In this document: one piece after another, positions 1 to 64,000 of the stretch
Layout: each line of letters starts with the position of its first letter
Position numbering within the stretch: position 1 is the stretch's first letter
Assembly: GCF_011801125.1 (NCBI RefSeq)
Contig: NZ_CP046171.1
Location: 1,302,001-1,366,000, forward strand
Direction of reading: 5' to 3'
DNA length: 64,000 nucleotides
From: Nocardia brasiliensis
GTDB lineage: Bacteria > Actinomycetota > Actinomycetes > Mycobacteriales > Mycobacteriaceae
Notes under the pieces: model-generated
Databases searched by the model: none
Told to the model about the DNA's origin: nothing
Seen by the model: the letters and a program-made list of their open reading frames with translations, nothing else
Position numbers and translations under genes: made by a program

Positions 1-1235
1 CCGTGCTCGCCGGTGATGGTGCCGCCGAGCGCGATCGCCAGATCCATGATCTCGCCGAAGGCGCGGTGCGCGCGTTCGGTCATGGCGGCGTCGGCGGGGT
101 CGTGCACGATCAGCGGGTGCGTGTTGCCGTCGCCCGCGTGCGCGATCACCGAGATGATCACGTCGTTGCGGGTGGCGATCTCGGCGACACCGGTCACCAG
201 GTCGCCGAGCCGGGGCAGCGGCACGCCGACATCTTCCAGCAGCAGCGCGCCCCGCTTCTCCACCGCGGGAATCGCGAACCGCCGTGCCGCGGTGAAGGCT
301 TCGCCTTCCTCGGCGTCGGCGGTATGGAAAGCCTCTGTCGCGCCCGCCTTTTCACAGGCGGCCAGCATGATCTCGGCTTCGCGCCCGGCGAATTCGCCAG
401 GCGCGTCGGACCGGGCGACCAACAGCGCGGCGGCCTTGCGATCCAACCCCATGCGCAACTCGTCCTCGACCGCGTTGATCGAGACGGAGTCCATGAATTC
501 CAGCATGGCGGGCCGCAATTCGCCGGTGATGGCGAGAATCGCGTCGACGGCGGCGGTCAGCGTCGCGAACGAGGCGACGACGGTGCTCTGCGGCGGCTGG
601 GCGGGCAGCAGGCGCAGCGTCAGTTCGGTGATGACGCCGAGGGTGCCCTCGCTGCCGACGAACAGCTTGGTCAGCGAGAGTCCCGCCGAATCCTTGAGCC
701 GGGGCCCGCCGAGCCGCAGCACGGTCCCGTCGGCGAGCACCACCTCCATGCCGAGCACGTAATCGGTTGTCACGCCGTACTTCACGCAGCACAGCCCGCC
801 CGCGTTGGTGGCGGCGTTGCCGCCGATCGAGCAGATCTCGAACGAGGAGGGGTCGGGCGGATACCAGAGGCCGTGCTCGGCGACGGCGCGCTTCACCTCG
901 GCGTTGAGCAGGCCGGGCTGCACCACCGCGGTGCGGGTGACCGGGTCGACGGTGATCGCCCGCATCCGTTCGGTGCTCAGCACGAGTCCGCCGTCGACCG
1001 CCGTGGCGCCGCCGGACAACCCCGATCCCGCGCCGCGCGGCACCACCGGTACCCGGCGCTGGTGCGCCCAGCGCAGCGCCGTCGCGACCTCCTCGGTGCT
1101 GGTCGCGCGCACGACCGCGACGGGCGTGCCCGCGTCGGGATCGCGCGCCCAGTCCTGCCGGTAGCCCGCCAGCAGATCGGGGTCGGTGACGACCGCGCCC
1201 TCGGACAGTCCATCGATCAGCTCACTCACGTCCAC
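1..1235 (-). CDS. FAD-linked oxidase, GlcD / D-2-hydroxyacid dehydrogenase type (3' end cut by window)
   Basis: Oxidises a 2-hydroxyacid such as glycolate or D-lactate with FAD. The N-terminal PCMH-type FAD-binding domain shows PRGAGSGLSGGA and, further on, SFEICSIGGNAATNAGG and GSEGTLGVITE. The C-terminal FAD-oxidase domain follows, with the conserved HAGDGNTHPL near the window edge. About 411 codons are visible of a family that usually runs 450-480, so only the tail is missing. The start is taken as GTG at 1235, which gives an N-terminus VDVSELIDGL; GTG at 1229 is an in-frame alternative. The gene is divergent from gtrA. The exact substrate cannot be read from the sequence. Confidence 0.88.
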   Translation of the reverse strand, partial: MDVSELIDGLSEGAVVTDPDLLAGYRQDWARDPDAGTPVAVVRATSTEEVATALRWAHQRRVPVVPRGAGSGLSGGATAVDGGLVLSTERMRAITVDPVTRTAVVQPGLLNAEVKRAVAEHGLWYPPDPSSFEICSIGGNAATNAGGLCCVKYGVTTDYVLGMEVVLADGTVLRLGGPRLKDSAGLSLTKLFVGSEGTLGVITELTLRLLPAQPPQSTVVASFATLTAAVDAILAITGELRPAMLEFMDSVSINAVEDELRMGLDRKAAALLVARSDAPGEFAGREAEIMLAACEKAGATEAFHTADAEEGEAFTAARRFAIPAVEKRGALLLEDVGVPLPRLGDLVTGVAEIATRNDVIISVIAHAGDGNTHPLIVHDPADAAMTERAHRAFGEIMDLAIALGGTITGEH

Positions 1236-1339
1236 GACCCCACGCTAGTGCCCTCGCGGGCGCGCCACCGCGTCGACGGATCGACCCGGCGTTGCCGGAT
1301 GATCATCTGCTGGTCACCTGCCGCTGGCACGCTGGCGGC

Positions 1340-1843
1340 GTGCACGAGCCGGCGCAGACCACCGACACCGTTGCCGATCGCTTCACCCGCTGGTGCGAGG
1401 CGGTCGTCGCGCGGCTGCCATGGGGCCTGCACCGGCTGGTCGCCCCGACCTTTCTCGGATTCGCGCTGATCAACACCGGCACCTTCGGTGTGGATCTGGC
1501 GCTGCTGACCCTGTTCCACGGTGGGCTCGGACTGCCGGTCTGGCTTTCGGTGTCGGTCGCCTACGTGTGCGCGTTCGGGTTGAGTTTCGTGCTCAACCGC
1601 ACGTTCAACTTCCATTCGCACGCGCCGGTCGGCAAGCAAGCCGGGGTGTACGTGGTGGTCGTCGCGATCAACTACGCCGCGTTCATCCTCGGCGTCGGCA
1701 GCGGGCTCACCGCGCTCGGTGTCGACTATCACCTGGCTCGGCTGCTCGCCGGCGGCTGCGAGGCGGTCTACATGTACAGCGCGATGCGCTGGGTGGTGTT
1801 CCGGCGCGGCGCGAAACCGGAACTCACACCTCACTCGGTGTGA
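1340..1843 (+). CDS. GtrA-family membrane protein
   Basis: A small polytopic protein of about 167 aa with four predicted hydrophobic helices. The middle carries SFVLNRTFNF, the family-typical loop between helices two and three, and the C-terminus ends with the RWVVFRR pattern. GtrA proteins help move or flip polyprenyl-linked sugars for cell-surface glycosylation; that role is from the family. The start is uncertain: GTG 1340 is preferred, while TTG 1292 would add 16 residues without membrane character. Its 3' end overlaps the converging PepE-like gene by 13 bases, so the two transcripts are antisense at their ends. Confidence 0.82.
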   Translation: MHEPAQTTDTVADRFTRWCEAVVARLPWGLHRLVAPTFLGFALINTGTFGVDLALLTLFHGGLGLPVWLSVSVAYVCAFGLSFVLNRTFNFHSHAPVGKQAGVYVVVVAINYAAFILGVGSGLTALGVDYHLARLLAGGCEAVYMYSAMRWVVFRRGAKPELTPHSV

Positions 1844-2490
1844 GGTTCCTGGCCGATCAGCGCCTCGGTGCGATCGCCGTCGACGACGATCGCGTCCTCG
1901 TCGGTGAGCGCCCAGTGTGCGATGCCTTGCGCGCGATAGGACTCGGCGAGCCGGTCGCACAGGCCGAGCGGATCGGTCGGCGAGGCGATATGCGGCACGA
2001 TCCGCCGATCCACCAAACCCAGTCCGTCCCAGCGCGGTTCGATACCGCACGCGGGCTCGACCTCGGCGGGATCGTCCGAGGTTTCCAGCCCGTGCAGATC
2101 GGGGGTCAGTACACAGGCGCCCGCGCTGTAGCCCGCGTAGACGAACGCGTCGGCCGCCAGCAGCCGGGGGAGCACGACATCGGCTCCGCTGCGGGCGAAT
2201 TGGGCGCGCAGCACGAAGGTATTGCCGCCGCGCACCCACAGCATCGGGAACTCGGCCAGCGTGCGCTCCAATTCCGCGGGGCGGCCGACGAAATCGCGCA
2301 GATCCACGGTCTCCACCTGGTACCCGAGCCTGCGCAGCGGGACGATATCGCTGATGATCGCCGACTCCCACAGCTCGGGCCAGGCGTCACAGGCATTGGG
2401 TATCAACGCGACTCGGCCCGGCGTGCCGACAAGCGCGGTGAGCCGGTCGTAGTGCGCGCCGAATCGGTAGCTGGACAGGAACAGACGCAT
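1831..2490 (-). CDS. Peptidase E-like (S51 / class I glutamine amidotransferase-like) protein
   Basis: A 219-aa cytoplasmic protein of the peptidase S51 group, which cleaves Asp-X dipeptides or acts as a related amidotransferase-fold hydrolase. The nucleophile elbow GYSAGACVL places the catalytic Ser at about residue 122. Other family marks are the N-terminal MRLFLSSYRFG strand, LWVRGGNTFVLR, and the late IVPHIAS that supplies a histidine. The ATG at 2490 shares one base with the stop of the preceding gene (TGATG), indicating translational coupling. It is the last gene of a three-gene operon. No signal peptide is seen. Confidence 0.82.
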   Translation of the reverse strand: MRLFLSSYRFGAHYDRLTALVGTPGRVALIPNACDAWPELWESAIISDIVPLRRLGYQVETVDLRDFVGRPAELERTLAEFPMLWVRGGNTFVLRAQFARSGADVVLPRLLAADAFVYAGYSAGACVLTPDLHGLETSDDPAEVEPACGIEPRWDGLGLVDRRIVPHIASPTDPLGLCDRLAESYRAQGIAHWALTDEDAIVVDGDRTEALIGQEPHTE

Positions 2491-3329
2491 CAGAGGGTGA
2501 ACGCGAGATTCTCGACCAGCCGCCGACCGAGCTCCTGATCGCCGCTGATGGTGATCTCGTCCATGTGCCGGTCCGCGGTGCTCCGGCCACCACCGAGCCG
2601 GACGAAAGCGGCCGCGGGCAAATGGATGTCGACATTCGGCGTGCTGTCGAAGGCGTCGACGTAGTTCGCGCGCCCCGCCACCTCGATGTGCAGCGAGCGC
2701 GCCAGTGGACCGGTCAGTGAGAAGGTGATCCGCGAACCGTCCGGCGCGCCACCCTTTTTCACCACCACCCGCGGGATGCTGCCGAGGAATTCGGTGAAGG
2801 CCACCTCGCCGCGGCGGCCGCCCTCGTCCACCCGCACGCCAAGCGCGTCGGCGATGTCGAGTTCGTGCATCCAGCAGTCGAACAGCCGCACCCGCATGAA
2901 CCGGCCGTAGCTGACCAGCCCGATCGGCGATGGGGTCTTGGCCTGCCATTCGTCCTCGCCGAGGGCGCCCAGTGCCGCCCGGCGTCGCCCGGTGACGTCG
3001 TGGAACATCTCCAGCAGTCGTTCGCCGGGCAGCGGCCGCAGCCGGTCCACCCAGATCTCGTTGAGCACCGCGGTCTCGTTGCGCACATGCGCCAGCGTGC
3101 GCACGTCGGTCTTGGGCGTCAGCGGGTCGTGCGCGGGCGGGCGTTCGCCGAGCAACCACGATTCGGTGCCGACGACGTGCGCGACCACGTCGAACACGCT
3201 CCAGCCGGGCAGCGCCGTCGGTGTCCGCCACTGGTTTTCGTCGAGGCCGGTGACCAACGCGGCGATGGCGTCCCACTGTTCGGACAGCAGTGTGGTCAGC
3301 TCGGCCCGGTCCAGGGTCGGATCGGTCAT
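2490..3329 (-). CDS. Maleylpyruvate isomerase family mycothiol-dependent enzyme
   Basis: A 279-aa protein with an N-terminal DinB-like four-helix bundle typical of mycothiol-dependent maleylpyruvate isomerases: ALVTGLDENQWRTPTALPGWSVFDVVAHV, in which the final His is a likely metal ligand. A second His-rich position occurs at CWMHELDIADAL. The C-terminal half is a sterol-carrier-like domain (HIEVAGRANYVDAF to the end). The family uses mycothiol, the low-molecular-weight thiol of actinobacteria, so this gene supports the host assignment. It overlaps the HIT gene by ATGA upstream and the PepE-like gene downstream. Substrate unknown. Confidence 0.85.
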   Translation of the reverse strand: MTDPTLDRAELTTLLSEQWDAIAALVTGLDENQWRTPTALPGWSVFDVVAHVVGTESWLLGERPPAHDPLTPKTDVRTLAHVRNETAVLNEIWVDRLRPLPGERLLEMFHDVTGRRRAALGALGEDEWQAKTPSPIGLVSYGRFMRVRLFDCWMHELDIADALGVRVDEGGRRGEVAFTEFLGSIPRVVVKKGGAPDGSRITFSLTGPLARSLHIEVAGRANYVDAFDSTPNVDIHLPAAAFVRLGGGRSTADRHMDEITISGDQELGRRLVENLAFTL

Positions 3330-3811
3330 TCGGGCGCTCCTTCTGCCGGACGGTCCGCGTCCGGCTTGCTGGTCGATGCTTCGTCGCTGTCCAGTGCTGC
3401 TATCCCGGCCTTGATGGCGGCAGCGGTCGACCGCGCGTCGTGCGGTCTGCGCAGCAGGAAACCGGCGGCGAAGCGCAGCTTGTCGCCGTGACTGCGGGGG
3501 ATCACGTGCAGGTGGACGTGCGGAACGGTCTGGAAGGCGGCGGTGCCGTCGTTGAGCACCAGGTTCGCGCCGTCGGCGGCGAGCGGGCTGCGCCGGACCG
3601 CCAGTGCGAGCCGATGCCCGGCCCGGAAGACTTGGGCGCCGAGTTCGGCGTCCAGATCCTTGAGCTCGGTGGCGTGCTGCTTGGGGATCACCAGGGTGTG
3701 CCCGCGCGCGATCGGCCGAATATCGAGAAAGGCGCAGAGCGAGTCGTCCTCGTACACCTTTGTTGCGGGGGCTTCGCCTGCCACGATGCGGCAGAAGACG
3801 CAGTCGGTCAC
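3326..3811 (-). CDS. HIT-family nucleotide hydrolase/transferase
   Basis: A 161-aa histidine-triad protein. The active-site motif HVHLHVIPR gives His98, His100 and His102, and the N-terminal CVFCRI (Cys4, Cys7) is the zinc-binding pair of bacterial Hint-type proteins. These enzymes hydrolyse AMP-lysine or other nucleoside phosphoramidates. The tail after about residue 110 is longer than usual and ends in an acidic, low-complexity stretch. First gene of a three-gene operon, overlapping the next by ATGA. The product is expected in the cytoplasm. Confidence 0.92.
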   Translation of the reverse strand: MTDCVFCRIVAGEAPATKVYEDDSLCAFLDIRPIARGHTLVIPKQHATELKDLDAELGAQVFRAGHRLALAVRRSPLAADGANLVLNDGTAAFQTVPHVHLHVIPRSHGDKLRFAAGFLLRRPHDARSTAAAIKAGIAALDSDEASTSKPDADRPAEGAPE

Positions 3812-4207
3812 AGGCTGGACCTTACGGCGTACGAGCGGCGCGGAACAGTCCGGCGCGAGAATCGATCATGATGCACGTCACTTCTCCGGGCTGACGACCC
3901 GTACCTGACCTGCTGCCGAACCTGTGGGTAAGTAATAGACCTGCACGTTCGCTCTTGTCGCGGACGGTAACGGCGGCCACCATCAGATCGTCGCTTGTCC
4001 GAACAACCATCGCAGAGGAGGTGACTCCGATGACGTTCGAAGTCTGGCGAATGGGCGCAATCCGGCGCCGGCGTGTGACGGGCGTCTCAGCGGTCCGCGC
4101 AACACGCCGGGTACAGTTGCGAGGATTTGGGCGACCTTACTCTGAAGTAACATCGTCCGGCCGTCCATCTGTTGCCTGCAAGCTCAGCACAAGAAGGAAC
4201 TGACATA
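3812..4207. other. 396-bp intergenic region with a possible leader ORF upstream of pntAA
   Basis: No well-supported gene. It must hold the divergent promoters of the HIT operon and the pnt operon. A strong Shine-Dalgarno (GAGGAGG at 4015-4021) sits 8 nt before an ATG at 4030 that opens 57 codons, stopping at 4203, four bases before the pntAA start. The predicted peptide is Arg-rich and its second half has poor codon bias, so it may be a leader rather than a functional protein. A palindrome (4137-4150) lies in the same stretch. Confidence 0.5.
4137..4150. promoter_or_regulatory. Palindrome TTACT-CTGA-AGTAA upstream of pntAA, candidate operator
   Basis: Perfect 5-bp arms around a 4-bp centre, about 58 bp before the pntAA GTG. 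A weak promoter candidate (TTGCGA at 4118-4123 and TACTCT within the palindrome, 15-bp spacing) overlaps it, so a bound regulator could block transcription. No regulator is identified in the window. Confidence 0.4.
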
Positions 4208-5326
4208 GTGGAGACAACGCAGAGCGTAGGCGAGCAGTCGCCGCGCGGCGCGCGTGTCGGAGTCGTTCGCGAGTCCAACGCGGGCGAACGACGTGTCGCA
4301 TTGGTGCCGAAGATCATTCCGACCCTGCTGAAGCAGGGGGTGCAGGTGGTGGTCGAGTCCGGTGCCGGCCTCGGCGCGCTCATTCCCGACAGCGCCTATG
4401 AGGAAGTCGGTGCGACGATCGGCGACCCCTGGTCGGCCGAGGTGGTCGTGAAGGTCGCCCCGCCCAGCGACGCCGAGGTGGCGAAGCTGTCCGACGGGCA
4501 GACCCTGATCGGGTTCCTGGCCCCGCGCAACGCGGACAACCAGATCGGCAAGCTGAAAGCCGGTGGCGTGCAAGCGTTCGCGGTCGAGGCGATCCCGCGG
4601 ATCTCGCGCGCGCAGGTGATGGACGCGCTGTCCTCGCAGGCCAACGTGGCCGGATACAAGGCCGTGCTGCTCGCGGCGTCGGAGTCGACGCGCTTCTTCC
4701 CGATGCTCACCACCGCGGCGGGCACCGTGAAGCCCGCGACGGTGCTGGTGCTCGGCGTCGGTGTCGCCGGTCTGCAGGCGCTGGCCACCGCCAAGCGGCT
4801 CGGCGGCCGGACCACCGGTTACGACGTGCGGCCCGAGGTCGCCGATCAGGTGCGCTCGGTCGGCGCGCAGTGGCTCGATCTCGGCATCGACGCCGCCGGT
4901 GAGGGCGGCTACGCCCGCGAGCTCACCGACGAGGAGAAGGCCAAGCAGCAGCAGGCGCTCGAAGACGCCATCAAGGGATTCGACGTGGTGATCACCACCG
5001 CGCTCGTACCCGGCCGTCCCGCACCGCGTCTGGTGACCGCCGCCGCCGTCGAGGGCATGAAGCCCGGCAGCGTGATCATCGACCTGGCGGGGGAGACCGG
5101 CGGCAACTGCGAGCTCACCGAGCCCGGCCAGACCGTGGTCAAGCACCAGGTCACCATCGCCTCGCCGTTGAACCTGCCCGCGACCATGCCCGAGCATGCC
5201 TCGGAGCTGTACTCGAAGAACATCGCGGCGCTGCTGGAACTGATGCTGAAAGACGGCGTGCTCGCACCCGATTTCGAGGATCAGGTGCTCGCGGACTCGT
5301 GTGTCACTCGTGAGAGGGAAGCCTGA
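4208..5326 (+). CDS. pntAA: NAD(P) transhydrogenase subunit alpha part 1
   Basis: The soluble NAD(H)-binding domain I of the proton-translocating transhydrogenase, which couples hydride transfer between NADH and NADP+ to proton movement. The AlaDh/PNT N-terminal domain starts GVVRESNAGERRVALVPK. The Rossmann dinucleotide fold is VLVLGVGVAGLQA at about residues 179-191, followed by GYDVRPEVADQVRSVGA and a flexible loop with VITTALVPGRPAP. The GTG at 4208 is chosen because AAGGAA lies about 9 nt upstream; length 372 aa fits the split-subunit form. TGATG overlap with pntAB. Confidence 0.95.
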   Translation: METTQSVGEQSPRGARVGVVRESNAGERRVALVPKIIPTLLKQGVQVVVESGAGLGALIPDSAYEEVGATIGDPWSAEVVVKVAPPSDAEVAKLSDGQTLIGFLAPRNADNQIGKLKAGGVQAFAVEAIPRISRAQVMDALSSQANVAGYKAVLLAASESTRFFPMLTTAAGTVKPATVLVLGVGVAGLQALATAKRLGGRTTGYDVRPEVADQVRSVGAQWLDLGIDAAGEGGYARELTDEEKAKQQQALEDAIKGFDVVITTALVPGRPAPRLVTAAAVEGMKPGSVIIDLAGETGGNCELTEPGQTVVKHQVTIASPLNLPATMPEHASELYSKNIAALLELMLKDGVLAPDFEDQVLADSCVTREREA

Positions 5327-5643
5327 TGTACACCGAACTGCTCGCGAACATCGCGATCCTGGTGCTGTCCGGGTTCGTCGGTTTCGCCGTCATCTCGAAG
5401 GTCCCCAACACCCTGCACACCCCACTCATGTCCGGTACCAACGCCATTCACGGCATCGTCGTGCTCGGCGCGCTGGTCACCCTTGGCAACGTGCAGGACC
5501 CCTCGATCCTGACCCAGATCATCCTGTTCGTTGCCGTCGTCTTCGGAACCCTCAATGTCATCGGTGGTTTCGTGGTGACCGACCGGATGCTCGGCATGTT
5601 CAAGGGCAAGAAGGCGCCCGCGCCGGTTAAGGCGGAGAAGTGA
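5326..5643 (+). CDS. pntAB: NAD(P) transhydrogenase subunit alpha part 2
   Basis: A 105-aa membrane subunit carrying the N-terminal helices of domain II. Three hydrophobic stretches are visible: NIAILVLSGFVGFAVI, the segment around SGTNAIHGIVVLGALV, and IILFVAVVFGTLNVIGGF. TPLMSGTNAIHGIV is the conserved signature of this subunit. The C-terminus ends in a short Lys-rich tail. Start and stop codons are shared with pntAA and pntB by single bases (TGATG twice), so the three subunits are translationally coupled. Confidence 0.95.
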   Translation: MYTELLANIAILVLSGFVGFAVISKVPNTLHTPLMSGTNAIHGIVVLGALVTLGNVQDPSILTQIILFVAVVFGTLNVIGGFVVTDRMLGMFKGKKAPAPVKAEK

Positions 5644-7076
5644 TGCATACCTTCGACAATGTGACCTATCTGGTCAACGGCCTCTACATCATCGCGTTCG
5701 GCATGTTCATCTACGGTCTGATGGGCCTGACCGGCCCGAAGACCGCGGTGCGCGGCAACCTGATCGCCGCGGTCGGCATGTTCATCGCCGTGGTCGCCAC
5801 CCTGATCTCGGTGCGCCACACCAGCAATTGGATCCTGATCATCGCCGGACTGGTGGTCGGTATCGCGCTCGGCGTGCCGCCTGCGCAGTTCACCAAGATG
5901 ACCGCCATGCCGCAACTGGTCGCCGCGTTCAACGGTGTCGGCGGCGGCACGGTCGCGCTCATCGCGTGGTCGGAATTCATCAACAGCCAAGGCTTTTCGC
6001 GCTTCGACGAAGAGCCGACGGTGCACATCGTGATCGGCTCGCTGTTCGCGGCGATCATCGGCTCGGTTTCGTTCTGGGGCTCGCTGATCGCCTTCGGCAA
6101 GCTGCAGGAGATCCTGCCTGGCCGCCCGATCAGTCTCGGCAAGCTCCAGCAGCCGCTGAATCTGTTGCTGCTCATCGGCGCCATCGCGGCGGCCGTGGTG
6201 ATCGGCATCGGCGCCACCGGTGACGGTGTGTCGCAGCTGTGGATGATCGCGGTGCTGGTGCTGGCCGGGGTGCTCGGTCTCGCCGTGGTGCTGCCGATCG
6301 GCGGCGCGGACATGCCGGTGGTCATCTCGCTGCTCAACGCGTTGACCGGATTGTCGGCGGCCGCAGCGGGTTTGGCGCTGAACAACACCGCGATGATCGT
6401 GGCGGGCATGATCGTCGGCGCGTCCGGCACCATCCTGACCAACCTGATGGCCAAGGCCATGAACCGGTCCATCCCGGCCATCGTCGCCGGCGGATTCGGC
6501 GGTGGCGCAACGGCTCCCGGTGCCGGTGGCAACGGCGAGAACAAGCAGGCCAAGGCCACCTCCGCCGCGGACGCCGCGATCCAGATGGCCTACGCCAACC
6601 AGGTGATCGTGGTGCCCGGTTACGGCATGGCCGTCGCGCAGGCCCAGCATGCGGTCAAGGAAATGGCGGCGCTGCTCGAAGCCAAGGGCGTCGAGGTCAA
6701 ATACGCCATCCACCCGGTCGCGGGCCGCATGCCGGGGCACATGAACGTGCTGCTGGCCGAGGCCGAGGTCTCCTACGACGCGCTCAAGGAGATGGACGAC
6801 ATCAACGGCGAATTCGGCCGCACCGATGTCGCCCTGGTGATCGGCGCCAACGACGTGACCAACCCCGCGGCCCGCGAGGACGCGAGCAGCCCGATCTACG
6901 GCATGCCCGTGCTCAATGTCGACCAAGCCAAGAGCGTCATCGTGCTCAAGCGTTCGATGAACTCCGGCTTCGCGGGCATCGACAACCCGCTGTTCTACGC
7001 TGACCACACCTCGATGCTGTTCGGCGATGCCAAGAAGTCCGTCGGTGCGGTCACCGAGGAACTCAAGGCGCTGTAG
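5643..7076 (+). CDS. pntB: NAD(P) transhydrogenase subunit beta
   Basis: The 477-aa subunit with the remaining membrane helices of domain II (about residues 1-260) and the NADP(H)-binding domain III (about 290-477). Domain III shows VIVVPGYGMAVAQAQHAVKEM, the GYGMAVAQAQ turn for NADP, plus HPVAGRMPGHMNVLLAEAEV and VIGANDVTNPAAR, and the C-terminal SMNSGFAGIDNPLFY. The ATG at 5643 is used because it overlaps the pntAB stop; GTG 5640 would add one residue. An Ala/Gly linker with AATAPGAGGNGENKQ-like sequence precedes domain III. The operon ends with a hairpin 14 bp downstream. Confidence 0.95.
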   Translation: MHTFDNVTYLVNGLYIIAFGMFIYGLMGLTGPKTAVRGNLIAAVGMFIAVVATLISVRHTSNWILIIAGLVVGIALGVPPAQFTKMTAMPQLVAAFNGVGGGTVALIAWSEFINSQGFSRFDEEPTVHIVIGSLFAAIIGSVSFWGSLIAFGKLQEILPGRPISLGKLQQPLNLLLLIGAIAAAVVIGIGATGDGVSQLWMIAVLVLAGVLGLAVVLPIGGADMPVVISLLNALTGLSAAAAGLALNNTAMIVAGMIVGASGTILTNLMAKAMNRSIPAIVAGGFGGGATAPGAGGNGENKQAKATSAADAAIQMAYANQVIVVPGYGMAVAQAQHAVKEMAALLEAKGVEVKYAIHPVAGRMPGHMNVLLAEAEVSYDALKEMDDINGEFGRTDVALVIGANDVTNPAAREDASSPIYGMPVLNVDQAKSVIVLKRSMNSGFAGIDNPLFYADHTSMLFGDAKKSVGAVTEELKAL

Positions 7077-7089
7077 GGAACTCACGACA

Positions 7090-7125
7090 ACGAACGGCCT
7101 CCTGCGTGCGCGGGAGGCCGTTCGT
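7090..7125 (+). terminator. Intrinsic terminator-like hairpin after pntB
   Basis: Perfect 13-bp inverted repeat (7090-7102 with 7113-7125) around a 10-nt loop, 13 bp after the pntB stop. No long T tract follows on the plus strand, as is common in high-GC actinobacteria. Confidence 0.75.
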
Positions 7126-7173
7126 CGTTAAAACACTGGACAATCCGGACCCGCCGACCGGATCATGCTCTGA

Positions 7174-8328
7174 GTGTCCGCACGTAACGAGCCTCTTCGG
7201 TTGATCGACCCGAGTGTGCCCTCGGCCGATCCCGCCGAGCGGCTGCCGTGGACTGTCACCCTCGACTCCGCCGATTCGACGCGCGATGTGATCGACACCC
7301 TCGCGGTGAGTCCGTTCCTGCGCGGTACGCACCCGTATGCGCGCACCGCGCATCTCGAGCGGATCAAGCCCGACGCCCTGCTGCGGCCTGCGCACGGCCG
7401 GGTGGTGCGCGCGACCCGCGACGAGGACAGCGGCTCGGCGCTGGTGGTCGGGCCGGGGTGGTCGCTGCGCGCGGTCCGCTGGTCGGGTGGTTCGGCGACG
7501 GTCGAGGTCACCGCCGTCACCGAGGAACTCGCGACCACCGTGCTCGCCGAGGCCACCCGCGACGCGGTCGCCGAGCCGGAGATCGGCGAGACCATCGAGA
7601 TGGGCTTCTGGCATATGCACAGCCACGGCCCGCAGCGGCGCGGGCGCACCATCACCGCCCCGGCGTGGCCGGAAATCCGTGGCAACTATGCCGCGGACGT
7701 GGCGGACGCGCTGGACCGGCTGATGGCGCTGACCGCGGCGCAGGTGCGTGGGCGCCTTGTGCTGCTGCACGGACCGCCGGGCACCGGCAAGACCACCGCG
7801 CTGCGCGCGCTCGCGCGCGCCTGGGGGCCGTGGTGTCAGTTCGACTGCGTGCTCGACCCGGAGGTGATGTTCGCCAAGCCGGGCTACCTGATGGACGTCG
7901 CGGCGGGCATCGACGGCGACGAGGGCGCCGAGCGCTGGCGCATGCTGGTGCTGGAGGATTGTGACGAGCTGATTCGTGGCGAGGCCAGAGAAACTGCGGG
8001 GCAAGGACTTTCGCGTCTGCTCAACCTGACCGACGGCATGTTCGGCCAGGGCCGCGCCGTGCTCGTCGCGATCACCACCAACGAGGATCTGACTCGGCTG
8101 CACCCTGCGGTGACCCGCCCCGGTCGCTGCCTGGCGCAACTGGAGATCGGGCGGCTCTCCCCGGCGGAGTCGGCGGCCTGGCTGGCCCGGCAGCGGCAGC
8201 AGGACGCCCCGCAGGAGGCGTCATGTCCGGACGGTGCGACGCTCGCGGAACTGGTCGCGTTGCGCGACGGCGACACCAAGATCCAGTCGGTGCCCGCGGA
8301 CCCGGTGAACCCCGGTTTGTACCTCTGA
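7174..8328 (+). CDS. AAA-family ATPase with DUF5925-type N-terminal region
   Basis: A 384-aa ATPase of unknown cellular role. The N-terminal 165 residues match the DUF5925 arrangement: TVTLDSADSTRDVIDTLAVSPF and a central GFWHMH. The AAA domain follows with Walker A LLHGPPGTGKTT at about residues 197-208, Walker B MLVLEDCDEL, sensor-1-like VAITTNEDLTRLHPAVTRPGR, and a short C-terminal lid. It lacks a transmembrane helix. Start GTG 7174 has no obvious Shine-Dalgarno. It stands alone between the pnt hairpin and the LppU-like gene, so context gives no function. Confidence 0.8.
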   Translation: MSARNEPLRLIDPSVPSADPAERLPWTVTLDSADSTRDVIDTLAVSPFLRGTHPYARTAHLERIKPDALLRPAHGRVVRATRDEDSGSALVVGPGWSLRAVRWSGGSATVEVTAVTEELATTVLAEATRDAVAEPEIGETIEMGFWHMHSHGPQRRGRTITAPAWPEIRGNYAADVADALDRLMALTAAQVRGRLVLLHGPPGTGKTTALRALARAWGPWCQFDCVLDPEVMFAKPGYLMDVAAGIDGDEGAERWRMLVLEDCDELIRGEARETAGQGLSRLLNLTDGMFGQGRAVLVAITTNEDLTRLHPAVTRPGRCLAQLEIGRLSPAESAAWLARQRQQDAPQEASCPDGATLAELVALRDGDTKIQSVPADPVNPGLYL

Positions 8329-8441
8329 GGACGTGATGGCAATCACCCAGCGCACGGCGGCCGGATCGATCGGCTAGATTCTGTGGGTTCGTTCGCCCGC
8401 CGCGTGCGGGCGAGATCGCGTGAACCCTGGGGAGGGGAAAC

Positions 8442-9215
8442 ATGACCACACCACCGAACTATCCGTATCCGGGGCAACCCGGCGGCCAGGGCTACGGCGC
8501 CCAGCCGAGCTACCCGCAGGCGCAGGGGTATCCGGGTCAGCAGGCACAGCCGGGCTACGGTGCGGGTTATCCGCCGCCGGGCGCCGGATATCCACCGCAG
8601 CAGGGCATGCCCCCGCAGGGGTTCCCGCCGCCGCAGGGGTTTCCGCCGCCGGGCGGCCAACCCGGATTTCCGCCGGGCGGCTTCCCGCCACCGGTACCGC
8701 CGCGGCGTTCGGGTGGCGGCAAGGCCAAGCCGATCATCATCACGGTCGTCATCCTCGGCTTGATCGGCCTGGTCGCGCTCGCGGTGACCGTCGGGCGCCC
8801 GGACGGCAAGAAGGTCGCCATCGGCGAATGCGCCAAGCTGTCCGGCTCCACCTACAAGGCCGAGTTCGCGATCAAGCAATGCTCCGATCCGGAAGCCAAT
8901 TATGTGGTGGCGCAGCGGATCGACGGGTCGAACAAGGATTGCGCCAACAAGGATTACGCCAGCTACTACCAGACCGGCCGCAACGGTTACACGCTGTGCC
9001 TGCGCCTCAATGTGAAAGAAGGCGACTGCATCAAGACCGGCACCCTCTCCGCGAGCACCAAGGTCGCCTGCAGCTCGGCCGCCGACTTCAAGATCGGGCG
9101 GATCGTGCGGGGCAGCGCGGACAAGTCCGCGTGCGGTTCGCGGTACACCGAGGACAGCACGATCGTCTACCCGAAGCCGGACCCGATGACGCTGTGCCTG
9201 GTGGAACCCAAGTAG
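8442..9215 (+). CDS. LppU-like secreted/membrane-anchored protein with Pro-Gly-rich N-terminus
   Basis: A 257-aa protein. Residues 1-88 are a cytoplasmic Pro/Gly/Gln/Tyr-rich tail with repeated YPPPGAGYPPQQ-type units. One transmembrane helix follows (PIIITVVILGLIGLVALAV), then an extracytoplasmic domain of about 145 residues. That domain has six or more cysteines, seen in GECAKLS, KQCSDPE, DCANKDY, CLRLN, DCIKTG, ACSS, ACGSR and CLVEPK, the pattern of actinobacterial LppU-type domains. The ATG is supported by GGGGAGGGGAAAC. Function unknown; probable disulfide-stabilised envelope protein. Confidence 0.78.
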   Translation: MTTPPNYPYPGQPGGQGYGAQPSYPQAQGYPGQQAQPGYGAGYPPPGAGYPPQQGMPPQGFPPPQGFPPPGGQPGFPPGGFPPPVPPRRSGGGKAKPIIITVVILGLIGLVALAVTVGRPDGKKVAIGECAKLSGSTYKAEFAIKQCSDPEANYVVAQRIDGSNKDCANKDYASYYQTGRNGYTLCLRLNVKEGDCIKTGTLSASTKVACSSAADFKIGRIVRGSADKSACGSRYTEDSTIVYPKPDPMTLCLVEPK

Positions 9216-9246
9216 GACCTGCGCAGCGAGCGGAATTCGCCGTGTG

Positions 9247-10455
9247 TCAGCGTTTTTCGCTCGCCGCCTGGGGCGCCGCGACGGCGCCCGCGTAGACGCA
9301 GCATGCCACCATGGCCGCCAGCGGGACGAGGAAGGTCGCGGTCAGCGGAACGAGCGCGCTCAGCCAGCCGATCACGGCCGGGCCCGCGAGCAGCCCGAGA
9401 TAGCCGAGGCTGAACACGCGGGCCATGTCGGTGGCCGCGGTCGCGGAGCCGAGATTGCCCGCGGCGGTGAAGATCTGCGGCACGGTGCCGGAGAGCCCGA
9501 GCCCGGCCATGGCCCAGCCGAGCAACGACAGCGGCGCCCACGGCGACACCGTGATGACGGCGAACCCGAGTGCGGCGAGCAAGGTGCCGTAGCGGACGAC
9601 GACCACCCGGCCGAAGGCGCCGCTCACCCGGTCGGCGGCGAGCCTGCCGCCGGTCATGGTGACCGAGAACGCGCCGAACGCCAGAGCGGCCGTTGCCTCG
9701 TCGACGCCGAGGTGCTCGCGCATCTGCAGCGTGCTCCAGTCGCCCGCCACCCCCTCGGCGAGCAGCACCGCGAAGGCGATCGCGGCCAGCGCCAGTACTT
9801 TTCGCCGATGGGCTCGTCCGGGATCCAGGCCGGTGGCTATCCGCTCGCCGGTGTCCGGCGGCACCGGCTGTGGCTGGGTCTCGCTGTCGCGGAGCAGGCG
9901 CGGCACGAGCGCCGCCGTCAGCAGCACGCCGCCGGTCGCAGCCAGCGCCAGCGTCATTCGCGGATCCCAGCCCGCGCGCAAGGTCGCCGCGCCCAGCAGC
10001 GACCCGAGCAGGCCGCCGCCGGAGAACAACGCGTGGAAGGCCGACATGATCGGCCGTCCGTAGGCGCGTTCCACATGCACCGCTTGGGTATTCATGGAAA
10101 CGTCCAGCGCGCCGTTGCCGAAACCGAAGCAGCACAGTGCGATCGCCAGGGTCATCGGACCGGTCGCCGACCCCGGCCCGAGCACCGCCACCGAGGCGAT
10201 CACCGCGGCGGCGCCGACCAGCCTCCGGCTGCCGAACCGATCCGCCAGCGGACCCGCGACCCGCATGCCGACGATGCCGGAGCCCGCCATCAACAGGATG
10301 AACATGCCGAGCGTGGATTTCGCGACACCGGTCCGGTCGGTGATCGACGGGATGTGCACCACCCACATGGCGAGCAGGAATCCGTTCAACCCGAACACCG
10401 TGAACACGGCGAGGCGAGCGATGCGCAGCGTGCGATCCGGCGTCGGACTGAACAC
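9247..10455 (-). CDS. Major facilitator superfamily transporter
   Basis: A 402-aa permease with about twelve hydrophobic helices in two halves, each opened by a short basic loop (GPLADRFGSRR after helix 2; GGRLAADRVSGAFGR in the second half). The N-half motif NGALDVSMNTQAVHVE resembles YbjJ-like sugar/drug efflux members. Start GTG 10455. The stop is 32 bp from the end of the LppU-like gene on the opposite strand, so the two converge. The substrate cannot be read from the sequence. Confidence 0.85.
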   Translation of the reverse strand: MFSPTPDRTLRIARLAVFTVFGLNGFLLAMWVVHIPSITDRTGVAKSTLGMFILLMAGSGIVGMRVAGPLADRFGSRRLVGAAAVIASVAVLGPGSATGPMTLAIALCCFGFGNGALDVSMNTQAVHVERAYGRPIMSAFHALFSGGGLLGSLLGAATLRAGWDPRMTLALAATGGVLLTAALVPRLLRDSETQPQPVPPDTGERIATGLDPGRAHRRKVLALAAIAFAVLLAEGVAGDWSTLQMREHLGVDEATAALAFGAFSVTMTGGRLAADRVSGAFGRVVVVRYGTLLAALGFAVITVSPWAPLSLLGWAMAGLGLSGTVPQIFTAAGNLGSATAATDMARVFSLGYLGLLAGPAVIGWLSALVPLTATFLVPLAAMVACCVYAGAVAAPQAASEKR

Positions 10456-10496
10456 CCCATCGACGGTACCGATGATTCCGCTCCCGACTCGGCGGT

Positions 10497-11342
10497 TCAG
10501 CCTGCTCGGAGATCCCAGACGCCCGTCGCGGCCGTCTCCTTCGCGTACTCGGTGAAGTCCTTCGGCTCGCGGCCGAGTGCCCGCCGCACCCCGTCGGCGG
10601 TCGCCGAGTTGCGGCCGTCGAGCACCGTGCCGAACAGATAGTCGAGCAGGCTCACCACGTCCGCGGGCACCTGGTATTCGGTCAGTGCCGCAACGAATTC
10701 CGTGCGGGACACCGGAACGAAGGCGATCTCGCGACCGGTCGCCGCTGCGATCTCGGCGACCGCCGCGGCGAAGGAGAGGGCGCGCGGCCCGGTCAGCTCG
10801 TAGACCTCGCCCGTGTGCCCGTCCTCGGTGAGCGCGACCGTCGCGACGTCGGCGATGTCGTCGGCGTGCACGAAGGGTTCCGGCACGTCACCGTTGGGCA
10901 GCGCGACCGTGCCCGCCAGGATGTGTTCGGTGAACGCGCCCTCGCTGAAGTTCTGGGCGAAGAAGCTGCAGCGCACGATGGTCCAGGCCATGCCCGACTG
11001 CCGCACGATCTGCTCGCACTCCACCGCCTCCGGCTCACCGCGCCCGGACAGCAGCACCAGCTTGCCGACGCCCTGTTGCTTCGCGGCGGCGGTGAATGCC
11101 CGCAGCGTTTCCGGGGCGCCCGGTACCGCGAGGTCCGGCTGGAAGGCGAGGTAGACAGCCTGCACGTCGGCCAGCGCGGCGGCCCAGGTGTTGCGGTCGG
11201 CCCAGTCGAACGGAATGTCGGCGGTGCGCGAGCCGTGCCGCACGGTGTGGCCCGCCGCGGTGAGCCGAGCGGCGACCCGGCTGCCGGTCTTGCCGGTGCT
11301 GCCGGTGACGAGGATGGGCTGGGATTCGGTGTTGTTTGTCAT
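10497..11342 (-). CDS. NmrA-like NAD(P)-binding protein
   Basis: A 281-aa atypical short-chain dehydrogenase. The Rossmann motif ILVTGSTGKTGSRVA is at residues 10-24, and the family region WTIVRCSFFAQNF and HADDIADVATVALTEDGHTGEVYELTGP follow. The usual catalytic YxxxK is absent, as in NmrA-type sensors and NAD(P)H:quinone oxidoreductase-like proteins. It starts 81 bp from the divergent AraC-family gene at 11424, which may regulate it; this is inferred from position. Confidence 0.88.
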   Translation of the reverse strand: MTNNTESQPILVTGSTGKTGSRVAARLTAAGHTVRHGSRTADIPFDWADRNTWAAALADVQAVYLAFQPDLAVPGAPETLRAFTAAAKQQGVGKLVLLSGRGEPEAVECEQIVRQSGMAWTIVRCSFFAQNFSEGAFTEHILAGTVALPNGDVPEPFVHADDIADVATVALTEDGHTGEVYELTGPRALSFAAAVAEIAAATGREIAFVPVSRTEFVAALTEYQVPADVVSLLDYLFGTVLDGRNSATADGVRRALGREPKDFTEYAKETAATGVWDLRAG

Positions 11343-11423
11343 GGCTCAACTACACCGGTCCGAGGCGAGACGGAACATGGTTCAGCGGCTCGGAATCATG
11401 CGTGACCGTCTACTGTTGGTCTC

Positions 11424-12377
11424 GTGGATGCGCTCGCCAGTCTGCTCGAAGGTCCCCGTGCCCGTGGCGCGTTCCTGATGTGTTCGATGCTCGCCCCGCC
11501 CTGGTCGCTGCACATCCAGGACGAGGCGCCGCTCACCGTGGTGTCGATGGTGCGCGGTGGCGCCTGGATCATGCTGGGGGAGAACCCGCCCCGGCAGCTG
11601 TGCGTGGGCGATATCGCGATCTTCCGCGGCCCCGACCACTACACGATCGCCGACGACCCGGGCACCGCGCCGCGGATCTATATCCATCCCGGCAACATCG
11701 CCAAGACCGCCGACGGCGAAATACTCTGCGAGACATTGAGTCTCGGCGTGCGCCAGTGGGGCACCGACGCCGATGGCGCGACCATGATGATCACCGGTAC
11801 CTACGAGTCCGCGGGCGCGGCGAGTCAGCGCCTGCTGCGCGCGCTGCCGCCGGTCATCGTGTTGCAGCGCGGCGATTTCGACACCCGGTTGCTCGACATT
11901 CTGGTCGACGAGGCGGTCAAGGACGAACCCGCGCAGGGTGTCGTGCTCGACCGGCTGCTCGACATGGTGCTGATCGCCGCCCTGCGCTCCTGGTTCGCCC
12001 GCAACGACGCGCCCGCCTGGTATCACGCCTACAGCGATCCGCTTGTCGGCAAGGCCCTGCGGCTGCTGCAGCACAATCCGGCGCACGGCTGGACGGTCGC
12101 GGGCCTGGCCGCGGCGGTCGGGGTGTCCAGGGCCGCGCTCGCCCGCCGCTTCACCGATCTGGTCGGCGAGCCGCCGATGTCGTTCCTCACCGAGTGGCGG
12201 CTCTCGCTGGCCGCGGACCTGCTCGCCGAGTCCGACGCCACCATCGAGGCCATCGCCCGCCAGGTCGGTTACGGCAGCGCGTTCGCGCTCAGCGCCGCGT
12301 TCAAACGCCACTTCGGCGTCAGCCCGCGTGACCACCGGCAGGGCGCCAACCCGGCTGAGCTAGTGTCGGCCGGGTGA
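11424..12377 (+). CDS. AraC-family transcriptional regulator, cupin-type sensor
   Basis: A 317-aa regulator. The N-terminal cupin-like sensor domain covers about residues 1-190 (SMLAPPWSLHIQDEAPLTVVSMVRGGAWIM). The C-terminal double HTH covers about 210-305 (GWTVAGLAAAVGVSRAALAR and IEAIARQVGYGSAFALSAAF, ending in FKRHFGVSPRDHR). GTG 11424 lies 7 nt after a TACTGT hexamer (11411-11416) with no Shine-Dalgarno, suggesting a leaderless mRNA. It is divergent from the NmrA-like gene and overlaps the thioesterase by GTGA, so the likely targets are one or both neighbours. Confidence 0.9.
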   Translation: MDALASLLEGPRARGAFLMCSMLAPPWSLHIQDEAPLTVVSMVRGGAWIMLGENPPRQLCVGDIAIFRGPDHYTIADDPGTAPRIYIHPGNIAKTADGEILCETLSLGVRQWGTDADGATMMITGTYESAGAASQRLLRALPPVIVLQRGDFDTRLLDILVDEAVKDEPAQGVVLDRLLDMVLIAALRSWFARNDAPAWYHAYSDPLVGKALRLLQHNPAHGWTVAGLAAAVGVSRAALARRFTDLVGEPPMSFLTEWRLSLAADLLAESDATIEAIARQVGYGSAFALSAAFKRHFGVSPRDHRQGANPAELVSAG

Positions 12378-12796
12378 CGCAGCAGCAGTATCCGGTGCTC
12401 TGGCCGATGCCGACCCGGTGGGCGGACAACGACCACTACGGGCACGTGAACAACGTGACCTACTACTCGTATTTCGACACCGCGGTCAACGCGTGGCTGA
12501 TGCACGCCACCGGCACCGACATCCGCGAGCTGCCCGCGCTCGGCGTCGTCGCGCAGACCTCGTGCCAGTACGTCGGCTCGCTCAGCTTTCCCGACCAACT
12601 CCAGGTCGGCCTGCGCGTCTCCCGCCTCGGTCGCTCCAGCATCACCTACGAACTCGCGATCTTCCGCGAAGCCGACAGCGATCTGGAGCTCGCCGCCACC
12701 GGCACCTTCGTGCACGTCTACGTGGACGCCGAAACCCGCAAGCCGGTCGAGATCCCGGCCGTCATTCGCACCGCCGCAACCCAACTGACCACCTGA
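12374..12796 (+). CDS. Acyl-CoA thioesterase, 4-hydroxybenzoyl-CoA hotdog family
   Basis: A 140-aa hotdog-fold thioesterase of YbgC/FadM type. TRWADNDHYGHVNNVTYYSYF carries the catalytic Asp and the conserved GHVNN. The later strand YELAIFREADSDLELAATGTFVHVYVD is the central sheet. The GTG at 12374 overlaps the AraC stop (GTGA), so it is co-translated with the regulator. It probably hydrolyses a short or medium acyl-CoA; the substrate is unknown. Confidence 0.9.
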   Translation: MTQQQYPVLWPMPTRWADNDHYGHVNNVTYYSYFDTAVNAWLMHATGTDIRELPALGVVAQTSCQYVGSLSFPDQLQVGLRVSRLGRSSITYELAIFREADSDLELAATGTFVHVYVDAETRKPVEIPAVIRTAATQLTT

Positions 12797-12826
12797 GGCG
12801 CGTCCGGCGTGCGATAGCCGATGCGG

Positions 12827-13636
12827 CTACCCGTTTTTCAGTGCGGCCTGGAAGCGGCGCATGCCGTCGAGCCAGCGGTCGTAGTCGGAGCCCTTGTAGC
12901 GGTACATCTTCAGGACCTCGGGGTGCGGCAGGATCAGGAAGTGTTCGGCGTCGAGGGCGGCGAGCACGACCTCGGCCACCTCGTCGGGGGACAGGACCGC
13001 ACCCGCGGTGGTCACCGCCTTCACCGCGAGTTCGGCGTCCGCGGCGAATTGCTCGGGGACCAGGCCGTGGTGCAGGAGCTGGGTGTCGACCCCCATCGGG
13101 CACAGGCAGCTGACCCGAATCCCCTTGTCGCCGTAGGTGACCGACAGCCATTCGGCGAAGCCGACCGCGGCGTGTTTGGAGACCGCGTACGGCGCGGAGC
13201 CCAGCTGGGTCAGCAGGCCCGCCGCCGACGCCGTGGACACGAAGTATCCGCCACCGCGCGAAGACCATTCGGGAACCAGCAGCCGTGCGGCCCTGACGTG
13301 CGCGAGCACGTTGACCTCGAGCGCGGCCGTCCATTGCGCGTCGGTGCTGTCCAGCCCGCCGCCACCGCCGATCCCCGCGTTCGCGAAATACAGGTCCACC
13401 GGGCCGAATTCAGTGGCGGCGCGGTCGATGAGCGCGCGGATCACCTGCTCGTCGGTCACGTCGCCGGGGACCGCGACGGCCGCCGGACCGAGCGATTCGG
13501 CGACGGCGCCCACGCCGTCGGCATCGAGGTCGGCGAGCACCACCTGTGCTCCGGCGGCGACCAGCGCTTTCGCCAGCGCCGCGCCGATGCCGGCGCCCGC
13601 CCCCGTGACGATGGCAACCTTGCCTGAAATCTCCAT
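12827..13636 (-). CDS. Short-chain dehydrogenase/reductase
   Basis: A 269-aa classical SDR. The cofactor motif is VTGAGAGIGAALAKAL (residues 11-26), NAG is in FANAGIGGG, and the catalytic triad is Ser (STASAAG) with YAVSK. The adenine-binding DLDAD after the second strand favours NAD(H). The C-terminal region ends with a variable substrate lid. The gene is 47 bp downstream of the Lrp-type regulator on the same strand and probably co-transcribed with it. Confidence 0.92.
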   Translation of the reverse strand: MEISGKVAIVTGAGAGIGAALAKALVAAGAQVVLADLDADGVGAVAESLGPAAVAVPGDVTDEQVIRALIDRAATEFGPVDLYFANAGIGGGGGLDSTDAQWTAALEVNVLAHVRAARLLVPEWSSRGGGYFVSTASAAGLLTQLGSAPYAVSKHAAVGFAEWLSVTYGDKGIRVSCLCPMGVDTQLLHHGLVPEQFAADAELAVKAVTTAGAVLSPDEVAEVVLAALDAEHFLILPHPEVLKMYRYKGSDYDRWLDGMRRFQAALKNG

Positions 13637-13683
13637 CTCCGCACCTTAATCAACAGCGGTGCGGGTAGCACGGTGCGGACGGT

Positions 13684-14175
13684 TCAGTTAGCGCCGGCCA
13701 GCCGGTCCAGCAGGGGTGCGGTGCGCGGGCCGACCAGCTCGCGCATCACCAACGCCATATTGGTGCGCTCCACGCCGGGAATCTTCAATATCTGCCCGGC
13801 GATTCGATACAGATCGTCGGCGTCCTTCGCGACGACTCGCACGGTCAGGTCGGTGAGTCCGGTCATGCCGCACACCTCGGTGACCTCGGGCACCTCGGCG
13901 AGTTCCATGACCACCGAATCCAATTGGTGCTGATCGACCACCACCGCGACGAACGCCGACAGCGGATAACCGAGCGCGCGCGGTTGCACCCGGCGCTCGA
14001 AACTGCCGAGCACCCCACCCGCCTCCCAGCGGGACAACCGCGCCTGCACGGTGTTGCGGGACAACCCCAACCGGGCCGCCAGCTCCACACCCGTGGCCCT
14101 CGGGTTGGCGACCAGCTCCAGCAACAACCTGGCATCGGTCGCGTCCAGGGTCACCTCGGCCGTTTCTCTGGTCAT
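13684..14175 (-). CDS. Lrp/AsnC-family transcriptional regulator
   Basis: A 163-aa regulator. The N-terminal HTH is DARLLLELVANPRATGVELAA followed by RLGLSRNTVQARLSRWEAGGV. The RAM effector domain spans about residues 70-155 (VVDQHQLDSVVMELAEVPEVTEVCGMTGLTDLTVRV), where the conserved VxGxxD-type loop reads CGMTGLTDL. ATG 14175 is chosen because it begins the conserved domain; an upstream start would add 17 atypical residues. Lrp-type regulators often control amino-acid or branched-chain catabolism, and a BCKDH operon lies 1.5 kb away; a regulatory link is only a suggestion. Confidence 0.92.
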   Translation of the reverse strand: MTRETAEVTLDATDARLLLELVANPRATGVELAARLGLSRNTVQARLSRWEAGGVLGSFERRVQPRALGYPLSAFVAVVVDQHQLDSVVMELAEVPEVTEVCGMTGLTDLTVRVVAKDADDLYRIAGQILKIPGVERTNMALVMRELVGPRTAPLLDRLAGAN

Positions 14176-14259
14176 GCAACGAAGTATGGCACCACTGTTG
14201 GTCCCCAGTGCTCGATGACCCGGCATTTGTCCAGGCCAGGGGCCACTTTACGGGCGCGC

Positions 14260-14628
14260 TCAGGCGCGGTCGTGCAGCGTGATCCGGTAGCCGTCGGGGT
14301 CGGCGAAGGTGAAGGTGCGGCCGAAGGGGCCGTCGATCGGTGCGGTGACGATGGCGTGTCCGTCGGCGACGAGCGCGTCGTGAATGGCCTGAACGTCGGT
14401 GGCGTGCAGCCAGATCGCGGCCCCGAAGCCGGGCTGTGCGACGGAGGTGAGATCGGTGCCGGGCACGATCTCGCGCAGCGCGAACGCGATCGGCTTCGTG
14501 TCGAAGACGACGGCGTGCGGCGGGCCGGTCCGCGCGCGGACGAGGCCCAGATACTGCTCGTAGAACGCCTGTGCGGCGCTGAGGTCGCGTGTTTGCAGCG
14601 AGACGAAGTCGGGTCCGGTGACGGGCAT
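14260..14628 (-). CDS. VOC-family (glyoxalase/bleomycin-resistance-like) protein
   Basis: A 122-aa vicinal-oxygen-chelate protein with two beta-alpha-beta-beta-beta units. It begins VTGPDFVSLQTRDLSAAQAFYEQYLGLV and ends TFTFADPDGYRITLHD, the usual C-terminal signature. A good Shine-Dalgarno (AAGGAG) precedes the ATG. It is divergent from the MarR gene across 62 bp holding two perfect operators, so it is very likely the target of that regulator. Likely role: binding, detoxifying or metabolising a small molecule. Confidence 0.9.
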   Translation of the reverse strand: MPVTGPDFVSLQTRDLSAAQAFYEQYLGLVRARTGPPHAVVFDTKPIAFALREIVPGTDLTSVAQPGFGAAIWLHATDVQAIHDALVADGHAIVTAPIDGPFGRTFTFADPDGYRITLHDRA

Positions 14629-14647
14629 GGTCGTTCTCCTTCTTGTG

Positions 14648-14663
14648 TGTCAGATTTCTGACA
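14648..14663. promoter_or_regulatory. Operator 1, TGTCAG-N4-CTGACA, for the divergent MarR/VOC pair
   Basis: Perfect 6-bp inverted arms around ATTT. Its centre is 28 bp from the centre of operator 2, under three helical turns. It lies 20 bp before the VOC start and 28 bp before the MarR start, so binding could control both genes. Confidence 0.85.
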
Positions 14664-14675
14664 TGAACTACGGTA

Positions 14676-14691
14676 TGTCAGGATACTGACA
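14676..14691. promoter_or_regulatory. Operator 2, TGTCAG-N4-CTGACA, overlapping the MarR ribosome binding site and start
   Basis: Same arms around GATA. The last A is the first base of the MarR ATG, and the AGGA Shine-Dalgarno (14680-14683) lies inside it. Such placement fits tight autorepression. Confidence 0.85.
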
Positions 14692-15140
14692 TGGGTCAAG
14701 ACGGGGTCGACCTGGCGACATCGCTGGGGTACCTGCTGAAGGAAGCGTCGAGCGCGCTGCGCGTAGCGATGGAGGAGGTGTTGCGACCGCTCGGGATGAA
14801 CGTGACGCACTACTCCTGCCTCGAACTGCTGGCGCAGCGCCCTGGCCTGTCGAACTCCGAGCTCGCGCGGGGCGCGTTCGTGACCAGGCAGACGATGAAC
14901 GTGCTACTCCAGGCGCTGGAACGGGACGGCTACGTGACCAGGCCCGCGGCCGCCCCCGTGGGAAAAGTGCTGCCCACGCGACTCACCCCGCGCGGCCGCC
15001 GAAGCCTGGGTCAGGCCACCGTCGCGGTCCGCTCCGTCGAGCGCAGAATGCTCGCCGACCTGAGCGTGGATGAGCAAGCCGCCGCGTCCCGAATCCTGCG
15101 CAGCATGATCCATTCCCTGCGCGACAGCGGCGACGACTGA
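14691..15140 (+). CDS. MarR-family transcriptional regulator
   Basis: A 149-aa winged-helix repressor: LGYLLKEASSALRVAMEEVLRPLGMNVTHYSCLELLAQ, recognition helix region LSNSELARGAFVTRQTMNVLLQALERDGYVTRP, and wing PVGKVLPTRLTPRGRRSLGQA. The C-terminal helix completes the dimer interface. Both the twin operators immediately upstream and the divergent VOC gene suggest an autoregulated, ligand-responsive pair. Its ligand is unknown. Confidence 0.93.
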   Translation: MGQDGVDLATSLGYLLKEASSALRVAMEEVLRPLGMNVTHYSCLELLAQRPGLSNSELARGAFVTRQTMNVLLQALERDGYVTRPAAAPVGKVLPTRLTPRGRRSLGQATVAVRSVERRMLADLSVDEQAAASRILRSMIHSLRDSGDD

Positions 15141-15702
15141 CGCGTTGTCGGCCCCGTCCGTGCCGCACTAGCTATCTGGATCGCATTGGGGCGCAAGGTG
15201 TTTGAAACCTTCCGACCGTGGTCGCATGAATTATGTTGAAAGTGTGGAGATTTCGTGTCGACCAGGGCGGTCGGCGGTCGGCGACGGGTAGGTTGCGGGG
15301 CAAAGGTCTGAGTTCTCGCCGCGAGCGGCGGAACTGTCTCGGTAGGCGCCGAAGTTGTCTCGCCAGCCCGCGATCGACGAATTCCTGCCGTCCTCGACGG
15401 ACGGGTTCGACCTCGTGAAACTGCACAGAAGCCGTTCTGGCGCGCGGTCGACCCGGTCCTGGCCGCGGTCGCGGCCCTCGGTTTCGCCCTCGTCCTGCGC
15501 CTCGTCTGGCGCGCGCGGACCCTGCCGGATCGGCATCTGTGCTGGTAGCACGCGGTGTCTTGGCATTCGACGCAGTATGACAGCAGCGTACCGGTCGGAA
15601 TTGAGCATTCTGCGCATTCGCGTGTCGCTCACTTGCGCACATCGCATTCTCGTGGATGCTGTGAGGTAGAGCACATGCGCACCCGTGAGGAGGCGGACAC
15701 CG
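15141..15702 (+). other. 562-bp region upstream of the BCKDH operon, no supported gene
   Basis: No frame combines a start, codon bias and a ribosome site. A hydrophobic 37-residue frame ending near 15548 lacks any start codon. An imperfect palindrome with AAGGT/ACCTT arms lies at 15195-15211. The Shine-Dalgarno of the next gene (GAGGAGG, 15687-15693) is clear. The length suggests a long leader or a decayed gene. Confidence 0.5.
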
Positions 15703-16815
15703 ATGTCAGAGAAGATCGACTTTCCGGTCCAATTGGTCCAGCCCGACGGCCGTCGCGTGCTAGCTCGAGAACACGCCGCGTTGATCGCCGACATCGGGCC
15801 CGATCAACTGCGGAACCTATACGAGGACATGGTCGTCACGCGGCGGATCGACACCGAGGCCACGGCTTTGCAGCGGCAGGGGCAGCTGGGTCTCTGGGCG
15901 CCGCTGCTCGGTCAGGAGGCCACCCAGGTCGGTTCGGCGCACGCGCTGCACCCCGACGACTACGTGTTCTGTAGCTATCGCGAGGCCGCCGTCGCCTACT
16001 GCCGCGGCGTGCATCCCACCGAGATCACCAGGATGTGGCGCGGTGTCGCGCACTCGTGCTGGGATCCGAGCGCGGTCAACATGACCAACCCGAACATCAT
16101 CGTCGGATCGCAGGGGCTGCACGCGACGGGCTACGCGTACGCCGCTCATCTGGAAGGCGCGGAGATCGCGACAATCGCCTACTTCGGTGACGGCGCGAGC
16201 AGTCAGGGCGATATCGCCGAGGCGCTCGGTTTCGCGGCGAGCTGGAGCGCGCCGGTGGTGTTCCTCTGCCAGAACAACCACTGGGCGATCAGCGAACCGG
16301 TGCGGGTGCAGAGCCAGACCCCGATCGTGCGCCGCGCCTACGGTTACGGCATCCCCGGCGTGCAGGTCGACGGCAACGACGTGCTCGCGGTGCTCGCCGT
16401 GACCAGGCAGGCGATCGCGCGGGCGCGCAGCGGCGGTGGTCCCTCGTTCATCGAGGCGCTCACCTACCGGATGGGCCCGCACACCACCGCCGACGACCCC
16501 ACCCGCTACCGCTCGTCGGCCGAGACCGAGGAGTGGGCGCGCCGCGATCCGATCGATCGGCTGCGGCGGCTGCTGGAGCGGGAGTCGTTGTTCGACAACG
16601 AATTCCAGCGCCGCGTCGCCGAGCACGCCGACGAGGTGGCTCGGCAGGTGCGCACCTCGACCATCGACATGCCCGATCCGGCCCCGATCGACCTGTTCGA
16701 TCACGTCTACGCCTCCCCGCATGCGCTCATCACCGAAGAGCGACGGGAATACGCGGAGTATCTGGCTGGCGATCCCAGCGATGCGGCCGCGCGACCGGAA
16801 GGAGTCCCTTCATGA
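15703..16815 (+). CDS. bkdA: Branched-chain 2-oxoacid (or pyruvate) dehydrogenase E1 alpha
   Basis: A 370-aa thiamine-diphosphate subunit that decarboxylates a 2-oxoacid. The ThDP motif GDGASSQGDIAEALGFAASW through FLCQNNHWAIS covers about residues 162-198. RQGQLGLWAPLLGQEATQVGSA near the N-terminus and the phosphorylation-loop-like RMGPHTTADDPTRY are typical. The ATG at 15703 follows GAGGAGG by 9 nt. Overlap with E1 beta is ATGA. The presence of separate alpha and beta subunits, rather than AceE, and the valine-degradation genes in this window favour the branched-chain assignment. Confidence 0.9.
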   Translation: MSEKIDFPVQLVQPDGRRVLAREHAALIADIGPDQLRNLYEDMVVTRRIDTEATALQRQGQLGLWAPLLGQEATQVGSAHALHPDDYVFCSYREAAVAYCRGVHPTEITRMWRGVAHSCWDPSAVNMTNPNIIVGSQGLHATGYAYAAHLEGAEIATIAYFGDGASSQGDIAEALGFAASWSAPVVFLCQNNHWAISEPVRVQSQTPIVRRAYGYGIPGVQVDGNDVLAVLAVTRQAIARARSGGGPSFIEALTYRMGPHTTADDPTRYRSSAETEEWARRDPIDRLRRLLERESLFDNEFQRRVAEHADEVARQVRTSTIDMPDPAPIDLFDHVYASPHALITEERREYAEYLAGDPSDAAARPEGVPS

Positions 16816-17795
16816 TCACAACTTTCGCCGGCGCATTGAACACCGGATTGCGGCGCGCACTGGAGGACGACCCCAAGGTACTGCTCATGGGCGAGGACAT
16901 CGGGCGCCTCGGTGGTGTGTTCCGGGTGACCGACGCGTTGCAGAAGGACTTCGGCAACAATCGGGTCATAGACACGCCGCTGGCCGAATCCGGTATCGTC
17001 GGCACGGCTTTCGGCATGGCGCTGCGCGGCTTCCGGCCGGTGTGCGAGATCCAGTTCGACGGATTCGTCTACCCCGCCTTCGACCAGATCGTCTCGCATG
17101 TGGCGAAGATCCACTACCGGACCCAGGGAAAGGTCATCGCGCCCATCACGATTCGCATTCCGTTCGGTGGCGGGATCGGTTCGGTGGAGCATCATTCGGA
17201 ATCGCCGGAAGCCTATTTCGCGCACACCGCCGGGTTGCGCGTGATGAGTCCGAGCAATCCCGCCGACGCGTATCTGATGATCCGCCAGGCGATCGCGCTG
17301 GACGACCCGGTGATCTTCTTCGAGCCCAAGCGGCGCTACTGGGACAAGGCCGACGTCGATTTCCTCGCGCTGGATCGGGACGGCGATCTGCCGCTGGAGC
17401 GCGCCAGGGTCTGCACCGTGGGCGGTGACGCCACCGTCGTCGCCTACGGCGGCACCGTCGCCACCGCCCTGACCGCCGCGAAAATCGCTGCCGAGGAAGG
17501 GCATTCGCTCGAAGTGATCGACCTGCGCAGTCTCTCGCCGATCGATTTCGACACCATCGAGCAGTCGGTGGCCAAGACCGGCAGGCTCGTCATCACGCAC
17601 GAGGCGCCGGTGTTCGCCGGCCTCGGCGCCGAGATCGCGGCGCGGATCACCGAGCGGTGCTTCTATCACCTGGAGGCGCCGGTGCTGCGGGTCGGCGGAT
17701 TCGATATCCCGTATCCCCCGGCTAAGCTCGAGAAGTTCCATCTCCCCGATCCCGACCGCATTCTCGCCGCGGTGGATCGAACGCTCGCCGCTTGA
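16812..17795 (+). CDS. bkdB: Branched-chain 2-oxoacid (or pyruvate) dehydrogenase E1 beta
   Basis: A 327-aa partner of the alpha subunit. The pyrimidine-binding domain has VLLMGEDIGRLGGVFRVTDAL, DTPLAESGIVGTAFGMAL and PFGGGIGSVEHHSESPEAYF. The transketolase C-terminal domain has VDLRSLSPIDFDTIEQSVAKTGRLVITHEA. The conserved Glu of GEDIG contacts ThDP. It overlaps the alpha gene by four bases, so a 1:1 ratio is expected. E2 follows after a 30-bp gap. Confidence 0.92.
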   Translation: MITTFAGALNTGLRRALEDDPKVLLMGEDIGRLGGVFRVTDALQKDFGNNRVIDTPLAESGIVGTAFGMALRGFRPVCEIQFDGFVYPAFDQIVSHVAKIHYRTQGKVIAPITIRIPFGGGIGSVEHHSESPEAYFAHTAGLRVMSPSNPADAYLMIRQAIALDDPVIFFEPKRRYWDKADVDFLALDRDGDLPLERARVCTVGGDATVVAYGGTVATALTAAKIAAEEGHSLEVIDLRSLSPIDFDTIEQSVAKTGRLVITHEAPVFAGLGAEIAARITERCFYHLEAPVLRVGGFDIPYPPAKLEKFHLPDPDRILAAVDRTLAA

Positions 17796-17825
17796 CGCCG
17801 GTACGCCGCAGTGAGAGGTGCCCAC

Positions 17826-19232
17826 GTGGAAGATCGTGCCAACGAGCCCGGCCCGGGGAACGTCCTGGAATTCCGCCTCCCCGATCTCGGGGAGGGACTC
17901 GCCGACGCCGAACTGGTGTCCTGGTCGGTCGGGGTCGGCGACGAGGTGGAACTCAACCAGACGATCGCCGAGGTGGAGACGGCGAAGGCGGTGGTGGCGC
18001 TGCCTTCGCCGTTCGCCGGACGGGTGGTCGAATTGCTCGCGGAACCGGGCCAGACCGTGCCGGTCGGTGCGCCGCTGATCCGCATCGGCAGCGATCAGGC
18101 GCCCGCGCAACCGCCGCAGGACAGCGCGGCGGGCGAGACGAACGGCAACGGTCGCACCGCGGTGCTCGTCGGCTACGGGCCGGAAGGGGAAGCTGTGTCC
18201 AGGCGGCGCAGGCCCGCCGCCGCGCCGAACCCGCTGCCACCGCAGGGTGGTGATACACCCGAATCGATCCCGGAACAGCCTGCGGCACAGCTGGTTTCAT
18301 CTGGCGATGCCGACAGTGCGGCGCGGCTGTCCACCGCTCGCGCCGCCGCGACGCCCGCGGCGCGGCGCCTGGCCCGCGAACTCGGCATCGATCTGTGGTT
18401 CGTCGCGGGCTCCGGCCCCGGTGGTGCCGTTACGGTGGACGACGTGCGGGGTGCGGTCCCCGTTTCCCAACCCCGCGCGACCGCGCCCGCCCCGGCCGGG
18501 GATACGCACGCCGACCCGAGCAGACCACAGGCGAGGGAGGAGCGGGTGCCGATCACCGGCGTCCGCAAGCGCACCGCGGCGGCGATGCTGGCGAGTGCGC
18601 GCACCATTCCGCAGGCCAGTACCTTCGTCACCCTCGATTTCACCGCGTCGATGGAACTGCTCGACCACCTGCGCAGCACGAAACCCTTCGCCGGGCTCAC
18701 CCTCACCCCGCTCGCGCTGGTGGCGAAGTCCGCGCTCGCCGCGCTCGTCGAGTTCCCCGGCATCAATACGTTTTGGGACGAACAGAATCAGGAGATCGTC
18801 ACCAAGCACTACGTGAATCTCGGCATCGCGGTGGCCACCGACCGCGGCCTGCTGGTACCGAACGTCAAAGAAGCGCAGTCGCTGAGCCTGCGCGATCTGA
18901 CCAGGGAGATCGGCTGGCTGGCCGAGACCGCCCGCTCCGGCGGCGCGAGCCCCACCGACCTGCGCGGCGGCACCTTCACCATTACCAATGTCGGCGTCTT
19001 CGGTGTCGACACCGGTGTGCCGCTGGTGAATCCAGGTGAGGCGGCGATCCTGTGCCTCGGCTCGATCCGCAAGCGCCCGTGGGTGTTCCGCGACGAGCTC
19101 GCCGTCCGCTGGGTCACCACGCTGGGCATCAGCTTCGATCACCGCATGATCGACGGCGAACTCGCCTCCCGGTTCCTGTCGACGACCGCCTCGCTGCTGG
19201 AGGACCCGCTGACGCTGCTGAGCCGCATCTGA
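17826..19232 (+). CDS. bkdC: Dihydrolipoamide acyltransferase E2 of the same 2-oxoacid dehydrogenase complex
   Basis: A 468-aa E2. One N-terminal lipoyl domain: FRLPDLGEGLADAELVSW, lipoyl Lys54 in VETAKAVVALPS. A Pro/Ala-rich linker leads to the peripheral subunit-binding domain (ATPAARRLARELGIDLWFVAG and GGAVTVDDVRG), then a second linker and the catalytic domain with SFDHRMIDGELASRF, whose His and Asp are catalytic. GTG 17826 is chosen because GAGAGG lies 7 nt upstream; GTG 17811 would add 5 residues. The E3 lipoamide dehydrogenase is not in the window. Confidence 0.93.
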   Translation: MEDRANEPGPGNVLEFRLPDLGEGLADAELVSWSVGVGDEVELNQTIAEVETAKAVVALPSPFAGRVVELLAEPGQTVPVGAPLIRIGSDQAPAQPPQDSAAGETNGNGRTAVLVGYGPEGEAVSRRRRPAAAPNPLPPQGGDTPESIPEQPAAQLVSSGDADSAARLSTARAAATPAARRLARELGIDLWFVAGSGPGGAVTVDDVRGAVPVSQPRATAPAPAGDTHADPSRPQAREERVPITGVRKRTAAAMLASARTIPQASTFVTLDFTASMELLDHLRSTKPFAGLTLTPLALVAKSALAALVEFPGINTFWDEQNQEIVTKHYVNLGIAVATDRGLLVPNVKEAQSLSLRDLTREIGWLAETARSGGASPTDLRGGTFTITNVGVFGVDTGVPLVNPGEAAILCLGSIRKRPWVFRDELAVRWVTTLGISFDHRMIDGELASRFLSTTASLLEDPLTLLSRI

Positions 19233-19317
19233 GGTGCTCGCCGGGGAACTCGGAATGTCACCTGGGGGAAACATTGCCGGGGGTTTGCCGTAAAGAACGG
19301 CGACTAGTTGTTTACCC

Positions 19318-20703
19318 ATGGGAGAGGCAGCGCATTCCGTCGACAGCCGGTTGCCGTTCGGTCGGCAGCTGACCTTCGGCATCCAGCATGTTCTGATCAT
19401 GTACACCGGGTGCATCACGGTGCCGCTGGTGTTCGGGGCGGCGGTGGGGCTGGACCGGAGCACGGTCGGGCTGCTGATCAGCGCGGACCTGCTCATCGCC
19501 GGGGTGATCACGCTGGTGCAGAGCCTGGGCATCGGCAGGCTGGCCGGCGCGCGGTTGCCGATCATCTGCGGGGCGACCTTCATCGCGCTGGACCCGATGG
19601 TGCTGATCGCCAAGGAGTACGGGATGGCGGCGGTATACGGGTCGATGATGGTCGGCGGTGTGGTCGGAGTGGCGCTGGCCTGGCCGTTCGCCCGGATGGC
19701 CAGGTTCTTTCCGCCGCTGGTCTCCGGGACGGTGCTGACCATCGTCGGTGTCTCGCTGATCGGGTCGGCGGGCAGGCTGATCATCGGAAACGATCCGGCG
19801 GCGCCATCGTTCGCGACGCCGTCGCATATCGCGCTGGCGGCCGTGGTGGTGGTGCTCGCGGTCGGCTTCATGTGTGTCGCGCACGGGATGTGGTCGCAGC
19901 TCGGGGTGCTGTTCGCGCTGGCGGTGGGGATCGTGATCGCGGTGCCGATGGGGCTGGTGGTCACCGACGGCATCGGCGAGGCCGCCTGGGTCGGCCTGCC
20001 CGAGCCGTTCCATTTCGGCGCGCCGCAGTTCCCGATCGCGGCCGTGGTGGCGATGAGCATCGTGATGGCGATCGTGTTCGCCGAGTCGACGGCGAGCATG
20101 CTGGCGATCAGCGAGATCACCGGAAAGCCGGTCGGCAGGGCCGATCTGGCCCGCGGCCTGATCGGCGACGGACTGTCCGGCGTGCTCGGCGGCGTCTTCA
20201 CCGCGTTCGTGGACTCGATGTTCAACCAGAACGTCGGCGCCGTCGCGGCGACCAGGGTGCACAGCCGCTACGTGACCGCGACCAGCGGCGCGATCCTGGT
20301 GGTGCTCGGGGTGCTGCCGCGCTTCGGTGAGGTCGTCGCGGCGGTGCCGAAACCCGTTGTCGGTGGGGTCGGTCTGGTCCTGTTCGCGACGATCGCCATC
20401 GTCGGCATCGATACCCTGCGCAAGGCCGACATCGGCGACCGGGTCAATGCCGTCATCGTCGCCACCTCGCTCGGCGTCGGGTTGCTTCCGGTGCTGGCGA
20501 AGGGCATGTTCGACAAGTTCCCGTCCTCGGTGCAGATCCTGCTCGACAGTGGCATCGCGATGGGCGCGGTGACGGTGTTCGCACTGAACCTGCTGTTCAA
20601 CCACAGCCGGGTCGGGGCATACGCGCGCCGCGACGAACTCGCCGATGCGCCTGTCGCACAGCTGGATCCGCCCACGGTAGCGGCAAGCACCGCACCGGCC
20701 TAG
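19318..20703 (+). CDS. NCS2-family nucleobase:cation symporter (uric acid/xanthine permease type)
   Basis: A 461-aa permease with about 14 helices. SFGIQH-like FGIQHVLIMYTGCITVPLVFG opens the protein. The signature of the xanthine/uric-acid group is FNQNVGAVAATRVHSRYV, and the proton- and substrate-binding region AIVFAESTASMLAISE supplies the conserved Glu. It is expected to import a purine or uric acid with protons across the inner membrane. It is next to a converging BenE gene, but no purine-degradation genes are nearby. Confidence 0.9.
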   Translation: MGEAAHSVDSRLPFGRQLTFGIQHVLIMYTGCITVPLVFGAAVGLDRSTVGLLISADLLIAGVITLVQSLGIGRLAGARLPIICGATFIALDPMVLIAKEYGMAAVYGSMMVGGVVGVALAWPFARMARFFPPLVSGTVLTIVGVSLIGSAGRLIIGNDPAAPSFATPSHIALAAVVVVLAVGFMCVAHGMWSQLGVLFALAVGIVIAVPMGLVVTDGIGEAAWVGLPEPFHFGAPQFPIAAVVAMSIVMAIVFAESTASMLAISEITGKPVGRADLARGLIGDGLSGVLGGVFTAFVDSMFNQNVGAVAATRVHSRYVTATSGAILVVLGVLPRFGEVVAAVPKPVVGGVGLVLFATIAIVGIDTLRKADIGDRVNAVIVATSLGVGLLPVLAKGMFDKFPSSVQILLDSGIAMGAVTVFALNLLFNHSRVGAYARRDELADAPVAQLDPPTVAASTAPA

Positions 20704-20745
20704 ATGCTCGGGCCCGCGCCGGAACTCGGCGTCGCGCCCGACTGC

Positions 20746-21966
20746 TCAGTGCCTGAGCGACAAGACCTTTCGTGCGACCAGACCGGCGAGCAGGGCCCAG
20801 AAGGCGGCGCCGATCCCGGCGAAGCCGACGCCGGAGGCGGCGATGAGGAAAGTGAGCACGCCTGCCTCGCGGTGCTTTTCGGAGCCGAGGGCGCCGGTGA
20901 GCGCGGCGGCCAGGGTGGTGAGCAGTGCCAGGCCCGCGACCGTTTCCAGGACACCCGCGGGGGCGGTGGCGATGAACGTGACCACGGCCGCCGAGGCGAG
21001 CGTGATGCCCAGGTACACGGTGCCCGCGGTGAAGGTGGCGAGCCAGCGCTTCTTCGGATCGGGGTGCGCGGTGGGCGCGGCGGACAGCGCCGCGCTGATC
21101 GCGGCCAGGTTGATGGCGTGGCCGCCCGCGGGTGCGCCGATGATCGTGCCGAGGCCGGTCACGGTCATCGCCGCCCGCCAGGGGATCAGGTAGCCGAACG
21201 ACTTCATCACGGCGGTGCCGGGAATGTTCTGCGAGGCCATGGTGACGATGTAGAGCGGTATCGCGACGCCGATGATCGCCTGCCAATTCCAGTGCGGGAC
21301 AGTCAATTCCACTGTCGGAACCATGGCGGCGAGATCGAGCCCGCGGTGCTGGACCAGAATGCTGATGCCGGAGCCGATCGCCGCGGTGCCGAATGCCGCG
21401 ATCACCGCCCAGCGCTTGGCGAAGCGTTGCAGGATCAGCCAGACCAGGATCACCGGCACCACCACCGCCGGGCTGGTCTGCACCGCCTTGACCGGCGCCA
21501 GGCACAGCGGCAGCAGCACGCCCGCCAGCATGGCCTGGGCGATCTCGACCGGAATCGCGGCGACCAGGTTGCCGAGCCGCTGCCACAGACCGGTGATCAC
21601 GATCAACACCCCGGTGAGCACGAACGCCCCGACCGCGGCGGGCCAGCCGCCTGCCACCGCGCCCGTGCTCGCGAGCAGCGCGGCACCGGGGGTTGACCAG
21701 GCCAGCGTGATCGGCATCCGATACCGGAAGCTGAGCAGCATCATGCCGATCGCGGGGGTCAGGCACACCGCGAGCAGCCCGGACGCCGCCTGCGCCGGAC
21801 TCGCGCCCGCGGCGCCGAGTCCGCTCAGCACCACCGCGAACGAACTGGTGAAGCCCACCAGCGCGGTGACGGCACCGGCGCCTAGCGGCTGTCCGAGTCC
21901 GACGGCGGCGGGCGGTGGCGCGTACTCCTCGGCGGGTGCCGCGGGCGCCGAGGAAAGGTTCGACAT
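20746..21966 (-). CDS. benE: BenE-type benzoate/H+ symporter
   Basis: A 406-aa membrane protein with about 12 helices. Family segments are ALVGFTSSFAVVLSGLGAAG, ITLAWSTPGAALLAS, IPVEIAQAMLAGVLLPLC and IIGAPAGGHAINLAAISAAL. BenE imports benzoate, but no aromatic-ring catabolic genes lie near it, so the true substrate may differ. ATG 21966 is used because AGGA is 8 nt upstream; a GTG 36 bases earlier is unsupported. The C-terminus converges with the NCS2 gene. Confidence 0.88.
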   Translation of the reverse strand: MSNLSSAPAAPAEEYAPPPAAVGLGQPLGAGAVTALVGFTSSFAVVLSGLGAAGASPAQAASGLLAVCLTPAIGMMLLSFRYRMPITLAWSTPGAALLASTGAVAGGWPAAVGAFVLTGVLIVITGLWQRLGNLVAAIPVEIAQAMLAGVLLPLCLAPVKAVQTSPAVVVPVILVWLILQRFAKRWAVIAAFGTAAIGSGISILVQHRGLDLAAMVPTVELTVPHWNWQAIIGVAIPLYIVTMASQNIPGTAVMKSFGYLIPWRAAMTVTGLGTIIGAPAGGHAINLAAISAALSAAPTAHPDPKKRWLATFTAGTVYLGITLASAAVVTFIATAPAGVLETVAGLALLTTLAAALTGALGSEKHREAGVLTFLIAASGVGFAGIGAAFWALLAGLVARKVLSLRH

Positions 21967-22179
21967 TGTGGCGATCCTGCCGGTAACTGGACTGCCGGTC
22001 ACGGGCCAGTGCGGGGAAACTGGCCTGAATTCGGTGCGGGTGGGTACGGGTGTGGGTGTACCGGGTCGCGGTGCCTTACCGATGAGTAGTGCTGGGGTGC
22101 AGACACATTGCCCTGCTCAGATGCGTAATGTTGAAGGTATTCGGTGCGCGAAGGTGCGATTTCTGAACGAGGAGCTGGG

Positions 22180-22998
22180 TTGAGCGCGGTACTGATCTCG
22201 CCGGAGGAGCTTCGAGAAGCCTTGTCGGACAGGCAGGTTCGCCTGCTCGACGTGCGATGGGCGCTAGGCGACCCGGACGGCCCGCAGCATTACCTCGCCG
22301 GCCACATCCCCGGCGCGGTGTTCGTCGACATGGAAACCGAGCTGGCCGCGCCGCCCTCGCCCGCGCGCGGCAGACACCCGCTTCCCGATATCGCGCAACT
22401 GGAGAAGTGCGCGCGCAGCTGGGGCATTCGCCAGGGCGACGCGGTGGTCGTCTACGACGCGACCGGCGGCATGGCCGCGGCGCGGGCCTGGTGGCTGCTG
22501 CGCTGGGCAGGCATCGCCGACGTGCGCATTCTCGACGGCGGGCTGCCCGGATGGATGCGCGCGGACGGCGCGCTGGCCACCGGCACCGAGCCCGATCCCG
22601 AACCCGGCGATGTCGAGCTGACCCCGGGGCATCTGCCGGTGATCGACGCCGACGCGGCCGCCCGCTGGCGCGGCCATCTGCTGGATGCCCGTGCGGGCGA
22701 GCGCTATCGCGGTGAGGTGGAGCCGATCGACCCGCGCGCGGGCCACATTCCCGGCGCCGTCAGCGCGCCGACCGTCGAGAACCTGGACGCCAGCGGCCGC
22801 TTCCGTGCCGCGGCCGAATTACGCGACCGTTTCGCGGGATTCACCGCCGAGCCGGTCGCGGTGTATTGCGGGTCCGGCGTCACGGCCGCCCATCAGGTCG
22901 CGGCGCTGGCCGTCATCGGCATCGAGGCCGCGCTGTACCCGGGCTCCTGGTCGCAGTGGTCCAACGACCCGAAGCGGCCGGTCGCCACCGGAGCCTGA
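22180..22998 (+). CDS. sseA: Two-domain rhodanese, 3-mercaptopyruvate/thiosulfate sulfurtransferase
   Basis: A 272-aa sulfurtransferase. The first rhodanese domain is inactive (VVVYDATGGMAAARAWW with Asp at the Cys position). The second has catalytic Cys230 in VYCGSGVTA. CGSGVTA favours mercaptopyruvate sulfurtransferase over thiosulfate sulfurtransferase (CRKGVTA-type). The TTG at 22180 is chosen because AGGAG is 5 nt upstream; GTG 22144 would add 12 residues. It is divergent from BenE. The product is cytoplasmic and may supply persulfide sulfur or detoxify cyanide. Confidence 0.9.
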   Translation: MSAVLISPEELREALSDRQVRLLDVRWALGDPDGPQHYLAGHIPGAVFVDMETELAAPPSPARGRHPLPDIAQLEKCARSWGIRQGDAVVVYDATGGMAAARAWWLLRWAGIADVRILDGGLPGWMRADGALATGTEPDPEPGDVELTPGHLPVIDADAAARWRGHLLDARAGERYRGEVEPIDPRAGHIPGAVSAPTVENLDASGRFRAAAELRDRFAGFTAEPVAVYCGSGVTAAHQVAALAVIGIEAALYPGSWSQWSNDPKRPVATGA

Positions 22999-23006
22999 GC
23001 GCCGAT

Positions 23007-23711
23007 TCAGCGACAGCCGCGCGCCACCGCGTGCAGGGCCGCGCGGTCGGCGGTGGTCACCGGTAGGTCGTAGCGGGCGGCGACGGTGAGATACCGGCCC
23101 GCGTAGAAGCAGTGGTTGGCACGGGCCGGTGGCAGCCACGCGGCCGGTGTCCGGTCGCCCTTGGCCTGGTTGGCGCGGCCGTCGGTGGCCAGCAGGTTGA
23201 CCTCGAGATCGTTGGCGAAGCGGATCCGCCGCTCGCGCGGCCACCGGGCGGCGCCCAGGTCCCAGGCTGCGGCCAGCGGATACACGTGATCAATCTGCAC
23301 GTCGTTGGCGTGGGCCTTGGCGAAGGTGAGCTCTTTGCCGGTGTAGGGGTCGTGCAGGATGCCGCCGACCACCACACAACCGCCGGTCCCCAGCCGGACA
23401 CGCACCTCGACGAGCTGGCGGGCCAGCACGTTGTTTCGGGTGTCGCAGCCGTCGTGCCCGCCGGGGCCGTCGTTGTCGTCGGACCACGCGGTCCCGAACA
23501 CGCAGCCCTGCCCGGGTCCGCACCCGCGTTCGTAACCCCCGGGATGCGGCCGATGCGGCACCACGCGCACCGCCGTCAGCAGGCGTTCCAGCTCGATTCT
23601 GGTCGGGCTACCGGGGGCGGGCGGCACCGCGCCGTCGCCCGGTAGCGCGCAGCCGGTGGCGCACAGCAGCACGAGCAGGCCGAGCAGCCAACGCCGAAGG
23701 TCCGCACCCAT
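23007..23711 (-). CDS. Secreted lipoprotein with HNH/DUF1524-type nuclease domain
   Basis: A 234-aa protein. The N-terminus LLGLLVLLCATGC is a lipoprotein signal with lipobox ATGC (Cys20), so it is expected to be anchored outside the membrane. The domain has VQIDHVYPLAAAWDLGA, in which D-H is the core of the HNH beta-alpha-metal site, and NDLEVNLLATDGRANQAKGDRTPAAWLPP, the conserved Asn/Lys-rich second half. Several cysteines (GCGPGQGC, GCDTRN, GGC) may form disulfides. Probable extracellular DNase; substrate not shown. Confidence 0.82.
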   Translation of the reverse strand: MGADLRRWLLGLLVLLCATGCALPGDGAVPPAPGSPTRIELERLLTAVRVVPHRPHPGGYERGCGPGQGCVFGTAWSDDNDGPGGHDGCDTRNNVLARQLVEVRVRLGTGGCVVVGGILHDPYTGKELTFAKAHANDVQIDHVYPLAAAWDLGAARWPRERRIRFANDLEVNLLATDGRANQAKGDRTPAAWLPPARANHCFYAGRYLTVAARYDLPVTTADRAALHAVARGCR

Positions 23712-23782
23712 GACGCCAGATGTACCCGCAGGGACCGACATTCAGCGAACCCGAGGTGCGGCGGTGGTTCAGCGGGCGTCCC

Positions 23783-24145
23783 TCACAGCCAGGCGCGGGC
23801 CAGCAGCTCGTCGTCGGCGAGCTCGCTCGTGCGCGGCGGGAACCGGGTGGCCGAGATCGACTCCGCGTGTACCCCGTCGTGCCCGATCAGCCACGAGCCG
23901 CCGCGTTCCTCGCATTCGGCCAGTTTGGCGAAGGTGGCGAGCAGGAAGGTGATGGCCTCGTGCGGGTCGGCCGTGCGGGCCAGGCGCTGCGACTCACCGG
24001 GGCGGGACAGGTCGAGCCACACGCCGGACTGGCCGTCCAACCGCATGCCGACGATCTTCTCGGCCTTGATGAAGGTGAATTTGCGCCGCTCCCACGGCGT
24101 CGTCGGCGTGAAGCTCTGCTCGAGAACCTGGAGCAGAATCGTCAT
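23783..24145 (-). CDS. Hypothetical protein, 120 aa
   Basis: Not recognised. It is a soluble, mixed alpha/beta protein with TPTTPWERRKFTFIKAEKIVGMRLDGQSG near the start, then KLAECEERGGSWLIGHDGV and a final acidic tail SELADDELLARAWL. The ATG at 24145 follows GGAGGCAGCC, a good ribosome site; a GTG 24 bases upstream is possible. No signal peptide or membrane helix. It is divergent from the SNF2 helicase gene across 149 bp and 71 bp downstream of the HNH lipoprotein's start, on the same strand; both are transcribed leftward. Confidence 0.6.
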   Translation of the reverse strand: MTILLQVLEQSFTPTTPWERRKFTFIKAEKIVGMRLDGQSGVWLDLSRPGESQRLARTADPHEAITFLLATFAKLAECEERGGSWLIGHDGVHAESISATRFPPRTSELADDELLARAWL

Positions 24146-24294
24146 GGCTGCCTCCGCTTCCGTTGACACCTGACCGCGATTGTTTCTGCGATGACCAGCG
24201 GATATTCAAGTATGTTCCGCTGCGGCCCAGAAATCCAGAAAAGCCGGATCACGGCGGCCGTGGCGCTGTCGGACCCACCTGCTTGGATGGGCTG

Positions 24295-27264
24295 ATGCTG
24301 CACGGTCTGTGGTCGCCGGGATCCGGGTTGCTGCTCTGGCACGATTCGCCCCTTACCGCGCTGCCCGAACCGCTGGGCAGCGTGTTGAGCGCGGCCAAGT
24401 TCCGGCACCGGGCACAGGTGCTGGTGGCGGGGCCCGGCGGCAGCACGACCGAGCAGGTCCGCGCGCACGCGCTCGCGCCGCAGCGCGCGGCCGAGGTGCT
24501 GCGGCAGCGGCTGCCCGCCGAGGCGGTGAGCGGTGACCTGCGGTTTCTTGCCCACGTCGCGCATGGGATCGAGCGCTGGGTGCGGGCGGGGCGGATCGTG
24601 CCGGAACTGCGCCGCGACGACGGTCAGTGGTGGGTGCGCTGGCGGCTGGTCGGCGGGGAACGGCAGCGCGCCTGGCTGGCCGAGCTGGCCGTCGCGATGC
24701 CCGCCGCGCTCCGGGTGGCCGGGCGGCCCAACGCCGTGCTCGACGATCTGGTCGGTGAACTCACCGACCCCATCGCGCGGGCACTCGTCGACCTGCCCGC
24801 GCCGACGCACCCGCTGGTGGACGCGCTGGTCCGCGACGTGGCCCTCGACCACGGCAGCTATCAGGTGGCCGAGCTGCTCGAACGATGGCGCGCCACGCTG
24901 AGCGGTGACGAACCGGAGCTGGTGCTGCGCCTGCTCGAGCCGGACGGCGAGCTCGGTACCGCCGACGAATCGGTGGCGCTGTGGCGGCTGGAGGTGTGCC
25001 TGCGCCTGGACGGGGAGGCGCCGAGTCCGGTTCCGCTGCACAGCGATCCGGCGCTGCTTCGGGTGGCGGGGGAGAAGCTCGGCGAGGCGCAGCGGGCCTA
25101 TCCGCGACTGCGCGACCTGCCGAGCGATCCGCGTTCGATGGATCTGCTGCTGCCCACCGAGGTGGTCATCGATCTGGTCGAGCACGGTGCGCACGCGTTG
25201 CAGGCGGCCGGCGTGCGGCTGCTGCTGCCCCGCGCCTGGAATGTCAGCGCGCCCACGATGCGCCTGCGGGTGGAGAGCGCGGTGCCCGCGGCCGAAAGCA
25301 CCGTCGGCATGCCGGGCCTGGTGTCCTACCGCTGGGAACTCGCGCTCGGCGACATCGTGCTGACCAAGGCCGAGATGGAGCGGCTGGTCCGTAGCAAGTC
25401 CGACCTGGTCCAGTTGCGCGGTGACTGGGTGCAGGCCGACCACAAGATGCTGGCCGCCGCCGCCCGCTACGTCGCCGCGCACGCCGACACCTCCGAGATC
25501 ACCTTCGCCGATCTGGTCGGCGAGCTCGCGGCGGGCCGGGTGGAGCAGGTCCCGGTCACCGAGGTGAGCGCGACCGGCTGGGCCGCCGACATCCTGGACC
25601 GGACCAGGGAGCTCCCGCCGATCGAGCCGCCGGTCGGCCTCAAAGCACAGTTGCGTCCCTACCAGGAGCGTGGGCTCGCCTGGCTGGCGACCATGAGCCG
25701 CATGGGTTTCGGCGCGATCCTCGCCGACGACATGGGGCTCGGTAAGACCGTGCAGGTGCTCGCGCTGCTGGTGCACGAGCGCGAGACGGGCGCCCGCGCG
25801 ACGAACACCGAGTCGGCCGGTCGTTCTCGCGCGGCGCAGCGGCCGGGTGCGACGGTGCTCTCGCTCGATGCCGCGCGGCAGCGCAAGGCCGCCAAGGACA
25901 AGGCGAGCGGCGGGGAGCAGGCGCGGAGTTCCGCCACGGCCGCAGGTGCGGCCGTGCGCCCGGATGGCACGCCGGGGCCGACCCTGCTGGTGTGCCCGAT
26001 GTCGGTGGTCGGGAACTGGCAGCGCGAGACCGAACGATTCGCGCCGGATCTGCGGGTGTGGGTGCATCACGGCGCGGGGCGGCATTCGGGTCCGGAGCTG
26101 GACGCGGTGGTCGCCGAGGCCGATCTCGTGATCACGACCTATTCGCTGCTCGCCCGCGATCTCGACGAGTTGAAGCGGCAGGGCTGGGACCGGATCGTGC
26201 TCGACGAGGCACAGCACATCAAGAACGCCGGGACCAGGCAGGCCCGCGCCGCCCGTGCCCTGCCCGCGCGACATCGGCTGGCGCTCACCGGAACTCCGGT
26301 GGAGAACCGGCTGGAGGAATTGCGCTCGATCATGGATTTCGCGATGCCGAAGATGCTCGGCAGCCCGCAGACCTTCCGTGCCCGCTTCGCCGTGCCCATC
26401 GAACGCGAGCGAGACGAGAACGCGATCAGCAGGCTGCGCCTGATCACGCAGCCGTTCGTGCTGCGCCGGGTGAAGACCGACCCCGCCGTGATCACCGATC
26501 TGCCGGACAAGATCGAGATGACCGTGCGCGCGAACCTGACTGTCGAGCAGGCCGCGCTGTATCAGGCCGTGGTCGACGACATGCTCGCCAAGATCAAGGA
26601 CGCGAAAGGCATGGCGCGCAAGGGCGCTGTGCTCGGCGCGCTGACCAGACTCAAGCAGGTGTGCAATCATCCGGCGCACTACCTCGGCGACGGCTCGGCG
26701 ATCCTGCACCGCGGCGGGCACCGCTCCGGCAAGCTCGCCCTGGTGGAGGACGTGCTGGATGCCGTCCTCGCCGACGGTGAGAAGGCATTGCTGTTCACCC
26801 AGTTCCGCGAGTTCGGTGAGCTCATCGCGCCCTATCTGACCGAGCGCTTCGGCACCGAGATCCCGTTCCTGCACGGCGGGGTGCCCAAACAGCGCCGCGA
26901 CACCATGGTGACCCGCTTCCAGGAGCCGGACGGTCCGTCGCTGATGCTGTTGTCGCTCAAGGCCGGTGGTACCGGGCTGAACCTCACCGCCGCCAATCAC
27001 GTGGTGCACCTGGATCGTTGGTGGAACCCGGCGGTGGAGAACCAGGCCACCGACCGCGCGTTCCGGATCGGGCAGCAGCGCAATGTCCAGGTGCGCAAGC
27101 TGGTCTGCGTCGACACGATCGAGGAGCGGATCGACGAAATGATCAACGGTAAGAAGCAACTCGCCGATCTGGCGATCGGCGCGGGCGAGAACTGGATCAC
27201 CGAACTCAGCACCGACGACCTGCGCGAACTGTTCACCCTCGGGGCGGAGGCGGTCGGCGAATGA
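24295..27264 (+). CDS. SNF2-family helicase/ATPase
   Basis: A 989-aa SF2 translocase. An N-terminal region of about 470 residues (DUF3670-like, with SFDLRFLAHVAHGIERW-type segments) precedes the helicase core. Motif I is ILADDMGLGKTVQVL at residue 475; motif II DEAQH is at 637-641; motif III is LTGTPVENRLEE. The C-terminal RecA domain has LFTQFREFGELI, LSLKAGGTGLNLT and the arginine-finger region QATDRAFRIGQ. An insertion of about 60 residues of low complexity follows motif I. It overlaps the SWIM gene (ATGA), which points to a two-protein complex. Substrate unknown. Confidence 0.92.
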   Translation: MLHGLWSPGSGLLLWHDSPLTALPEPLGSVLSAAKFRHRAQVLVAGPGGSTTEQVRAHALAPQRAAEVLRQRLPAEAVSGDLRFLAHVAHGIERWVRAGRIVPELRRDDGQWWVRWRLVGGERQRAWLAELAVAMPAALRVAGRPNAVLDDLVGELTDPIARALVDLPAPTHPLVDALVRDVALDHGSYQVAELLERWRATLSGDEPELVLRLLEPDGELGTADESVALWRLEVCLRLDGEAPSPVPLHSDPALLRVAGEKLGEAQRAYPRLRDLPSDPRSMDLLLPTEVVIDLVEHGAHALQAAGVRLLLPRAWNVSAPTMRLRVESAVPAAESTVGMPGLVSYRWELALGDIVLTKAEMERLVRSKSDLVQLRGDWVQADHKMLAAAARYVAAHADTSEITFADLVGELAAGRVEQVPVTEVSATGWAADILDRTRELPPIEPPVGLKAQLRPYQERGLAWLATMSRMGFGAILADDMGLGKTVQVLALLVHERETGARATNTESAGRSRAAQRPGATVLSLDAARQRKAAKDKASGGEQARSSATAAGAAVRPDGTPGPTLLVCPMSVVGNWQRETERFAPDLRVWVHHGAGRHSGPELDAVVAEADLVITTYSLLARDLDELKRQGWDRIVLDEAQHIKNAGTRQARAARALPARHRLALTGTPVENRLEELRSIMDFAMPKMLGSPQTFRARFAVPIERERDENAISRLRLITQPFVLRRVKTDPAVITDLPDKIEMTVRANLTVEQAALYQAVVDDMLAKIKDAKGMARKGAVLGALTRLKQVCNHPAHYLGDGSAILHRGGHRSGKLALVEDVLDAVLADGEKALLFTQFREFGELIAPYLTERFGTEIPFLHGGVPKQRRDTMVTRFQEPDGPSLMLLSLKAGGTGLNLTAANHVVHLDRWWNPAVENQATDRAFRIGQQRNVQVRKLVCVDTIEERIDEMINGKKQLADLAIGAGENWITELSTDDLRELFTLGAEAVGE

Positions 27265-28049
27265 GCACCGACGGCCCCGAGCAGGGGATCTATATCGACT
27301 ACAGCCAGTTCGGCAAGCGTCGTCCGGTGCGCGGCGGGGCGGCGGCGCGCAGCAGGCGCGGTGGTTTCGGGCGCACCTGGTGGGGCAAGGCTCTGGTCGA
27401 CGCGGTGGAGCAGATGGCAGAGCCGGGTCGCATGTCCCGCGGCCGGACCTACGCTCGCGCCGGGCAGGTGGTGAGCTATCACATCGAGCCGGGCGCGGTG
27501 ACCGCCGAGGTGCAGGGCAGCCAGCCGCGGCCGTTCACCGCGGTGTTCACGGTGCGCCCGCTGCGCGAGGAAGAACTCGAGTTGCTGATCGAGACGATCC
27601 GCGAGGCGCCGGGCATGCTGGCCGAGATCGCTTCGGGCGCGCTGCCGACCGCGCTGGGCCCGCTGCTGCTGCCGACCACCGCGGCCGACCTGGACTTCAG
27701 CTGTAGCTGCCCGGATCCGGGCTGGCCGTGCAAGCACGTGGCCGCGGTCTGCTACCTGCTCGCCGAACGGCTCGACGAGCGGCCGCGGGAGATCCTCACA
27801 CTGCGCGGGCTGGACCTGGACACGTTGATCGGCGGTATCGAACGTGACCTGCGCGCGGCGGATGACACCGACCCATACGGGGACGACGTCGAACTGCCGC
27901 GGCTGCCGAAGGTCGAATTCCGCCCGGCGACCGAGGATCTGGACCCGTTGCTGCTGCGTAAGGCGATGCGGATGACCGCGGCGGAGGAGCCGATCGCCGC
28001 GGCGGGACTGCGCGAACTCGCCGCGCTCTACCGGCAGTTGGAAGGCTGA
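27261..28049 (+). CDS. SWIM zinc-finger protein coupled to the SNF2 helicase
   Basis: A 262-aa protein with the SWIM motif CSCPDPGWPCKH (Cys148, Cys150, Cys157, His159), the CxC-xn-CxH pattern for zinc. The N-terminus is basic (GGAAARSRRGGFGRTWWGKALVDAVEQM) and the C-terminal third is acidic. SWIM proteins often accompany SWI2/SNF2 ATPases in bacteria, and the ATGA overlap here supports co-translation and a joint complex that may act on DNA or protein. The 15-bp tandem duplication at its stop codon is noted separately. Confidence 0.9.
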   Translation: MSTDGPEQGIYIDYSQFGKRRPVRGGAAARSRRGGFGRTWWGKALVDAVEQMAEPGRMSRGRTYARAGQVVSYHIEPGAVTAEVQGSQPRPFTAVFTVRPLREEELELLIETIREAPGMLAEIASGALPTALGPLLLPTTAADLDFSCSCPDPGWPCKHVAAVCYLLAERLDERPREILTLRGLDLDTLIGGIERDLRAADDTDPYGDDVELPRLPKVEFRPATEDLDPLLLRKAMRMTAAEEPIAAAGLRELAALYRQLEG

Positions 28050-28075
28050 GACCGACGGCACTGAGACCGACGGCA
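28046..28075 (+). repeat. Perfect 15-bp tandem duplication over the SWIM gene stop codon
   Basis: Two copies of CTGAGACCGACGGCA at 28046-28060 and 28061-28075. The first copy contains the TGA stop (28047-28049). The unit is not a multiple of codons in use downstream, so it does not change the protein. It looks like a recent replication slippage. Confidence 0.85.
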
Positions 28076-28296
28076 CAGGGCATCGGCGCGAAGGCGAGCC
28101 GCACCGCGTTTGGTGAGCATCCGGCGTCGGGGCTTTCGGGGCGCCGCCGGACCTTCGGGGCGGGATCGAGTCCGGTGACACAGGGACCGGGACTTCCCGA
28201 CACCGGATGCCTCCCTCAGTGTGCGCGTCACCCGGCCGCCCGGGTACTGCCCGTAGGTTGCCAGGCCGCTGCCCTTGCACCGAACTTCGGCAGCGC

Positions 28297-28767
28297 TCAT
28301 GCCTTTTCGCGGGCCCCGGCCACCAGCACAGCAGCGAAGCACAGTGTCGCGATGATCGACATGACGATCACCGGCTCCGGGAAGTACAGCACCGCGAGCC
28401 AGCACAGTCCGCCCGACGCGGCCACGCAGACCCCGTTGAACAGCGACCAGCGGGCGAGCAACGGCGGGGCCGAGCGCACCGCGGCGATCGCCAGCAGCCC
28501 GAAAAGCAGTCCGAACCAACCCATCCCGACGCTGTATCCGGTGTTCAGGTCGAACACCGTGAGCTGGCGGCCACCCTCGAACAGCGCGGTGGAGACGTGC
28601 CGGGACAGCTCGTTGACCGTCGCTTCGGCGGGCGCGTCCGGGCCTGCGAAGACATGCACCACCAGCAGATGCGCCAGGCCGATCAGGCCGAGCAACGCCG
28701 AACCCGCGAAGTGGACCGGGACGGCCCAGCGAGCGGACAGGGTGGACGAGGGTGCCATCGCGGTCAT
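28297..28767 (-). CDS. Hypothetical four-helix membrane protein
   Basis: A 156-aa protein with four hydrophobic segments: AGSALLGLIGLAHLLVVHVF, GWFGLLFGLLAIAAV, WSLFNGVCVAASGGLCWLAVLYF and VIVMSIIATLCFAAVLVAGA. The ATG at 28767 is preceded by GGAGG at 5 nt. The family is not recognised with certainty; it resembles small DoxX-independent membrane proteins annotated as conserved hypothetical. It is divergent from a TetR gene, and a perfect inverted repeat sits between the two starts, so it is the likely target of that regulator. Confidence 0.72.
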   Translation of the reverse strand: MTAMAPSSTLSARWAVPVHFAGSALLGLIGLAHLLVVHVFAGPDAPAEATVNELSRHVSTALFEGGRQLTVFDLNTGYSVGMGWFGLLFGLLAIAAVRSAPPLLARWSLFNGVCVAASGGLCWLAVLYFPEPVIVMSIIATLCFAAVLVAGAREKA

Positions 28768-28795
28768 CGCGACCTCCGTAACTCGGGCCGAGCGC

Positions 28796-28815
28796 TTGTT
28801 CCCAGAACGGAACAA
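28796..28815. promoter_or_regulatory. Inverted repeat TTGTTCC-N6-GGAACAA between TetR and the membrane protein
   Basis: Perfect 7-bp arms with a 6-bp spacer, 28 bp from the membrane-protein start and 24 bp from the TetR start. The size and position fit a TetR operator controlling both directions. Confidence 0.75.
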
Positions 28816-28839
28816 AATTTATGTTATAGGCTGAGGATC

Positions 28840-29367
28840 GTGGCGGGCAAGAGTTCATGGCTGGAATCCGGACTGGAGATCCTCGGCACGGCGGGCCCCG
28901 CCGGGCTCACGATCGAGCGGCTGGTCGCGACGACCGGGCTGAGCACCGGCTCGTTCTATCACCATTTCTCGGGCATCACCGGCTACAAGGCGGCCTTGCT
29001 GGAGCACTTCGAGCAGGTGCACACCACCCGCTACGTGCGCGAGGTGACCGCCGCCGACGCGCTGGACCCGAGGGCACGTCTGGACCTGCTACTCGATCTC
29101 GTGCTGGCCGACGAGGAACCGGCCCGGTTGGACACCGCGGTCCGGTCCTGGGCGATCGAGGACCCCGCCGCGGCCGAGGTGAAAGCCCGGATCGACGCCG
29201 CCCGCCTGGGCATTCTGCGAAAGCTGTTGCAGGACAGCGGCTACGCGGAGACCGAAGCCGCGGAGACCGCGCGCATCCTCTATCTGCTCGTGCTCGGCGC
29301 GAGCAATATGCTGCCCGCGGTATCGGCGGAGGAGCTCCGGAGGCTGGCCCGGCGGGTCCTGTCATGA
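28840..29367 (+). CDS. TetR-family transcriptional regulator
   Basis: A 175-aa regulator with the N-terminal HTH LTIERLVATTGLSTGSFYHHF, then FSGITGYKAALLEHF. The C-terminal domain is short and helical. GTG 28840 follows a TTATAG hexamer by about 9 nt with no clear Shine-Dalgarno, so the mRNA may be leaderless. It overlaps the next gene by ATGA and faces the membrane-protein gene across the 28796-28815 repeat. Confidence 0.88.
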   Translation: MAGKSSWLESGLEILGTAGPAGLTIERLVATTGLSTGSFYHHFSGITGYKAALLEHFEQVHTTRYVREVTAADALDPRARLDLLLDLVLADEEPARLDTAVRSWAIEDPAAAEVKARIDAARLGILRKLLQDSGYAETEAAETARILYLLVLGASNMLPAVSAEELRRLARRVLS

Positions 29368-30152
29368 GCCCGGTGCGGGACGACCTTGGCGCGGCGGTGC
29401 CGATCATCGAGCCGCCGCGGCGGGTCGTGTCCCTGGTGCCCTCGCTGACCGAGGCGGTCGCCCGCACCTGTCCCGAAGTCCTTGTCGCCGCGACGCAGTG
29501 GTGCACACATCCGGCCGACCTGGGCGTCGAGCGGGTGCGCGGCACCAAGAACCCCGATGTGCGCCGCATCGTCGAGCTCGCCCCGGATCTAGTGCTGTGC
29601 AACATGGAGGAGAACCGGCGCATCGATGTCGAGCGGCTGCGCGCGGCGGGTATTCCGGTGTGGGTCACCAGGATCGAGACCGTGGACGAGGCCCTGGCCT
29701 CGTTGCGCCGGCTCTGCGTGGTCGCCCTCGGGGTCGGCCCTCCCGCCTGGCTGCTCGAGGCCGAATCCGTCTGGGCGGCACCGCCGCCCGTGCCGCCGCG
29801 CGCCGCGGTGATCCCGATCTGGCGGCACCCGTGGATGGTGGTGGGGCGCGACACGTTCACCGGCGATCTCGCCCGCAGGCTCGGCCTCCGTCTCGTGCAC
29901 GCCGAGCGCCAGGAACGCTATCCGCGGCTCACCGAGGACGAACTGACCGTCGGCGTCGAACTCGCGGTGCTGCCGGACGAGCCGTACGTCTTCACCGAAA
30001 CCGATGGCCCCGATGCCTTTCCGAACTGTGCTGTTGCCCTGGTCGATGGCCGCAGCCTCACCTGGTACGGCCCCTCGCTCGCCACAGCGCGGAACACGGT
30101 GACCCGCCAACTGTCTCGGGCCGTGCCCGGCGGCGCTCGACCGAATGCGTAG
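29364..30152 (+). CDS. Helical-backbone metal receptor (BtuF/FepB-like fold), no signal peptide
   Basis: A 262-aa protein. RVVSLVPSLTEAVA begins the helical-backbone metal-receptor fold, followed by TKNPDVRRIVELAPDLVLCNMEENRRIDVERL, the usual docking half, and VGRDTFTGDLARRLGLRLV. BtuF/FecB-type relatives are secreted cobalamin or siderophore binders, but here there is no signal peptide or lipobox; the first residues MSPVRDDLGAAV are not hydrophobic. It is translationally coupled to the TetR gene. It may be cytosolic, or its start may be misplaced. Confidence 0.75.
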   Translation: MSPVRDDLGAAVPIIEPPRRVVSLVPSLTEAVARTCPEVLVAATQWCTHPADLGVERVRGTKNPDVRRIVELAPDLVLCNMEENRRIDVERLRAAGIPVWVTRIETVDEALASLRRLCVVALGVGPPAWLLEAESVWAAPPPVPPRAAVIPIWRHPWMVVGRDTFTGDLARRLGLRLVHAERQERYPRLTEDELTVGVELAVLPDEPYVFTETDGPDAFPNCAVALVDGRSLTWYGPSLATARNTVTRQLSRAVPGGARPNA

Positions 30153-30167
30153 TCGAGGCGGGCCCGG

Positions 30168-31661
30168 CTACGCCGAGGTCGCGAACCGGTAGTCGGCGAG
30201 GTCGAAGTGCCCGCTGCGCCAGGCCGCCTCCACGGTGGTGGACGGGCGCAGCGGCACGTCGCCGTGCTTGTCGAAGTAGTAGCTGTTCGCCACCGCACAG
30301 CTGTCCTGCCAGAATACCTGCCCGCCACGGCGGTCCAGCATTTCCTGGAAGAACCGGTCGTTGGCTTCCTTGGTCACCTCGACGACCGTCGCGTTGCCCG
30401 CGCGGGCGTGGCGCAGGCAGCGCAGGATGTGCCTGGTCTGGTTCTCGATCAGGGCGAAGTAGGACGATCCGTTGTAGCCGTACGGGCCGATGATCGAGAA
30501 GAAGTTCGGAAAACCGGGCACGCTCACGCCCTCGTAGGCCTGCAGCCGATTCTCGTCCCACCATTTCTCCAGATCGAGGCCGCCGATGCCGCGCAGCCGG
30601 TAGGTCGGCATGTTGCCCGATTCCATCACCTTGAAACCGGTTGCCAGGACCAGGATGTCGACCGGATATTCGGTACCGGTCGCGGTGCGCACGCCGGTGC
30701 CGGTGATCGCCTCGATCGGATCGGTCTCCAGCACCACATTGTCGCGGTTGAACGTGGCCAGGTAGTCGTTCGAGAAGCTCGGCCGCTTGCAGCCCAAAGC
30801 GTAACGGGGCGTGAGCTTTTCCCGAGTCACCGGATCTTTGACCTGGCTGCGCAGGTGGGCGAGGCCCGCCCGCTCGCCGATCGCGGCGGTGGGCAGATTC
30901 TTGTGATAATGCGCCGCGATGGGGAAGGTGAGCTCGACATAGGTCTGGCTGATCAGCCGGGTCAGCGAGCGGGCGCCCGGCAGCCGCAGCGCCCACTGCA
31001 CCGGCTTGGGCAGCGGGAGATCGAGCCGGGGCAGGCACCAGATCGGCGTGCGCTGGAACACGACGAGCTGCTCGACCCGCGGCGCGGTCTCCGGAATCAC
31101 CTGCACCGCCGATGCGCCCGTGCCGATGATCGCGACCCGCTTGCCGCGCAGGTCCTGACGGTGATCCCAGCGCGAGGTGTGCATCGTGACCCCGGCGAAG
31201 GTGTCGACACCGGGAATCTCCGGCAGTTTGGGCCTGGTGAGCACGCCCGTGGCGCTGATGACGAAGCGTGCGGTCAGCTCGCCGCCGCTCGCGGTGCGCA
31301 GCCGCCAGCGACAACCGTGCTCGTCGAACTCGGCCTCGGTGATGGTGGTGCCGAACCGGATTCGCGGCCGCAGCCCGTATTTGTCCACGCACGATTCGGC
31401 GTAGGCCTTCAATTCCCGTCCCGGCGCGTAGGTGCGCGACCAGCCGGCCCGCTGCTCGAACGAGAACTGATAGCTGAACGACGGAATATCGACGGCGATA
31501 CCGGGATAGGTGTTCCAATGCCAGGTGCCGCCGACGCCGTCGGCCTCGTCGACGATCAAGAAATCGTCGAATCCGGCCTCGCGGAGCTTGATCGCCGCGC
31601 CGATGCCGGAGAATCCGGCGCCGACGATGATCACCTCGTGCTCGATCCCGTTGTCGGACAT
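30168..31661 (-). CDS. Flavin-containing Baeyer-Villiger monooxygenase, type I-like
   Basis: A 497-aa enzyme. The FAD Rossmann motif is VIIVGAGFSGIGAA (residues 10-23), and the NADPH site is IIGTGASAVQVIPE. The type I Baeyer-Villiger fingerprint FxGxxxHxxxWD is seen as FAGVTMHTSRWD. It inserts oxygen next to a ketone or oxidises a heteroatom using NADPH. ATG 31661 is preceded by GGAGG. A divergent TetR gene and a perfect inverted repeat lie upstream. A paralogue is at 57752-59251. Confidence 0.9.
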   Translation of the reverse strand: MSDNGIEHEVIIVGAGFSGIGAAIKLREAGFDDFLIVDEADGVGGTWHWNTYPGIAVDIPSFSYQFSFEQRAGWSRTYAPGRELKAYAESCVDKYGLRPRIRFGTTITEAEFDEHGCRWRLRTASGGELTARFVISATGVLTRPKLPEIPGVDTFAGVTMHTSRWDHRQDLRGKRVAIIGTGASAVQVIPETAPRVEQLVVFQRTPIWCLPRLDLPLPKPVQWALRLPGARSLTRLISQTYVELTFPIAAHYHKNLPTAAIGERAGLAHLRSQVKDPVTREKLTPRYALGCKRPSFSNDYLATFNRDNVVLETDPIEAITGTGVRTATGTEYPVDILVLATGFKVMESGNMPTYRLRGIGGLDLEKWWDENRLQAYEGVSVPGFPNFFSIIGPYGYNGSSYFALIENQTRHILRCLRHARAGNATVVEVTKEANDRFFQEMLDRRGGQVFWQDSCAVANSYYFDKHGDVPLRPSTTVEAAWRSGHFDLADYRFATSA

Positions 31662-31735
31662 GGCCACCTCCCACGTACCGGCGGCGCACACACCGCCTCG
31701 TGTGTTCCGGCGGCCGCGGGCTGGGGGATCGCGCG

Positions 31736-31761
31736 TAATTGGCCGCACCTGCCACCAATTA
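31736..31761. promoter_or_regulatory. Inverted repeat TAATTGG-N12-CCAATTA between BVMO and TetR
   Basis: Perfect 7-bp arms with a 12-bp spacer, 28 bp before the TetR ATG and 75 bp before the monooxygenase ATG. Likely operator for the divergent pair. Confidence 0.7.
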
Positions 31762-31788
31762 GGCGCGCGGTGGGGTACTTTGTCAACG

Positions 31789-32445
31789 ATGAGCCTGCGC
31801 GTACCGGCCCGGACCTGGGGTGGGCGCACCGCGGCGGAGCGGAGCGCCGAACGCCGCGCGCGGCTGATCGACGCCGCCATGGCGATCTGGATCGATAGCG
31901 GCTGGGCGGCGGTGACGATGCGCGGAGTCTGTCAGCGCACCGCGCTCAACGACCGCTACTTCTACGAGCACTTCGCCGACCGGGACGACCTGCTCGGCGC
32001 CGCGTGGGATGCCGTGTGCGCCGAAGTATTCGCCGATCTCGCCGCCGTGGTCGCCGAGCAGGTAGACCGGCCGCCGCTCGTGCTGCTGCGCGCGGCCGTG
32101 ACCAAAGCGGTGGCACTGCAATCCGACCACCACGGCCGCGCACGCATCCTGCTGGCCGACCACGCCGGCAGCGCCGTGCTCGAGCAGCGCCGCAAGACGA
32201 TGCTCGGCGACGCGACCGAACTGCTCGTCGCCACGGCGCGGCCCCATCTGGCGCCCGGCGCCGACGAGGTCGAGCTCCGGATGAGCACGCTGGTCTGCAT
32301 CGGCGGCTTCATCGAGCTGCTCACCGCGTGGCGGACCGGGGCGATGGACATCGACGGCCCGCGCATCATCGAGCACACCTGCGGTATCGGTGCGCTGTTC
32401 GCCGGCCGCTATCTGCCGCCGGAGGTCATTTCCGCTGATGCGTAA
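31789..32445 (+). CDS. TetR-family transcriptional regulator
   Basis: A 218-aa regulator. The HTH is WAAVTMRGVCQRTALNDRYFYEHFADRDDLL. The C-terminal half has LADHAGSAVLEQRRKTMLGDATELL and a helical ligand domain. The ATG at 31789 lies 7 nt after a TACTTT hexamer (31776-31781), with no Shine-Dalgarno, so it is likely leaderless. It is divergent from the Baeyer-Villiger gene and probably controls it through the 31736-31761 repeat. Confidence 0.88.
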   Translation: MSLRVPARTWGGRTAAERSAERRARLIDAAMAIWIDSGWAAVTMRGVCQRTALNDRYFYEHFADRDDLLGAAWDAVCAEVFADLAAVVAEQVDRPPLVLLRAAVTKAVALQSDHHGRARILLADHAGSAVLEQRRKTMLGDATELLVATARPHLAPGADEVELRMSTLVCIGGFIELLTAWRTGAMDIDGPRIIEHTCGIGALFAGRYLPPEVISADA

Positions 32446-32546
32446 CGGTTTTCGCGAGTCAATCGCCGATCCGGTACACGCGGCGGGCGTGCTCCGGCGA
32501 TTGTCACACGGCGACGTGCCCCGAAGCTCGGGATCCGACGCCGGTT

Positions 32547-35500
32547 TCAGACGTTGCGGCGATATTGCCCGCCGACGGTGAAGAAGGCATCGGTGATCTG
32601 CTGCAACGTGCAGACGCGGGCGGCGTCCATCAGGACCTCGAAGATGTTGTCGTCGGTGCGGGCAACGGCGTCGAGGCGGGCGAGGGCGGCATGCGCGGCA
32701 TCGCGGTGCCGGTGCTGGAACTCGCGGACCCGCCGCAGCTGAGACTGCTTCTCCTGCTCGGTACCTCGGGCCAGTTCGATCTCGCGGTGCGGCTCGCCGT
32801 GCGGATTGCGGAAGGTGTTCACCCCGATGATCGGCAGCGAGCCGTCGTGCTTGCGGTGCTCGTAGCGGATCGACTCGTCCTGGATCTTGCCGCGCTGATA
32901 CCCGGTCTCCATCGCGCCGAGCACCCCGCCGCGCTCGCTGATCCGGTCGAACTCGGCGAGCACCGCCTCCTCGACCAGGTCGGTGAGTTCGTCGACGAGA
33001 AAGCTGCCCTGCAGCGGGTTCTCGTTCATCGCCACGCCCCACTCGCGGTTGATGATCAGCTGGATGGCCAGTGCCCGGCGCACCGACTCCTCGGTGGGCG
33101 TGGTCACCGCCTCGTCGTAGGCGTTGGTGTGCAGGCTGTTGCAGTTGTCGTAGATCGCGATCAACGACTGCAACGTGGTGCGAATGTCGTTGAAGCTCAT
33201 CTCCTGCGCGTGCAGCGAGCGGCCCGAGGTCTGCACGTGGTATTTGAGCTTCTGGGCGCGCTCGTTGGCGCCGTAGCGGTCGCGCATCGTGATCGCCCAG
33301 ATCCGCCGGGCGACCCGGCCGATCACCGAGTACTCCGGGTCCATGCCGTTGGAGAAGAAGAACGACAGATTCGGCGCGAAGTCGTCGATCGCCATACCGC
33401 GCGCGAGATAGGCCTCCACGTAGGTGAATCCGTTGGCCAGGGTGAAGGCGAGCTGACTGATCGGGTTCGCGCCCGCCTCGGCGATGTGATATCCCGAGAT
33501 CGACACCGAGTAGAAATTGCGAACATTGTTGCGCACGAACCATTCCTGGATATCGGCCATCATGCGCAGGCTGAACTCGGTGGAGAAGATGCAGGTGTTC
33601 TGGCCCTGGTCCTCTTTCAAGATGTCGGCCTGCACGGTGCCGCGGACCGTCGCGAGGGTCGCGGCCCTGATATCCGCGGCTTCCTGTTCGGTCGGCGTGC
33701 GCCCCTGCTCGGTCGAGAAGCGTTGCAGTGCCTGATCGATCGCGGTGTTGAGGAAGAACGCCAGGATGGTCGGCGCCGGACCGTTGATCGTCATCGACAC
33801 CGAGGTGGTCGGCGCGGTCAGGTCGAAGCCGTCGTAGAGCGCCTTCATGTCGTCGAGTGAGGCGATGGAGACCCCGGAGGTGCCGACCTTGCCGTAGATG
33901 TCGGGGCGCTCGGCGGGGTCGTGGCCGTACAGCGTGACCGAATCGAACGCGGTGGACAGCCGTTTCGCGTCGGCGTATTCGCTCAGTACCTTGAAGCGGC
34001 GGTTGGTGCGGAACGGATCTCCTTCGCCGGCGAACATCCGCGCCGGGTCCTCGTTGTCCCGCTTGAACGGGAAGACGCCCGCGGTGAACGGGAAATGGCC
34101 GGGCAGATGCTCCGACCGCAGGAACCGCAGCAGCTCACCGTGGTCGGTGTAACGTGGCAGCGCGACGCGCGGAATGAAGTTGCCGGACAGCGTTTCCCGG
34201 CGCAGCGGGGTACGGATCTCGCGGTCGCGGATCTGTACCACCCGTTCCTCGCCCCGATAGGACTCGGCCAGCGCGGGCCACTCGGCCAGCAGCGCCGCGT
34301 TGTCCGGCGTCAACTCGGCGCGGGCGGCGGCGGCCAGGTCGGCGACGGCGCGGTCGTCCGGCAGTTCCGCGGCGACCTGCTCCAGGCGCTGTACCCGCTG
34401 GGCGGTGACGAGCTGCGCGGTTGTCCGCGCATGGTAGGCGCGCACCGTCTCGGCGATCTCGGCAAGGTAGCGCACCCGTGCGGGCGGAATGATCTGGGCG
34501 AAGCGGGTGGAGGTGCGGGTATCGACCTTGGGCAGCACGCCGGGGTCGAGGTGCAGGCCGTGCGCGGTGAGCAGGCCGGTGAGGTGCTGATACAGCGCGG
34601 TGACGCCGTCGTCGTTGAAAGTGGCGGCGCTGGTGCCGAATACGGGCATATCCTCCGGTGCCGCGGTGAAGTCCTCCCGGTTGCGGATCAACTGGCGGGA
34701 CACATCGCGCAGCGCGTCGGCCGCCCCGCGTCGCTCGAACTTGTTGATCGCCACCACATCCGCGAAGTCGAGCATGTCGATCTTCTCCAGCTGGGAGGCG
34801 GCGCCGAATTCCGGTGTCATGACATACATGGACACGTCGACCTGTTCGGTGACCGCGGCGTCACCCTGGCCGATCCCCGGTGTCTCCAGGATGATCAGGT
34901 CGTAGCCCGCTGCCTTGCAGGCGGTCACGATGAGGTCGATGTGGTCGGGCAGCTCCCGGCCGCCCCGGGTGGCCAGCGAGCGGAAGAAGATGTGGTCGCC
35001 GTCGAGGGCGTTCATCCGGATGCGGTCACCGAGCAGCGCACCGCCGCCCCTGCGGCGGGTCGGATCCACCGCGAGGATCGCGACGCGCAGCTTGTCCTGC
35101 TGGTCGGTGCGCAGCCTGCGCACCAATTCGTCGGTCAGCGAGGACTTTCCGGAGCCGCCGGTGCCGGTGATGCCGAGCACCGGCACGGTCCGTGCCTCGG
35201 CCGCCCGTCGCAGCGCGGCCTGGTCGTGCTCGGGCAGCACGCCCTGTTGCAGACAGGTGATGGCACGGGCCAGTGCCGCGCGTTCACCGGTGAGCACCGC
35301 GTCGAGTACCGGCGGTGCGGCGGCGAGGTCGATATCGCAGGCGCGGATCAACTGATTGATCATGCCGGGCAGGCCGAGGCGCTGACCGTCTTCGGGGGAG
35401 AAGATGGTGACTCCGGATTCGGCGAGGCGTGTGATTTCGTCCGCGACGATCACGCCGCCGCCACCGCCGAATATGCGAACATGTTCCGCCCCTGCCTTTT

Positions 35501-35765
35501 TCAGCGCGTCGGCGAGGTATTCGAAATATTCGACGTGGCCGCCCTGATATGAGCTCACCGCGACGCCATGGGCGTCCTCGGTGAGTACCGCGTCGACGAC
35601 CTCGCGGACCGAGCGATTGTGCCCGAGATGGATCACCTCCGCGCCCTGTGCCTGCAGGATGCGGCGCATGATGTTGATCGCCGCGTCGTGCCCGTCGAAC
35701 AGGGCCGCTGAGGTCACGAAACGAACGGGATTGATCGGCGTGTGAAGTGCGCTGCTGTCGGCCAC
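32547..35765 (-). CDS. icmF: Fused isobutyryl-CoA mutase
   Basis: A 1072-aa B12 enzyme that interconverts isobutyryl-CoA and n-butyryl-CoA. Residues 1-140 are the cobalamin-binding domain (DGHDAAI, His26). Residues 190-410 are the MeaB-like G3E GTPase with Walker A GITGTGGSGKS at 198-208. The mutase domain follows with HIAEAGANP and PNLSFFFSNGMDPEYSVIG. This order (B12-GTPase-mutase) separates IcmF from methylmalonyl-CoA mutase, where the B12 domain is C-terminal. GTG 35765 follows GGAGGAAACTC. Confidence 0.95.
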   Translation of the reverse strand: MADSSALHTPINPVRFVTSAALFDGHDAAINIMRRILQAQGAEVIHLGHNRSVREVVDAVLTEDAHGVAVSSYQGGHVEYFEYLADALKKAGAEHVRIFGGGGGVIVADEITRLAESGVTIFSPEDGQRLGLPGMINQLIRACDIDLAAAPPVLDAVLTGERAALARAITCLQQGVLPEHDQAALRRAAEARTVPVLGITGTGGSGKSSLTDELVRRLRTDQQDKLRVAILAVDPTRRRGGGALLGDRIRMNALDGDHIFFRSLATRGGRELPDHIDLIVTACKAAGYDLIILETPGIGQGDAAVTEQVDVSMYVMTPEFGAASQLEKIDMLDFADVVAINKFERRGAADALRDVSRQLIRNREDFTAAPEDMPVFGTSAATFNDDGVTALYQHLTGLLTAHGLHLDPGVLPKVDTRTSTRFAQIIPPARVRYLAEIAETVRAYHARTTAQLVTAQRVQRLEQVAAELPDDRAVADLAAAARAELTPDNAALLAEWPALAESYRGEERVVQIRDREIRTPLRRETLSGNFIPRVALPRYTDHGELLRFLRSEHLPGHFPFTAGVFPFKRDNEDPARMFAGEGDPFRTNRRFKVLSEYADAKRLSTAFDSVTLYGHDPAERPDIYGKVGTSGVSIASLDDMKALYDGFDLTAPTTSVSMTINGPAPTILAFFLNTAIDQALQRFSTEQGRTPTEQEAADIRAATLATVRGTVQADILKEDQGQNTCIFSTEFSLRMMADIQEWFVRNNVRNFYSVSISGYHIAEAGANPISQLAFTLANGFTYVEAYLARGMAIDDFAPNLSFFFSNGMDPEYSVIGRVARRIWAITMRDRYGANERAQKLKYHVQTSGRSLHAQEMSFNDIRTTLQSLIAIYDNCNSLHTNAYDEAVTTPTEESVRRALAIQLIINREWGVAMNENPLQGSFLVDELTDLVEEAVLAEFDRISERGGVLGAMETGYQRGKIQDESIRYEHRKHDGSLPIIGVNTFRNPHGEPHREIELARGTEQEKQSQLRRVREFQHRHRDAAHAALARLDAVARTDDNIFEVLMDAARVCTLQQITDAFFTVGGQYRRNV

Positions 35766-35800
35766 GAGTTTCCTCCGCTGCTGCCACTCGGCGCCCGATA

Positions 35801-35823
35801 ATAGGACGTCAAACTAATCCTAC
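35801..35823 (-). promoter_or_regulatory. Promoter/operator region of icmF with GACGTCC palindrome
   Basis: On the icmF strand the sequence reads TTGACGTCC then TATTAT, a -10-like hexamer, about 35 bp before the start. The ACGTC core is palindromic and recurs upstream of mmsA (40201-40218). See findings. Confidence 0.55.
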
Positions 35824-35997
35824 GGTGATGCCCATCACAGCGCCAGCGGGAAACGCCCGGTCGATTCGGGAAAGTTCGCCGCTGGGATTCTGCTCACCGT
35901 GACCGCAAATGGCGACAACGGCGTTCGGCTCGAGTTCCGATGGGACGCGATGCCCTGAATCAGAAATCCACGCACGAATTTCACCGAAGGACGATCC

Positions 35998-37008
35998 ATG
36001 GGACGGAATTCTTATCGGCTCGCCGCCGCGGTAGCCGCCCTCGGCCTGTCGGCGCTCGCCGCACCGTTCGCGCACGCCGAACCCGCGCCCCTGAACGGGC
36101 TGTTCTCGCTCGCGCCCGGTGTCTGCTCCGGCGGCGCGGTGACCGGCAGCTTCTTTCGGATGATCCTGCCGACCGGTGACGCGGGCGGCCCGTACCTGGC
36201 CAACAGCGATTCGGCGTGCAGCGACCAGACGGTGACCCCGCTGTCCGCGGGTAGTGACGGTGGTCTGATCAGCGGGAGTTACCAGCCGCAACCCGCGGCC
36301 GCGTTCGACGGTGCGGGCAACGCGCAATCCGGACGGGTCACCACGCCGGTCCGCTTCTACGGCGTAGATTTCGCCACCGCGACCAACCCGACCGACCCGC
36401 AGACCGGCGGCGGCACGGGCACCCCGCAGTTGTTCTCCGATGGTGGTCAGCTCTCGGGCGACCTGAGCAGTCTCGGCGTGACCTGGAACAACCAGGTGTT
36501 CAACCAGGGCTCGCCGAAGCCGCGCGGTGGCCTGCCCGGCAAGACGAGTCCGGTGCGCGGCACCATCGACGGCGCGGGCAATTTCGTCATCGAGTGGACT
36601 AGTCAGATCGTCGGCGGTCCGTTCAACAACTTCACCGGGCTGTGGCACCTGGCCGGGCAGTACCGCGGCGGCAGTGTGCCGCAGGCCGCGCCCGCGGCCG
36701 CACCCCAGGCTCCGGCGCCCGCCGCGCCCGCGGCCGCTCCGGCGGCACCCGCGCCGCCCGCGCCAGGTGCCCCGGCCCCCGCGGCGCCGCCCGCGGCCGA
36801 TGCCCCCGCGCCGCCCGCCGCCGACACGGTGGCGGTGGCCGACACGCAGGCCGCGCGCACCGATCCGGTGCTGGCCACCAAGACCGTCGAGGTCCCGCGT
36901 GACCGGGACACCCCGGCCTGGGTGGTGCCCACGTTGTTCGTCGCCGCGATCGTGGCGACCGCGGTGTTCACCAATGCGGACCGGATCGTCCGTCGGCAAC
37001 GACAGTGA
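35998..37008 (+). CDS. Unrecognised envelope protein: signal peptide, unknown domain, Ala-Pro linker, C-terminal helix
   Basis: A 336-aa protein. A signal peptide (residues 1-27, LAAAVAALGLSALAAPFAHA) leads to an unknown domain of about 190 residues: GLFSLAPGVCSGGAVTGSFFRM, TNPTDPQTG, WNNQVFNQGSPKP and WTSQIVGGPFNNFTGLWHL. Then an Ala/Pro-rich linker of about 60 residues, a single helix (VVPTLFVAAIVATAVF) and a short basic tail RIVRRQRQ. The shape suggests a membrane-anchored domain held out across the wall. It is paralogous to 38078-38896. AAGGA precedes the ATG. Confidence 0.75.
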   Translation: MGRNSYRLAAAVAALGLSALAAPFAHAEPAPLNGLFSLAPGVCSGGAVTGSFFRMILPTGDAGGPYLANSDSACSDQTVTPLSAGSDGGLISGSYQPQPAAAFDGAGNAQSGRVTTPVRFYGVDFATATNPTDPQTGGGTGTPQLFSDGGQLSGDLSSLGVTWNNQVFNQGSPKPRGGLPGKTSPVRGTIDGAGNFVIEWTSQIVGGPFNNFTGLWHLAGQYRGGSVPQAAPAAAPQAPAPAAPAAAPAAPAPPAPGAPAPAAPPAADAPAPPAADTVAVADTQAARTDPVLATKTVEVPRDRDTPAWVVPTLFVAAIVATAVFTNADRIVRRQRQ

Positions 37009-38048
37009 CCGCCGTGTCGGGGCTGCCCGCCTATTCCGAGTTCGTCTCGAACCCGGAGCCCGCACCCCCGCGCCCCAGGAAGCGGTGGCCCTTCGTGGTG
37101 CTGGGGGTGCTCGGCGTAGCGCTGGTACTCGCCCCGATCGTCACCGGCATGTTCCCGCGAGCGGTCAAGGGCGAGGCCATGATCGACGCCTTCGAGCCCT
37201 ACATGACCAGGTCCAGCCTCGACGGCTACCAGCACGATCTGCAGGTGCTCGAGGACGCGCGCACCAATGTCGTGACCTTGCGACAGCGCGGTCAGCAGCC
37301 GGGCGACTATGACCGGGTCGAGCAGTTCGTCCGGGACTATCCGCGGATCCGCGCGGAGATGTCCGGGATGATCTCGGCGATCGAGGACAACCGGCAGAAC
37401 TATGAAAAGCTGTCCGCGGTCATCCCTTTCGGCACGCTGCCGTGGTTGCTCGCGCTGCCAGGCGTGGTTCTGGTCGCGGCAGGGGTTTTCGGGTACCGGC
37501 GGGCCGAAGCGGGGGAGCGGGCGCTGGTCTGGCGTTCGCTCGCCGGGCTCGCTGCGCTCGGCCTCATCGCGGTGCCGGTGTTCGGCGGGCTGTTCCCGGC
37601 CGCCACGGCGGGGCAGCCGTTGATCGACGACCTGCGCCCGATCCTCACCCATGACGAGGTCCGCGAGTTACAGGGCTATTTCGTCACACTGGTCGCCGCC
37701 GACGGCGAGCTCAACAGTCGCTACACCGGCGCGGTCCGCACCGCGCACCCTGACGCGGACCTCACCGGCATCACCACGCTCGAAGCGCGGTGGCAGCCGA
37801 TGACCTCACGCTTCGCGGCACTGATCGGCGCGCTGAACGACAACGTACGCAACTTCGATGCCGTTGTCGCGCTGAATGATTCGACGCGTCCGTTGGGCTT
37901 CGGCGCGTTCCGTGGTCTCGGCTACGGCTATCTCGTGCCGGGAGTGCTCGCGCTCGTCGTCGCGGCCGCGGGTGTGCGGCAGCAGGCGGGTCGGGGCCCG
38001 GTTGCCGTGCCGGGAACGTCGAACGCGGCCGCCGCCGAGGCGAAATGA
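37005..38048 (+). CDS. Unrecognised membrane protein with an internal tandem duplication
   Basis: A 347-aa protein with four hydrophobic helices, about residues 29-48, 147-164, 178-196 and 307-324. Two halves align: PIVTGMFPRAVKGEAMID with PVFGGLFPAATAGQPLID, and, later, ISAIEDNRQNY with IGALNDNVRNF. Each half is helix, about 90 residues of helical extracytoplasmic loop, helix. GTG 37005 overlaps the upstream stop (GTGA). No family is recognised. Co-translation with paralogous envelope proteins suggests it forms a membrane base for them. Confidence 0.72.
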   Translation: MTAVSGLPAYSEFVSNPEPAPPRPRKRWPFVVLGVLGVALVLAPIVTGMFPRAVKGEAMIDAFEPYMTRSSLDGYQHDLQVLEDARTNVVTLRQRGQQPGDYDRVEQFVRDYPRIRAEMSGMISAIEDNRQNYEKLSAVIPFGTLPWLLALPGVVLVAAGVFGYRRAEAGERALVWRSLAGLAALGLIAVPVFGGLFPAATAGQPLIDDLRPILTHDEVRELQGYFVTLVAADGELNSRYTGAVRTAHPDADLTGITTLEARWQPMTSRFAALIGALNDNVRNFDAVVALNDSTRPLGFGAFRGLGYGYLVPGVLALVVAAAGVRQQAGRGPVAVPGTSNAAAAEAK

Positions 38049-38077
38049 CTATCCGCCGAGCAGGAGGGCAATCCGGA

Positions 38078-38896
38078 ATGAGCCTACGAAAGACGATCGC
38101 GCTGGCCGCCTTCGCGGCGCTGGTGCTGGTGGTACCGGGCTGTTCCAGCGGGGACGAGGACAACTCGACCCCCGGCGGGCCCGAGCAGTTGGTCGGATTG
38201 CTGCGCTTCACGCCGGGATCGGTGTCGGGCGACGACGTCGCGGGCACCTGGTTCCGGATGGTCCAACCCGGCGGTACGCCGGAGAAGGGCCCCTACATGC
38301 CCAACGGCGATTCGCCTGCGCAGGGCGGGTCGACCACCCTGCTCGAGCCGGGCACGGCCGGGGGACTGCGCATCGGCGGATATCAGAGCGAGCCGAACCC
38401 CGGTTTCGCGCAGGGCAATTCGTTGTCCGCGTCGATCACCAAACCGACGAAGTTCTTCGCGGTCGAGTTCGGCATCTCGACCAACCCGGTGGACCCGCAG
38501 ACCCAGCGCCGGGTGCCCCCGCCGACGGTGACCAACGACGGCGGCGCCCTGACCGCCGACCTGTCGTCGTGGGCGGCCTCGTGGAACGACCAGGAGTTCA
38601 ACCAGGGCGCGCCGAAGCCGCCGGAGAAGCAGGACGCGCAGGTCGCCGGTGCTGAACAGGTGCAGAAGGTGTGGGACTGGGTCGCCAAGCAGTGGTTCGA
38701 CAAGCCGAATTCCGATGCCGCGCAGGGTCCTTCGGCTACCGGCAGCTACGACCGCAAAACCAGGAAGTTCACCCTGCAGTGGACCAGCTTGATCGTCGGC
38801 GGGCCGTTCAACGGCTTCACCGGCGTGTGGCACCTCGAGGGCGTATTCGAACCCGACGCCGCCGCACCGACCACGCCGACGCCCTCGGCCAAGTAG
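38078..38896 (+). CDS. Lipoprotein with the same unknown domain as the 35998 gene
   Basis: A 272-aa lipoprotein; signal LAAFAALVLVVPGCSSG with lipobox VPGC. The body shares many matches with the 35998 protein: GLLRFTPGSVSGDDVAGTWFRM, TNPVDPQTQ, WNDQEFNQGAPKP and WTSLIVGGPFNGFTGVWHL. A 45-residue insertion (KQDAQVAGAEQVQKVWDWVAKQWF) lies between the last two motifs. The ATG 38078 is preferred because it begins the signal and AGGAGG is 10 nt upstream; ATG 38045 overlaps the previous stop. Function unknown. Confidence 0.75.
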   Translation: MSLRKTIALAAFAALVLVVPGCSSGDEDNSTPGGPEQLVGLLRFTPGSVSGDDVAGTWFRMVQPGGTPEKGPYMPNGDSPAQGGSTTLLEPGTAGGLRIGGYQSEPNPGFAQGNSLSASITKPTKFFAVEFGISTNPVDPQTQRRVPPPTVTNDGGALTADLSSWAASWNDQEFNQGAPKPPEKQDAQVAGAEQVQKVWDWVAKQWFDKPNSDAAQGPSATGSYDRKTRKFTLQWTSLIVGGPFNGFTGVWHLEGVFEPDAAAPTTPTPSAK

Positions 38897-38917
38897 ACAT
38901 CGAAGGAGTTCCGTCCG

Positions 38918-39841
38918 ATGAGTTCCCGCACGACGAACCGGCCCGTGCTCACCGGGGCCATCCGCGCGGTGGCCGCGCTGACCGTGATCGGCAGTGCCGT
39001 CGCGGTCACCGCGCTGACCGTCCGCAACGATGACGAGGTCACCACGGTGGTGGTCACCCAGGCGCAGGCCGCGGCGGCCGCTCGGCCCGCGACACCGGTC
39101 GCGCCCGCGCCCCCGGCTCCCGCTCCGGCAGGCCCGGCGCCGGCCGCACCCGCTCCGGCGGGACCGGCACCCGTCGCCTCGGTTCCGCTTGGTTCGGGCA
39201 GTGTGCCCGCCTCGGTCGCGATCAACCCGGGAGCAGGCGCGCCCGCGGCGCCCAATGCCGGTGCGGCCCCGAACAGTTCGGTACCGCTCGGCTCGGGCGG
39301 TGCGCCGAACGGCTCGGTTCCACTCGGTGGTGGTGCCGCCGATCCGTTCGCGGCCGCGCCGGTGGCGACCCAGCCGCCGTGCCCGCTCGGCTGGCCCGCG
39401 CCGAAGCAGCAGGGTGGCCTCGCCTCGCTGATCGGGCTCGCGCCGCTGGCCGGTCCGTTCTCCTCGGAGGCGTTCGCCCTCGGCTCGGTCTATCAGCCCA
39501 TCCTGCAGCTGGCCGGTCCGGTGCTGGCCGAGATCGCACCGGTGCTCGCGCAGTACCAGCCGGTGATCGATCCCATCATCACCCAGGTACAGGGCGTGGA
39601 AGCCATTGTGCTGCAGGCGATTCTGCCCTACTACGGCCCGTACCGGGGACAGCTGATCGCCGCGGAGGGCGAGCTCGCCAAGGCGCTGACCCCGATTCTC
39701 AACCGGGTATACAACAGCGAGGTCGCCTCCTGCTTCGTCGCGTGGCAGGGTCAGCTCATCGACCAGGCCAAGGGCGGCCGGATCACCGTCGCGTCGCTGG
39801 CGCACCCCGGCACCGTCGTGGAGCTCGGTCCTGAATCCTGA
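38918..39841 (+). CDS. Unrecognised envelope protein with N-terminal anchor and VPLGSG-type repeats
   Basis: A 307-aa protein. The N-terminal helix AIRAVAALTVIGSAVAVTAL is a signal anchor or uncleaved signal. Residues about 50-145 are Ala/Pro/Gly-rich with SVPLGSG repeated three or four times. The C-terminal 150 residues are helical, with LGLAPLAGPFSSE-like and PVLAEIAPVLAQYQPVIDPII hydrophobic stretches and two cysteines (CPLGW, SCFVAW). No family recognised. It is 22 bp downstream of the lipoprotein, in the same operon. Confidence 0.7.
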   Translation: MSSRTTNRPVLTGAIRAVAALTVIGSAVAVTALTVRNDDEVTTVVVTQAQAAAAARPATPVAPAPPAPAPAGPAPAAPAPAGPAPVASVPLGSGSVPASVAINPGAGAPAAPNAGAAPNSSVPLGSGGAPNGSVPLGGGAADPFAAAPVATQPPCPLGWPAPKQQGGLASLIGLAPLAGPFSSEAFALGSVYQPILQLAGPVLAEIAPVLAQYQPVIDPIITQVQGVEAIVLQAILPYYGPYRGQLIAAEGELAKALTPILNRVYNSEVASCFVAWQGQLIDQAKGGRITVASLAHPGTVVELGPES

Positions 39842-39918
39842 CGTGCGGATGTCCGGATAGCGCGGATCGGACGCGGAATCCGGAGTCGGACGGCAGACCG
39901 TGGGCGTTCCTGCTGAGC

Positions 39919-40149
39919 GTGCTGGTGGCCGCGGTCTGCTTCTGGCTGTTCGTGGGGCAGCGGTCGACGGTGCTCGTGGTCGGCGGTGGTCTTGCGGTCG
40001 CGCTCGCGGCGGGCCAGGCGGCTACCGAGCTGACCGACAACCCGCTGACCGTCGCGGTCGTCGTCCTCGCGATCGGCGCACTGGTGCTGGGTGTCGGCGT
40101 CCTCCTGCTCACCCGGGGCGCGAAGCCCGAGGCCCCGGCGTCGGACTAG
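39919..40149 (+). CDS. Small two-to-three-helix membrane protein, start uncertain
   Basis: A 76-codon gene: VCFWLFVGQ, then VLVVGGGLAVALAAGQ and VAVVVLAIGALVLGVGVLLLT, ending KPEAPASD. GTG 39919 is the only normal start in frame, but the hydrophobic sequence continues upstream (WAFLLSVLVAAV) in the same frame. An ATG at 39849 in another frame stops after two codons (ATG TCC GGA TAG). A frameshift or a non-standard start is possible. It ends the envelope operon. Confidence 0.5.
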   Translation: MLVAAVCFWLFVGQRSTVLVVGGGLAVALAAGQAATELTDNPLTVAVVVLAIGALVLGVGVLLLTRGAKPEAPASD

Positions 40150-40198
40150 CCGACAGGCTGGTCCTGGCGGCGTGGGGTTCATCACACTCGGCAAAAGC

Positions 40199-40218
40199 AT
40201 GGACGTCCAACTATAGGA
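40199..40218 (+). promoter_or_regulatory. Promoter/operator region of mmsA with TGGACGTCCA palindrome
   Basis: A perfect 10-bp palindrome (40200-40209) is followed by a TATAGG -10-like element (40212-40217), about 54 bp before mmsA. It shares GACGTCC and the adjacent -10 with the icmF upstream region. Confidence 0.55.
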
Positions 40219-40271
40219 TGACCGCATACCGCACGCGCGGTGTCATGGTCGGCTACCAGGACAGGACTGGC

Positions 40272-41771
40272 ATGGTTCGCGAACTCACTCACTTCATCGG
40301 CGGGCAGCATGTAGCGGGCGCCTCCGGCAACTTCGGCGATGTCTACGACCCGAATCTGGGTCAGGTCCAGGCCAGGGTGCCGCTGGCGAGCAAGGACGAA
40401 GTCGCCGCGGCGATCGCGAATGCCGAAGCGGCGCAACCGGCATGGGCCGCGCTCAACCCGCAGAAGCGGGCCAGGGTGCTGATGAAGTTCCTGACCCTGG
40501 TGCAGGACGACATGGACAACCTGGCCGCGTTGCTCTCCGCCGAGCACGGCAAGACCATCGCCGACGCCAGGGGCGACATCCAGCGCGGCCTCGAGGTGAT
40601 CGAGTTCGCCACCGGCATCCCGCATCTGCTCAAGGGCGAATACACCGAGAGCGCGGGCACCGGCATCGACGTCTATTCGATGCGCCAGCCGCTCGGCGTC
40701 GTCGCGGGTATCACCCCGTTCAACTTCCCGGCGATGATCCCGCTCTGGAAGGCGGGCCCGGCGCTGGCCACCGGAAACGCGTTCGTGCTCAAGCCTTCCG
40801 AGCGCGATCCCTCGGTGCCGTTGCGCCTGGCCGAGCTGTTCCTCGAGGCGGGCCTGCCCGCCGGTGTGTTCAACGTGGTCAACGGCGACAAAGAGGCGGT
40901 CGACGCGCTGCTGCACGACCCGAGGATCAAGGCCGTCGGGTTCGTCGGATCCACGCCGATCGCTCAGTACATCTACGAGACCGCGACCGCGAACGGCAAG
41001 CGCGCCCAGTGCTTCGGCGGTGCGAAGAACCACGCGATCGTCATGCCGGATGCCGACCTCGACGATGTCGCGGACCAATTGATCGGTGCCGGTTACGGTT
41101 CCGCGGGCGAGCGCTGCATGGCCATCTCTGTCGCGGTGCCGGTCGGCCAGGAGACCGCGGACCGCCTGCTCGCCAAGCTGACCGAGCGGGTGCACAAGCT
41201 CAACATCGGCCGCTCCGACGACCCGGGCGCCGACTACGGCCCGCTGGTCGGCAAGGACGGTGTGGACCGGGTGAACAACTACGTCCAGATCGGCATCGAC
41301 GAGGGGGCCGAACTGGTGGTGGACGGGCGCGGGGTGACCGTGCCCGGCGCCGAGGACGGATACTTCGTCGGCGCGACGCTCTTCGACAAGGTGACGCCGG
41401 AGATGCGGATCTACAAGGAAGAGATCTTCGGCCCGGTGCTGAGTGTGGTGCGCGCCAAGGACTATGAAGAGGGCCTGCGGCTGGCCAACGAGCACGAGTA
41501 CGGCAACGGCGTCGCGATCTTCACCCGCGACGGCGACACCGCCCGGGACTTCGCGGCGCGCGTGCAGGTCGGCATGGTCGGCATCAACGTGCCGATCCCG
41601 GTGCCGATCGCGTACTACACCTTCGGTGGCTGGAAGCGTTCCGGGTTCGGTGACCTGAACCAGCACGGCCCGGACTCGATCCGCTTCTACACCAAGACCA
41701 AGACCGTGACGCAGCGCTGGCCTTCCGGCATGAAGGAAAGCAATGCCTTCGTGATCCCCACGATGGACTGA
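40272..41771 (+). CDS. mmsA: Methylmalonate-semialdehyde dehydrogenase (CoA-acylating)
   Basis: A 499-aa aldehyde dehydrogenase that converts methylmalonate semialdehyde and CoA to propionyl-CoA with NAD+, the last step of valine breakdown. The family signatures are GITPFNFPAMIPLWKAGPAL, FVGSTPIAQYIYE and the catalytic Cys282 in GSAGERCMAISVAVPVG. MVRELTHFIGG is the standard N-terminus, so ATG 40272 is used. It begins a tightly packed five-gene operon. Confidence 0.95.
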   Translation: MVRELTHFIGGQHVAGASGNFGDVYDPNLGQVQARVPLASKDEVAAAIANAEAAQPAWAALNPQKRARVLMKFLTLVQDDMDNLAALLSAEHGKTIADARGDIQRGLEVIEFATGIPHLLKGEYTESAGTGIDVYSMRQPLGVVAGITPFNFPAMIPLWKAGPALATGNAFVLKPSERDPSVPLRLAELFLEAGLPAGVFNVVNGDKEAVDALLHDPRIKAVGFVGSTPIAQYIYETATANGKRAQCFGGAKNHAIVMPDADLDDVADQLIGAGYGSAGERCMAISVAVPVGQETADRLLAKLTERVHKLNIGRSDDPGADYGPLVGKDGVDRVNNYVQIGIDEGAELVVDGRGVTVPGAEDGYFVGATLFDKVTPEMRIYKEEIFGPVLSVVRAKDYEEGLRLANEHEYGNGVAIFTRDGDTARDFAARVQVGMVGINVPIPVPIAYYTFGGWKRSGFGDLNQHGPDSIRFYTKTKTVTQRWPSGMKESNAFVIPTMD

Positions 41772-41772
41772 C

Positions 41773-42912
41773 ATGTTCATCCTCGACGAAGACGAGAAGG
41801 CGATCCGCGACACCGCGCGCGGCTTCGCCGACGAGTTCCTCGCACCCAACGCGCTGGAATGGGATGAGCAGAAGCACTTTCCGATCGACGTGCTGCGCAA
41901 GGCGGGCCCGCTCGGCCTAGGCGGCATCTATGTGCGGGAGGACGTGGGCGGTTCGGGCCTGCGCAGGCTCGACGCCGTGCGCATCTTCGAACAGCTCGCG
42001 ACAGGCTGTCCGGCCATCGCGGCCTACATCTCCATCCACAACATGGCGACCTGGATGATCGACCGCTACGGCGATGCCGCGCAGCGGGATCGGTGGCTGC
42101 CGCGGTTGACCTCGATGGAGCTGCTCGCCAGCTACGCGCTGACCGAACCGGGTGTCGGTTCCGACGCGGCGGCCTTGAGCACCAAGGCCGTTCGCGACGG
42201 GGACGATTACATCTTCAACGGCGCGAAGCAATTCATCTCCGGTGCGGGCGCCACGGACGTGTACGTGGTGATGGCCAGGACCGGCGCCGACGGCGCGCGC
42301 GGCGTATCGGCGTTCATCGTGCCCGCCGATACGCGGGGCGTCTCCTTCGGCGCCAACGAGAAGAAGATGGGCTGGAACGCCCAGCCCACCCGGCAGGTGA
42401 TCTTCGAGGATGCCAGGGTGCCCGCGGCGAATCTGCTCGGCGCCGAGGGCGACGGGTTCCGCATCGCGATGAACGGACTCAACGGCGGGCGGCTGAACAT
42501 CGCCGCCTGCTCGGTCGGTGGCGCCCAGGCGGCACTGGACAAGACCGTGCCGTATCTGGCGCAGCGGCACGCGTTCGGCAAGTCGCTGTTGAAGAACGAC
42601 GCGCTGCGGTTCCAACTCGCCGATATGCGTACCGAATTGGAGGCCGCGCGCACCCTGCTGTGGCGGGCGGCCGCCGCGCTGGACGCGGACGCGCCGGACA
42701 AGGTCGAGCTGTGCGCCATGGCGAAGCGCTTCGCCACCGACACCGGCTTCGAGGTGGCCAACAAGGCGCTGCAACTGCACGGCGGCTACGGCTACCTCGC
42801 CGAATACGGTGTGGAGAAGATCGTCCGGGATCTGCGGGTACACCAGATCCTGGAAGGGACCAACGAGATCATGCGGGTGGTCGTGGCCCGTGCGGTGGAA
42901 GGAGCGGCATGA
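41773..42912 (+). CDS. Acyl-CoA dehydrogenase, probably isobutyryl-CoA dehydrogenase
   Basis: A 379-aa flavoprotein. Marks are YALTEPGVGSDAAAL (FAD/acyl site), FNGAKQFISGAG, and LEGTNEIMRVVVAR, which holds the catalytic Glu. IHNMATWMIDRYGD is typical of short/branched-chain members such as ACAD8. It would oxidise isobutyryl-CoA to methacrylyl-CoA. It starts 2 bp after mmsA and overlaps the hydrolase by ATGA, which supports the valine-pathway assignment. Confidence 0.9.
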   Translation: MFILDEDEKAIRDTARGFADEFLAPNALEWDEQKHFPIDVLRKAGPLGLGGIYVREDVGGSGLRRLDAVRIFEQLATGCPAIAAYISIHNMATWMIDRYGDAAQRDRWLPRLTSMELLASYALTEPGVGSDAAALSTKAVRDGDDYIFNGAKQFISGAGATDVYVVMARTGADGARGVSAFIVPADTRGVSFGANEKKMGWNAQPTRQVIFEDARVPAANLLGAEGDGFRIAMNGLNGGRLNIAACSVGGAQAALDKTVPYLAQRHAFGKSLLKNDALRFQLADMRTELEAARTLLWRAAAALDADAPDKVELCAMAKRFATDTGFEVANKALQLHGGYGYLAEYGVEKIVRDLRVHQILEGTNEIMRVVVARAVEGAA

Positions 42913-43976
42913 CCGACGCGGCTGAGCCCGAGGTCCGCATCGAGCAGCAGGACGGCCTCGGACTGATCACCCTGAATCGGCCCAAGGCCATCAACGCGCT
43001 GAATCATTCGATGACACTGGCCATTACCGAGGCGTTGCGCGCCTGGGCCGACGACGACGCGGTGCGCACCGTCGTGCTCACCGGTGCGGGGGAGCGCGGG
43101 CTCTGCGCGGGCGGCGACATCGTCGCGATCCACACCGACGCCACCGGCGGTGCGGTCGGTGCGGACTCGCCGACCGGCCGCTTCTGGCGCGACGAATACG
43201 TGCTCAACGCGCTGATCGGCCGGTACCCCAAGCCTTACGTCGTGGTGATGGACGGCATCGTGATGGGCGGCGGTGTCGGACTGTCCGGTCACGGCAGCCA
43301 CCGCATCGTCACCGAGCGGTCCAAGATCGGCATGCCCGAGGTCGGCATCGGCTTCGTGCCGGATGTCGGTGGTACCTACCTGCTTTCGCGGGCGCCCGGC
43401 GAACTCGGCACGCATGTCGCGCTGACCACCGCGCGGATGGCCGCGGGCGATGCCATCGCGGCGGGCTTCGCCGACTACTTCGTCGCGACCGAACACCTGC
43501 CCGCGCTGCTCGATACGCTGCGCACCGAGGCCGTCGAGGTCGCGATCGCCAAATTCGCCACGGGCGCACCGGAATCCGGGCTGCTCGCGCAGCGGTCGTG
43601 GATCGATGCCTGCTACAGCGCGGACACCGTCGAGGAGATCGTCGCGCGGTTGCGGGCGCATCCGGCGCCGGAGGCAGCCGCCGCGGCGGCGGATATTCTC
43701 ACGAAATCGCCTGTCGCGCTGAAGGTCGCGTTACGGTCGTTGCGGTCGGCGCGGAGCGCGCCGAACCTGGAGGTGGTGCTGAACGAGGAGTATCGAGTCT
43801 CCATCGCGGCACTGGCCTCGCACGATCTGGTGGAGGGCATCCGCGCGCAAGTGATCGACAAGGACCGTGCCCCGCGGTGGTCGCCGGCGACCCTCGCCGA
43901 CGTCAGCGCCGCGCAGGTGGACGCATACTTCGCCGAATTGGGCGATCAGGAACTGGGTTTGGTGAGCAATGACTGA
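42909..43976 (+). CDS. 3-hydroxyisobutyryl-CoA hydrolase
   Basis: A 355-aa crotonase-fold hydrolase that releases free 3-hydroxyisobutyrate. [17 protein letters not shown], the oxyanion loop ERGLCAGGDIVAIH, and the HIBCH-specific GIVMGGGVGLSGHGSHRIVTERSKIGMPEVGIGFVPDVGGTYLLSR are seen; the SHR and MPEVGIGF-type run replaces the hydratase residues. Length fits hydrolases rather than hydratases (about 260 aa). It overlaps the next gene by 8 bp. Confidence 0.9.
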   Translation: MTDAAEPEVRIEQQDGLGLITLNRPKAINALNHSMTLAITEALRAWADDDAVRTVVLTGAGERGLCAGGDIVAIHTDATGGAVGADSPTGRFWRDEYVLNALIGRYPKPYVVVMDGIVMGGGVGLSGHGSHRIVTERSKIGMPEVGIGFVPDVGGTYLLSRAPGELGTHVALTTARMAAGDAIAAGFADYFVATEHLPALLDTLRTEAVEVAIAKFATGAPESGLLAQRSWIDACYSADTVEEIVARLRAHPAPEAAAAAADILTKSPVALKVALRSLRSARSAPNLEVVLNEEYRVSIAALASHDLVEGIRAQVIDKDRAPRWSPATLADVSAAQVDAYFAELGDQELGLVSND

Positions 43977-44862
43977 AAAAATCGGATTCCTCGGGCTCGG
44001 CCACATGGGTGCGCCGATGGCGGCGAACCTGGTGCGGGCCGGCTACGAGGTATTGGCCTTCGACCCGGTGCCAGCCGCACGGGAGCAGGCCGCGAAGGAC
44101 GGCGCCACCGTCGTCGAGACCGCCGTCGAGGCGGCCGAGGCCGGTGTGGTGATCACCATGCTGCCCAACGGGCGCCTCGTGCTCGACGTCTACGCCGAGA
44201 TTCTCCCGGCCGCCAAGCCCGGCACTCTGTTCATCGACTGCTCGACCATCGACGTGGCCGACGCGAAGTCCGCCGCCGTGCTCGCCATCGGCGCGGGTCA
44301 TCGCGCGCTGGACGCCCCCGTCTCCGGCGGCGTCGCCGGTGCCGCGGCGGGCACCCTCACCTTCATGGTCGGCGGGGCGGCGGACGATTTCGCCGCCGCG
44401 TTGCCGGTGCTCGAGGTGATGGGCGGCAAGGTGGTGCACTGCGGCGGTTCGGGCGTCGGTCAGGCCGCCAAGATCTGCAACAACATGCTGCTCGGCATCT
44501 CGATGATCGGCCTGTCCGAGGCCCTGGTGCTCGGCGAACAGCTGGGCCTGACCCATCAGTCCTTCTTCGACGTCGTCTCCACCGCCTCCGGCCAGAGCTG
44601 GGCACTGACCTCCTACTGCCCGGTCCCCGGCCCGGTGCCGACCAGCCCGGCCAACAACGACTACCGGCCCGGTTTCGCCACCGCGCTGATGAACAAGGAT
44701 CTCGGCCTCGCGGCGAACGCGCTGCGCGAGAACGGCATCGAGGGCAAGCTCGGCCTGCTCGCCGCGGAGATCTACGAGCGGTTCAACCAGACGTCGGGTG
44801 ACCTGGACTTCTCGGCTATCGTCACCGACATCCGTGAACGTTCCGAGCGAGAAGGTGCCTGA
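43969..44862 (+). CDS. mmsB: 3-hydroxyisobutyrate dehydrogenase
   Basis: A 297-aa NAD-dependent dehydrogenase producing methylmalonate semialdehyde. [16 protein letters not shown] is the cofactor motif, [22 protein letters not shown] is the substrate loop, and [14 protein letters not shown] holds the catalytic Lys. [11 protein letters not shown] is the C-terminal family mark. Its start overlaps the hydrolase gene. Confidence 0.95.
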
Positions 44863-44863
44863 G

Positions 44864-45691
44864 ATGAATGCATCGCACAGCGATTCCGTGGGAGGTGGCG
44901 ACCAGGCGACGGGCGGGCGCGACTTCGAGACGATCCTGTTGGAGCGCAAGGGACGGGTCGGCTGGATCACGCTGAACCGGCCCAAGGCGCTCAACGCGTT
45001 GAATGCGCAGGTTCTCGACGACGTGATCGCCGCGCTCGACGAACTCGAGCGCGACGAGGAGATCGGCGCGGTCGTCATCACCGGATCGGAGCGGGCCTTC
45101 GCGGCCGGCGCCGACATCAAGGAGATGCAGCCCAAGTCGTACATGGACATGTTCCTCAACGACTACTTCGCCCGCTGGGACCGGCTCGCCGAGTTCCGCA
45201 AGCCGACCATCGCCGCGGTCGCGGGCTACGCCCTCGGCGGCGGCTGCGAACTGGCGATGATCTGCGACATCCTGATCGCGGCCGATACCGCCAAGTTCGG
45301 GCAGCCGGAGATCAAGCTGGGCGTCATCCCCGGCATCGGCGGCTCGCAGCGGCTGACCCGCGCGATCGGCAAGGCCAAGGCGATGGATCTGGTGCTCACC
45401 GGGCGCAATATGGACGCCGAGGAGGCCGAGCGCGCCGGCCTGGTCTCGCGCATCGTGCCCGCCGCCGAGCTGCTCGACACCGCGCTCGAGGTCGCCGAGA
45501 CGATCGCGTCGATGTCGTTGCCGGTCACCATGATCGCGAAGGAGGCGGTCAACCGCTCCTTCGAGACCACCCTCGCCGAGGGTCTGCGCTTCGAGCGCCG
45601 GGTCTTCCATTCGCTGTTCGCCATCGACGATCAGAAAGAAGGCATGAGCGCCTTCGTCGAGAAGCGTCCCGCGAAGTTCACCAACCGCTGA
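44864..45691 (+). CDS. Enoyl-CoA hydratase
   Basis: A 275-aa crotonase. [19 protein letters not shown], the oxyanion-hole segment [10 protein letters not shown] and [17 protein letters not shown] with the catalytic Glu region [19 protein letters not shown] are intact. EchA8-like. In this operon it would hydrate methacrylyl-CoA to 3-hydroxyisobutyryl-CoA. ATG 44864 follows GAGAAGG and lies 1 bp after the mmsB stop. The first 20 residues are poorly conserved. Confidence 0.92.
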
Positions 45692-45700
45692 TCCGCCGTC

Positions 45701-45733
45701 GGTCCGCCCGCCCGTGCACCGGACGGGCGGACC
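45701..45733 (+). terminator. Hairpin at the end of the valine-degradation operon
   Basis: Perfect 10-bp arms (45701-45710 and 45724-45733), 9 bp after the hydratase stop. It may also serve the converging Hsp70-like gene. Confidence 0.7.
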
Positions 45734-45795
45734 GCGGTCCGGACAGAATCGCTGTCCACTTAGCGGTTCCGGAACGGCGCGGTGCCTGGTTCCGC

Positions 45796-46854
45796 TCAGC
45801 CGAAGCCGGACGGCGAGGGCCCGATGATCTCCACGGGCGTCGGGGTGGTGCCGTTGCTCGGTTCGGTCGAACTCTTGTCCATGGCAAGGATTCCCGCGAT
45901 GGTCGCGCCCAGTGCGGCGGTGACCGCGACGGCGGCGATGAGCTTGCGGCGATCGACCGGGCCGTGCACCAGCGACGCGGACAGCGCCGCGCCCGTGCGT
46001 GCCCGCGCCATCCGCACCTCGCCACCGTGGCGTTCGGCCGCAAGCAGCACCGCGCCGCGCGCCGAGACGTAGTCCGGTTCCGGGTCGTAGATGATCGGCA
46101 GGTCGATCAGCTCGGCCAGCTCGTCGCGGATGCTCGGGTTGCGCGTGCACCCGCCGAGCAGCACGAGCGCCTCGGGCCGCACCCCGCTCTCCTCGATGAG
46201 CTGATGCACGAACGACGCCGAATGGTGAATGCTCGCCGAGCAGAGTTCCGCCAGGTCGCTGCGGGTGACCACCTCGCGGCCGCCGGAGATCGGGTCGATC
46301 GCGGTGACCACCCGCTCGCTGCTCAACGACTCCCGATGCCTGCGGCTGGTGAGCTTGTCGGTGAGCACGCCGCCGCGCGCGAGCTGCCAGCGCAGCAGCG
46401 CGTCGTAGCCGTCGCCGCCGAGCACGGTGCTGCGTTTGCCCGCCAGGATGGTGTCGGTGCGGCAATCGGCGTGGGTGATGGTCAGGCCGGAACTGCCGAG
46501 GTCGTAGAGCAGTACCGAGCCGCTGTCGGGCAGTTGCCCGGTGAATCGCAGATAGCGCAGCTGCGCCAGCGGTTCGTCGACGATGGTGAGGCCGTTGCGA
46601 CCCGCGCTGGCCCGGATGGCCTCGGCATGCAGGGTGCAGCGGCAGGTCACGGCGGTGCCGGTGACCAGTTCGTCGCGCCGGTCGGCGGCCGCGCGCATCT
46701 GCCGGATCGCTTCGAGTACCGGCTCATCGATCCCACCGCCGGGGCGGCGCAGCACCTGGCAGCGATCGATGGGGGGTAGGTGTGGCTGATCGGAATGCGT
46801 CAGCATCGCGCGTGCGCCACCAGCGCCCGCCGACACCCCCAAGACCAGCACCAT
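45796..46854 (-). CDS. Hsp70/actin-fold membrane protein
   Basis: A 352-aa protein with DnaK-like ATPase features: SVLLYDLGSSGLTIT (phosphate 2-like), VTRSDLAELC, and VLLGGCTRNPSIRDELAEL (adenosine-type). The N-terminal phosphate loop is degenerate (LVLGVSAGAGGARAML). A C-terminal helix (LIAAVAVTAALGATIAGILAM) anchors it, followed by a short Pro/Ser-rich outside tail. No substrate-binding domain is present. The ATG 46854 lacks a strong ribosome site. Similar proteins are common in mycolic-acid actinobacteria but uncharacterised. Confidence 0.78.
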   Translation of the reverse strand: MVLVLGVSAGAGGARAMLTHSDQPHLPPIDRCQVLRRPGGGIDEPVLEAIRQMRAAADRRDELVTGTAVTCRCTLHAEAIRASAGRNGLTIVDEPLAQLRYLRFTGQLPDSGSVLLYDLGSSGLTITHADCRTDTILAGKRSTVLGGDGYDALLRWQLARGGVLTDKLTSRRHRESLSSERVVTAIDPISGGREVVTRSDLAELCSASIHHSASFVHQLIEESGVRPEALVLLGGCTRNPSIRDELAELIDLPIIYDPEPDYVSARGAVLLAAERHGGEVRMARARTGAALSASLVHGPVDRRKLIAAVAVTAALGATIAGILAMDKSSTEPSNGTTPTPVEIIGPSPSGFG

Positions 46855-46980
46855 GATTTACATGGTGGACCTTTTCCGCGTCGCTGCCAAGGCGACAGGG
46901 CGAGAAATTCGCTAGTTGGATGCCGGACCGTTACTCGGTCGCCGATTCGGGGGTGTATTGGACCGTCCAGTTCCGCCCGG

Positions 46981-47532
46981 TCATTGCGGTCCAGTCGCGG
47001 ACCACTGTGCCTGCGCGGCACCGGTGTCGAAGTCGCCCGCGGCGTGCCGGAACTCCGCGAGCAGCTGGAGCAGGGTGTGCAGCCGGTCGGGCGCCAAGCC
47101 GGGCAGCGCGAAGACCTTCGTGTTCAGTTCCTCGGTGGCCTGCGCGACCAATTCCCTTCCGGCATCGGTGATCTCGATGAGCGTGGCGCGCCGGTCGGTA
47201 GGGTGCGGCACCCGCTCCACCAGGTGCGCCGCCTCCAGTCGGTCGACCGTGTTGGTGACGCTGGTCGGGTGCACCTGCAGGCGCGCGCTGGCCTTCGCCA
47301 TCGGTAGCGCACCGGTCTTGCTGAAGCTCAACAGCATGAGCAATTCGTAGCGGGAGAAGGTCAAACCAGTTGGTTTCAGCGCCTCGTCCACCCGCGCCAT
47401 GACGATTTGCTGGGCGCGCACCAGCGAGGTCACCGCGGCCATGCCGTCGGCGACATCCCCCCAGCCGTGATCGACCCATTGCCGATGGGCCTCCTCGATC
47501 GGGTCGAGTGGAAGCGGGCGTGGCCGAGACAT
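46981..47532 (-). CDS. MarR-family transcriptional regulator
   Basis: A 183-aa winged-helix protein. SRYELLMLLSFSKTGALPMAKASARLQVHPTSVTNTVDRLEAAHLVERVPHPTDRRATLIEIT contains the recognition helix and wing. ATG 47532 gives a basic, Pro-rich start (MSRPRPLPLD); a GTG 51 bases upstream is possible. It sits alone between the Hsp70-like gene and tRNA-Cys. Confidence 0.88.
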   Translation of the reverse strand: MSRPRPLPLDPIEEAHRQWVDHGWGDVADGMAAVTSLVRAQQIVMARVDEALKPTGLTFSRYELLMLLSFSKTGALPMAKASARLQVHPTSVTNTVDRLEAAHLVERVPHPTDRRATLIEITDAGRELVAQATEELNTKVFALPGLAPDRLHTLLQLLAEFRHAAGDFDTGAAQAQWSATGPQ

Positions 47533-47772
47533 GCCCTGATCATTCCATGGGGTCGCGCCGGGATCGGGGACATCCACGGGCACTGTGGATCACAGTACGG
47601 GCGACAGGAGAATCGAGGCTCGGGCCGGTCGCTTCGGATCGGACCCTGCTCTTCGGACCAGCGCCTCGTCCTTCGAGCCAGGCACCGCTCTTCGAATCAG
47701 ACACCGCTCTTCGAATCAGGTTGAGCGCAAGGGTGTGTCCGTGGGCCCTGGTCCCGCACTATTGGTCACGAG

Positions 47773-47847
47773 GCGGGCGTGGCTGAGTGGTTGAGGCAAC
47801 GGTCTGCAAAGCCGTTTACGCGGGTTCAATTCCCGCCGCTCGCTCCA
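47773..47847 (+). tRNA. tRNA-Cys (GCA)
   Basis: The 75-nt gene has acceptor GCGGGCG paired with CGCTCGC, anticodon loop CTGCAAA (anticodon GCA at 47806-47808), T arm GCGGG-TTCAATT-CCCGC, discriminator T and an encoded CCA. Its 3' 42 bases are duplicated at 53773-53814; it is the integration site of the adjacent element and remains intact. Confidence 0.92.
47804..47845 (+). repeat. att site, tRNA-side copy (42 bp)
   Basis: Identical to 53773-53814. It begins in the anticodon loop and ends at the first C of CCA, so integration preserves the tRNA. Confidence 0.92.
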
Positions 47848-47889
47848 AGGTCAGAGGGTGTTTCATGGAGGTCGGAGCCTGAGTTTGCG

Positions 47890-49104
47890 TCATGCGGTCC
47901 GCAGTTCGTCCGCAGCAGCTTGGGCACCGGCCTCCATGCCATCCGCAACGATGTCCAGATCGTCCGGGAACAGATGGCCGTACAAGTCGAGGGTGAGCGT
48001 CGCGGTTTTGTGGCCGAGCATCCTTTGGACGACCTTGATGTTCGCTCCGGCGCTGATCGCGAGAGACGCTGCGGTATGGCGTAGCCCGTGCGGTATGAGC
48101 CCCTTGAGGCCAGCCGAATTCGCAGCCTCGTTGAACGCGCGTCGGAACTCGTTGTACTCCAGGATTCCGCCGTCCTTCTCGCTCGGGAAGAGAGGTGCAC
48201 TCGATTCGCTTCCCTCCGTGAGCTTTTCGAGGTCCTTCGCGAGCGTGGCAGGGATCGGAACCGTGCGCGCGGTGTGGTTCTTCGTGTCTGTCACCACGGT
48301 TCCTTGCCCCGTCACAGCAGTTGCCGAACGGGACACGCGGATACGCCGGTTGGCTACGTCAACATCCATCACCCGCAACGCTGACGCCTCACCGATGCGG
48401 ATGCCTGTGTACGCCAGGGTGAACACGAGCGGACGCAACCGACCCGCAGCCAGGCCCAGCCGCATGACCTCCAAGTGGGTCAGGTATGGCCGCTCACCCG
48501 CCAGCGTCGACGGAAGCTCGATGTCGACGGCAGGATTGCTCACGAGCCGTTTCGATTTCACCGCGAACCGCAGCACCTGGCTAAACACCTGGTACGACTG
48601 GATGACGCGTGATGCCGACAGGCCCTTGCCCTTGAACCGAGTGCTTCCCGACTCCGACAGGAGCACGACCCATTCCTGAATGTCTTCAAAGTCGATGTCC
48701 CGCAACGGCACTGAACCCCACCGCCGCAGTACGACAGTATCGAGCAGCGAGCGATAGCCTGCCACGGTCTTCGGCTTGCGGAATTTCTTTGTCTCATACC
48801 ACTTCTCTGCGACCACCGAGAACAGCACACCGCTACGGTCCGGGTCGACCCACGTACCGGTCACGACCTTGGTCGTCACTTCGCTATCAATCCAGCGCTG
48901 TGCCTGCACCTTGGTATCGAACGACTGCGACCGCTCTACGCCGTTGGGATCGACATACCGAGCCCGCCACCGCTTGCCCTTGCCGAAACGTTCCTCCGAC
49001 TTCACCTTCTTCTTCGACTTCGCGCCCGTCACCGGGTCTGTTTCGACCACGGTAGGCCACCAGCGATCCTCGATGCCTGAACGCGGATTACGTCGAGTCG
49101 CCAT
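47890..49104 (-). CDS. int: Tyrosine recombinase (integrase) of the element
   Basis: A 404-aa phage-type integrase. The catalytic residues are all present: Arg236 in AYTGIRIGEA, His339 and Arg342 in PHGLRHTAASLAI, His365 in MLGHKTATLTLDLYGH, and Tyr375. The N-terminal Arm-type and SAM-like domains occupy about residues 1-190. The gene reads toward the tRNA, and its stop is 43 bp from it. One-base overlap with xis (TGATG). Confidence 0.96.
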   Translation of the reverse strand: MATRRNPRSGIEDRWWPTVVETDPVTGAKSKKKVKSEERFGKGKRWRARYVDPNGVERSQSFDTKVQAQRWIDSEVTTKVVTGTWVDPDRSGVLFSVVAEKWYETKKFRKPKTVAGYRSLLDTVVLRRWGSVPLRDIDFEDIQEWVVLLSESGSTRFKGKGLSASRVIQSYQVFSQVLRFAVKSKRLVSNPAVDIELPSTLAGERPYLTHLEVMRLGLAAGRLRPLVFTLAYTGIRIGEASALRVMDVDVANRRIRVSRSATAVTGQGTVVTDTKNHTARTVPIPATLAKDLEKLTEGSESSAPLFPSEKDGGILEYNEFRRAFNEAANSAGLKGLIPHGLRHTAASLAISAGANIKVVQRMLGHKTATLTLDLYGHLFPDDLDIVADGMEAGAQAAADELRTA

Positions 49105-49307
49105 CAGGCAGCCTCACCAGTTCCGGTCAACTTTTCTTGCTCCACGATCCATGCCAACACCACCGACTTCCGCCACACTCGCCGACGCGGACCAAGCTTG
49201 AAACTCGCTGGCCCCGAACCGACATGCGCCCACCACCGCCAGGTGGCTTCCGGAATCCCAGTCAGCGCCTCGCAGTCCTTGGCACGTAGGTAGGTCTCGT
49301 CCTCCAT
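49104..49307 (-). CDS. xis: Excisionase / AlpA-MerR-like HTH protein
   Basis: A 67-aa HTH protein: YLRAKDCEALTGIPEATWRWW, then LGPRRRVWRKSVVLAWI. The winged-helix shape and location directly upstream of int fit an excisionase. GGGAGGGAATGACATGG gives a good ribosome site. Translationally coupled to int. Confidence 0.88.
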   Translation of the reverse strand: MEDETYLRAKDCEALTGIPEATWRWWAHVGSGPASFKLGPRRRVWRKSVVLAWIVEQEKLTGTGEAA

Positions 49308-49320
49308 GTCATTCCCTCCC

Positions 49321-51012
49321 TTACGCCACTTCCGGCGAATCTTGCTGCGGGTCGCCGTGTTCGGGTGGCCCGTCCTGGTCGGCTGCTGCTGCCAGTTGGG
49401 CGTTCGTGTATTCGGCTTGATGGGCGAGCTTCTGCGACACCATCGCCATGATCAGGTGCTCACGAGGAGGCACGTTCGGGTCACCTGGCTGCACGGGCGT
49501 GATCACCAGCTGCTCTACCTCGGGACGCGGGATACCGGCCTGTTCGAGCATCTGCCGAACGAACTCGGTCCGGTCAGCCCGATGGTCGGCGAGGTCCTTT
49601 CCGGTCCACTTGCGCGACACCAGGACCCGGCGACCACGCAGGCCCAGGGTGGAGCGGCGGTGTGCCTTGCCCTTGCACACGCCGGGGATCGTCTTGGCCT
49701 TCGCACCCTTGGGGACGATGCCGTAGCGGAACCACACCCCGCACGTAGGCGAGCACGGCGTCAGCGCGAGTTCGGCATGGAGACGGTCGTAGTGGTCGGC
49801 GGCGGCCTGGGAGGCGGGTTCGATCACGTCGCCGATGGACTTGGTCAGGTACTTGGTCAGGTAGCCGATATGGCGCCTGGCTTCCTCGGTGCCGCCCAGG
49901 ATGCCTTTGGCGTCGATCTGGGCACCGAAGCGGATCACGTGCGCGGGCTCCAGCTCGTCTACCGCGTCCATGGCGTCGAGGGCTTCGGCCCACGTGGTGA
50001 CCGGCACCCGCTCACCCGTCTCGGGATCGATGGCGTCGGGGTCGACGAAACGGCCGGCCGCGTAGTCCCAGAACGGCATCCGATCCATGGAGTACACCTC
50101 CTGGTCGAAGTGCGGCCACCACACCTGGTGATAGGTCGCCGCGGCTACCTGCCGGATCAGCGCCTTCGGGTCGGTGCCCCGCACACCCATGTGCACGTGT
50201 GGCGCTCCCCGCCGTTGCGGTTCGACCGTGGCGAAGTACTGGATATCGCGCCCCGAGGCTCGCCGGTAGTTCTGCACGAACCGGTCGTAGAGGGCCGCGA
50301 AGTGGATGATGTCGCGGGCCGCCTGGCGGTAGTCGTAGGTCGAGGGGTCGACCGGTGCGCCGTGGGCGTCGACACGGCCGTAAGAGGGCAGGGTGAGGGT
50401 CAGGAACATCGAGGGCCGGTACTTGCCCGCGTACACCCGCCCCACGGTGGTCTTCTCCACCTTCTTACGCGGCAGGTCCGGCACCGCCTGACGCCGCTTG
50501 GTCGAACGCTGACGAGCAGTCCTCGGCTTGGGCTCCAGCGGCGGGAACCCACCCCGGATACCCGACGCTCGCAGCTCTTCGTCCAGCTCTCCCACCACCT
50601 CGCGAATCGCGTCCATGGCTTCCTGGTCGTCTTCGTCCTTGGCAGTCGTGTACTGCTCGGCCAACGCCGTGCGAGCCCTCAGCAAGTCACGCTGCTGCTC
50701 GGTCGGTTCGTTCTTGGCGATCACTGGTTCCTCCTCGATGTGCCAGCCCTCATGTGCCTGTTGCTGACGCAGCCGCAACGCCCGCAACGCGCACGCAGGG
50801 CACACGCACTCCAGCGTCGACTTACACGGCGTGCCAACGTATTTCGTGCTGCCATCGGCAGCGGTAGACATCATCGGCAACGGGCGTCGGCACACCCCGA
50901 CCTTCTCCGCCGACGCCGCTGCCAACTCCGTCAAGTTCAACTTCGCTCGCCGGTCCGCCGCAGTCTCACGGACCGGCACCACTAGATCGATCACCACATC
51001 CGCGCCACTCAC
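49321..51012 (-). CDS. RepSA-type replication initiator (HUH endonuclease-like)
   Basis: A 563-aa replicase. Motif 1 MFLTLTLPSYG (202-212), HUH motif PHVHMGV with His272 and His274, and HIGYLTKYLTK with candidate catalytic Tyr374/Tyr378 support rolling-circle initiation of the RepSA type. A Cys cluster (CPAC at 71-74 and CSPTC later) may bind zinc. GTG 51012 overlaps the upstream gene (GTGA). Confidence 0.9.
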   Translation of the reverse strand: MSGADVVIDLVVPVRETAADRRAKLNLTELAAASAEKVGVCRRPLPMMSTAADGSTKYVGTPCKSTLECVCPACALRALRLRQQQAHEGWHIEEEPVIAKNEPTEQQRDLLRARTALAEQYTTAKDEDDQEAMDAIREVVGELDEELRASGIRGGFPPLEPKPRTARQRSTKRRQAVPDLPRKKVEKTTVGRVYAGKYRPSMFLTLTLPSYGRVDAHGAPVDPSTYDYRQAARDIIHFAALYDRFVQNYRRASGRDIQYFATVEPQRRGAPHVHMGVRGTDPKALIRQVAAATYHQVWWPHFDQEVYSMDRMPFWDYAAGRFVDPDAIDPETGERVPVTTWAEALDAMDAVDELEPAHVIRFGAQIDAKGILGGTEEARRHIGYLTKYLTKSIGDVIEPASQAAADHYDRLHAELALTPCSPTCGVWFRYGIVPKGAKAKTIPGVCKGKAHRRSTLGLRGRRVLVSRKWTGKDLADHRADRTEFVRQMLEQAGIPRPEVEQLVITPVQPGDPNVPPREHLIMAMVSQKLAHQAEYTNAQLAAAADQDGPPEHGDPQQDSPEVA

Positions 51013-51401
51013 CCGATCACCCCGTGCACCCGCAGGCCCTCCAGCCGATCAGCCGACCACCGAACCGGCTTCCCACCATCAGCAGGCCACGCCTCCCACC
51101 ACTCCGACTCAGCCACCGCAGCGCCATCAGGCCGCAGCTCCACCACCTCCGCCACCGGCCGAGGCGTCGCCTCCATCACCCCGCCGAAGCAGTTACACCG
51201 CTCATTCGCCGTATCCGGATCCACGTGCCCGCCCACGTACTCGCTACCACCGCACCGCTCGCACACCTCCCACACCGACTGGGCATGAAGCGACACGCAC
51301 CGCGCCGAAACACAATGCTGCCCAAGGCAATACATGCACCATCCCGACAAGTTCAATCGCGGCGGACGAAGCTCGGTCGCGGAAGTGGTCGAAGCCTGCA
51401 T
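51009..51401 (-). CDS. Cys-rich hypothetical protein upstream of rep
   Basis: A 130-aa protein with CMYCLGQHC, CVSLH, CERCGG and CNC motifs, probably one or two zinc ribbons. The C-terminal half is acidic and Trp-rich (ESEWWEAWPADGGKPVRW). GGGGG precedes the ATG. GTGA overlap with rep. It may regulate replication; no family recognised. Confidence 0.65.
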   Translation of the reverse strand: MQASTTSATELRPPRLNLSGWCMYCLGQHCVSARCVSLHAQSVWEVCERCGGSEYVGGHVDPDTANERCNCFGGVMEATPRPVAEVVELRPDGAAVAESEWWEAWPADGGKPVRWSADRLEGLRVHGVIG

Positions 51402-51435
51402 GATGACCCCCTAGGTCAGTTCCCTTATGTTTATG

Positions 51436-51540
51436 ACCCCTAAACTCGAATTCCGGTCCGATCCATTTGCCGAATTTAGGGGGGATAAACACGAGACTAC
51501 GCCCGTTCATGCGTCCGGTCAAGGGGGTCTAAACTCAAGC
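51436..51540. promoter_or_regulatory. Divergent control region with repeated CTAAACTC/CTAAATTC operators
   Basis: CTAAACTC occurs at 51441-51448 and 51529-51536, and the related CTAAATTCGGCAA on the opposite strand at 51468-51480. The last 13 bp recur at 53180-53192. The second site includes the TAAACT -10-like hexamer (51530-51535) six bases before the GTG of the next gene. Probable autoregulation by the HTH protein. Confidence 0.6.
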
Positions 51541-51541
51541 T

Positions 51542-52378
51542 GTGGCCACTGGTGCTGACGACTTCGAACAGGTGCGGGACGACCCGGACCCGATCAGGCG
51601 CGGCCGCCGAGCCGCCGAACTGATGACCATCTACCAGCAGCGAGCCACCGAACTGGCGCGGCTACGGAAAGCTGCGATCGAGCAGGCTCACCGCGAGGGG
51701 ATGAGTTATACCGAGATCGCCGAGCAACTTGGCATCACGAAGGGGCGGATCACGCAGATTCGCGCCACCGCCCCGCAGTCCGAACGCGCCTTCTTCGGTG
51801 TTGGCCCCGTGGCTGTCGGCATTCCGCGCCGACTGGGATTCGAGGAAGGGCGCGAACGGCCCTTCTTCGACGCAAACGACCAGGCAACGCAGGAGAAGGT
51901 GGAAGCCACTCTTGCGCGACTTTCCTTAGCCACCAGTCGATTTGCTATCGATCCCACTGACGAGAAGACGCCCGACGGCGATTGCGTCGTCATCTGTGGC
52001 CCCAAGTCCGCACCGGTCGCGCGACATCTACTGGATCGTGACCCGTACCTCGGTTTCGAGCGGACTGAAGAGGGTTGGTGGATTGCCGACGCCCGGACTG
52101 GGCAACGGCACCGCTCGCCCTACCTGCGGGATAATTCGGTCCGTTCCGATCTCGGCTACTTCTCGCGGCGGCGCGAAGACCACCACGTGATTGTCCATAT
52201 CGCGGGCATTACTGCCGTCGGATCGCACGGCGTCGCGCATTGGATCGACCAGCATGTCGGCGAAATCTTCGACCCCTCAACGGAATTCGTCAGTGGGGTA
52301 GTGGAATGCGACTTCGACGCCGACTTTGCTGTCACGGGCAGTCGGTTGTTCGTCGGCCCGTATGCGGAGCGGGAATGA
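51542..52378 (+). CDS. HTH protein with unknown C-terminal sensor-like domain
   Basis: A 278-aa protein. The N-terminal coiled region and HTH YTEIAEQLGITKGRITQIR (sigma-region-4-like) cover residues 20-75. The C-terminal domain (about 145-278) has VVICGPKSAPVARHLL, GWWIADARTGQRHRSPYL, SDLGYFSRR and VIVHIAGITAVGSHGVAHWI; it is a repeated pattern in actinobacterial HTH proteins that has no assigned ligand, to my knowledge. GTG 51542 appears leaderless. ATGA overlap with the phosphatase indicates a joint function. Confidence 0.78.
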   Translation: MATGADDFEQVRDDPDPIRRGRRAAELMTIYQQRATELARLRKAAIEQAHREGMSYTEIAEQLGITKGRITQIRATAPQSERAFFGVGPVAVGIPRRLGFEEGRERPFFDANDQATQEKVEATLARLSLATSRFAIDPTDEKTPDGDCVVICGPKSAPVARHLLDRDPYLGFERTEEGWWIADARTGQRHRSPYLRDNSVRSDLGYFSRRREDHHVIVHIAGITAVGSHGVAHWIDQHVGEIFDPSTEFVSGVVECDFDADFAVTGSRLFVGPYAERE

Positions 52379-53166
52379 ACGTCGCTACTGCCCAGCTTCC
52401 TTCGAAGTCCAACGAGGATCGAGTACTCACCGCAACCTCTAGTGTCATCGTGCTGGACGGAGCGACCTCATTTGACTCTGCGGCACCTGCGGGTGCTTAC
52501 GTCGATGTCCTCGGGGACGAACTGTGCCGACGACTCAGCGGCACCGACGATCTTCGCGAAGCCCTGTCTGGTGCCATTGCCGCGACAGCAGACAGGCTGT
52601 CCATCCGGGCCGGGCACGCGCCATCGTGCACGGTCGCAATGCTGCGTCTCCGTCCCACTGCGCTCGACGTTCTGGTCCTAGGAGACTCGCCCGCAATTGT
52701 CGGCATGCTCGACGGTTCGCATCACGTCCTCGCCGATGAGCGACTCGAACGTCTCGACCTCCCGGAGTCCGATCAGTACCGCAATCGACTCCGCTCAGGT
52801 GCTGGATACGACGACGCCCACCGTGGAATTCTGCGATCCCTCCAGCGTCAGCAACGTCAGCGGCGCAACCGCGCTGGCGGCTACTGGATCGCTGAAGCGG
52901 ATCCGACCGCAGCCCATCACGCGATCGTTGAGCAACTACCACCCGACGACGTGTCATGGGTCATCCTCGCGACTGACGGCGCTGCTAAACCTCTTGTGCC
53001 ACTTGGTATCACGTGGCCGGAAATCGCCGACCTCGGACCCGCTGCGTTGTCGCAGCTCCTCGATCGATGCCAGCAATGGGAAGCTCACATCGACCCGGAC
53101 GGCCAGCTTCAGCCGAGGGCCAAGCGGCACGACGACAAGACGATCGCGGTTGTTCGCCTGCCATAG
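52375..53166 (+). CDS. PP2C-family protein phosphatase-like
   Basis: A 263-aa protein with the PP2C metal-site order: SNEDRV (Asp15), VLDGATSF (Asp28-Gly29), VLGDSPAIVGML (103 onward), VILATDGAAKP and, at the end, HDDKTIAVV. All three metal-binding Asp groups are present, so it may be active, probably as a Ser/Thr phosphatase. It is smaller than typical regulators and has no extra domain. It is co-translated with the HTH protein; no kinase is in the element. Confidence 0.85.
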   Translation: MNVATAQLPSKSNEDRVLTATSSVIVLDGATSFDSAAPAGAYVDVLGDELCRRLSGTDDLREALSGAIAATADRLSIRAGHAPSCTVAMLRLRPTALDVLVLGDSPAIVGMLDGSHHVLADERLERLDLPESDQYRNRLRSGAGYDDAHRGILRSLQRQQRQRRNRAGGYWIAEADPTAAHHAIVEQLPPDDVSWVILATDGAAKPLVPLGITWPEIADLGPAALSQLLDRCQQWEAHIDPDGQLQPRAKRHDDKTIAVVRLP

Positions 53167-53208
53167 CGCTCGTGATCCCTTGCCGAATTTAGCTATATAG
53201 GATCAAGA

Positions 53209-53231
53209 GCGGCGGCCCTACGGGCCGCCGC
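53209..53231 (+). terminator. Strong GC hairpin after the PP2C gene
   Basis: Perfect 10-bp stem GCGGCGGCCC / GGGCCGCCGC with loop TAC, 42 bp after the stop. Intrinsic terminator-like. Confidence 0.75.
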
Positions 53232-53571
53232 CGCCACGCCACGAACGCACGACGGCAGGGGGCTCCGCTGCGCTCCGCCCCGACCGGGGCGTCGGCGCGT
53301 CGGCGGCAGCCCTTCAGGCCAACCGCAACCTGATACCTGATAGCTCACTTCTTCAAGATCCCGAATCGGCCGGCGGGGGAGCGCTCGTCACGTCTACAGA
53401 TCCGACGTGGTTCCGCTGGGTGCCCGCTTCCTCATGGCCCCATGATCTGACTTCGCACCGGGAGAGTAAAGGGCGCTACGCGTCGCTACGCGATGCCTAC
53501 GGCACCCTTGACTATCCCTCCCTCAGCACAGGATGGCCAGTATGAGGAAGCGGGGAGGTCTAGGTGACAGG

Positions 53572-53637
53572 GCGGATAGACAACCTATCCGCGACAAAGT
53601 AAATACGGCGGGGGAGCACCGTCCACACCGCCGTATT
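53572..53637. repeat. Two adjacent hairpins in the element's non-coding region
   Basis: GCGGATA-N7-TATCCGC at 53572-53592 and AATACGGCGG-N16-CCGCCGTATT at 53602-53637. Both have perfect arms and lie 9 bp apart. Confidence 0.75.
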
Positions 53638-53772
53638 CGTCCGCACACAGTCCGCAGCAGGCCCAGCCTCAGCCAACCTTGCCAACGTTCCAAACCGTTG
53701 TTTTCCCAGCTCGACTACCGGTGCCAACGTCAGCCAACGATGCCGTGACCTGCAAGTTTCCTGACTATCGAA

Positions 53773-53814
53773 CTGCAAAGCCGTTTACGCGGGTTCAATT
53801 CCCGCCGCTCGCTC
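53773..53814 (+). repeat. att site, distal copy (42 bp)
   Basis: Perfect copy of 47804-47845, the 3' half of tRNA-Cys, without a 5' half; not a functional tRNA. Confidence 0.92.
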
Positions 53815-53847
53815 TGAACCCGGGTCCGGGGTCGTCGTTCGGGCGGT

Positions 53848-53882
53848 GCTCGGCGCGGTGTTACGCCACCGCCGCGCCGAGC
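53848..53882. terminator. Hairpin between the element and the phosphoesterase gene
   Basis: Perfect 11-bp arms GCTCGGCGCGG / CCGCGCCGAGC around a 13-nt loop. It lies downstream of the minus-strand phosphoesterase gene's stop and upstream of att on the other side. Confidence 0.7.
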
Positions 53883-53925
53883 GGCTCGGGCCCGTCGTGC
53901 GGCGTCGCGTGCCGCTCTCGCCGGA

Positions 53926-55335
53926 CTATGTGAGTCCCGAGAAGTCGCGCAGCACAACGTGATTGCGGTCCGCGGTGGTGCCGAGGGTGTAATCCGGGAG
54001 CAGGCCGAAGTATTCGCCCCTCGTGGTCGCGCTCCAGCGGCGCGCGGCCGCGGTCCTGGTCTTGTAGAAGTTCACCATGTAGCCGCCCTCGTACAGGCGC
54101 AGCAGACTGTAGCCGCCCGGGTATTCCTTGACCGCGGCCACCTCCAGGAATTCGACCGCGCAGTCGGTGTCCGGGCGGGTCCGGCGATTGCGGTGGGTGT
54201 GGCCGCTGTGATGCAGGAAGACACCGGGTGTGCGCGCGTAGCTCGCCTGGAGTTCGGCGCTGTCGCGGCCGTTGAGGACGAATCCCGGACCCGCCAGATT
54301 GGTGCGACCGGACTCGGCGGTGACCGGATGATGGCCGAACACCAGCGTCGGCCGGTCCGGGTCGGCCCGCAGCCGCTCGCCGAACCGCTCGAACTGCGGG
54401 CGATCGATGGTCCCGCCCGAGCCGTCGAGTTCGCTGGTGTCCAGGCCGAGCACGCGCAACCCGCCGATCTCGTGCTCGACCAGTTCTTGGCGCGGGGTGA
54501 ATGCTTCGGCCCAGCAGTCGTGGTGCTCGGCAGGCGCCGGGGCACAGCCGGCATAGTCCGGCCCGGTGTGTGGCCGATCGTGATTGCCGCGGACCACCAG
54601 GTAGTCGCTGCCGAGCGTGCCCCATGCGTCGAGTTGCGCGCGGACCGCTCGTGAATCCGCAAGCGACGCTTCGTCGGTGAGGTCACCCGCGATCAGCAGG
54701 TGCTCGGCGCCCCGATCGGGTCTGCGCAGATCGTCGAGCAGCGCGGCCAGCATCGCCTCGGGGTAGGGCGGCACGTCCTGGCGGAAGCCGGGCGGCAGAT
54801 TCGCCACCAGCAGGCCGCTGACTTCCTCGCCGTAGTGGATGTCGTTGGCCAGCGCGATGGTGCGCAGCGGGCGGCCGGGCGGTGGCACCAATGTGGTGAA
54901 TTCGCCGGTGATTTCGGGAGTACCCGGGCTCAGCGTGGTCAACGAGAGGGCGGGGATCGCGCGAACTCCGTTGGACCAGGCCTCGAATCGGTAGGCGCGA
55001 CCCGGATCAAGTCCGTCCACCTCCGCGTAGTGGAACGGCGTCGGTTCCGGGTCGGACCAGTTCGGAACGGGGGTGTGCGGCGAATCCGCCGGTGCGAGGC
55101 GCACTTCCGTGTCCGCCGCGATCGGGACGAGCCGTCCCGCGTCGTCCGGGGTCAGCGTCGTCCAGGTGAGGATCACCGAGCGGTCGGTGATCGTGACCAC
55201 CTTGAGATCGGTGGCGAGGATCGGATTCGATTGGGCCCGAGCCGAACCCGGCCGCGCCGTGCCGACCACCGGCAGCAGCGCCGCCAGGCCGAGCACGCCG
55301 AGCAGGGTCCGCCGGGACGGCCCGCAGCACGTCAT
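53926..55335 (-). CDS. Secreted metallophosphoesterase, Tat signal
   Basis: A 469-aa protein with Tat-type signal SRRTLLGVLGLAALLPVV and a following FnIII-like domain (residues 40-140). The metallophosphoesterase core has DIHYG, GDLTDEAS, RGNHDRPH, GHHPV and HSGHTHRNRR, all metal ligands. Probably acts on phosphoesters outside the membrane. Substrate unknown. The stop is close to the hairpin at 53848-53882. Confidence 0.9.
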   Translation of the reverse strand: MTCCGPSRRTLLGVLGLAALLPVVGTARPGSARAQSNPILATDLKVVTITDRSVILTWTTLTPDDAGRLVPIAADTEVRLAPADSPHTPVPNWSDPEPTPFHYAEVDGLDPGRAYRFEAWSNGVRAIPALSLTTLSPGTPEITGEFTTLVPPPGRPLRTIALANDIHYGEEVSGLLVANLPPGFRQDVPPYPEAMLAALLDDLRRPDRGAEHLLIAGDLTDEASLADSRAVRAQLDAWGTLGSDYLVVRGNHDRPHTGPDYAGCAPAPAEHHDCWAEAFTPRQELVEHEIGGLRVLGLDTSELDGSGGTIDRPQFERFGERLRADPDRPTLVFGHHPVTAESGRTNLAGPGFVLNGRDSAELQASYARTPGVFLHHSGHTHRNRRTRPDTDCAVEFLEVAAVKEYPGGYSLLRLYEGGYMVNFYKTRTAAARRWSATTRGEYFGLLPDYTLGTTADRNHVVLRDFSGLT

Positions 55336-55351
55336 GCGCGGCCGCGGATCG

Positions 55352-55954
55352 TCAGTTCTGGCCGGTGCTCGCGGAGCAAACCTTCCACTTGCCGTCTTCC
55401 TTCTTCAGGTGCTCGGTGGTGCTGGTATCGGTGTCCGGTTCCGTGCCGGGCAGTTCCAGGGTCAGCTTCCCGGTGATCCGCGCGGTCGCCAGCTCACCGT
55501 CGATCTTTATGTTGTCGATTTTATCGATCTCGACCGAGATGGCGGCGGTGTCGAATTCCAGTTTCTGCTCGGCGGGCAGCGCGTCGAACTCGGCGCGGTC
55601 GGCCGCGCACGCCTTGGCCGCGGCCGCCTGGAAACCCTTCGCCTCCAACGTGTTGTAGAAGTCGTGGATCGCGGACTGGATCCGCTGGGCGTCGGAGGCG
55701 AATGGTCCTTTGCCCTGAGCGGTGAGCACCGCCCCGATCACCACCACGCCGCCCAGAGCCAGCAACACCACCGCGATCAATGCGATGACGAGGCCGACCT
55801 TGCCCTTCCTGGAGGGTTGCCGTCCGGCGGGCGGTGGCTGCGTGGGATATCCGGCCTGCGGATAGACCGGTGGCGGGTAGCCCGTTGGCTGGTCAGGGTG
55901 CTGCGGATACTGCGATTCCGAGTACGGCGGTTGCCCGCCCGGCGGATAAGTCAT
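55352..55954 (-). CDS. Rv0361-like membrane protein with Pro-Tyr-rich N-terminus
   Basis: A 200-aa protein. Residues 1-50 are Pro/Tyr/Gln-rich and cytoplasmic; helix VGLVIALIAVVLLALGGVVVIGAVL; then an extracytoplasmic domain (IQSAIHDFYNTLEAKGFQAAAAKACAADRAEF) with two cysteines and an SnoaL/NTF2-like shape. ATG 55954 follows GGAGG. Annotated in relatives as a conserved membrane protein; function unknown. It is 16 bp downstream of the phosphoesterase start and converging with nothing. Confidence 0.75.
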   Translation of the reverse strand: MTYPPGGQPPYSESQYPQHPDQPTGYPPPVYPQAGYPTQPPPAGRQPSRKGKVGLVIALIAVVLLALGGVVVIGAVLTAQGKGPFASDAQRIQSAIHDFYNTLEAKGFQAAAAKACAADRAEFDALPAEQKLEFDTAAISVEIDKIDNIKIDGELATARITGKLTLELPGTEPDTDTSTTEHLKKEDGKWKVCSASTGQN

Positions 55955-56235
55955 CGTCTCGTCCTCCGTCAGCCCCCCTGGTTCCTGGAAGGTTACGGCA
56001 AACGAATGCCAGGACGCGGAAAAAGAGGCGACGGTCGGTATATCGGGCGGGTGGGCCCGGCATGTCGCCGACACAGTTGCTGATGTGTCATCGGTCACGT
56101 GGTCGCGCGGTCCGGATTAGCGCGGGCCGACCGGGGTAACCGAGGGGGAGTGCGGTGTCGGCCCCTCGGCGCTCCGCCTATATTGACCGAGCGGGGGATC
56201 AACGCTCATCTTCGTTCGTGCAGAGGGAGATTCTG

Positions 56236-56592
56236 ATGCGCAGGGTGCTCTTCATCGGTGCGGGTGCCGCCGCCGGGTTGCTGGTCACGGCCGGATTCGC
56301 CGGGGCGGAGCCGGGCCAGGGCGCGGTGCAGGTCCGGGCGACGACCGGCGTCGATCAGCTCGCCGTCGCGGGCGCCGAGGTCGGCATCGAGCCCTGCGGC
56401 GCACCCCCTGCCCCTGCCGCGCTGGTCACCGGCACCGACGGGACCGTGCGCGCCGATCTGATGCCCGGCTGCTATCAGGTTCGGGTCACCGCGTCGCCGT
56501 CCGGCTGCTCGGTGCGCGGGGTGGAGTACGTCCAGATGATCGTCCTGCCGGGCGTCACCCAGACCGCACCCTTCCAATTCAGCTGCGCCTGA
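56236..56592 (+). CDS. Small secreted Cys-containing protein
   Basis: A 118-aa protein with signal LFIGAGAAAGLLVTAGFAGA and a beta-rich mature part (VQVRATTGVDQLAVAGAEVGIEPC, TDGTVRADLMPGCYQVRVTA, CSVRG, FSCA). Four cysteines could form two disulfides. The pattern TDGTVRADLMPGCYQV is like a prealbumin/CnaB-type fold. Good ribosome site GAGGGAGA. Function unknown. Confidence 0.65.
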   Translation: MRRVLFIGAGAAAGLLVTAGFAGAEPGQGAVQVRATTGVDQLAVAGAEVGIEPCGAPPAPAALVTGTDGTVRADLMPGCYQVRVTASPSGCSVRGVEYVQMIVLPGVTQTAPFQFSCA

Positions 56593-56652
56593 GAAGTTCT
56601 GTCCTGCTTTCGTAGGACTCGCGGCTTCCGTTGCGCGGGTTACGGTCGCGAG

Positions 56653-57465
56653 GTGGGGACTACTGAATTGGGTAACCGTCCTGCCTTGATCATCAGGGTG
56701 GGCATTGTCTTCGTCGCGGCGACTGTGTGGTGGTTGGTGCTGTACCACGTGTTCGCGCCCCCCGGTGAATACACGCGGTCGGCCCACGTGACGCGTGCCG
56801 TGGGCGCGGCGGTGTTCACCGTGCCGATGGTGCTGCTCGCCCGAAAGCTCCTCGACCGGAGGTCCCTCGATGGACTGGGCTTCTCCTCGGTGGCAGGGGG
56901 TTGCCGTGCGTTTCTCGTCGGCGCGGCGTTGTGGGGAATTCCGGCGTGGTCGGCCATGGCGCTGATGCTGTGGCTCGGGTGGGCCGATGTCACTGTGCTG
57001 GAACCATTTTCGCGCACGCTTCCCGCCCTGCTCGGGCTGCTCGTCCTGGTGCTCCTGTACGAGGCCGTGTCGGAGGAGCTCATCTTTCGCGGCTACTTCT
57101 TCGCCAATCTGAACGAACATTGGTCCACCGCGAGCACGGTCGTCGGACAGGCGGCGCTGTTCACCGGCTGGGGCGTGCTCATCGGCGCCGCCGGCTCGCT
57201 CGGCCGAGCCCTCCTGTTCTTCACCTTCTCACTGGTCCTCGGCGTCCTGCGCGCCGCAACCGGAAACATCATGACCTGCATGGGTTTCCACGCGGCCTTC
57301 CAGGTAACCACCCAGTTCCTCGCGAACAACTGGAACTACGTCGACCTGCACGACCCCGACCTTTCCATACAAGGCCTCGCCTTTGTCCTCCTCCCTTTCC
57401 TGACCGCCCCACTCGCCATGTGGTGGTGGCACAAGAATCGTCGCCCCATCCCGGCACCGAACTAG
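56653..57465 (+). CDS. CPBP-family intramembrane metalloprotease
   Basis: A 270-aa protein with about seven or eight helices. Motif 1 is EAVSEELIFRGYFF (Glu141-Glu142, Arg146) and the later MGFHAAFQ supplies the second His motif, so the CAAX/Abi active site is intact. Such proteins cleave membrane substrates or protect against bacteriocins. GTG 56653; a GC hairpin follows the stop. Confidence 0.85.
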   Translation: MGTTELGNRPALIIRVGIVFVAATVWWLVLYHVFAPPGEYTRSAHVTRAVGAAVFTVPMVLLARKLLDRRSLDGLGFSSVAGGCRAFLVGAALWGIPAWSAMALMLWLGWADVTVLEPFSRTLPALLGLLVLVLLYEAVSEELIFRGYFFANLNEHWSTASTVVGQAALFTGWGVLIGAAGSLGRALLFFTFSLVLGVLRAATGNIMTCMGFHAAFQVTTQFLANNWNYVDLHDPDLSIQGLAFVLLPFLTAPLAMWWWHKNRRPIPAPN

Positions 57466-57476
57466 TCCCGCGCGTC

Positions 57477-57496
57477 GGGCGGGGTCCGCCCCGCCC
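57477..57496 (+). terminator. GC hairpin after the CPBP protease gene
   Basis: Perfect GGGCGGGG / CCCCGCCC arms with a 4-nt loop, 11 bp after the stop. Confidence 0.7.
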
Positions 57497-57679
57497 ATCA
57501 ATCCAGCCTCCTCGACGAGTTAGGGGGCATCCTTGCCGCTGGGCGGGGTGTTGCCGTGTCCGACGTCCTCGGCGACCGATGCCCGCCATCTGCCTCGACT
57601 GCGCAACGCTGAGCTGGCTGGATCTCGGCGTCGGCTTGCGGGTGGGATGCTCGGCCAGCTCTGCCGTGGGTTCGCTCCG

Positions 57680-57731
57680 TTGACACGCTGTCGGATTCGC
57701 AATACCGTCAGTTTTCGAATACTGGCGGTAT
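57680..57731 (+). promoter_or_regulatory. Promoter and 30-bp palindromic operator of the second BVMO
   Basis: TTGACA (57680-57685), 17-bp spacer, TACCGT (57703-57708). The -10 lies inside the first arm of ATACCGTCAG-N10-CTGGCGGTAT (57702-57731; 9 of 10 arm pairs match). A bound regulator would block RNA polymerase. Confidence 0.75.
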
Positions 57732-57751
57732 CTGACAAGGGAGTTTGGCAC

Positions 57752-59251
57752 GTGCGTGGGCGTTCGGCGGACAGCGGGGGTGTGGTGACGACCGTGTCGC
57801 GGGCGCCGCGGGTGGTGATCATCGGGGCGGGTGTGTCCGGTATTGCCAGTGCGATCACGTTGCGGCGCAATGGGATCGACGATTTCGTGATCCTGGAGAA
57901 GGGCGACGATGTCGGTGGTGTGTGGCACTGGAATCGGTACCCGGGCCTGACCTGTGATGTCCCCTCGCAGCTGTATCAGTTCGGCTTCGCCCCGAAGCCG
58001 GATTGGTCGCAAGTGTTCGCGCCGGGCCCGGAAATCCAGCGCTACCTGGCCGACGTCGCCGATCGGTTCGGTCTTCGACCGCACCTGCGCACGCGTGCCG
58101 AGGTCACGGCGGCGACCTTCACCGGGTCGGGCTGGCGGGTCGAGACCGGCGACGGCAACAGCTACGAGGCGGACTTCGTGATCGCCGCCACCGGCGTGCT
58201 GCATCATCCGGCCACGCCCGACCTGCCGGGCCTGGACGAGTTCACCGGCACGGTGCTGCACACCGCGCGCTGGGACGACTCGGTGCCGACCGCGGACCGG
58301 CGCATCGCCGTCATCGGCACGGGATCGACCGGCGTGCAGGTGGTTTCGGCGCTGCAGCCGAAGGCAGGCCGGCTCGCGCATTTCGTCCGCAGCCCGCAGT
58401 GGGTGATCTGGGCGCCGATGTGGCTGCCGCAACCCGCCGTCGTGGGTGCGGTTCTGGATCGGCTGCCGCAGGTGAATCGCGCGCTGTATCGCGCGGGTAT
58501 GACCGGCGCGAAACTGTTCACCGATATCGTCACCCGGCCGAGCTGGCGCCGTCGCGCGGTGCAGGAGTACGCGCGACTCAGTCTGCGCGTCCAGGTCCGT
58601 GACCCGCGACTGCGCGCCAGCCTGACCCCCGACTATCAACCGCTGTGTAAACGACAAGTGTTGTCCGGCAGCTACTATCGCGCGCTGCACGCCCGCAACG
58701 CCGAACTGGTCACCGACGCGATCGAGGCCGTGACGCCCACCGGCATCCGCACCGCGGACGGTAAGCACCACGAATTCGACATGATCGTGCTGGCCACCGG
58801 ATTTCAGGCGCACAACTACATGCGCCCGATGAATCTGGCTGGCAGAGACGGGATCACGATCGACGACGCGTGGGTGAAGGGACCGCGGGCCTACCGCATG
58901 ACCGCGGTACCCGGGTTCCCCAACCTGTTCACCGTGCTCGGGCCGAACTCGCCCACCGGCTCCATCCCGCTGCACCACGCCGCCGAGGTCACGGCGCGCT
59001 ACATCGTCGGATGGATCAACCGTTGGCGCACCGGCGAATTCGACACCGTCGAGGTCACCGAGGCCGCTACCGCTCGATTCGAAGCCGAGGTCGGCAAGGC
59101 GCTCGAGCCGACGGTCTGGAACACCGGCTGCAATTCCTGGTACTTCACCGAGGGCGGCCATATCGACCTGCTGCCGTTCGATCGCGCCACCATGGAAGCG
59201 ATGCTCGCCACCCCCGACGACCGCGACTTCCATCTGCGCAAGGTCTGCTGA
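57752..59251 (+). CDS. Flavin-containing Baeyer-Villiger monooxygenase, type I-like (second copy)
   Basis: A 499-aa enzyme paralogous to 30168-31661. VVIIGAGVSGIASAI is the FAD site, FTGTVLHTARWDD matches FxGxxxHxxxWD, and IAVIGTGSTGVQVV is the NADPH site. GTG 57752 follows AGGGAG; GTG 57782 is an alternative start. Unlike the first copy it has no adjacent TetR gene, but it has a sharp promoter/operator. Confidence 0.9.
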   Translation: MRGRSADSGGVVTTVSRAPRVVIIGAGVSGIASAITLRRNGIDDFVILEKGDDVGGVWHWNRYPGLTCDVPSQLYQFGFAPKPDWSQVFAPGPEIQRYLADVADRFGLRPHLRTRAEVTAATFTGSGWRVETGDGNSYEADFVIAATGVLHHPATPDLPGLDEFTGTVLHTARWDDSVPTADRRIAVIGTGSTGVQVVSALQPKAGRLAHFVRSPQWVIWAPMWLPQPAVVGAVLDRLPQVNRALYRAGMTGAKLFTDIVTRPSWRRRAVQEYARLSLRVQVRDPRLRASLTPDYQPLCKRQVLSGSYYRALHARNAELVTDAIEAVTPTGIRTADGKHHEFDMIVLATGFQAHNYMRPMNLAGRDGITIDDAWVKGPRAYRMTAVPGFPNLFTVLGPNSPTGSIPLHHAAEVTARYIVGWINRWRTGEFDTVEVTEAATARFEAEVGKALEPTVWNTGCNSWYFTEGGHIDLLPFDRATMEAMLATPDDRDFHLRKVC

Positions 59252-59309
59252 CTTCAACGACTCGGTGCGTGTTCGGCATAGCGATGGCCGATCTCGCTAG
59301 GCTCTGGGC

Positions 59310-60311
59310 ATGCGGGTACCAGGGGCGTGGGTGGGGGTCGACGTCATCACGACTCGGTTGCGGCGGGAAGCGCGGTGTCGGCGTGACGGGCAGGCCGCCC
59401 GCCTGAGCCGCAGCGACATCATGGTGCATTCGGCCGCGGGCGAGCGCGTGGCGCGGGTGCTGACCCGCTGCGCGAGCACACTCGGCTTCGACGTCGAAGG
59501 CGAACGGTTATGGGCCGATATGGTCGCCGACCTCTTCGACGGGCCGTATGCCGACCGCACGGCCGACGAGGCCGGAATGTCGTTGCGCGCGCACTGGGTC
59601 AAGGCGCCGGACGGGGAGCCGCTCGGGCTGATCCTGTGGCTGGCACCGGGGCCGGTGCTGCCCCGCCCGATCTACAACAGCTGGATTCTGGATCTGGACG
59701 CGGTCGCCACCAGCAGCGCCGGAGACGATCTGGCCATGCTCGGCACCGACCGGGCGGCAGGCGAACCCCGGCCTATCCGCGATCTACTCCGCTTTGCCAA
59801 TGCCGACGACGTGCCGCGCTTCCTTGCGCTGTACTGGGACGCCGCGACCGGGACCAAAGGTGTTGCCGCCGAGGCGATCTGGTCGATCCACCCACCAGGT
59901 TCCCCAGGCTGGGTGCATTTCTGGAGTGCCGCGCACCCCGGCGTCGGCCCCACCGCGCGCTCGGTCTACGGCATGAGTTTGCAGCTGGTGCACCGTCCCG
60001 AACCGGTGGTCTCCACATTGCGGCACATCGTTCAGTTCACCCGGCACACGCTGATCCTGGTCGACGCCGAACGCCGGATCACGCTGCACACCGAAGGGGT
60101 CTTGCGCGAGGAACTGCGTGACAGCAATATCGCCGCGCTGCTGGAGGACTTGCAGATCGCCCGCATCGTTTCCGGGCCGGAGACCAGTGTCGAGGCCACC
60201 GTCACGATCAACGGACGTCGTTACGAGGCCACCGCGTGGCCGCTGCCGAGCGTGCAGTCCAAACCCGTGCAGCCCGCCGCTATCGTGCTCCGGCCGGTCG
60301 AAAACAACTGA
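59310..60311 (+). CDS. GAF-like hypothetical protein
   Basis: A 333-aa soluble protein. Two regions look like a GAF/PAS tandem: residues 45-180 (VLTRCASTLGFDVEGERLWADMV, LGLILWLAPGPVLPRP) and 230-333 (ILVDAERRITLHTEGVL, IVLRPVENN). No DNA-binding or enzymatic domain is seen. The ATG 59310 lies 6 nt after TAGGCT, without a Shine-Dalgarno; possibly leaderless. A related unnamed actinobacterial family is likely. Function unknown. Confidence 0.65.
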   Translation: MRVPGAWVGVDVITTRLRREARCRRDGQAARLSRSDIMVHSAAGERVARVLTRCASTLGFDVEGERLWADMVADLFDGPYADRTADEAGMSLRAHWVKAPDGEPLGLILWLAPGPVLPRPIYNSWILDLDAVATSSAGDDLAMLGTDRAAGEPRPIRDLLRFANADDVPRFLALYWDAATGTKGVAAEAIWSIHPPGSPGWVHFWSAAHPGVGPTARSVYGMSLQLVHRPEPVVSTLRHIVQFTRHTLILVDAERRITLHTEGVLREELRDSNIAALLEDLQIARIVSGPETSVEATVTINGRRYEATAWPLPSVQSKPVQPAAIVLRPVENN

Positions 60312-60320
60312 GCCGCAGGA

Positions 60321-61004
60321 CTATCCGGCACGGCGCGGCTCGCGTGCGGTCCAGAGCACGGTCTGCCCCATCCTGGCGATCGATACCTCGGACCACGCGT
60401 GGCGCAGCGCGTAGCGCAACCCGTCCTCCGCGCTGCGCGCGTCGTCCGACAACGGGTAGGTCGGAAAGTATCCGGCGAGGGTCAGCTCGAGGACGGTCGG
60501 GGATGCGGCCAGCGTGGTCGCGCCGAAGAAGACTCCTTGGGGGCCGGTACTTTCGGCGACCCGTTGGCACGCGAATCCCTTTGCCACCCAGGTGACCGGC
60601 AGGCAATTGGTCAGCAAGCTTGCGCCGAGCATATTCGAGTGGTGATTCAGCGGTAGCTCACTCATGACAGTGCCGTAGTGCGCGCGACTATCGGTGCCGC
60701 GTTCGAGTAGTCCGTGGGCGGCCGCTTCGAGTGTGGGCACCGAGAGATCCCCGAGCTCGACCTTGTGATCGCGGTCGATACCAGACGGGAAGTGACCGGC
60801 CACGTTGGCGGCATGCGGGTCGATATCGAGGCGCACCGCGCACGAGAGGCGGCCGTGCTGATCCAGCAGATGCGTTGTCTCGCAACGCCATAGGACCTCG
60901 TCGTGGACGCCGAGCAGGACATGGTCGAAAAGGCGCAGCGACGCGGGAGCAGCCGGGGTGGGGCCATCGAGTTCTGCTCGGCCGAAGTGAGTGATCTGAT
61001 CCAT
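60321..61004 (-). CDS. Hypothetical protein facing the ketosynthase gene
   Basis: A 227-aa protein of no recognised family. It has RLDIDPHAANVAGHFPSGIDRD, whose GHFP resembles thioester-dehydratase (hotdog) proteins, and HYGTVMSELPLNHHSNMLGASLLTNCLP. No signal peptide. The ATG 61004 follows GGAG by 10 nt. It converges with the GAF-like gene and is divergent from the ketosynthase, which suggests a joint acyl metabolism; that is inference. Confidence 0.6.
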   Translation of the reverse strand: MDQITHFGRAELDGPTPAAPASLRLFDHVLLGVHDEVLWRCETTHLLDQHGRLSCAVRLDIDPHAANVAGHFPSGIDRDHKVELGDLSVPTLEAAAHGLLERGTDSRAHYGTVMSELPLNHHSNMLGASLLTNCLPVTWVAKGFACQRVAESTGPQGVFFGATTLAASPTVLELTLAGYFPTYPLSDDARSAEDGLRYALRHAWSEVSIARMGQTVLWTAREPRRAG

Positions 61005-61319
61005 CGAGTGGACTCCAGGAGACACCGGGGCAGCCTGGAACACGGCCCCGTTCCAACGGGGGGATCTGCTTCCGGGCTCGGGAATCGCTCTCCGGCCGAC
61101 GCTGTATCCAGCATAGCAAGTGCGTCTGTCTGGGCCAGGCGGGTCGAATTATCGCGGTGTACCGTGACCGATCTTTCCGAATGTGGGCAACCGAGCAAAC
61201 GAAATCAGGCGCTTGGCTACCATGCCTGCCGGGCCGTGTTGAATAGATCATAGTTCTACCCATCGGCGGCCTCGGTGCGGTGATCATGACGAATACCGGC
61301 TCGAGAAGGAACGATGTGA
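61005..61319. other. 315-bp divergent region between the hypothetical and ketosynthase genes
   Basis: No gene. A palindrome CCCCGTT-CC-AACGGGG (61046-61061) lies 42 bp from the minus-strand start. The ketosynthase ribosome site AAGGA is at 61306-61310, followed by a start-stop ATGTGA (61314-61319) abutting the real ATG. Confidence 0.55.
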
Positions 61320-62519
61320 ATGCCAGGCAAGAACTCTGATCAGGGCACCGCGAGCCAGCGGGGACAGGATCGTGTGGTCATTGCGGGGCTCGGTACGGTC
61401 ACCGGCTACGGCTGGGGACGCGAGGCGCTATGGCAGGGCTTGCTGAGCGGTAAACACGCGGCGCGGCCGCAACCGGGATTCGGCCCGGATCGGGACACCG
61501 ACGGATGGGTGGCTCGGGTGCCCGACGGCGGCGATCCCGAGCTCGGGTCGGTGTATGTGCGGTCGGTGCAGGAGTCGGTGCGCGAGGCGGTCACCGATGC
61601 CCGCGCGCGGGGCTGGCGGCCGGGCCGGACGGTGGGACTGCTGCACGCGATCGTGCTCGGCGACACCGACGAATGGCACGACTTCTACGTCCACGATCAC
61701 GGCAAGCGCCGCTCACGCGACTTCCTGCGGCTGCTGCCATCCACGCCGAACTCCAACCTGATGAGCGAGCACGGCTTTCACGGCCCGGCGATGAACGTCA
61801 CGGCCGCCTGTTCCTCGGCGAATGCCGCGATCATGACCGCGCGGATGTGGCTGACCCAGGGCTTCGTCGACGACGTCGTGGTGGTGGCGAGCGATCTGAG
61901 CGCGATCCCCGACATCGTCCAGCCCTTCGTGACGTTGGGCGCGGCCGTCACCGACGAAGACCCGCTCACGGCCTGCCGACCCTTCCAGGAGGGCAGCCGC
62001 GGCTTCGGCTTCGGCGAGGCGGCCACGGCGTTCGTGGTGACCAACGCGGTCGAGCGGCCGTACGCGGCGGTGCTCGGCGGCGCCATGACCAACGACGGCT
62101 ACCACGTGATCTCCGTCGAACCCACGCACGAGCAGATCTTCGCGTGCGTGCGGCAGGCGTTGACCGCCGCGCGGGTGGAGCCGGCGCAGGTGGCCTACCT
62201 GAACAGCCACGGTTCCGGCACCCAGCAGTGCGATGTGGCCGAAACCGCCGTGCTGGCAACCATTTTCGACGATCGCCCGCGCGTGCTGGCGACCAAACCG
62301 CTCACCGGCCACTGCCAGGCCGCCTCCGCGGGCGTCGAGGTGGCGGCCACCATCATGGGCTACGAACAGGGCGTCATGGTCTCGGCCCCGATCGTCTCCA
62401 CCGCCCACCCCCGATTAGTCGACGGCGTCATCCCCCACACCGGCGAAGGCCTCACCATCAAAATCGCCCTCGGCATGGGCGGCAACAACTCCGCCCTGAT
62501 CCTCGGCCCCGCCACCTGA
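61320..62519 (+). CDS. Orphan beta-ketoacyl synthase-like protein
   Basis: A 399-aa KS. The catalytic triad is complete: Cys164 (NVTAACSSANAAI), His297 (LNSHGSGTQQCD) and His331 (KPLTGHCQAASAGVE). The N-terminus VVIAGLGTVTGYGWG and FVTLGAAVTDEDPLTACRPFQ are KASII-like. No acyl carrier protein, KR, or PKS modules adjoin it. It could condense acyl groups in a small lipid or signalling pathway with the facing gene. GTGAATG region described above. Confidence 0.85.
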   Translation: MPGKNSDQGTASQRGQDRVVIAGLGTVTGYGWGREALWQGLLSGKHAARPQPGFGPDRDTDGWVARVPDGGDPELGSVYVRSVQESVREAVTDARARGWRPGRTVGLLHAIVLGDTDEWHDFYVHDHGKRRSRDFLRLLPSTPNSNLMSEHGFHGPAMNVTAACSSANAAIMTARMWLTQGFVDDVVVVASDLSAIPDIVQPFVTLGAAVTDEDPLTACRPFQEGSRGFGFGEAATAFVVTNAVERPYAAVLGGAMTNDGYHVISVEPTHEQIFACVRQALTAARVEPAQVAYLNSHGSGTQQCDVAETAVLATIFDDRPRVLATKPLTGHCQAASAGVEVAATIMGYEQGVMVSAPIVSTAHPRLVDGVIPHTGEGLTIKIALGMGGNNSALILGPAT

Positions 62520-62530
62520 CCCCCACCACA

Positions 62531-62566
62531 AGAAAGGCCCCCGATCACAAGATCGGGGGCCTTTCT
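62531..62566. terminator. Strong bidirectional hairpin between KS and tRNA-Arg
   Basis: Perfect 16-bp arms with loop ACAA. It can end the KS gene and, in reverse, the tRNA transcript. Confidence 0.85.
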
Positions 62567-62571
62567 GTCTG

Positions 62572-62644
62572 TGCCCTCGGCAGGATTCGAACCTGCGGCC
62601 TTCTGCTCCGGAGGCAGACGCTCTATCCCCTGAGCTACGAGGGC
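62572..62644 (-). tRNA. tRNA-Arg (CCG)
   Basis: Acceptor GCCCTCG/CGAGGGC, anticodon loop CTCCGGA (CCG), T loop with GTTCGAATC. The discriminator is A. CCA is not encoded. The gene is intact with no duplicated copy in the window. Confidence 0.92.
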
Positions 62645-62745
62645 GGGATAGGGCCGAGCGGGGCTTGGGGGCCGCCGATCGGGCTGGGAAAGCGTATCGC
62701 ATCGGGGGCCGTGCGCCAAAAAGCGTGGCGGAGGCGGCGGTTGGG

Positions 62746-63465
62746 TCAGTTCAGCGGGAGGGGGGTGGCGCCGCGCGCGGTCAGCATGGTGGTGATGAGT
62801 TGGGCTTCGCCGCGCTGGGTTTTGTCCATGGTGTCGGCGAGTGTGCGGATCGCGGTGGTGTCGGCGTGCTCGGCGGCGTACTGGATCATCGACAGGCCGC
62901 CCTGATGGTGGCGCAGCATGAGTTGCAGGAACAGGGTGTCGAGTTCGGTGCCGGTGGCCTGTCGCAAGGCCGCGAGGTCGGCGGGGGTGGCCATGCCTGG
63001 CATCGCGGCCACCGGACCGGACATGGCCGCGGTGGTACCGGAGTGGCCGTGACCGCCGGGCTGCCCGCTCATCCAGCCCATGTACCCGTCGACGCTCTGC
63101 GCGGGCTTACCCCACAGCTGCAACCAGCCCTGCATGCGACCGACCTGGCTCTGCTGGGTGGTCAGGATGTCGTAGGCGAGGCGGCGCACGTCGGTGTCGG
63201 TGGACTTGACCAGCACGACGCCCGCCATCTCGACGGCCTGCGCGTGATGCGCCGACATGTCCTGGCTGAATCCGACGTCGACCGCGCCTGGGTCCGGCTC
63301 GGACGAACCGGTGAACGGCAGCCGGACGAGGGCGCCGATGGCGACGCCGAGCACGATCGCGGCGATCGCGCCGAGTACCAGCAGCGCGGTCCGCTGCCGC
63401 TGGAACTGGCCGCCGAGGCCGGACGCCGTGGGTTCGGTGTCCGGCTCCAGCTCGGTAGGCGTCAC
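62746..63465 (-). CDS. DUF305 membrane-anchored protein
   Basis: A 239-aa protein with N-terminal helix TALLVLGAIAAIVLGVAIGAL and an extracytoplasmic ferritin-like DUF305 region: VGFSQDMSAHHAQAVEMAGVVL and LFLQLMLRHHQGGLSMIQYA. A Gly/Met/His-rich bridge (SGQPGGHGHSGTTAAMSG) may bind copper, as in family members near metal genes; none is nearby. GTG 63465 overlaps the upstream stop (GTGA), so it is the second gene of an operon. Confidence 0.85.
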   Translation of the reverse strand: MTPTELEPDTEPTASGLGGQFQRQRTALLVLGAIAAIVLGVAIGALVRLPFTGSSEPDPGAVDVGFSQDMSAHHAQAVEMAGVVLVKSTDTDVRRLAYDILTTQQSQVGRMQGWLQLWGKPAQSVDGYMGWMSGQPGGHGHSGTTAAMSGPVAAMPGMATPADLAALRQATGTELDTLFLQLMLRHHQGGLSMIQYAAEHADTTAIRTLADTMDKTQRGEAQLITTMLTARGATPLPLN

Positions 63466-64000
63466 TGCTGCACCGGCGCGGGCTGGCCGGGCGCGGGCGC
63501 CGGCTGCGGCTTGCCGGGCTGATTCGGCAGCGGGGCACCGGGCAGGCCGGGGACCCCGGGCACACCGGGGAGACCACCCGGCAGGCCGGGAATGCCGCCG
63601 GGCATCTCGGACGGATCCGGCTGCAGGCCCTTACCGTCCATCGGCACCGCGTCGGGTCCGGGCGGGGTCGGGTCGTAGGGCGGCGGGTTGTCGGTGTCGA
63701 AGGCGATGGTCGAGCAGTCCGCGCCGACCTCGGGATAGGTGTAGGCGTTGAGGCGTAATGCGGTGATGAACTGACCGACGCGCTGATCGTCGGCCTTGTC
63801 CAGCTTCAGCTGATGGCCCCAGGACTGCAACGAGATCGGGCTGTCCAAGCCGGGATACGGCGACATCATCGAGTACGGCTTGTTCTTCACCTTGCTCGCC
63901 AGCAGGTCGCGGCCCGCGGCATCGACCTTGTCCGGGTTGTAGGTGATCCAGATCGCGCCGTGCTCGAGCGAGTGCACCGCGTTCTCCATCCGGATCGGCT
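63462..64000 (-). CDS. DUF3105 protein (5' end cut by window)
   Basis: The visible part continues to the window edge (PIRMENAVHSLEHGAIWITY), the hallmark of DUF3105. A Gly/Pro-rich C-terminal tail (PGGIPGLPGGLPGVPG-type repeats) follows residue about 100. The N-terminal signal or anchor is outside the window. The stop overlaps the DUF305 start. A DUF3105-DUF305 pair is common in actinobacteria; function is unknown. Confidence 0.85.
   Translation of the reverse strand, partial: PIRMENAVHSLEHGAIWITYNPDKVDAAGRDLLASKVKNKPYSMMSPYPGLDSPISLQSWGHQLKLDKADDQRVGQFITALRLNAYTYPEVGADCSTIAFDTDNPPPYDPTPPGPDAVPMDGKGLQPDPSEMPGGIPGLPGGLPGVPGVPGLPGAPLPNQPGKPQPAPAPGQPAPVQQ

What the first reader, a model, noticed from the sequence alone, without database searches (positions are those of the whole stretch)
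51542..53166. Overlapping HTH-sensor and PP2C-like phosphatase on a mobile element: candidate undescribed regulatory or defence module
The two genes overlap by ATGA and are the only cargo besides integration and replication genes. The first joins a sigma-region-4-like HTH to an unassigned domain with VICGPKSAP and IAGITAVGSHG. The second has all PP2C metal-site motifs but no partner kinase. A sensor regulator co-translated with a phosphatase on a small element suggests ligand-triggered control or a host-response role. The function is not known from the sequence.
Basis: partly seen in the sequence, partly recalled or inferred. Interest (0 to 1): 0.8.

Follow-up and report, generated by a model that had tools for sequence, protein, structure and literature searches.

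The report
Phosphatase-linked control switch of mobile element
A small mobile DNA element in a soil actinobacterium carries a paired DNA-binding regulator and protein phosphatase that most likely act as its own on/off switch, and similar pairs, often with the same DNA control sites, occur in mobile elements of related bacteria.

Summary
Two genes overlapping by ATGA (51542-52378, 52375-53166) lie on a ~6.0-kb element between 42-bp direct repeats at tRNA-Cys, with Int, Xis, RepSA and a small ORF. Gene 1 joins a sigma-region-4-like HTH to a domain without a Pfam family; gene 2 is a PP2C-fold phosphatase with its metal motifs conserved.

The pair is not free cargo. Upstream of gene 1, 55 of 58 loci carry exactly three ~17-bp palindromic operators (GTTTA-N6/7-TAAAC); shuffles gave none. 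In this 7.95-Mb genome the site (<=2 mismatches) occurs three times, all here. Two operators overlap the -35 and predicted start of a promoter for the opposing ORF4-RepSA-Xis-Int operon (pattern in 48 of 58 loci).

The two other RepSA elements of this genome have GntR-type (KorSA-like) regulators there instead. A core operon 61-64% identical in four proteins compared is under GntR+HAD in one element and HTH/PP2C in another.

Best reading: element master regulator, with the phosphatase tuning the repressor. The regulatory role is well supported. What PP2C dephosphorylates, and which way it pushes the switch, is inferred, and the sequence evidence for that part is mixed. Defence is not supported.

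The parts
47773..47847 (+). tRNA-Cys (gca), integration target
   Evidence: ARAGORN
47804..47845 (.). left attachment repeat (42 bp, inside tRNA-Cys)
   Evidence: perfect 42-bp direct repeat
47890..49104 (-). tyrosine integrase (404 aa)
   Evidence: PF00589, 85.5 bits
49104..49307 (-). putative excisionase (67 aa)
   Evidence: HTH_17/AlpA, below cut-off; position between rep and int
49321..51012 (-). RepSA-type replication initiator (563 aa)
   Evidence: PF20199, 330.7 bits
51009..51401 (-). ORF4, first gene of the divergent operon (130 aa, Cys-rich)
   Evidence: no Pfam match; relatives in L080, L084, L091, L094, L099, L116
51429..51445 (.). operator Op1 GTTTATGACCCCTAAAC
   Evidence: array conserved
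51474..51490 (.). operator Op2 (minus strand GTTTATCCCCCCTAAAT), covers the predicted start of the divergent promoter
51518..51534 (.). operator Op3 (minus strand GTTTAGACCCCCTTGAC), overlaps the -35 of the divergent promoter and a -10-like TAAACT (51530-51535) before the GTG start
51494..51522 (-). predicted promoter P_L of the ORF4-RepSA-Xis-Int operon: TTGACC (51522-51517), 17 nt, TAGTCT (51499-51494)
   Evidence: pattern in 48 of 58 loci; the strict consensus scan found none
51542..52378 (+). regulator: sigma-region-4-like HTH plus C-terminal alpha/beta domain (278 aa)
52375..53166 (+). PP2C (PPM) family Ser/Thr phosphatase (263 aa)
53773..53814 (.). right attachment repeat (42 bp)

Best explanation
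The pair is the master control module of a pSAM2-type integrated element. The HTH protein, probably a dimer, binds three palindromic operators about 44 bp apart in the divergent intergenic region. It represses the promoter of the ORF4-RepSA-Xis-Int operon (one operator at the -35, one at the start site) and its own promoter, and so keeps the element integrated and silent. The co-translated PP2C tunes this repressor. The version I commit to is that PP2C removes phosphates that host Ser/Thr kinases place on the HTH protein and so keeps it able to bind DNA, while the C-terminal domain docks PP2C or senses a ligand. Shown by sequence: the genes, their coupling, the operator array, its confinement to this element, the conserved promoter pattern and the swap with GntR control. 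Inferred: DNA binding by this protein, repression rather than activation, the phosphatase's substrate, and the direction of its effect. The confidence given is for the control-switch role; the committed PP2C mechanism alone is about 0.3.
Against: No binding or phosphatase assay exists. 10 of 58 loci lack the promoter pattern, and the strict consensus scan found no promoter here. 13 of 42 mobile-type HTH genes in 148 Nocardia genomes have no PP2C match next to them (compared by eye), and 24 of 80 PP2C loci failed my test for a full HTH gene (at least L093 has a near full-length HTH match), so neither partner is strictly needed. The five plasmid and three viral-contig relatives do not show the three-site array with the patterns (L163 has one site). 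The phospho and docking hints do not hold for the wider family: of seven plasmid or viral relatives that are paired with PP2C, two have G153, none has S156, and three (L157, L164, L165) lack Ser/Thr at 71; the six chromosomal paralogues without PP2C keep G153. P0096, which shares its longest contig length with a PP2C (P0139), reads CGPESAP. The seven solos are two lineages at most. Ser/Thr at 66 and 71 may be plain DNA contacts. HTH-RepSA distances also correlate (r = 0.78, 19 loci).
Confidence: 0.8

Rival explanations
1. The regulator is the element's switch (as in the best explanation), but PP2C works as an anti-repressor or acts on a host phosphoprotein, for example to shape recipient physiology during transfer, and only shares the promoter. 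This rival overlaps with the best explanation in its first half.
For: PP2C occurs without an intact HTH beside it (24 of 80 loci failed the full-HTH test); in some of these it lies next to APH-type kinase genes (L095, L127, L150) or a HAD hydrolase (L125), so it may have another substrate. The loop and Ser/Thr hints fail in plasmid and viral relatives. Tandem switches of a regulator and a second protein are known in ICEs (ImmR/ImmA; search listing).
Against: Within AICE-type loci the CGPxS loop is invariant with PP2C and altered in the seven solo loci inspected, which points to a functional link.
Confidence: 0.42
2. Anti-phage defence or exclusion module carried as cargo: the sensor detects an invader and the phosphatase triggers a host response.
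For: Mobile location; relatives on plasmids that also carry genes annotated as Pycsar effectors or Abi.
Against: No PADLOC match at E<=1; divergent position against the core operon, with operators found nowhere else in the genome at <=2 mismatches; replaced by a GntR regulator in sister elements; no effector domain in the Pfam scan.
Confidence: 0.05
3. Toxin-antitoxin or kil-kor type addiction pair.
For: Two short coupled genes on a small element, with an operator over the start that suggests autoregulation.
Against: Each gene is found without the other in natural genomes. Toxicity was not tested.
Confidence: 0.04
4. The HTH protein is an alternative sigma factor for element genes, as several database names suggest.
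For: Region-4-like HTH; names such as 'sigma-70 family'.
Against: No region 2 match in Pfam; palindromic operators overlapping a -35/-10 type promoter fit a dimeric repressor better.
Confidence: 0.04

Closest known systems
pSAM2 KorSA/Pra control (Streptomyces ambofaciens)
   Same: Element-encoded regulation of a repSA-xis-int operon (passages of PMC3218068 and PMC8584621 found by term).
   Different: KorSA is a GntR protein that represses pra, and Pra activates the operon; here a sigma-4-like HTH with an undescribed C-terminal domain and a PP2C phosphatase take that place, with three palindromic operators directly at the predicted operon promoter.
GntR(+HAD) modules of the sister AICEs in the same genome (L172, L173)
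   Same: Equivalent divergent position; in L172 the regulator is also followed by a hydrolase gene (HAD); core operon of L172 61-64% identical to that of L074 in the four proteins compared.
   Different: Unrelated protein families; no match to this operator in L172 even with 3 mismatches.
ImmR/ImmA of ICEBs1
   Same: A regulator and a second protein encoded in tandem as the switch of an integrated element (start of the abstract of PMC8960796 in a search listing).
   Different: As recalled, an XRE-type repressor and a metalloprotease that cleaves it irreversibly; here a PP2C, which would act reversibly.
PstP / tPphA bacterial PP2C phosphatases
   Different: Sequence identity 13-17% in the structural alignments; on a mobile element, coupled to a DNA-binding regulator, no kinase on the element.

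Membership tests
PPM/PP2C phosphatase | PP2C fold | tested here: met
PPM/PP2C phosphatase | conserved metal-site acidic residues | tested here: met
   D15, D28, D201, D253-D254 invariant in 37 sequences
PPM/PP2C phosphatase | metal-dependent phosphatase activity | not testable with these tools
   needs enzyme assay
AICE (pSAM2 type) | tyrosine integrase and tRNA att repeats | tested here: met
AICE (pSAM2 type) | RepSA-type replication initiator | tested here: met
   PF20199 330.7 bits, cut-off 34
AICE (pSAM2 type) | excisionase | tested here: inconclusive
   small HTH protein, Pfam hits below cut-off
AICE (pSAM2 type) | FtsK/TraB transfer gene | tested here: not met
   none of the six element proteins scanned is FtsK-like; the related element L074 has one. 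So this copy is pSAM2-like but has no transfer gene of its own.
KorSA/Pra regulators | GntR-family DNA-binding domain (KorSA) | tested here: not met
   Pfam gives sigma-70 region 4 / HTH_23, no GntR
ImmR/ImmA | metalloprotease partner | tested here: not met
   partner is PP2C
Sigma-70 factor | region 2 | tested here: not met
   only region 4 matched
Known anti-phage defence systems | match to a PADLOC-DB model | tested here: not met
   0 matches at E<=1 for 3 proteins
GH67/GH84/GH115 N-terminal-like domain | fold of the C-terminal domain | tested here: inconclusive
Toxin-antitoxin pair | toxicity neutralised by partner | not testable with these tools
   natural single-gene loci argue against it

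The most novel reading that the evidence does not exclude
A reversible, phosphorylation-gated integrate/excise switch: the element's repressor is phosphorylated by host Ser/Thr kinases at its recognition helix and reset by its own co-translated PP2C, which docks on a new sensor domain through the CGPxS loop. Actinobacterial mobile elements would then read host kinase signalling to decide when to leave the chromosome, and regulator-plus-enzyme modules would be exchanged between elements like cassettes.
Probability: 0.28. Interest if true: 0.85.

Novelty: new variant of a known kind. Interest (0 to 1): 0.67.

Why it matters
It turns a gene pair with misleading database names (sigma factor, integrase, hypothetical) into a testable control switch of integrated elements and, perhaps, plasmids of Actinomycetes: PP2C relatives at E<=1e-20 occur in 46 of 394 genomes and 24 of 137 genera sampled (a lower bound). 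The DNA sites are defined to the base, so binding and repression can be tested at once. If the phosphatase step holds, it links horizontal transfer to host Ser/Thr kinase signalling.

Tried and rejected
Defence: PADLOC scan empty. Solved relatives by sequence: none convincing for either protein or for the C-terminal profile. Structure searches of the regulator: no Foldseek match at E<=0.001 in PDB or in the viral library. Phage records: no HTH relative and two weak PP2C relatives on unannotated records. IMG/VR: six PP2C relatives at 30-32% identity; three of them have the HTH too, but ten neighbouring proteins showed no phage structural domain (hits were DnaB, AAA, HTH/DUF5753 and glycosyltransferase), so these may be plasmids or chromosomal islands. 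An IMG/VR scan with the regulator profile gave one short match. The sigma-factor reading was rejected for lack of region 2. A toxin-antitoxin reading was set aside because either gene occurs alone. The C-terminal fold match to glycosidase N-domains suggested no ligand and was not used for function. Literature: no description of the pair was found in searches (search listings; open-licence PMC papers only; most subscription papers are missing). For PMC3218068, PMC8584621 and PMC9513070 I saw passages found by term, not the whole texts; the passages and counts shown did not mention PP2C.

I therefore lowered the novel reading from 0.33 to 0.28, the best explanation from 0.82 to 0.80 and the interest from 0.68 to 0.67, and raised the first rival from 0.40 to 0.42.

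Rows dropped: L162 (start mis-called) and L124 (HTH internally deleted) were left out of the 64-pair statistics but L124 is inside the 58; five plasmid and three viral-contig loci were left out of the 58-locus operator and promoter counts. L032 (G212) was not resolved. The genome scan kept the best 80 of 169 confirmed stretches. The multi-genome searches scored only 6-21 candidates per genome, so their counts are lower bounds. Of 120 listed HTH relatives, 21 differ from CGPKSAP; whether these are paired with PP2C was not determined.

Full report
Setting. The window lies in a 7.95-Mb single-contig genome; the named near relatives of the two proteins are mostly from Nocardia. The element runs from the 42-bp repeat inside tRNA-Cys (47804-47845) to its copy at 53773-53814, about 6.0 kb. 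On the minus strand are ORF4, RepSA, a putative Xis and Int, nearly contiguous (ORF4/RepSA overlap by 4 bases, Xis/Int by 1); on the plus strand are the regulator and the phosphatase. None of the six proteins is FtsK/Tra-like.

Linkage. A scan of named genomes with the PP2C profile returned 80 loci (best of 169). A full HTH gene by my criterion lies next to PP2C in 56 of 80; the other 24 include remnants or near full-length matches of the HTH gene (for example L093, L103, L138) and loci with unrelated neighbours. Where a start could be set (66 loci, including the window, five plasmids and three viral contigs), the gap is -25 to +19 nt in 65, the exception being a mis-called start. Among 46 scan loci with at least 6 kb upstream of an HTH start, 32 have an Int, Xis or RepSA relative on the opposite strand within 8.5 kb; 14 do not with these single-sequence queries. 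In 148 Nocardia genomes every genome has a relative of the regulator and 44 have a PP2C match; 42 HTH loci are of the mobile type (>=349 bits) and 29 of these have PP2C adjacent (compared by eye). On the five plasmids read, the pair stands divergent from a long operon, in three of five with a gene annotated FtsK or TraB.

The operators. Printing the DNA upstream of the regulator showed repeated palindromes. Of 58 loci, 55 have exactly three sites within 2 mismatches of GTTTA-N6/7-TAAAC; one locus has four, one two and one one; shuffles gave none with three. In the window the sites are 51429-51445, 51474-51490 and 51518-51534, centres 45 and 44 bp apart. In the whole genome the pattern GTTTANNCCCCCTAAAC with up to 2 mismatches occurs exactly three times, here, and the reversed control pattern never. 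On the minus strand a TTGAC(N)-16..18-TANNNT promoter begins in Op3 and its predicted start falls in Op2; it is present in 48 of 58 loci against 0.06 in shuffles and 2.9% when the -35 is held fixed. The strict scan did not report it, because its -10 is of the TANNNT type. On the plus strand TAAACT ends 6 nt before the GTG start, which suggests a leaderless, autoregulated transcript (inference).

Control-module swap. The same genome holds three RepSA elements. The other two have a GntR gene (L173, with UTRA) or GntR plus a HAD hydrolase (L172) at the equivalent divergent position, and L172 has no match to the operator even with 3 mismatches. The core operon of L172 and that of L074, which is next to HTH/PP2C, are 62% (first gene), 61% (DUF2637, over 142 residues), 64% (FtsK) and 63% (RepSA) identical. 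Similar core operons therefore come with different control modules, which is strong evidence that HTH/PP2C does a job like that of KorSA/Pra in pSAM2 (passages of PMC3218068 and PMC8584621).

Is PP2C part of the switch? For: HTH and PP2C distances correlate (r = 0.85, 64 pairs), though RepSA distances do too (0.78 and 0.74 over 19 loci). Within AICE-type loci G153, P154 and S156 of the CGPxS loop are invariant in 57 of 57 paired loci, while seven inspected solo regulators without PP2C read CEPEAAP, CAPGSAP or CDPGSAP; by eye the four CEPEAAP loci keep all three operators. The CEPEAAP solos sit beside the same amidohydrolase-like gene as the intact pair of G082 (L017), so PP2C seems to have been lost in place there. 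Positions 66 and 71 are Ser or Thr in 57 of 57; the chromosomal paralogue, which lies next to tatB/htrA-like genes in the seven loci inspected (gene names recalled from sequence), has His at 71 in 6 of 6 aligned. Against: these seven solos are at most two lineages; P0096 (CGPESAP) probably still has PP2C; and in the wider family the rule breaks. Of seven plasmid or viral relatives with PP2C, only two have G153, none S156, and three lack Ser/Thr at 71, while the six chromosomal paralogues without PP2C keep G153. So the phospho-switch and the docking loop are hypotheses with mixed support.

Verdict. A real and widespread control module for which my searches found no description; the switch role is about 0.8 likely, the specific phospho-switch a little over one in four. 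Kind: new variant of the known element-repressor switch, not categorically new.

Noticed in passing
L002 (own genome) and L009, L010, L012-L015: A chromosomal paralogue of the regulator without PP2C lies beside tatB/htrA-like genes in these seven loci; every one of 148 Nocardia genomes has a relative of the regulator. Upstream of it, in four loci viewed, stands GTCTAGAC or a close variant, similar to Op3, which suggests autoregulation with a diverged operator.
   Followed up: partly
L172 (G000:C1:756000-775000) and L173 (G000:C1:12000-31000): Two more RepSA elements with FtsK genes in the same genome, with GntR or GntR+HAD at the control position. They might mobilise the element of the window, which has no transfer gene.
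   Followed up: partly
L095, L127, L150; L125: PP2C genes of this family lie next to APH-type kinase genes or a HAD hydrolase where no HTH gene was found.
   Followed up: no
L161 (pRL1), L162 (pVMKU), L163, L164 (pXL100), L165: Plasmid copies of the pair diverge from a long operon but lack the three-palindrome array; by eye a different motif with a run of C or G (GTCAACCCCC-like) precedes the gene in several.
   Followed up: partly
L154, L157, L158 (IMG/VR contigs): HTH+PP2C pair on contigs classed as viral; among ten nearby proteins tested, domains such as DnaB and HTH/DUF5753 but no phage structural domain.
   Followed up: partly
database names of relatives: Some HTH relatives are named 'nitrogen fixation protein NifE' or 'sigma-70 family' and some PP2C relatives 'integrase', which the sequence does not support.
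   Followed up: no
window 51009-51401: ORF4 is a Cys-rich small protein that opens the divergent operon; relatives lie near the pair in L080, L084, L091, L094, L099 and L116; function unknown.
   Followed up: no
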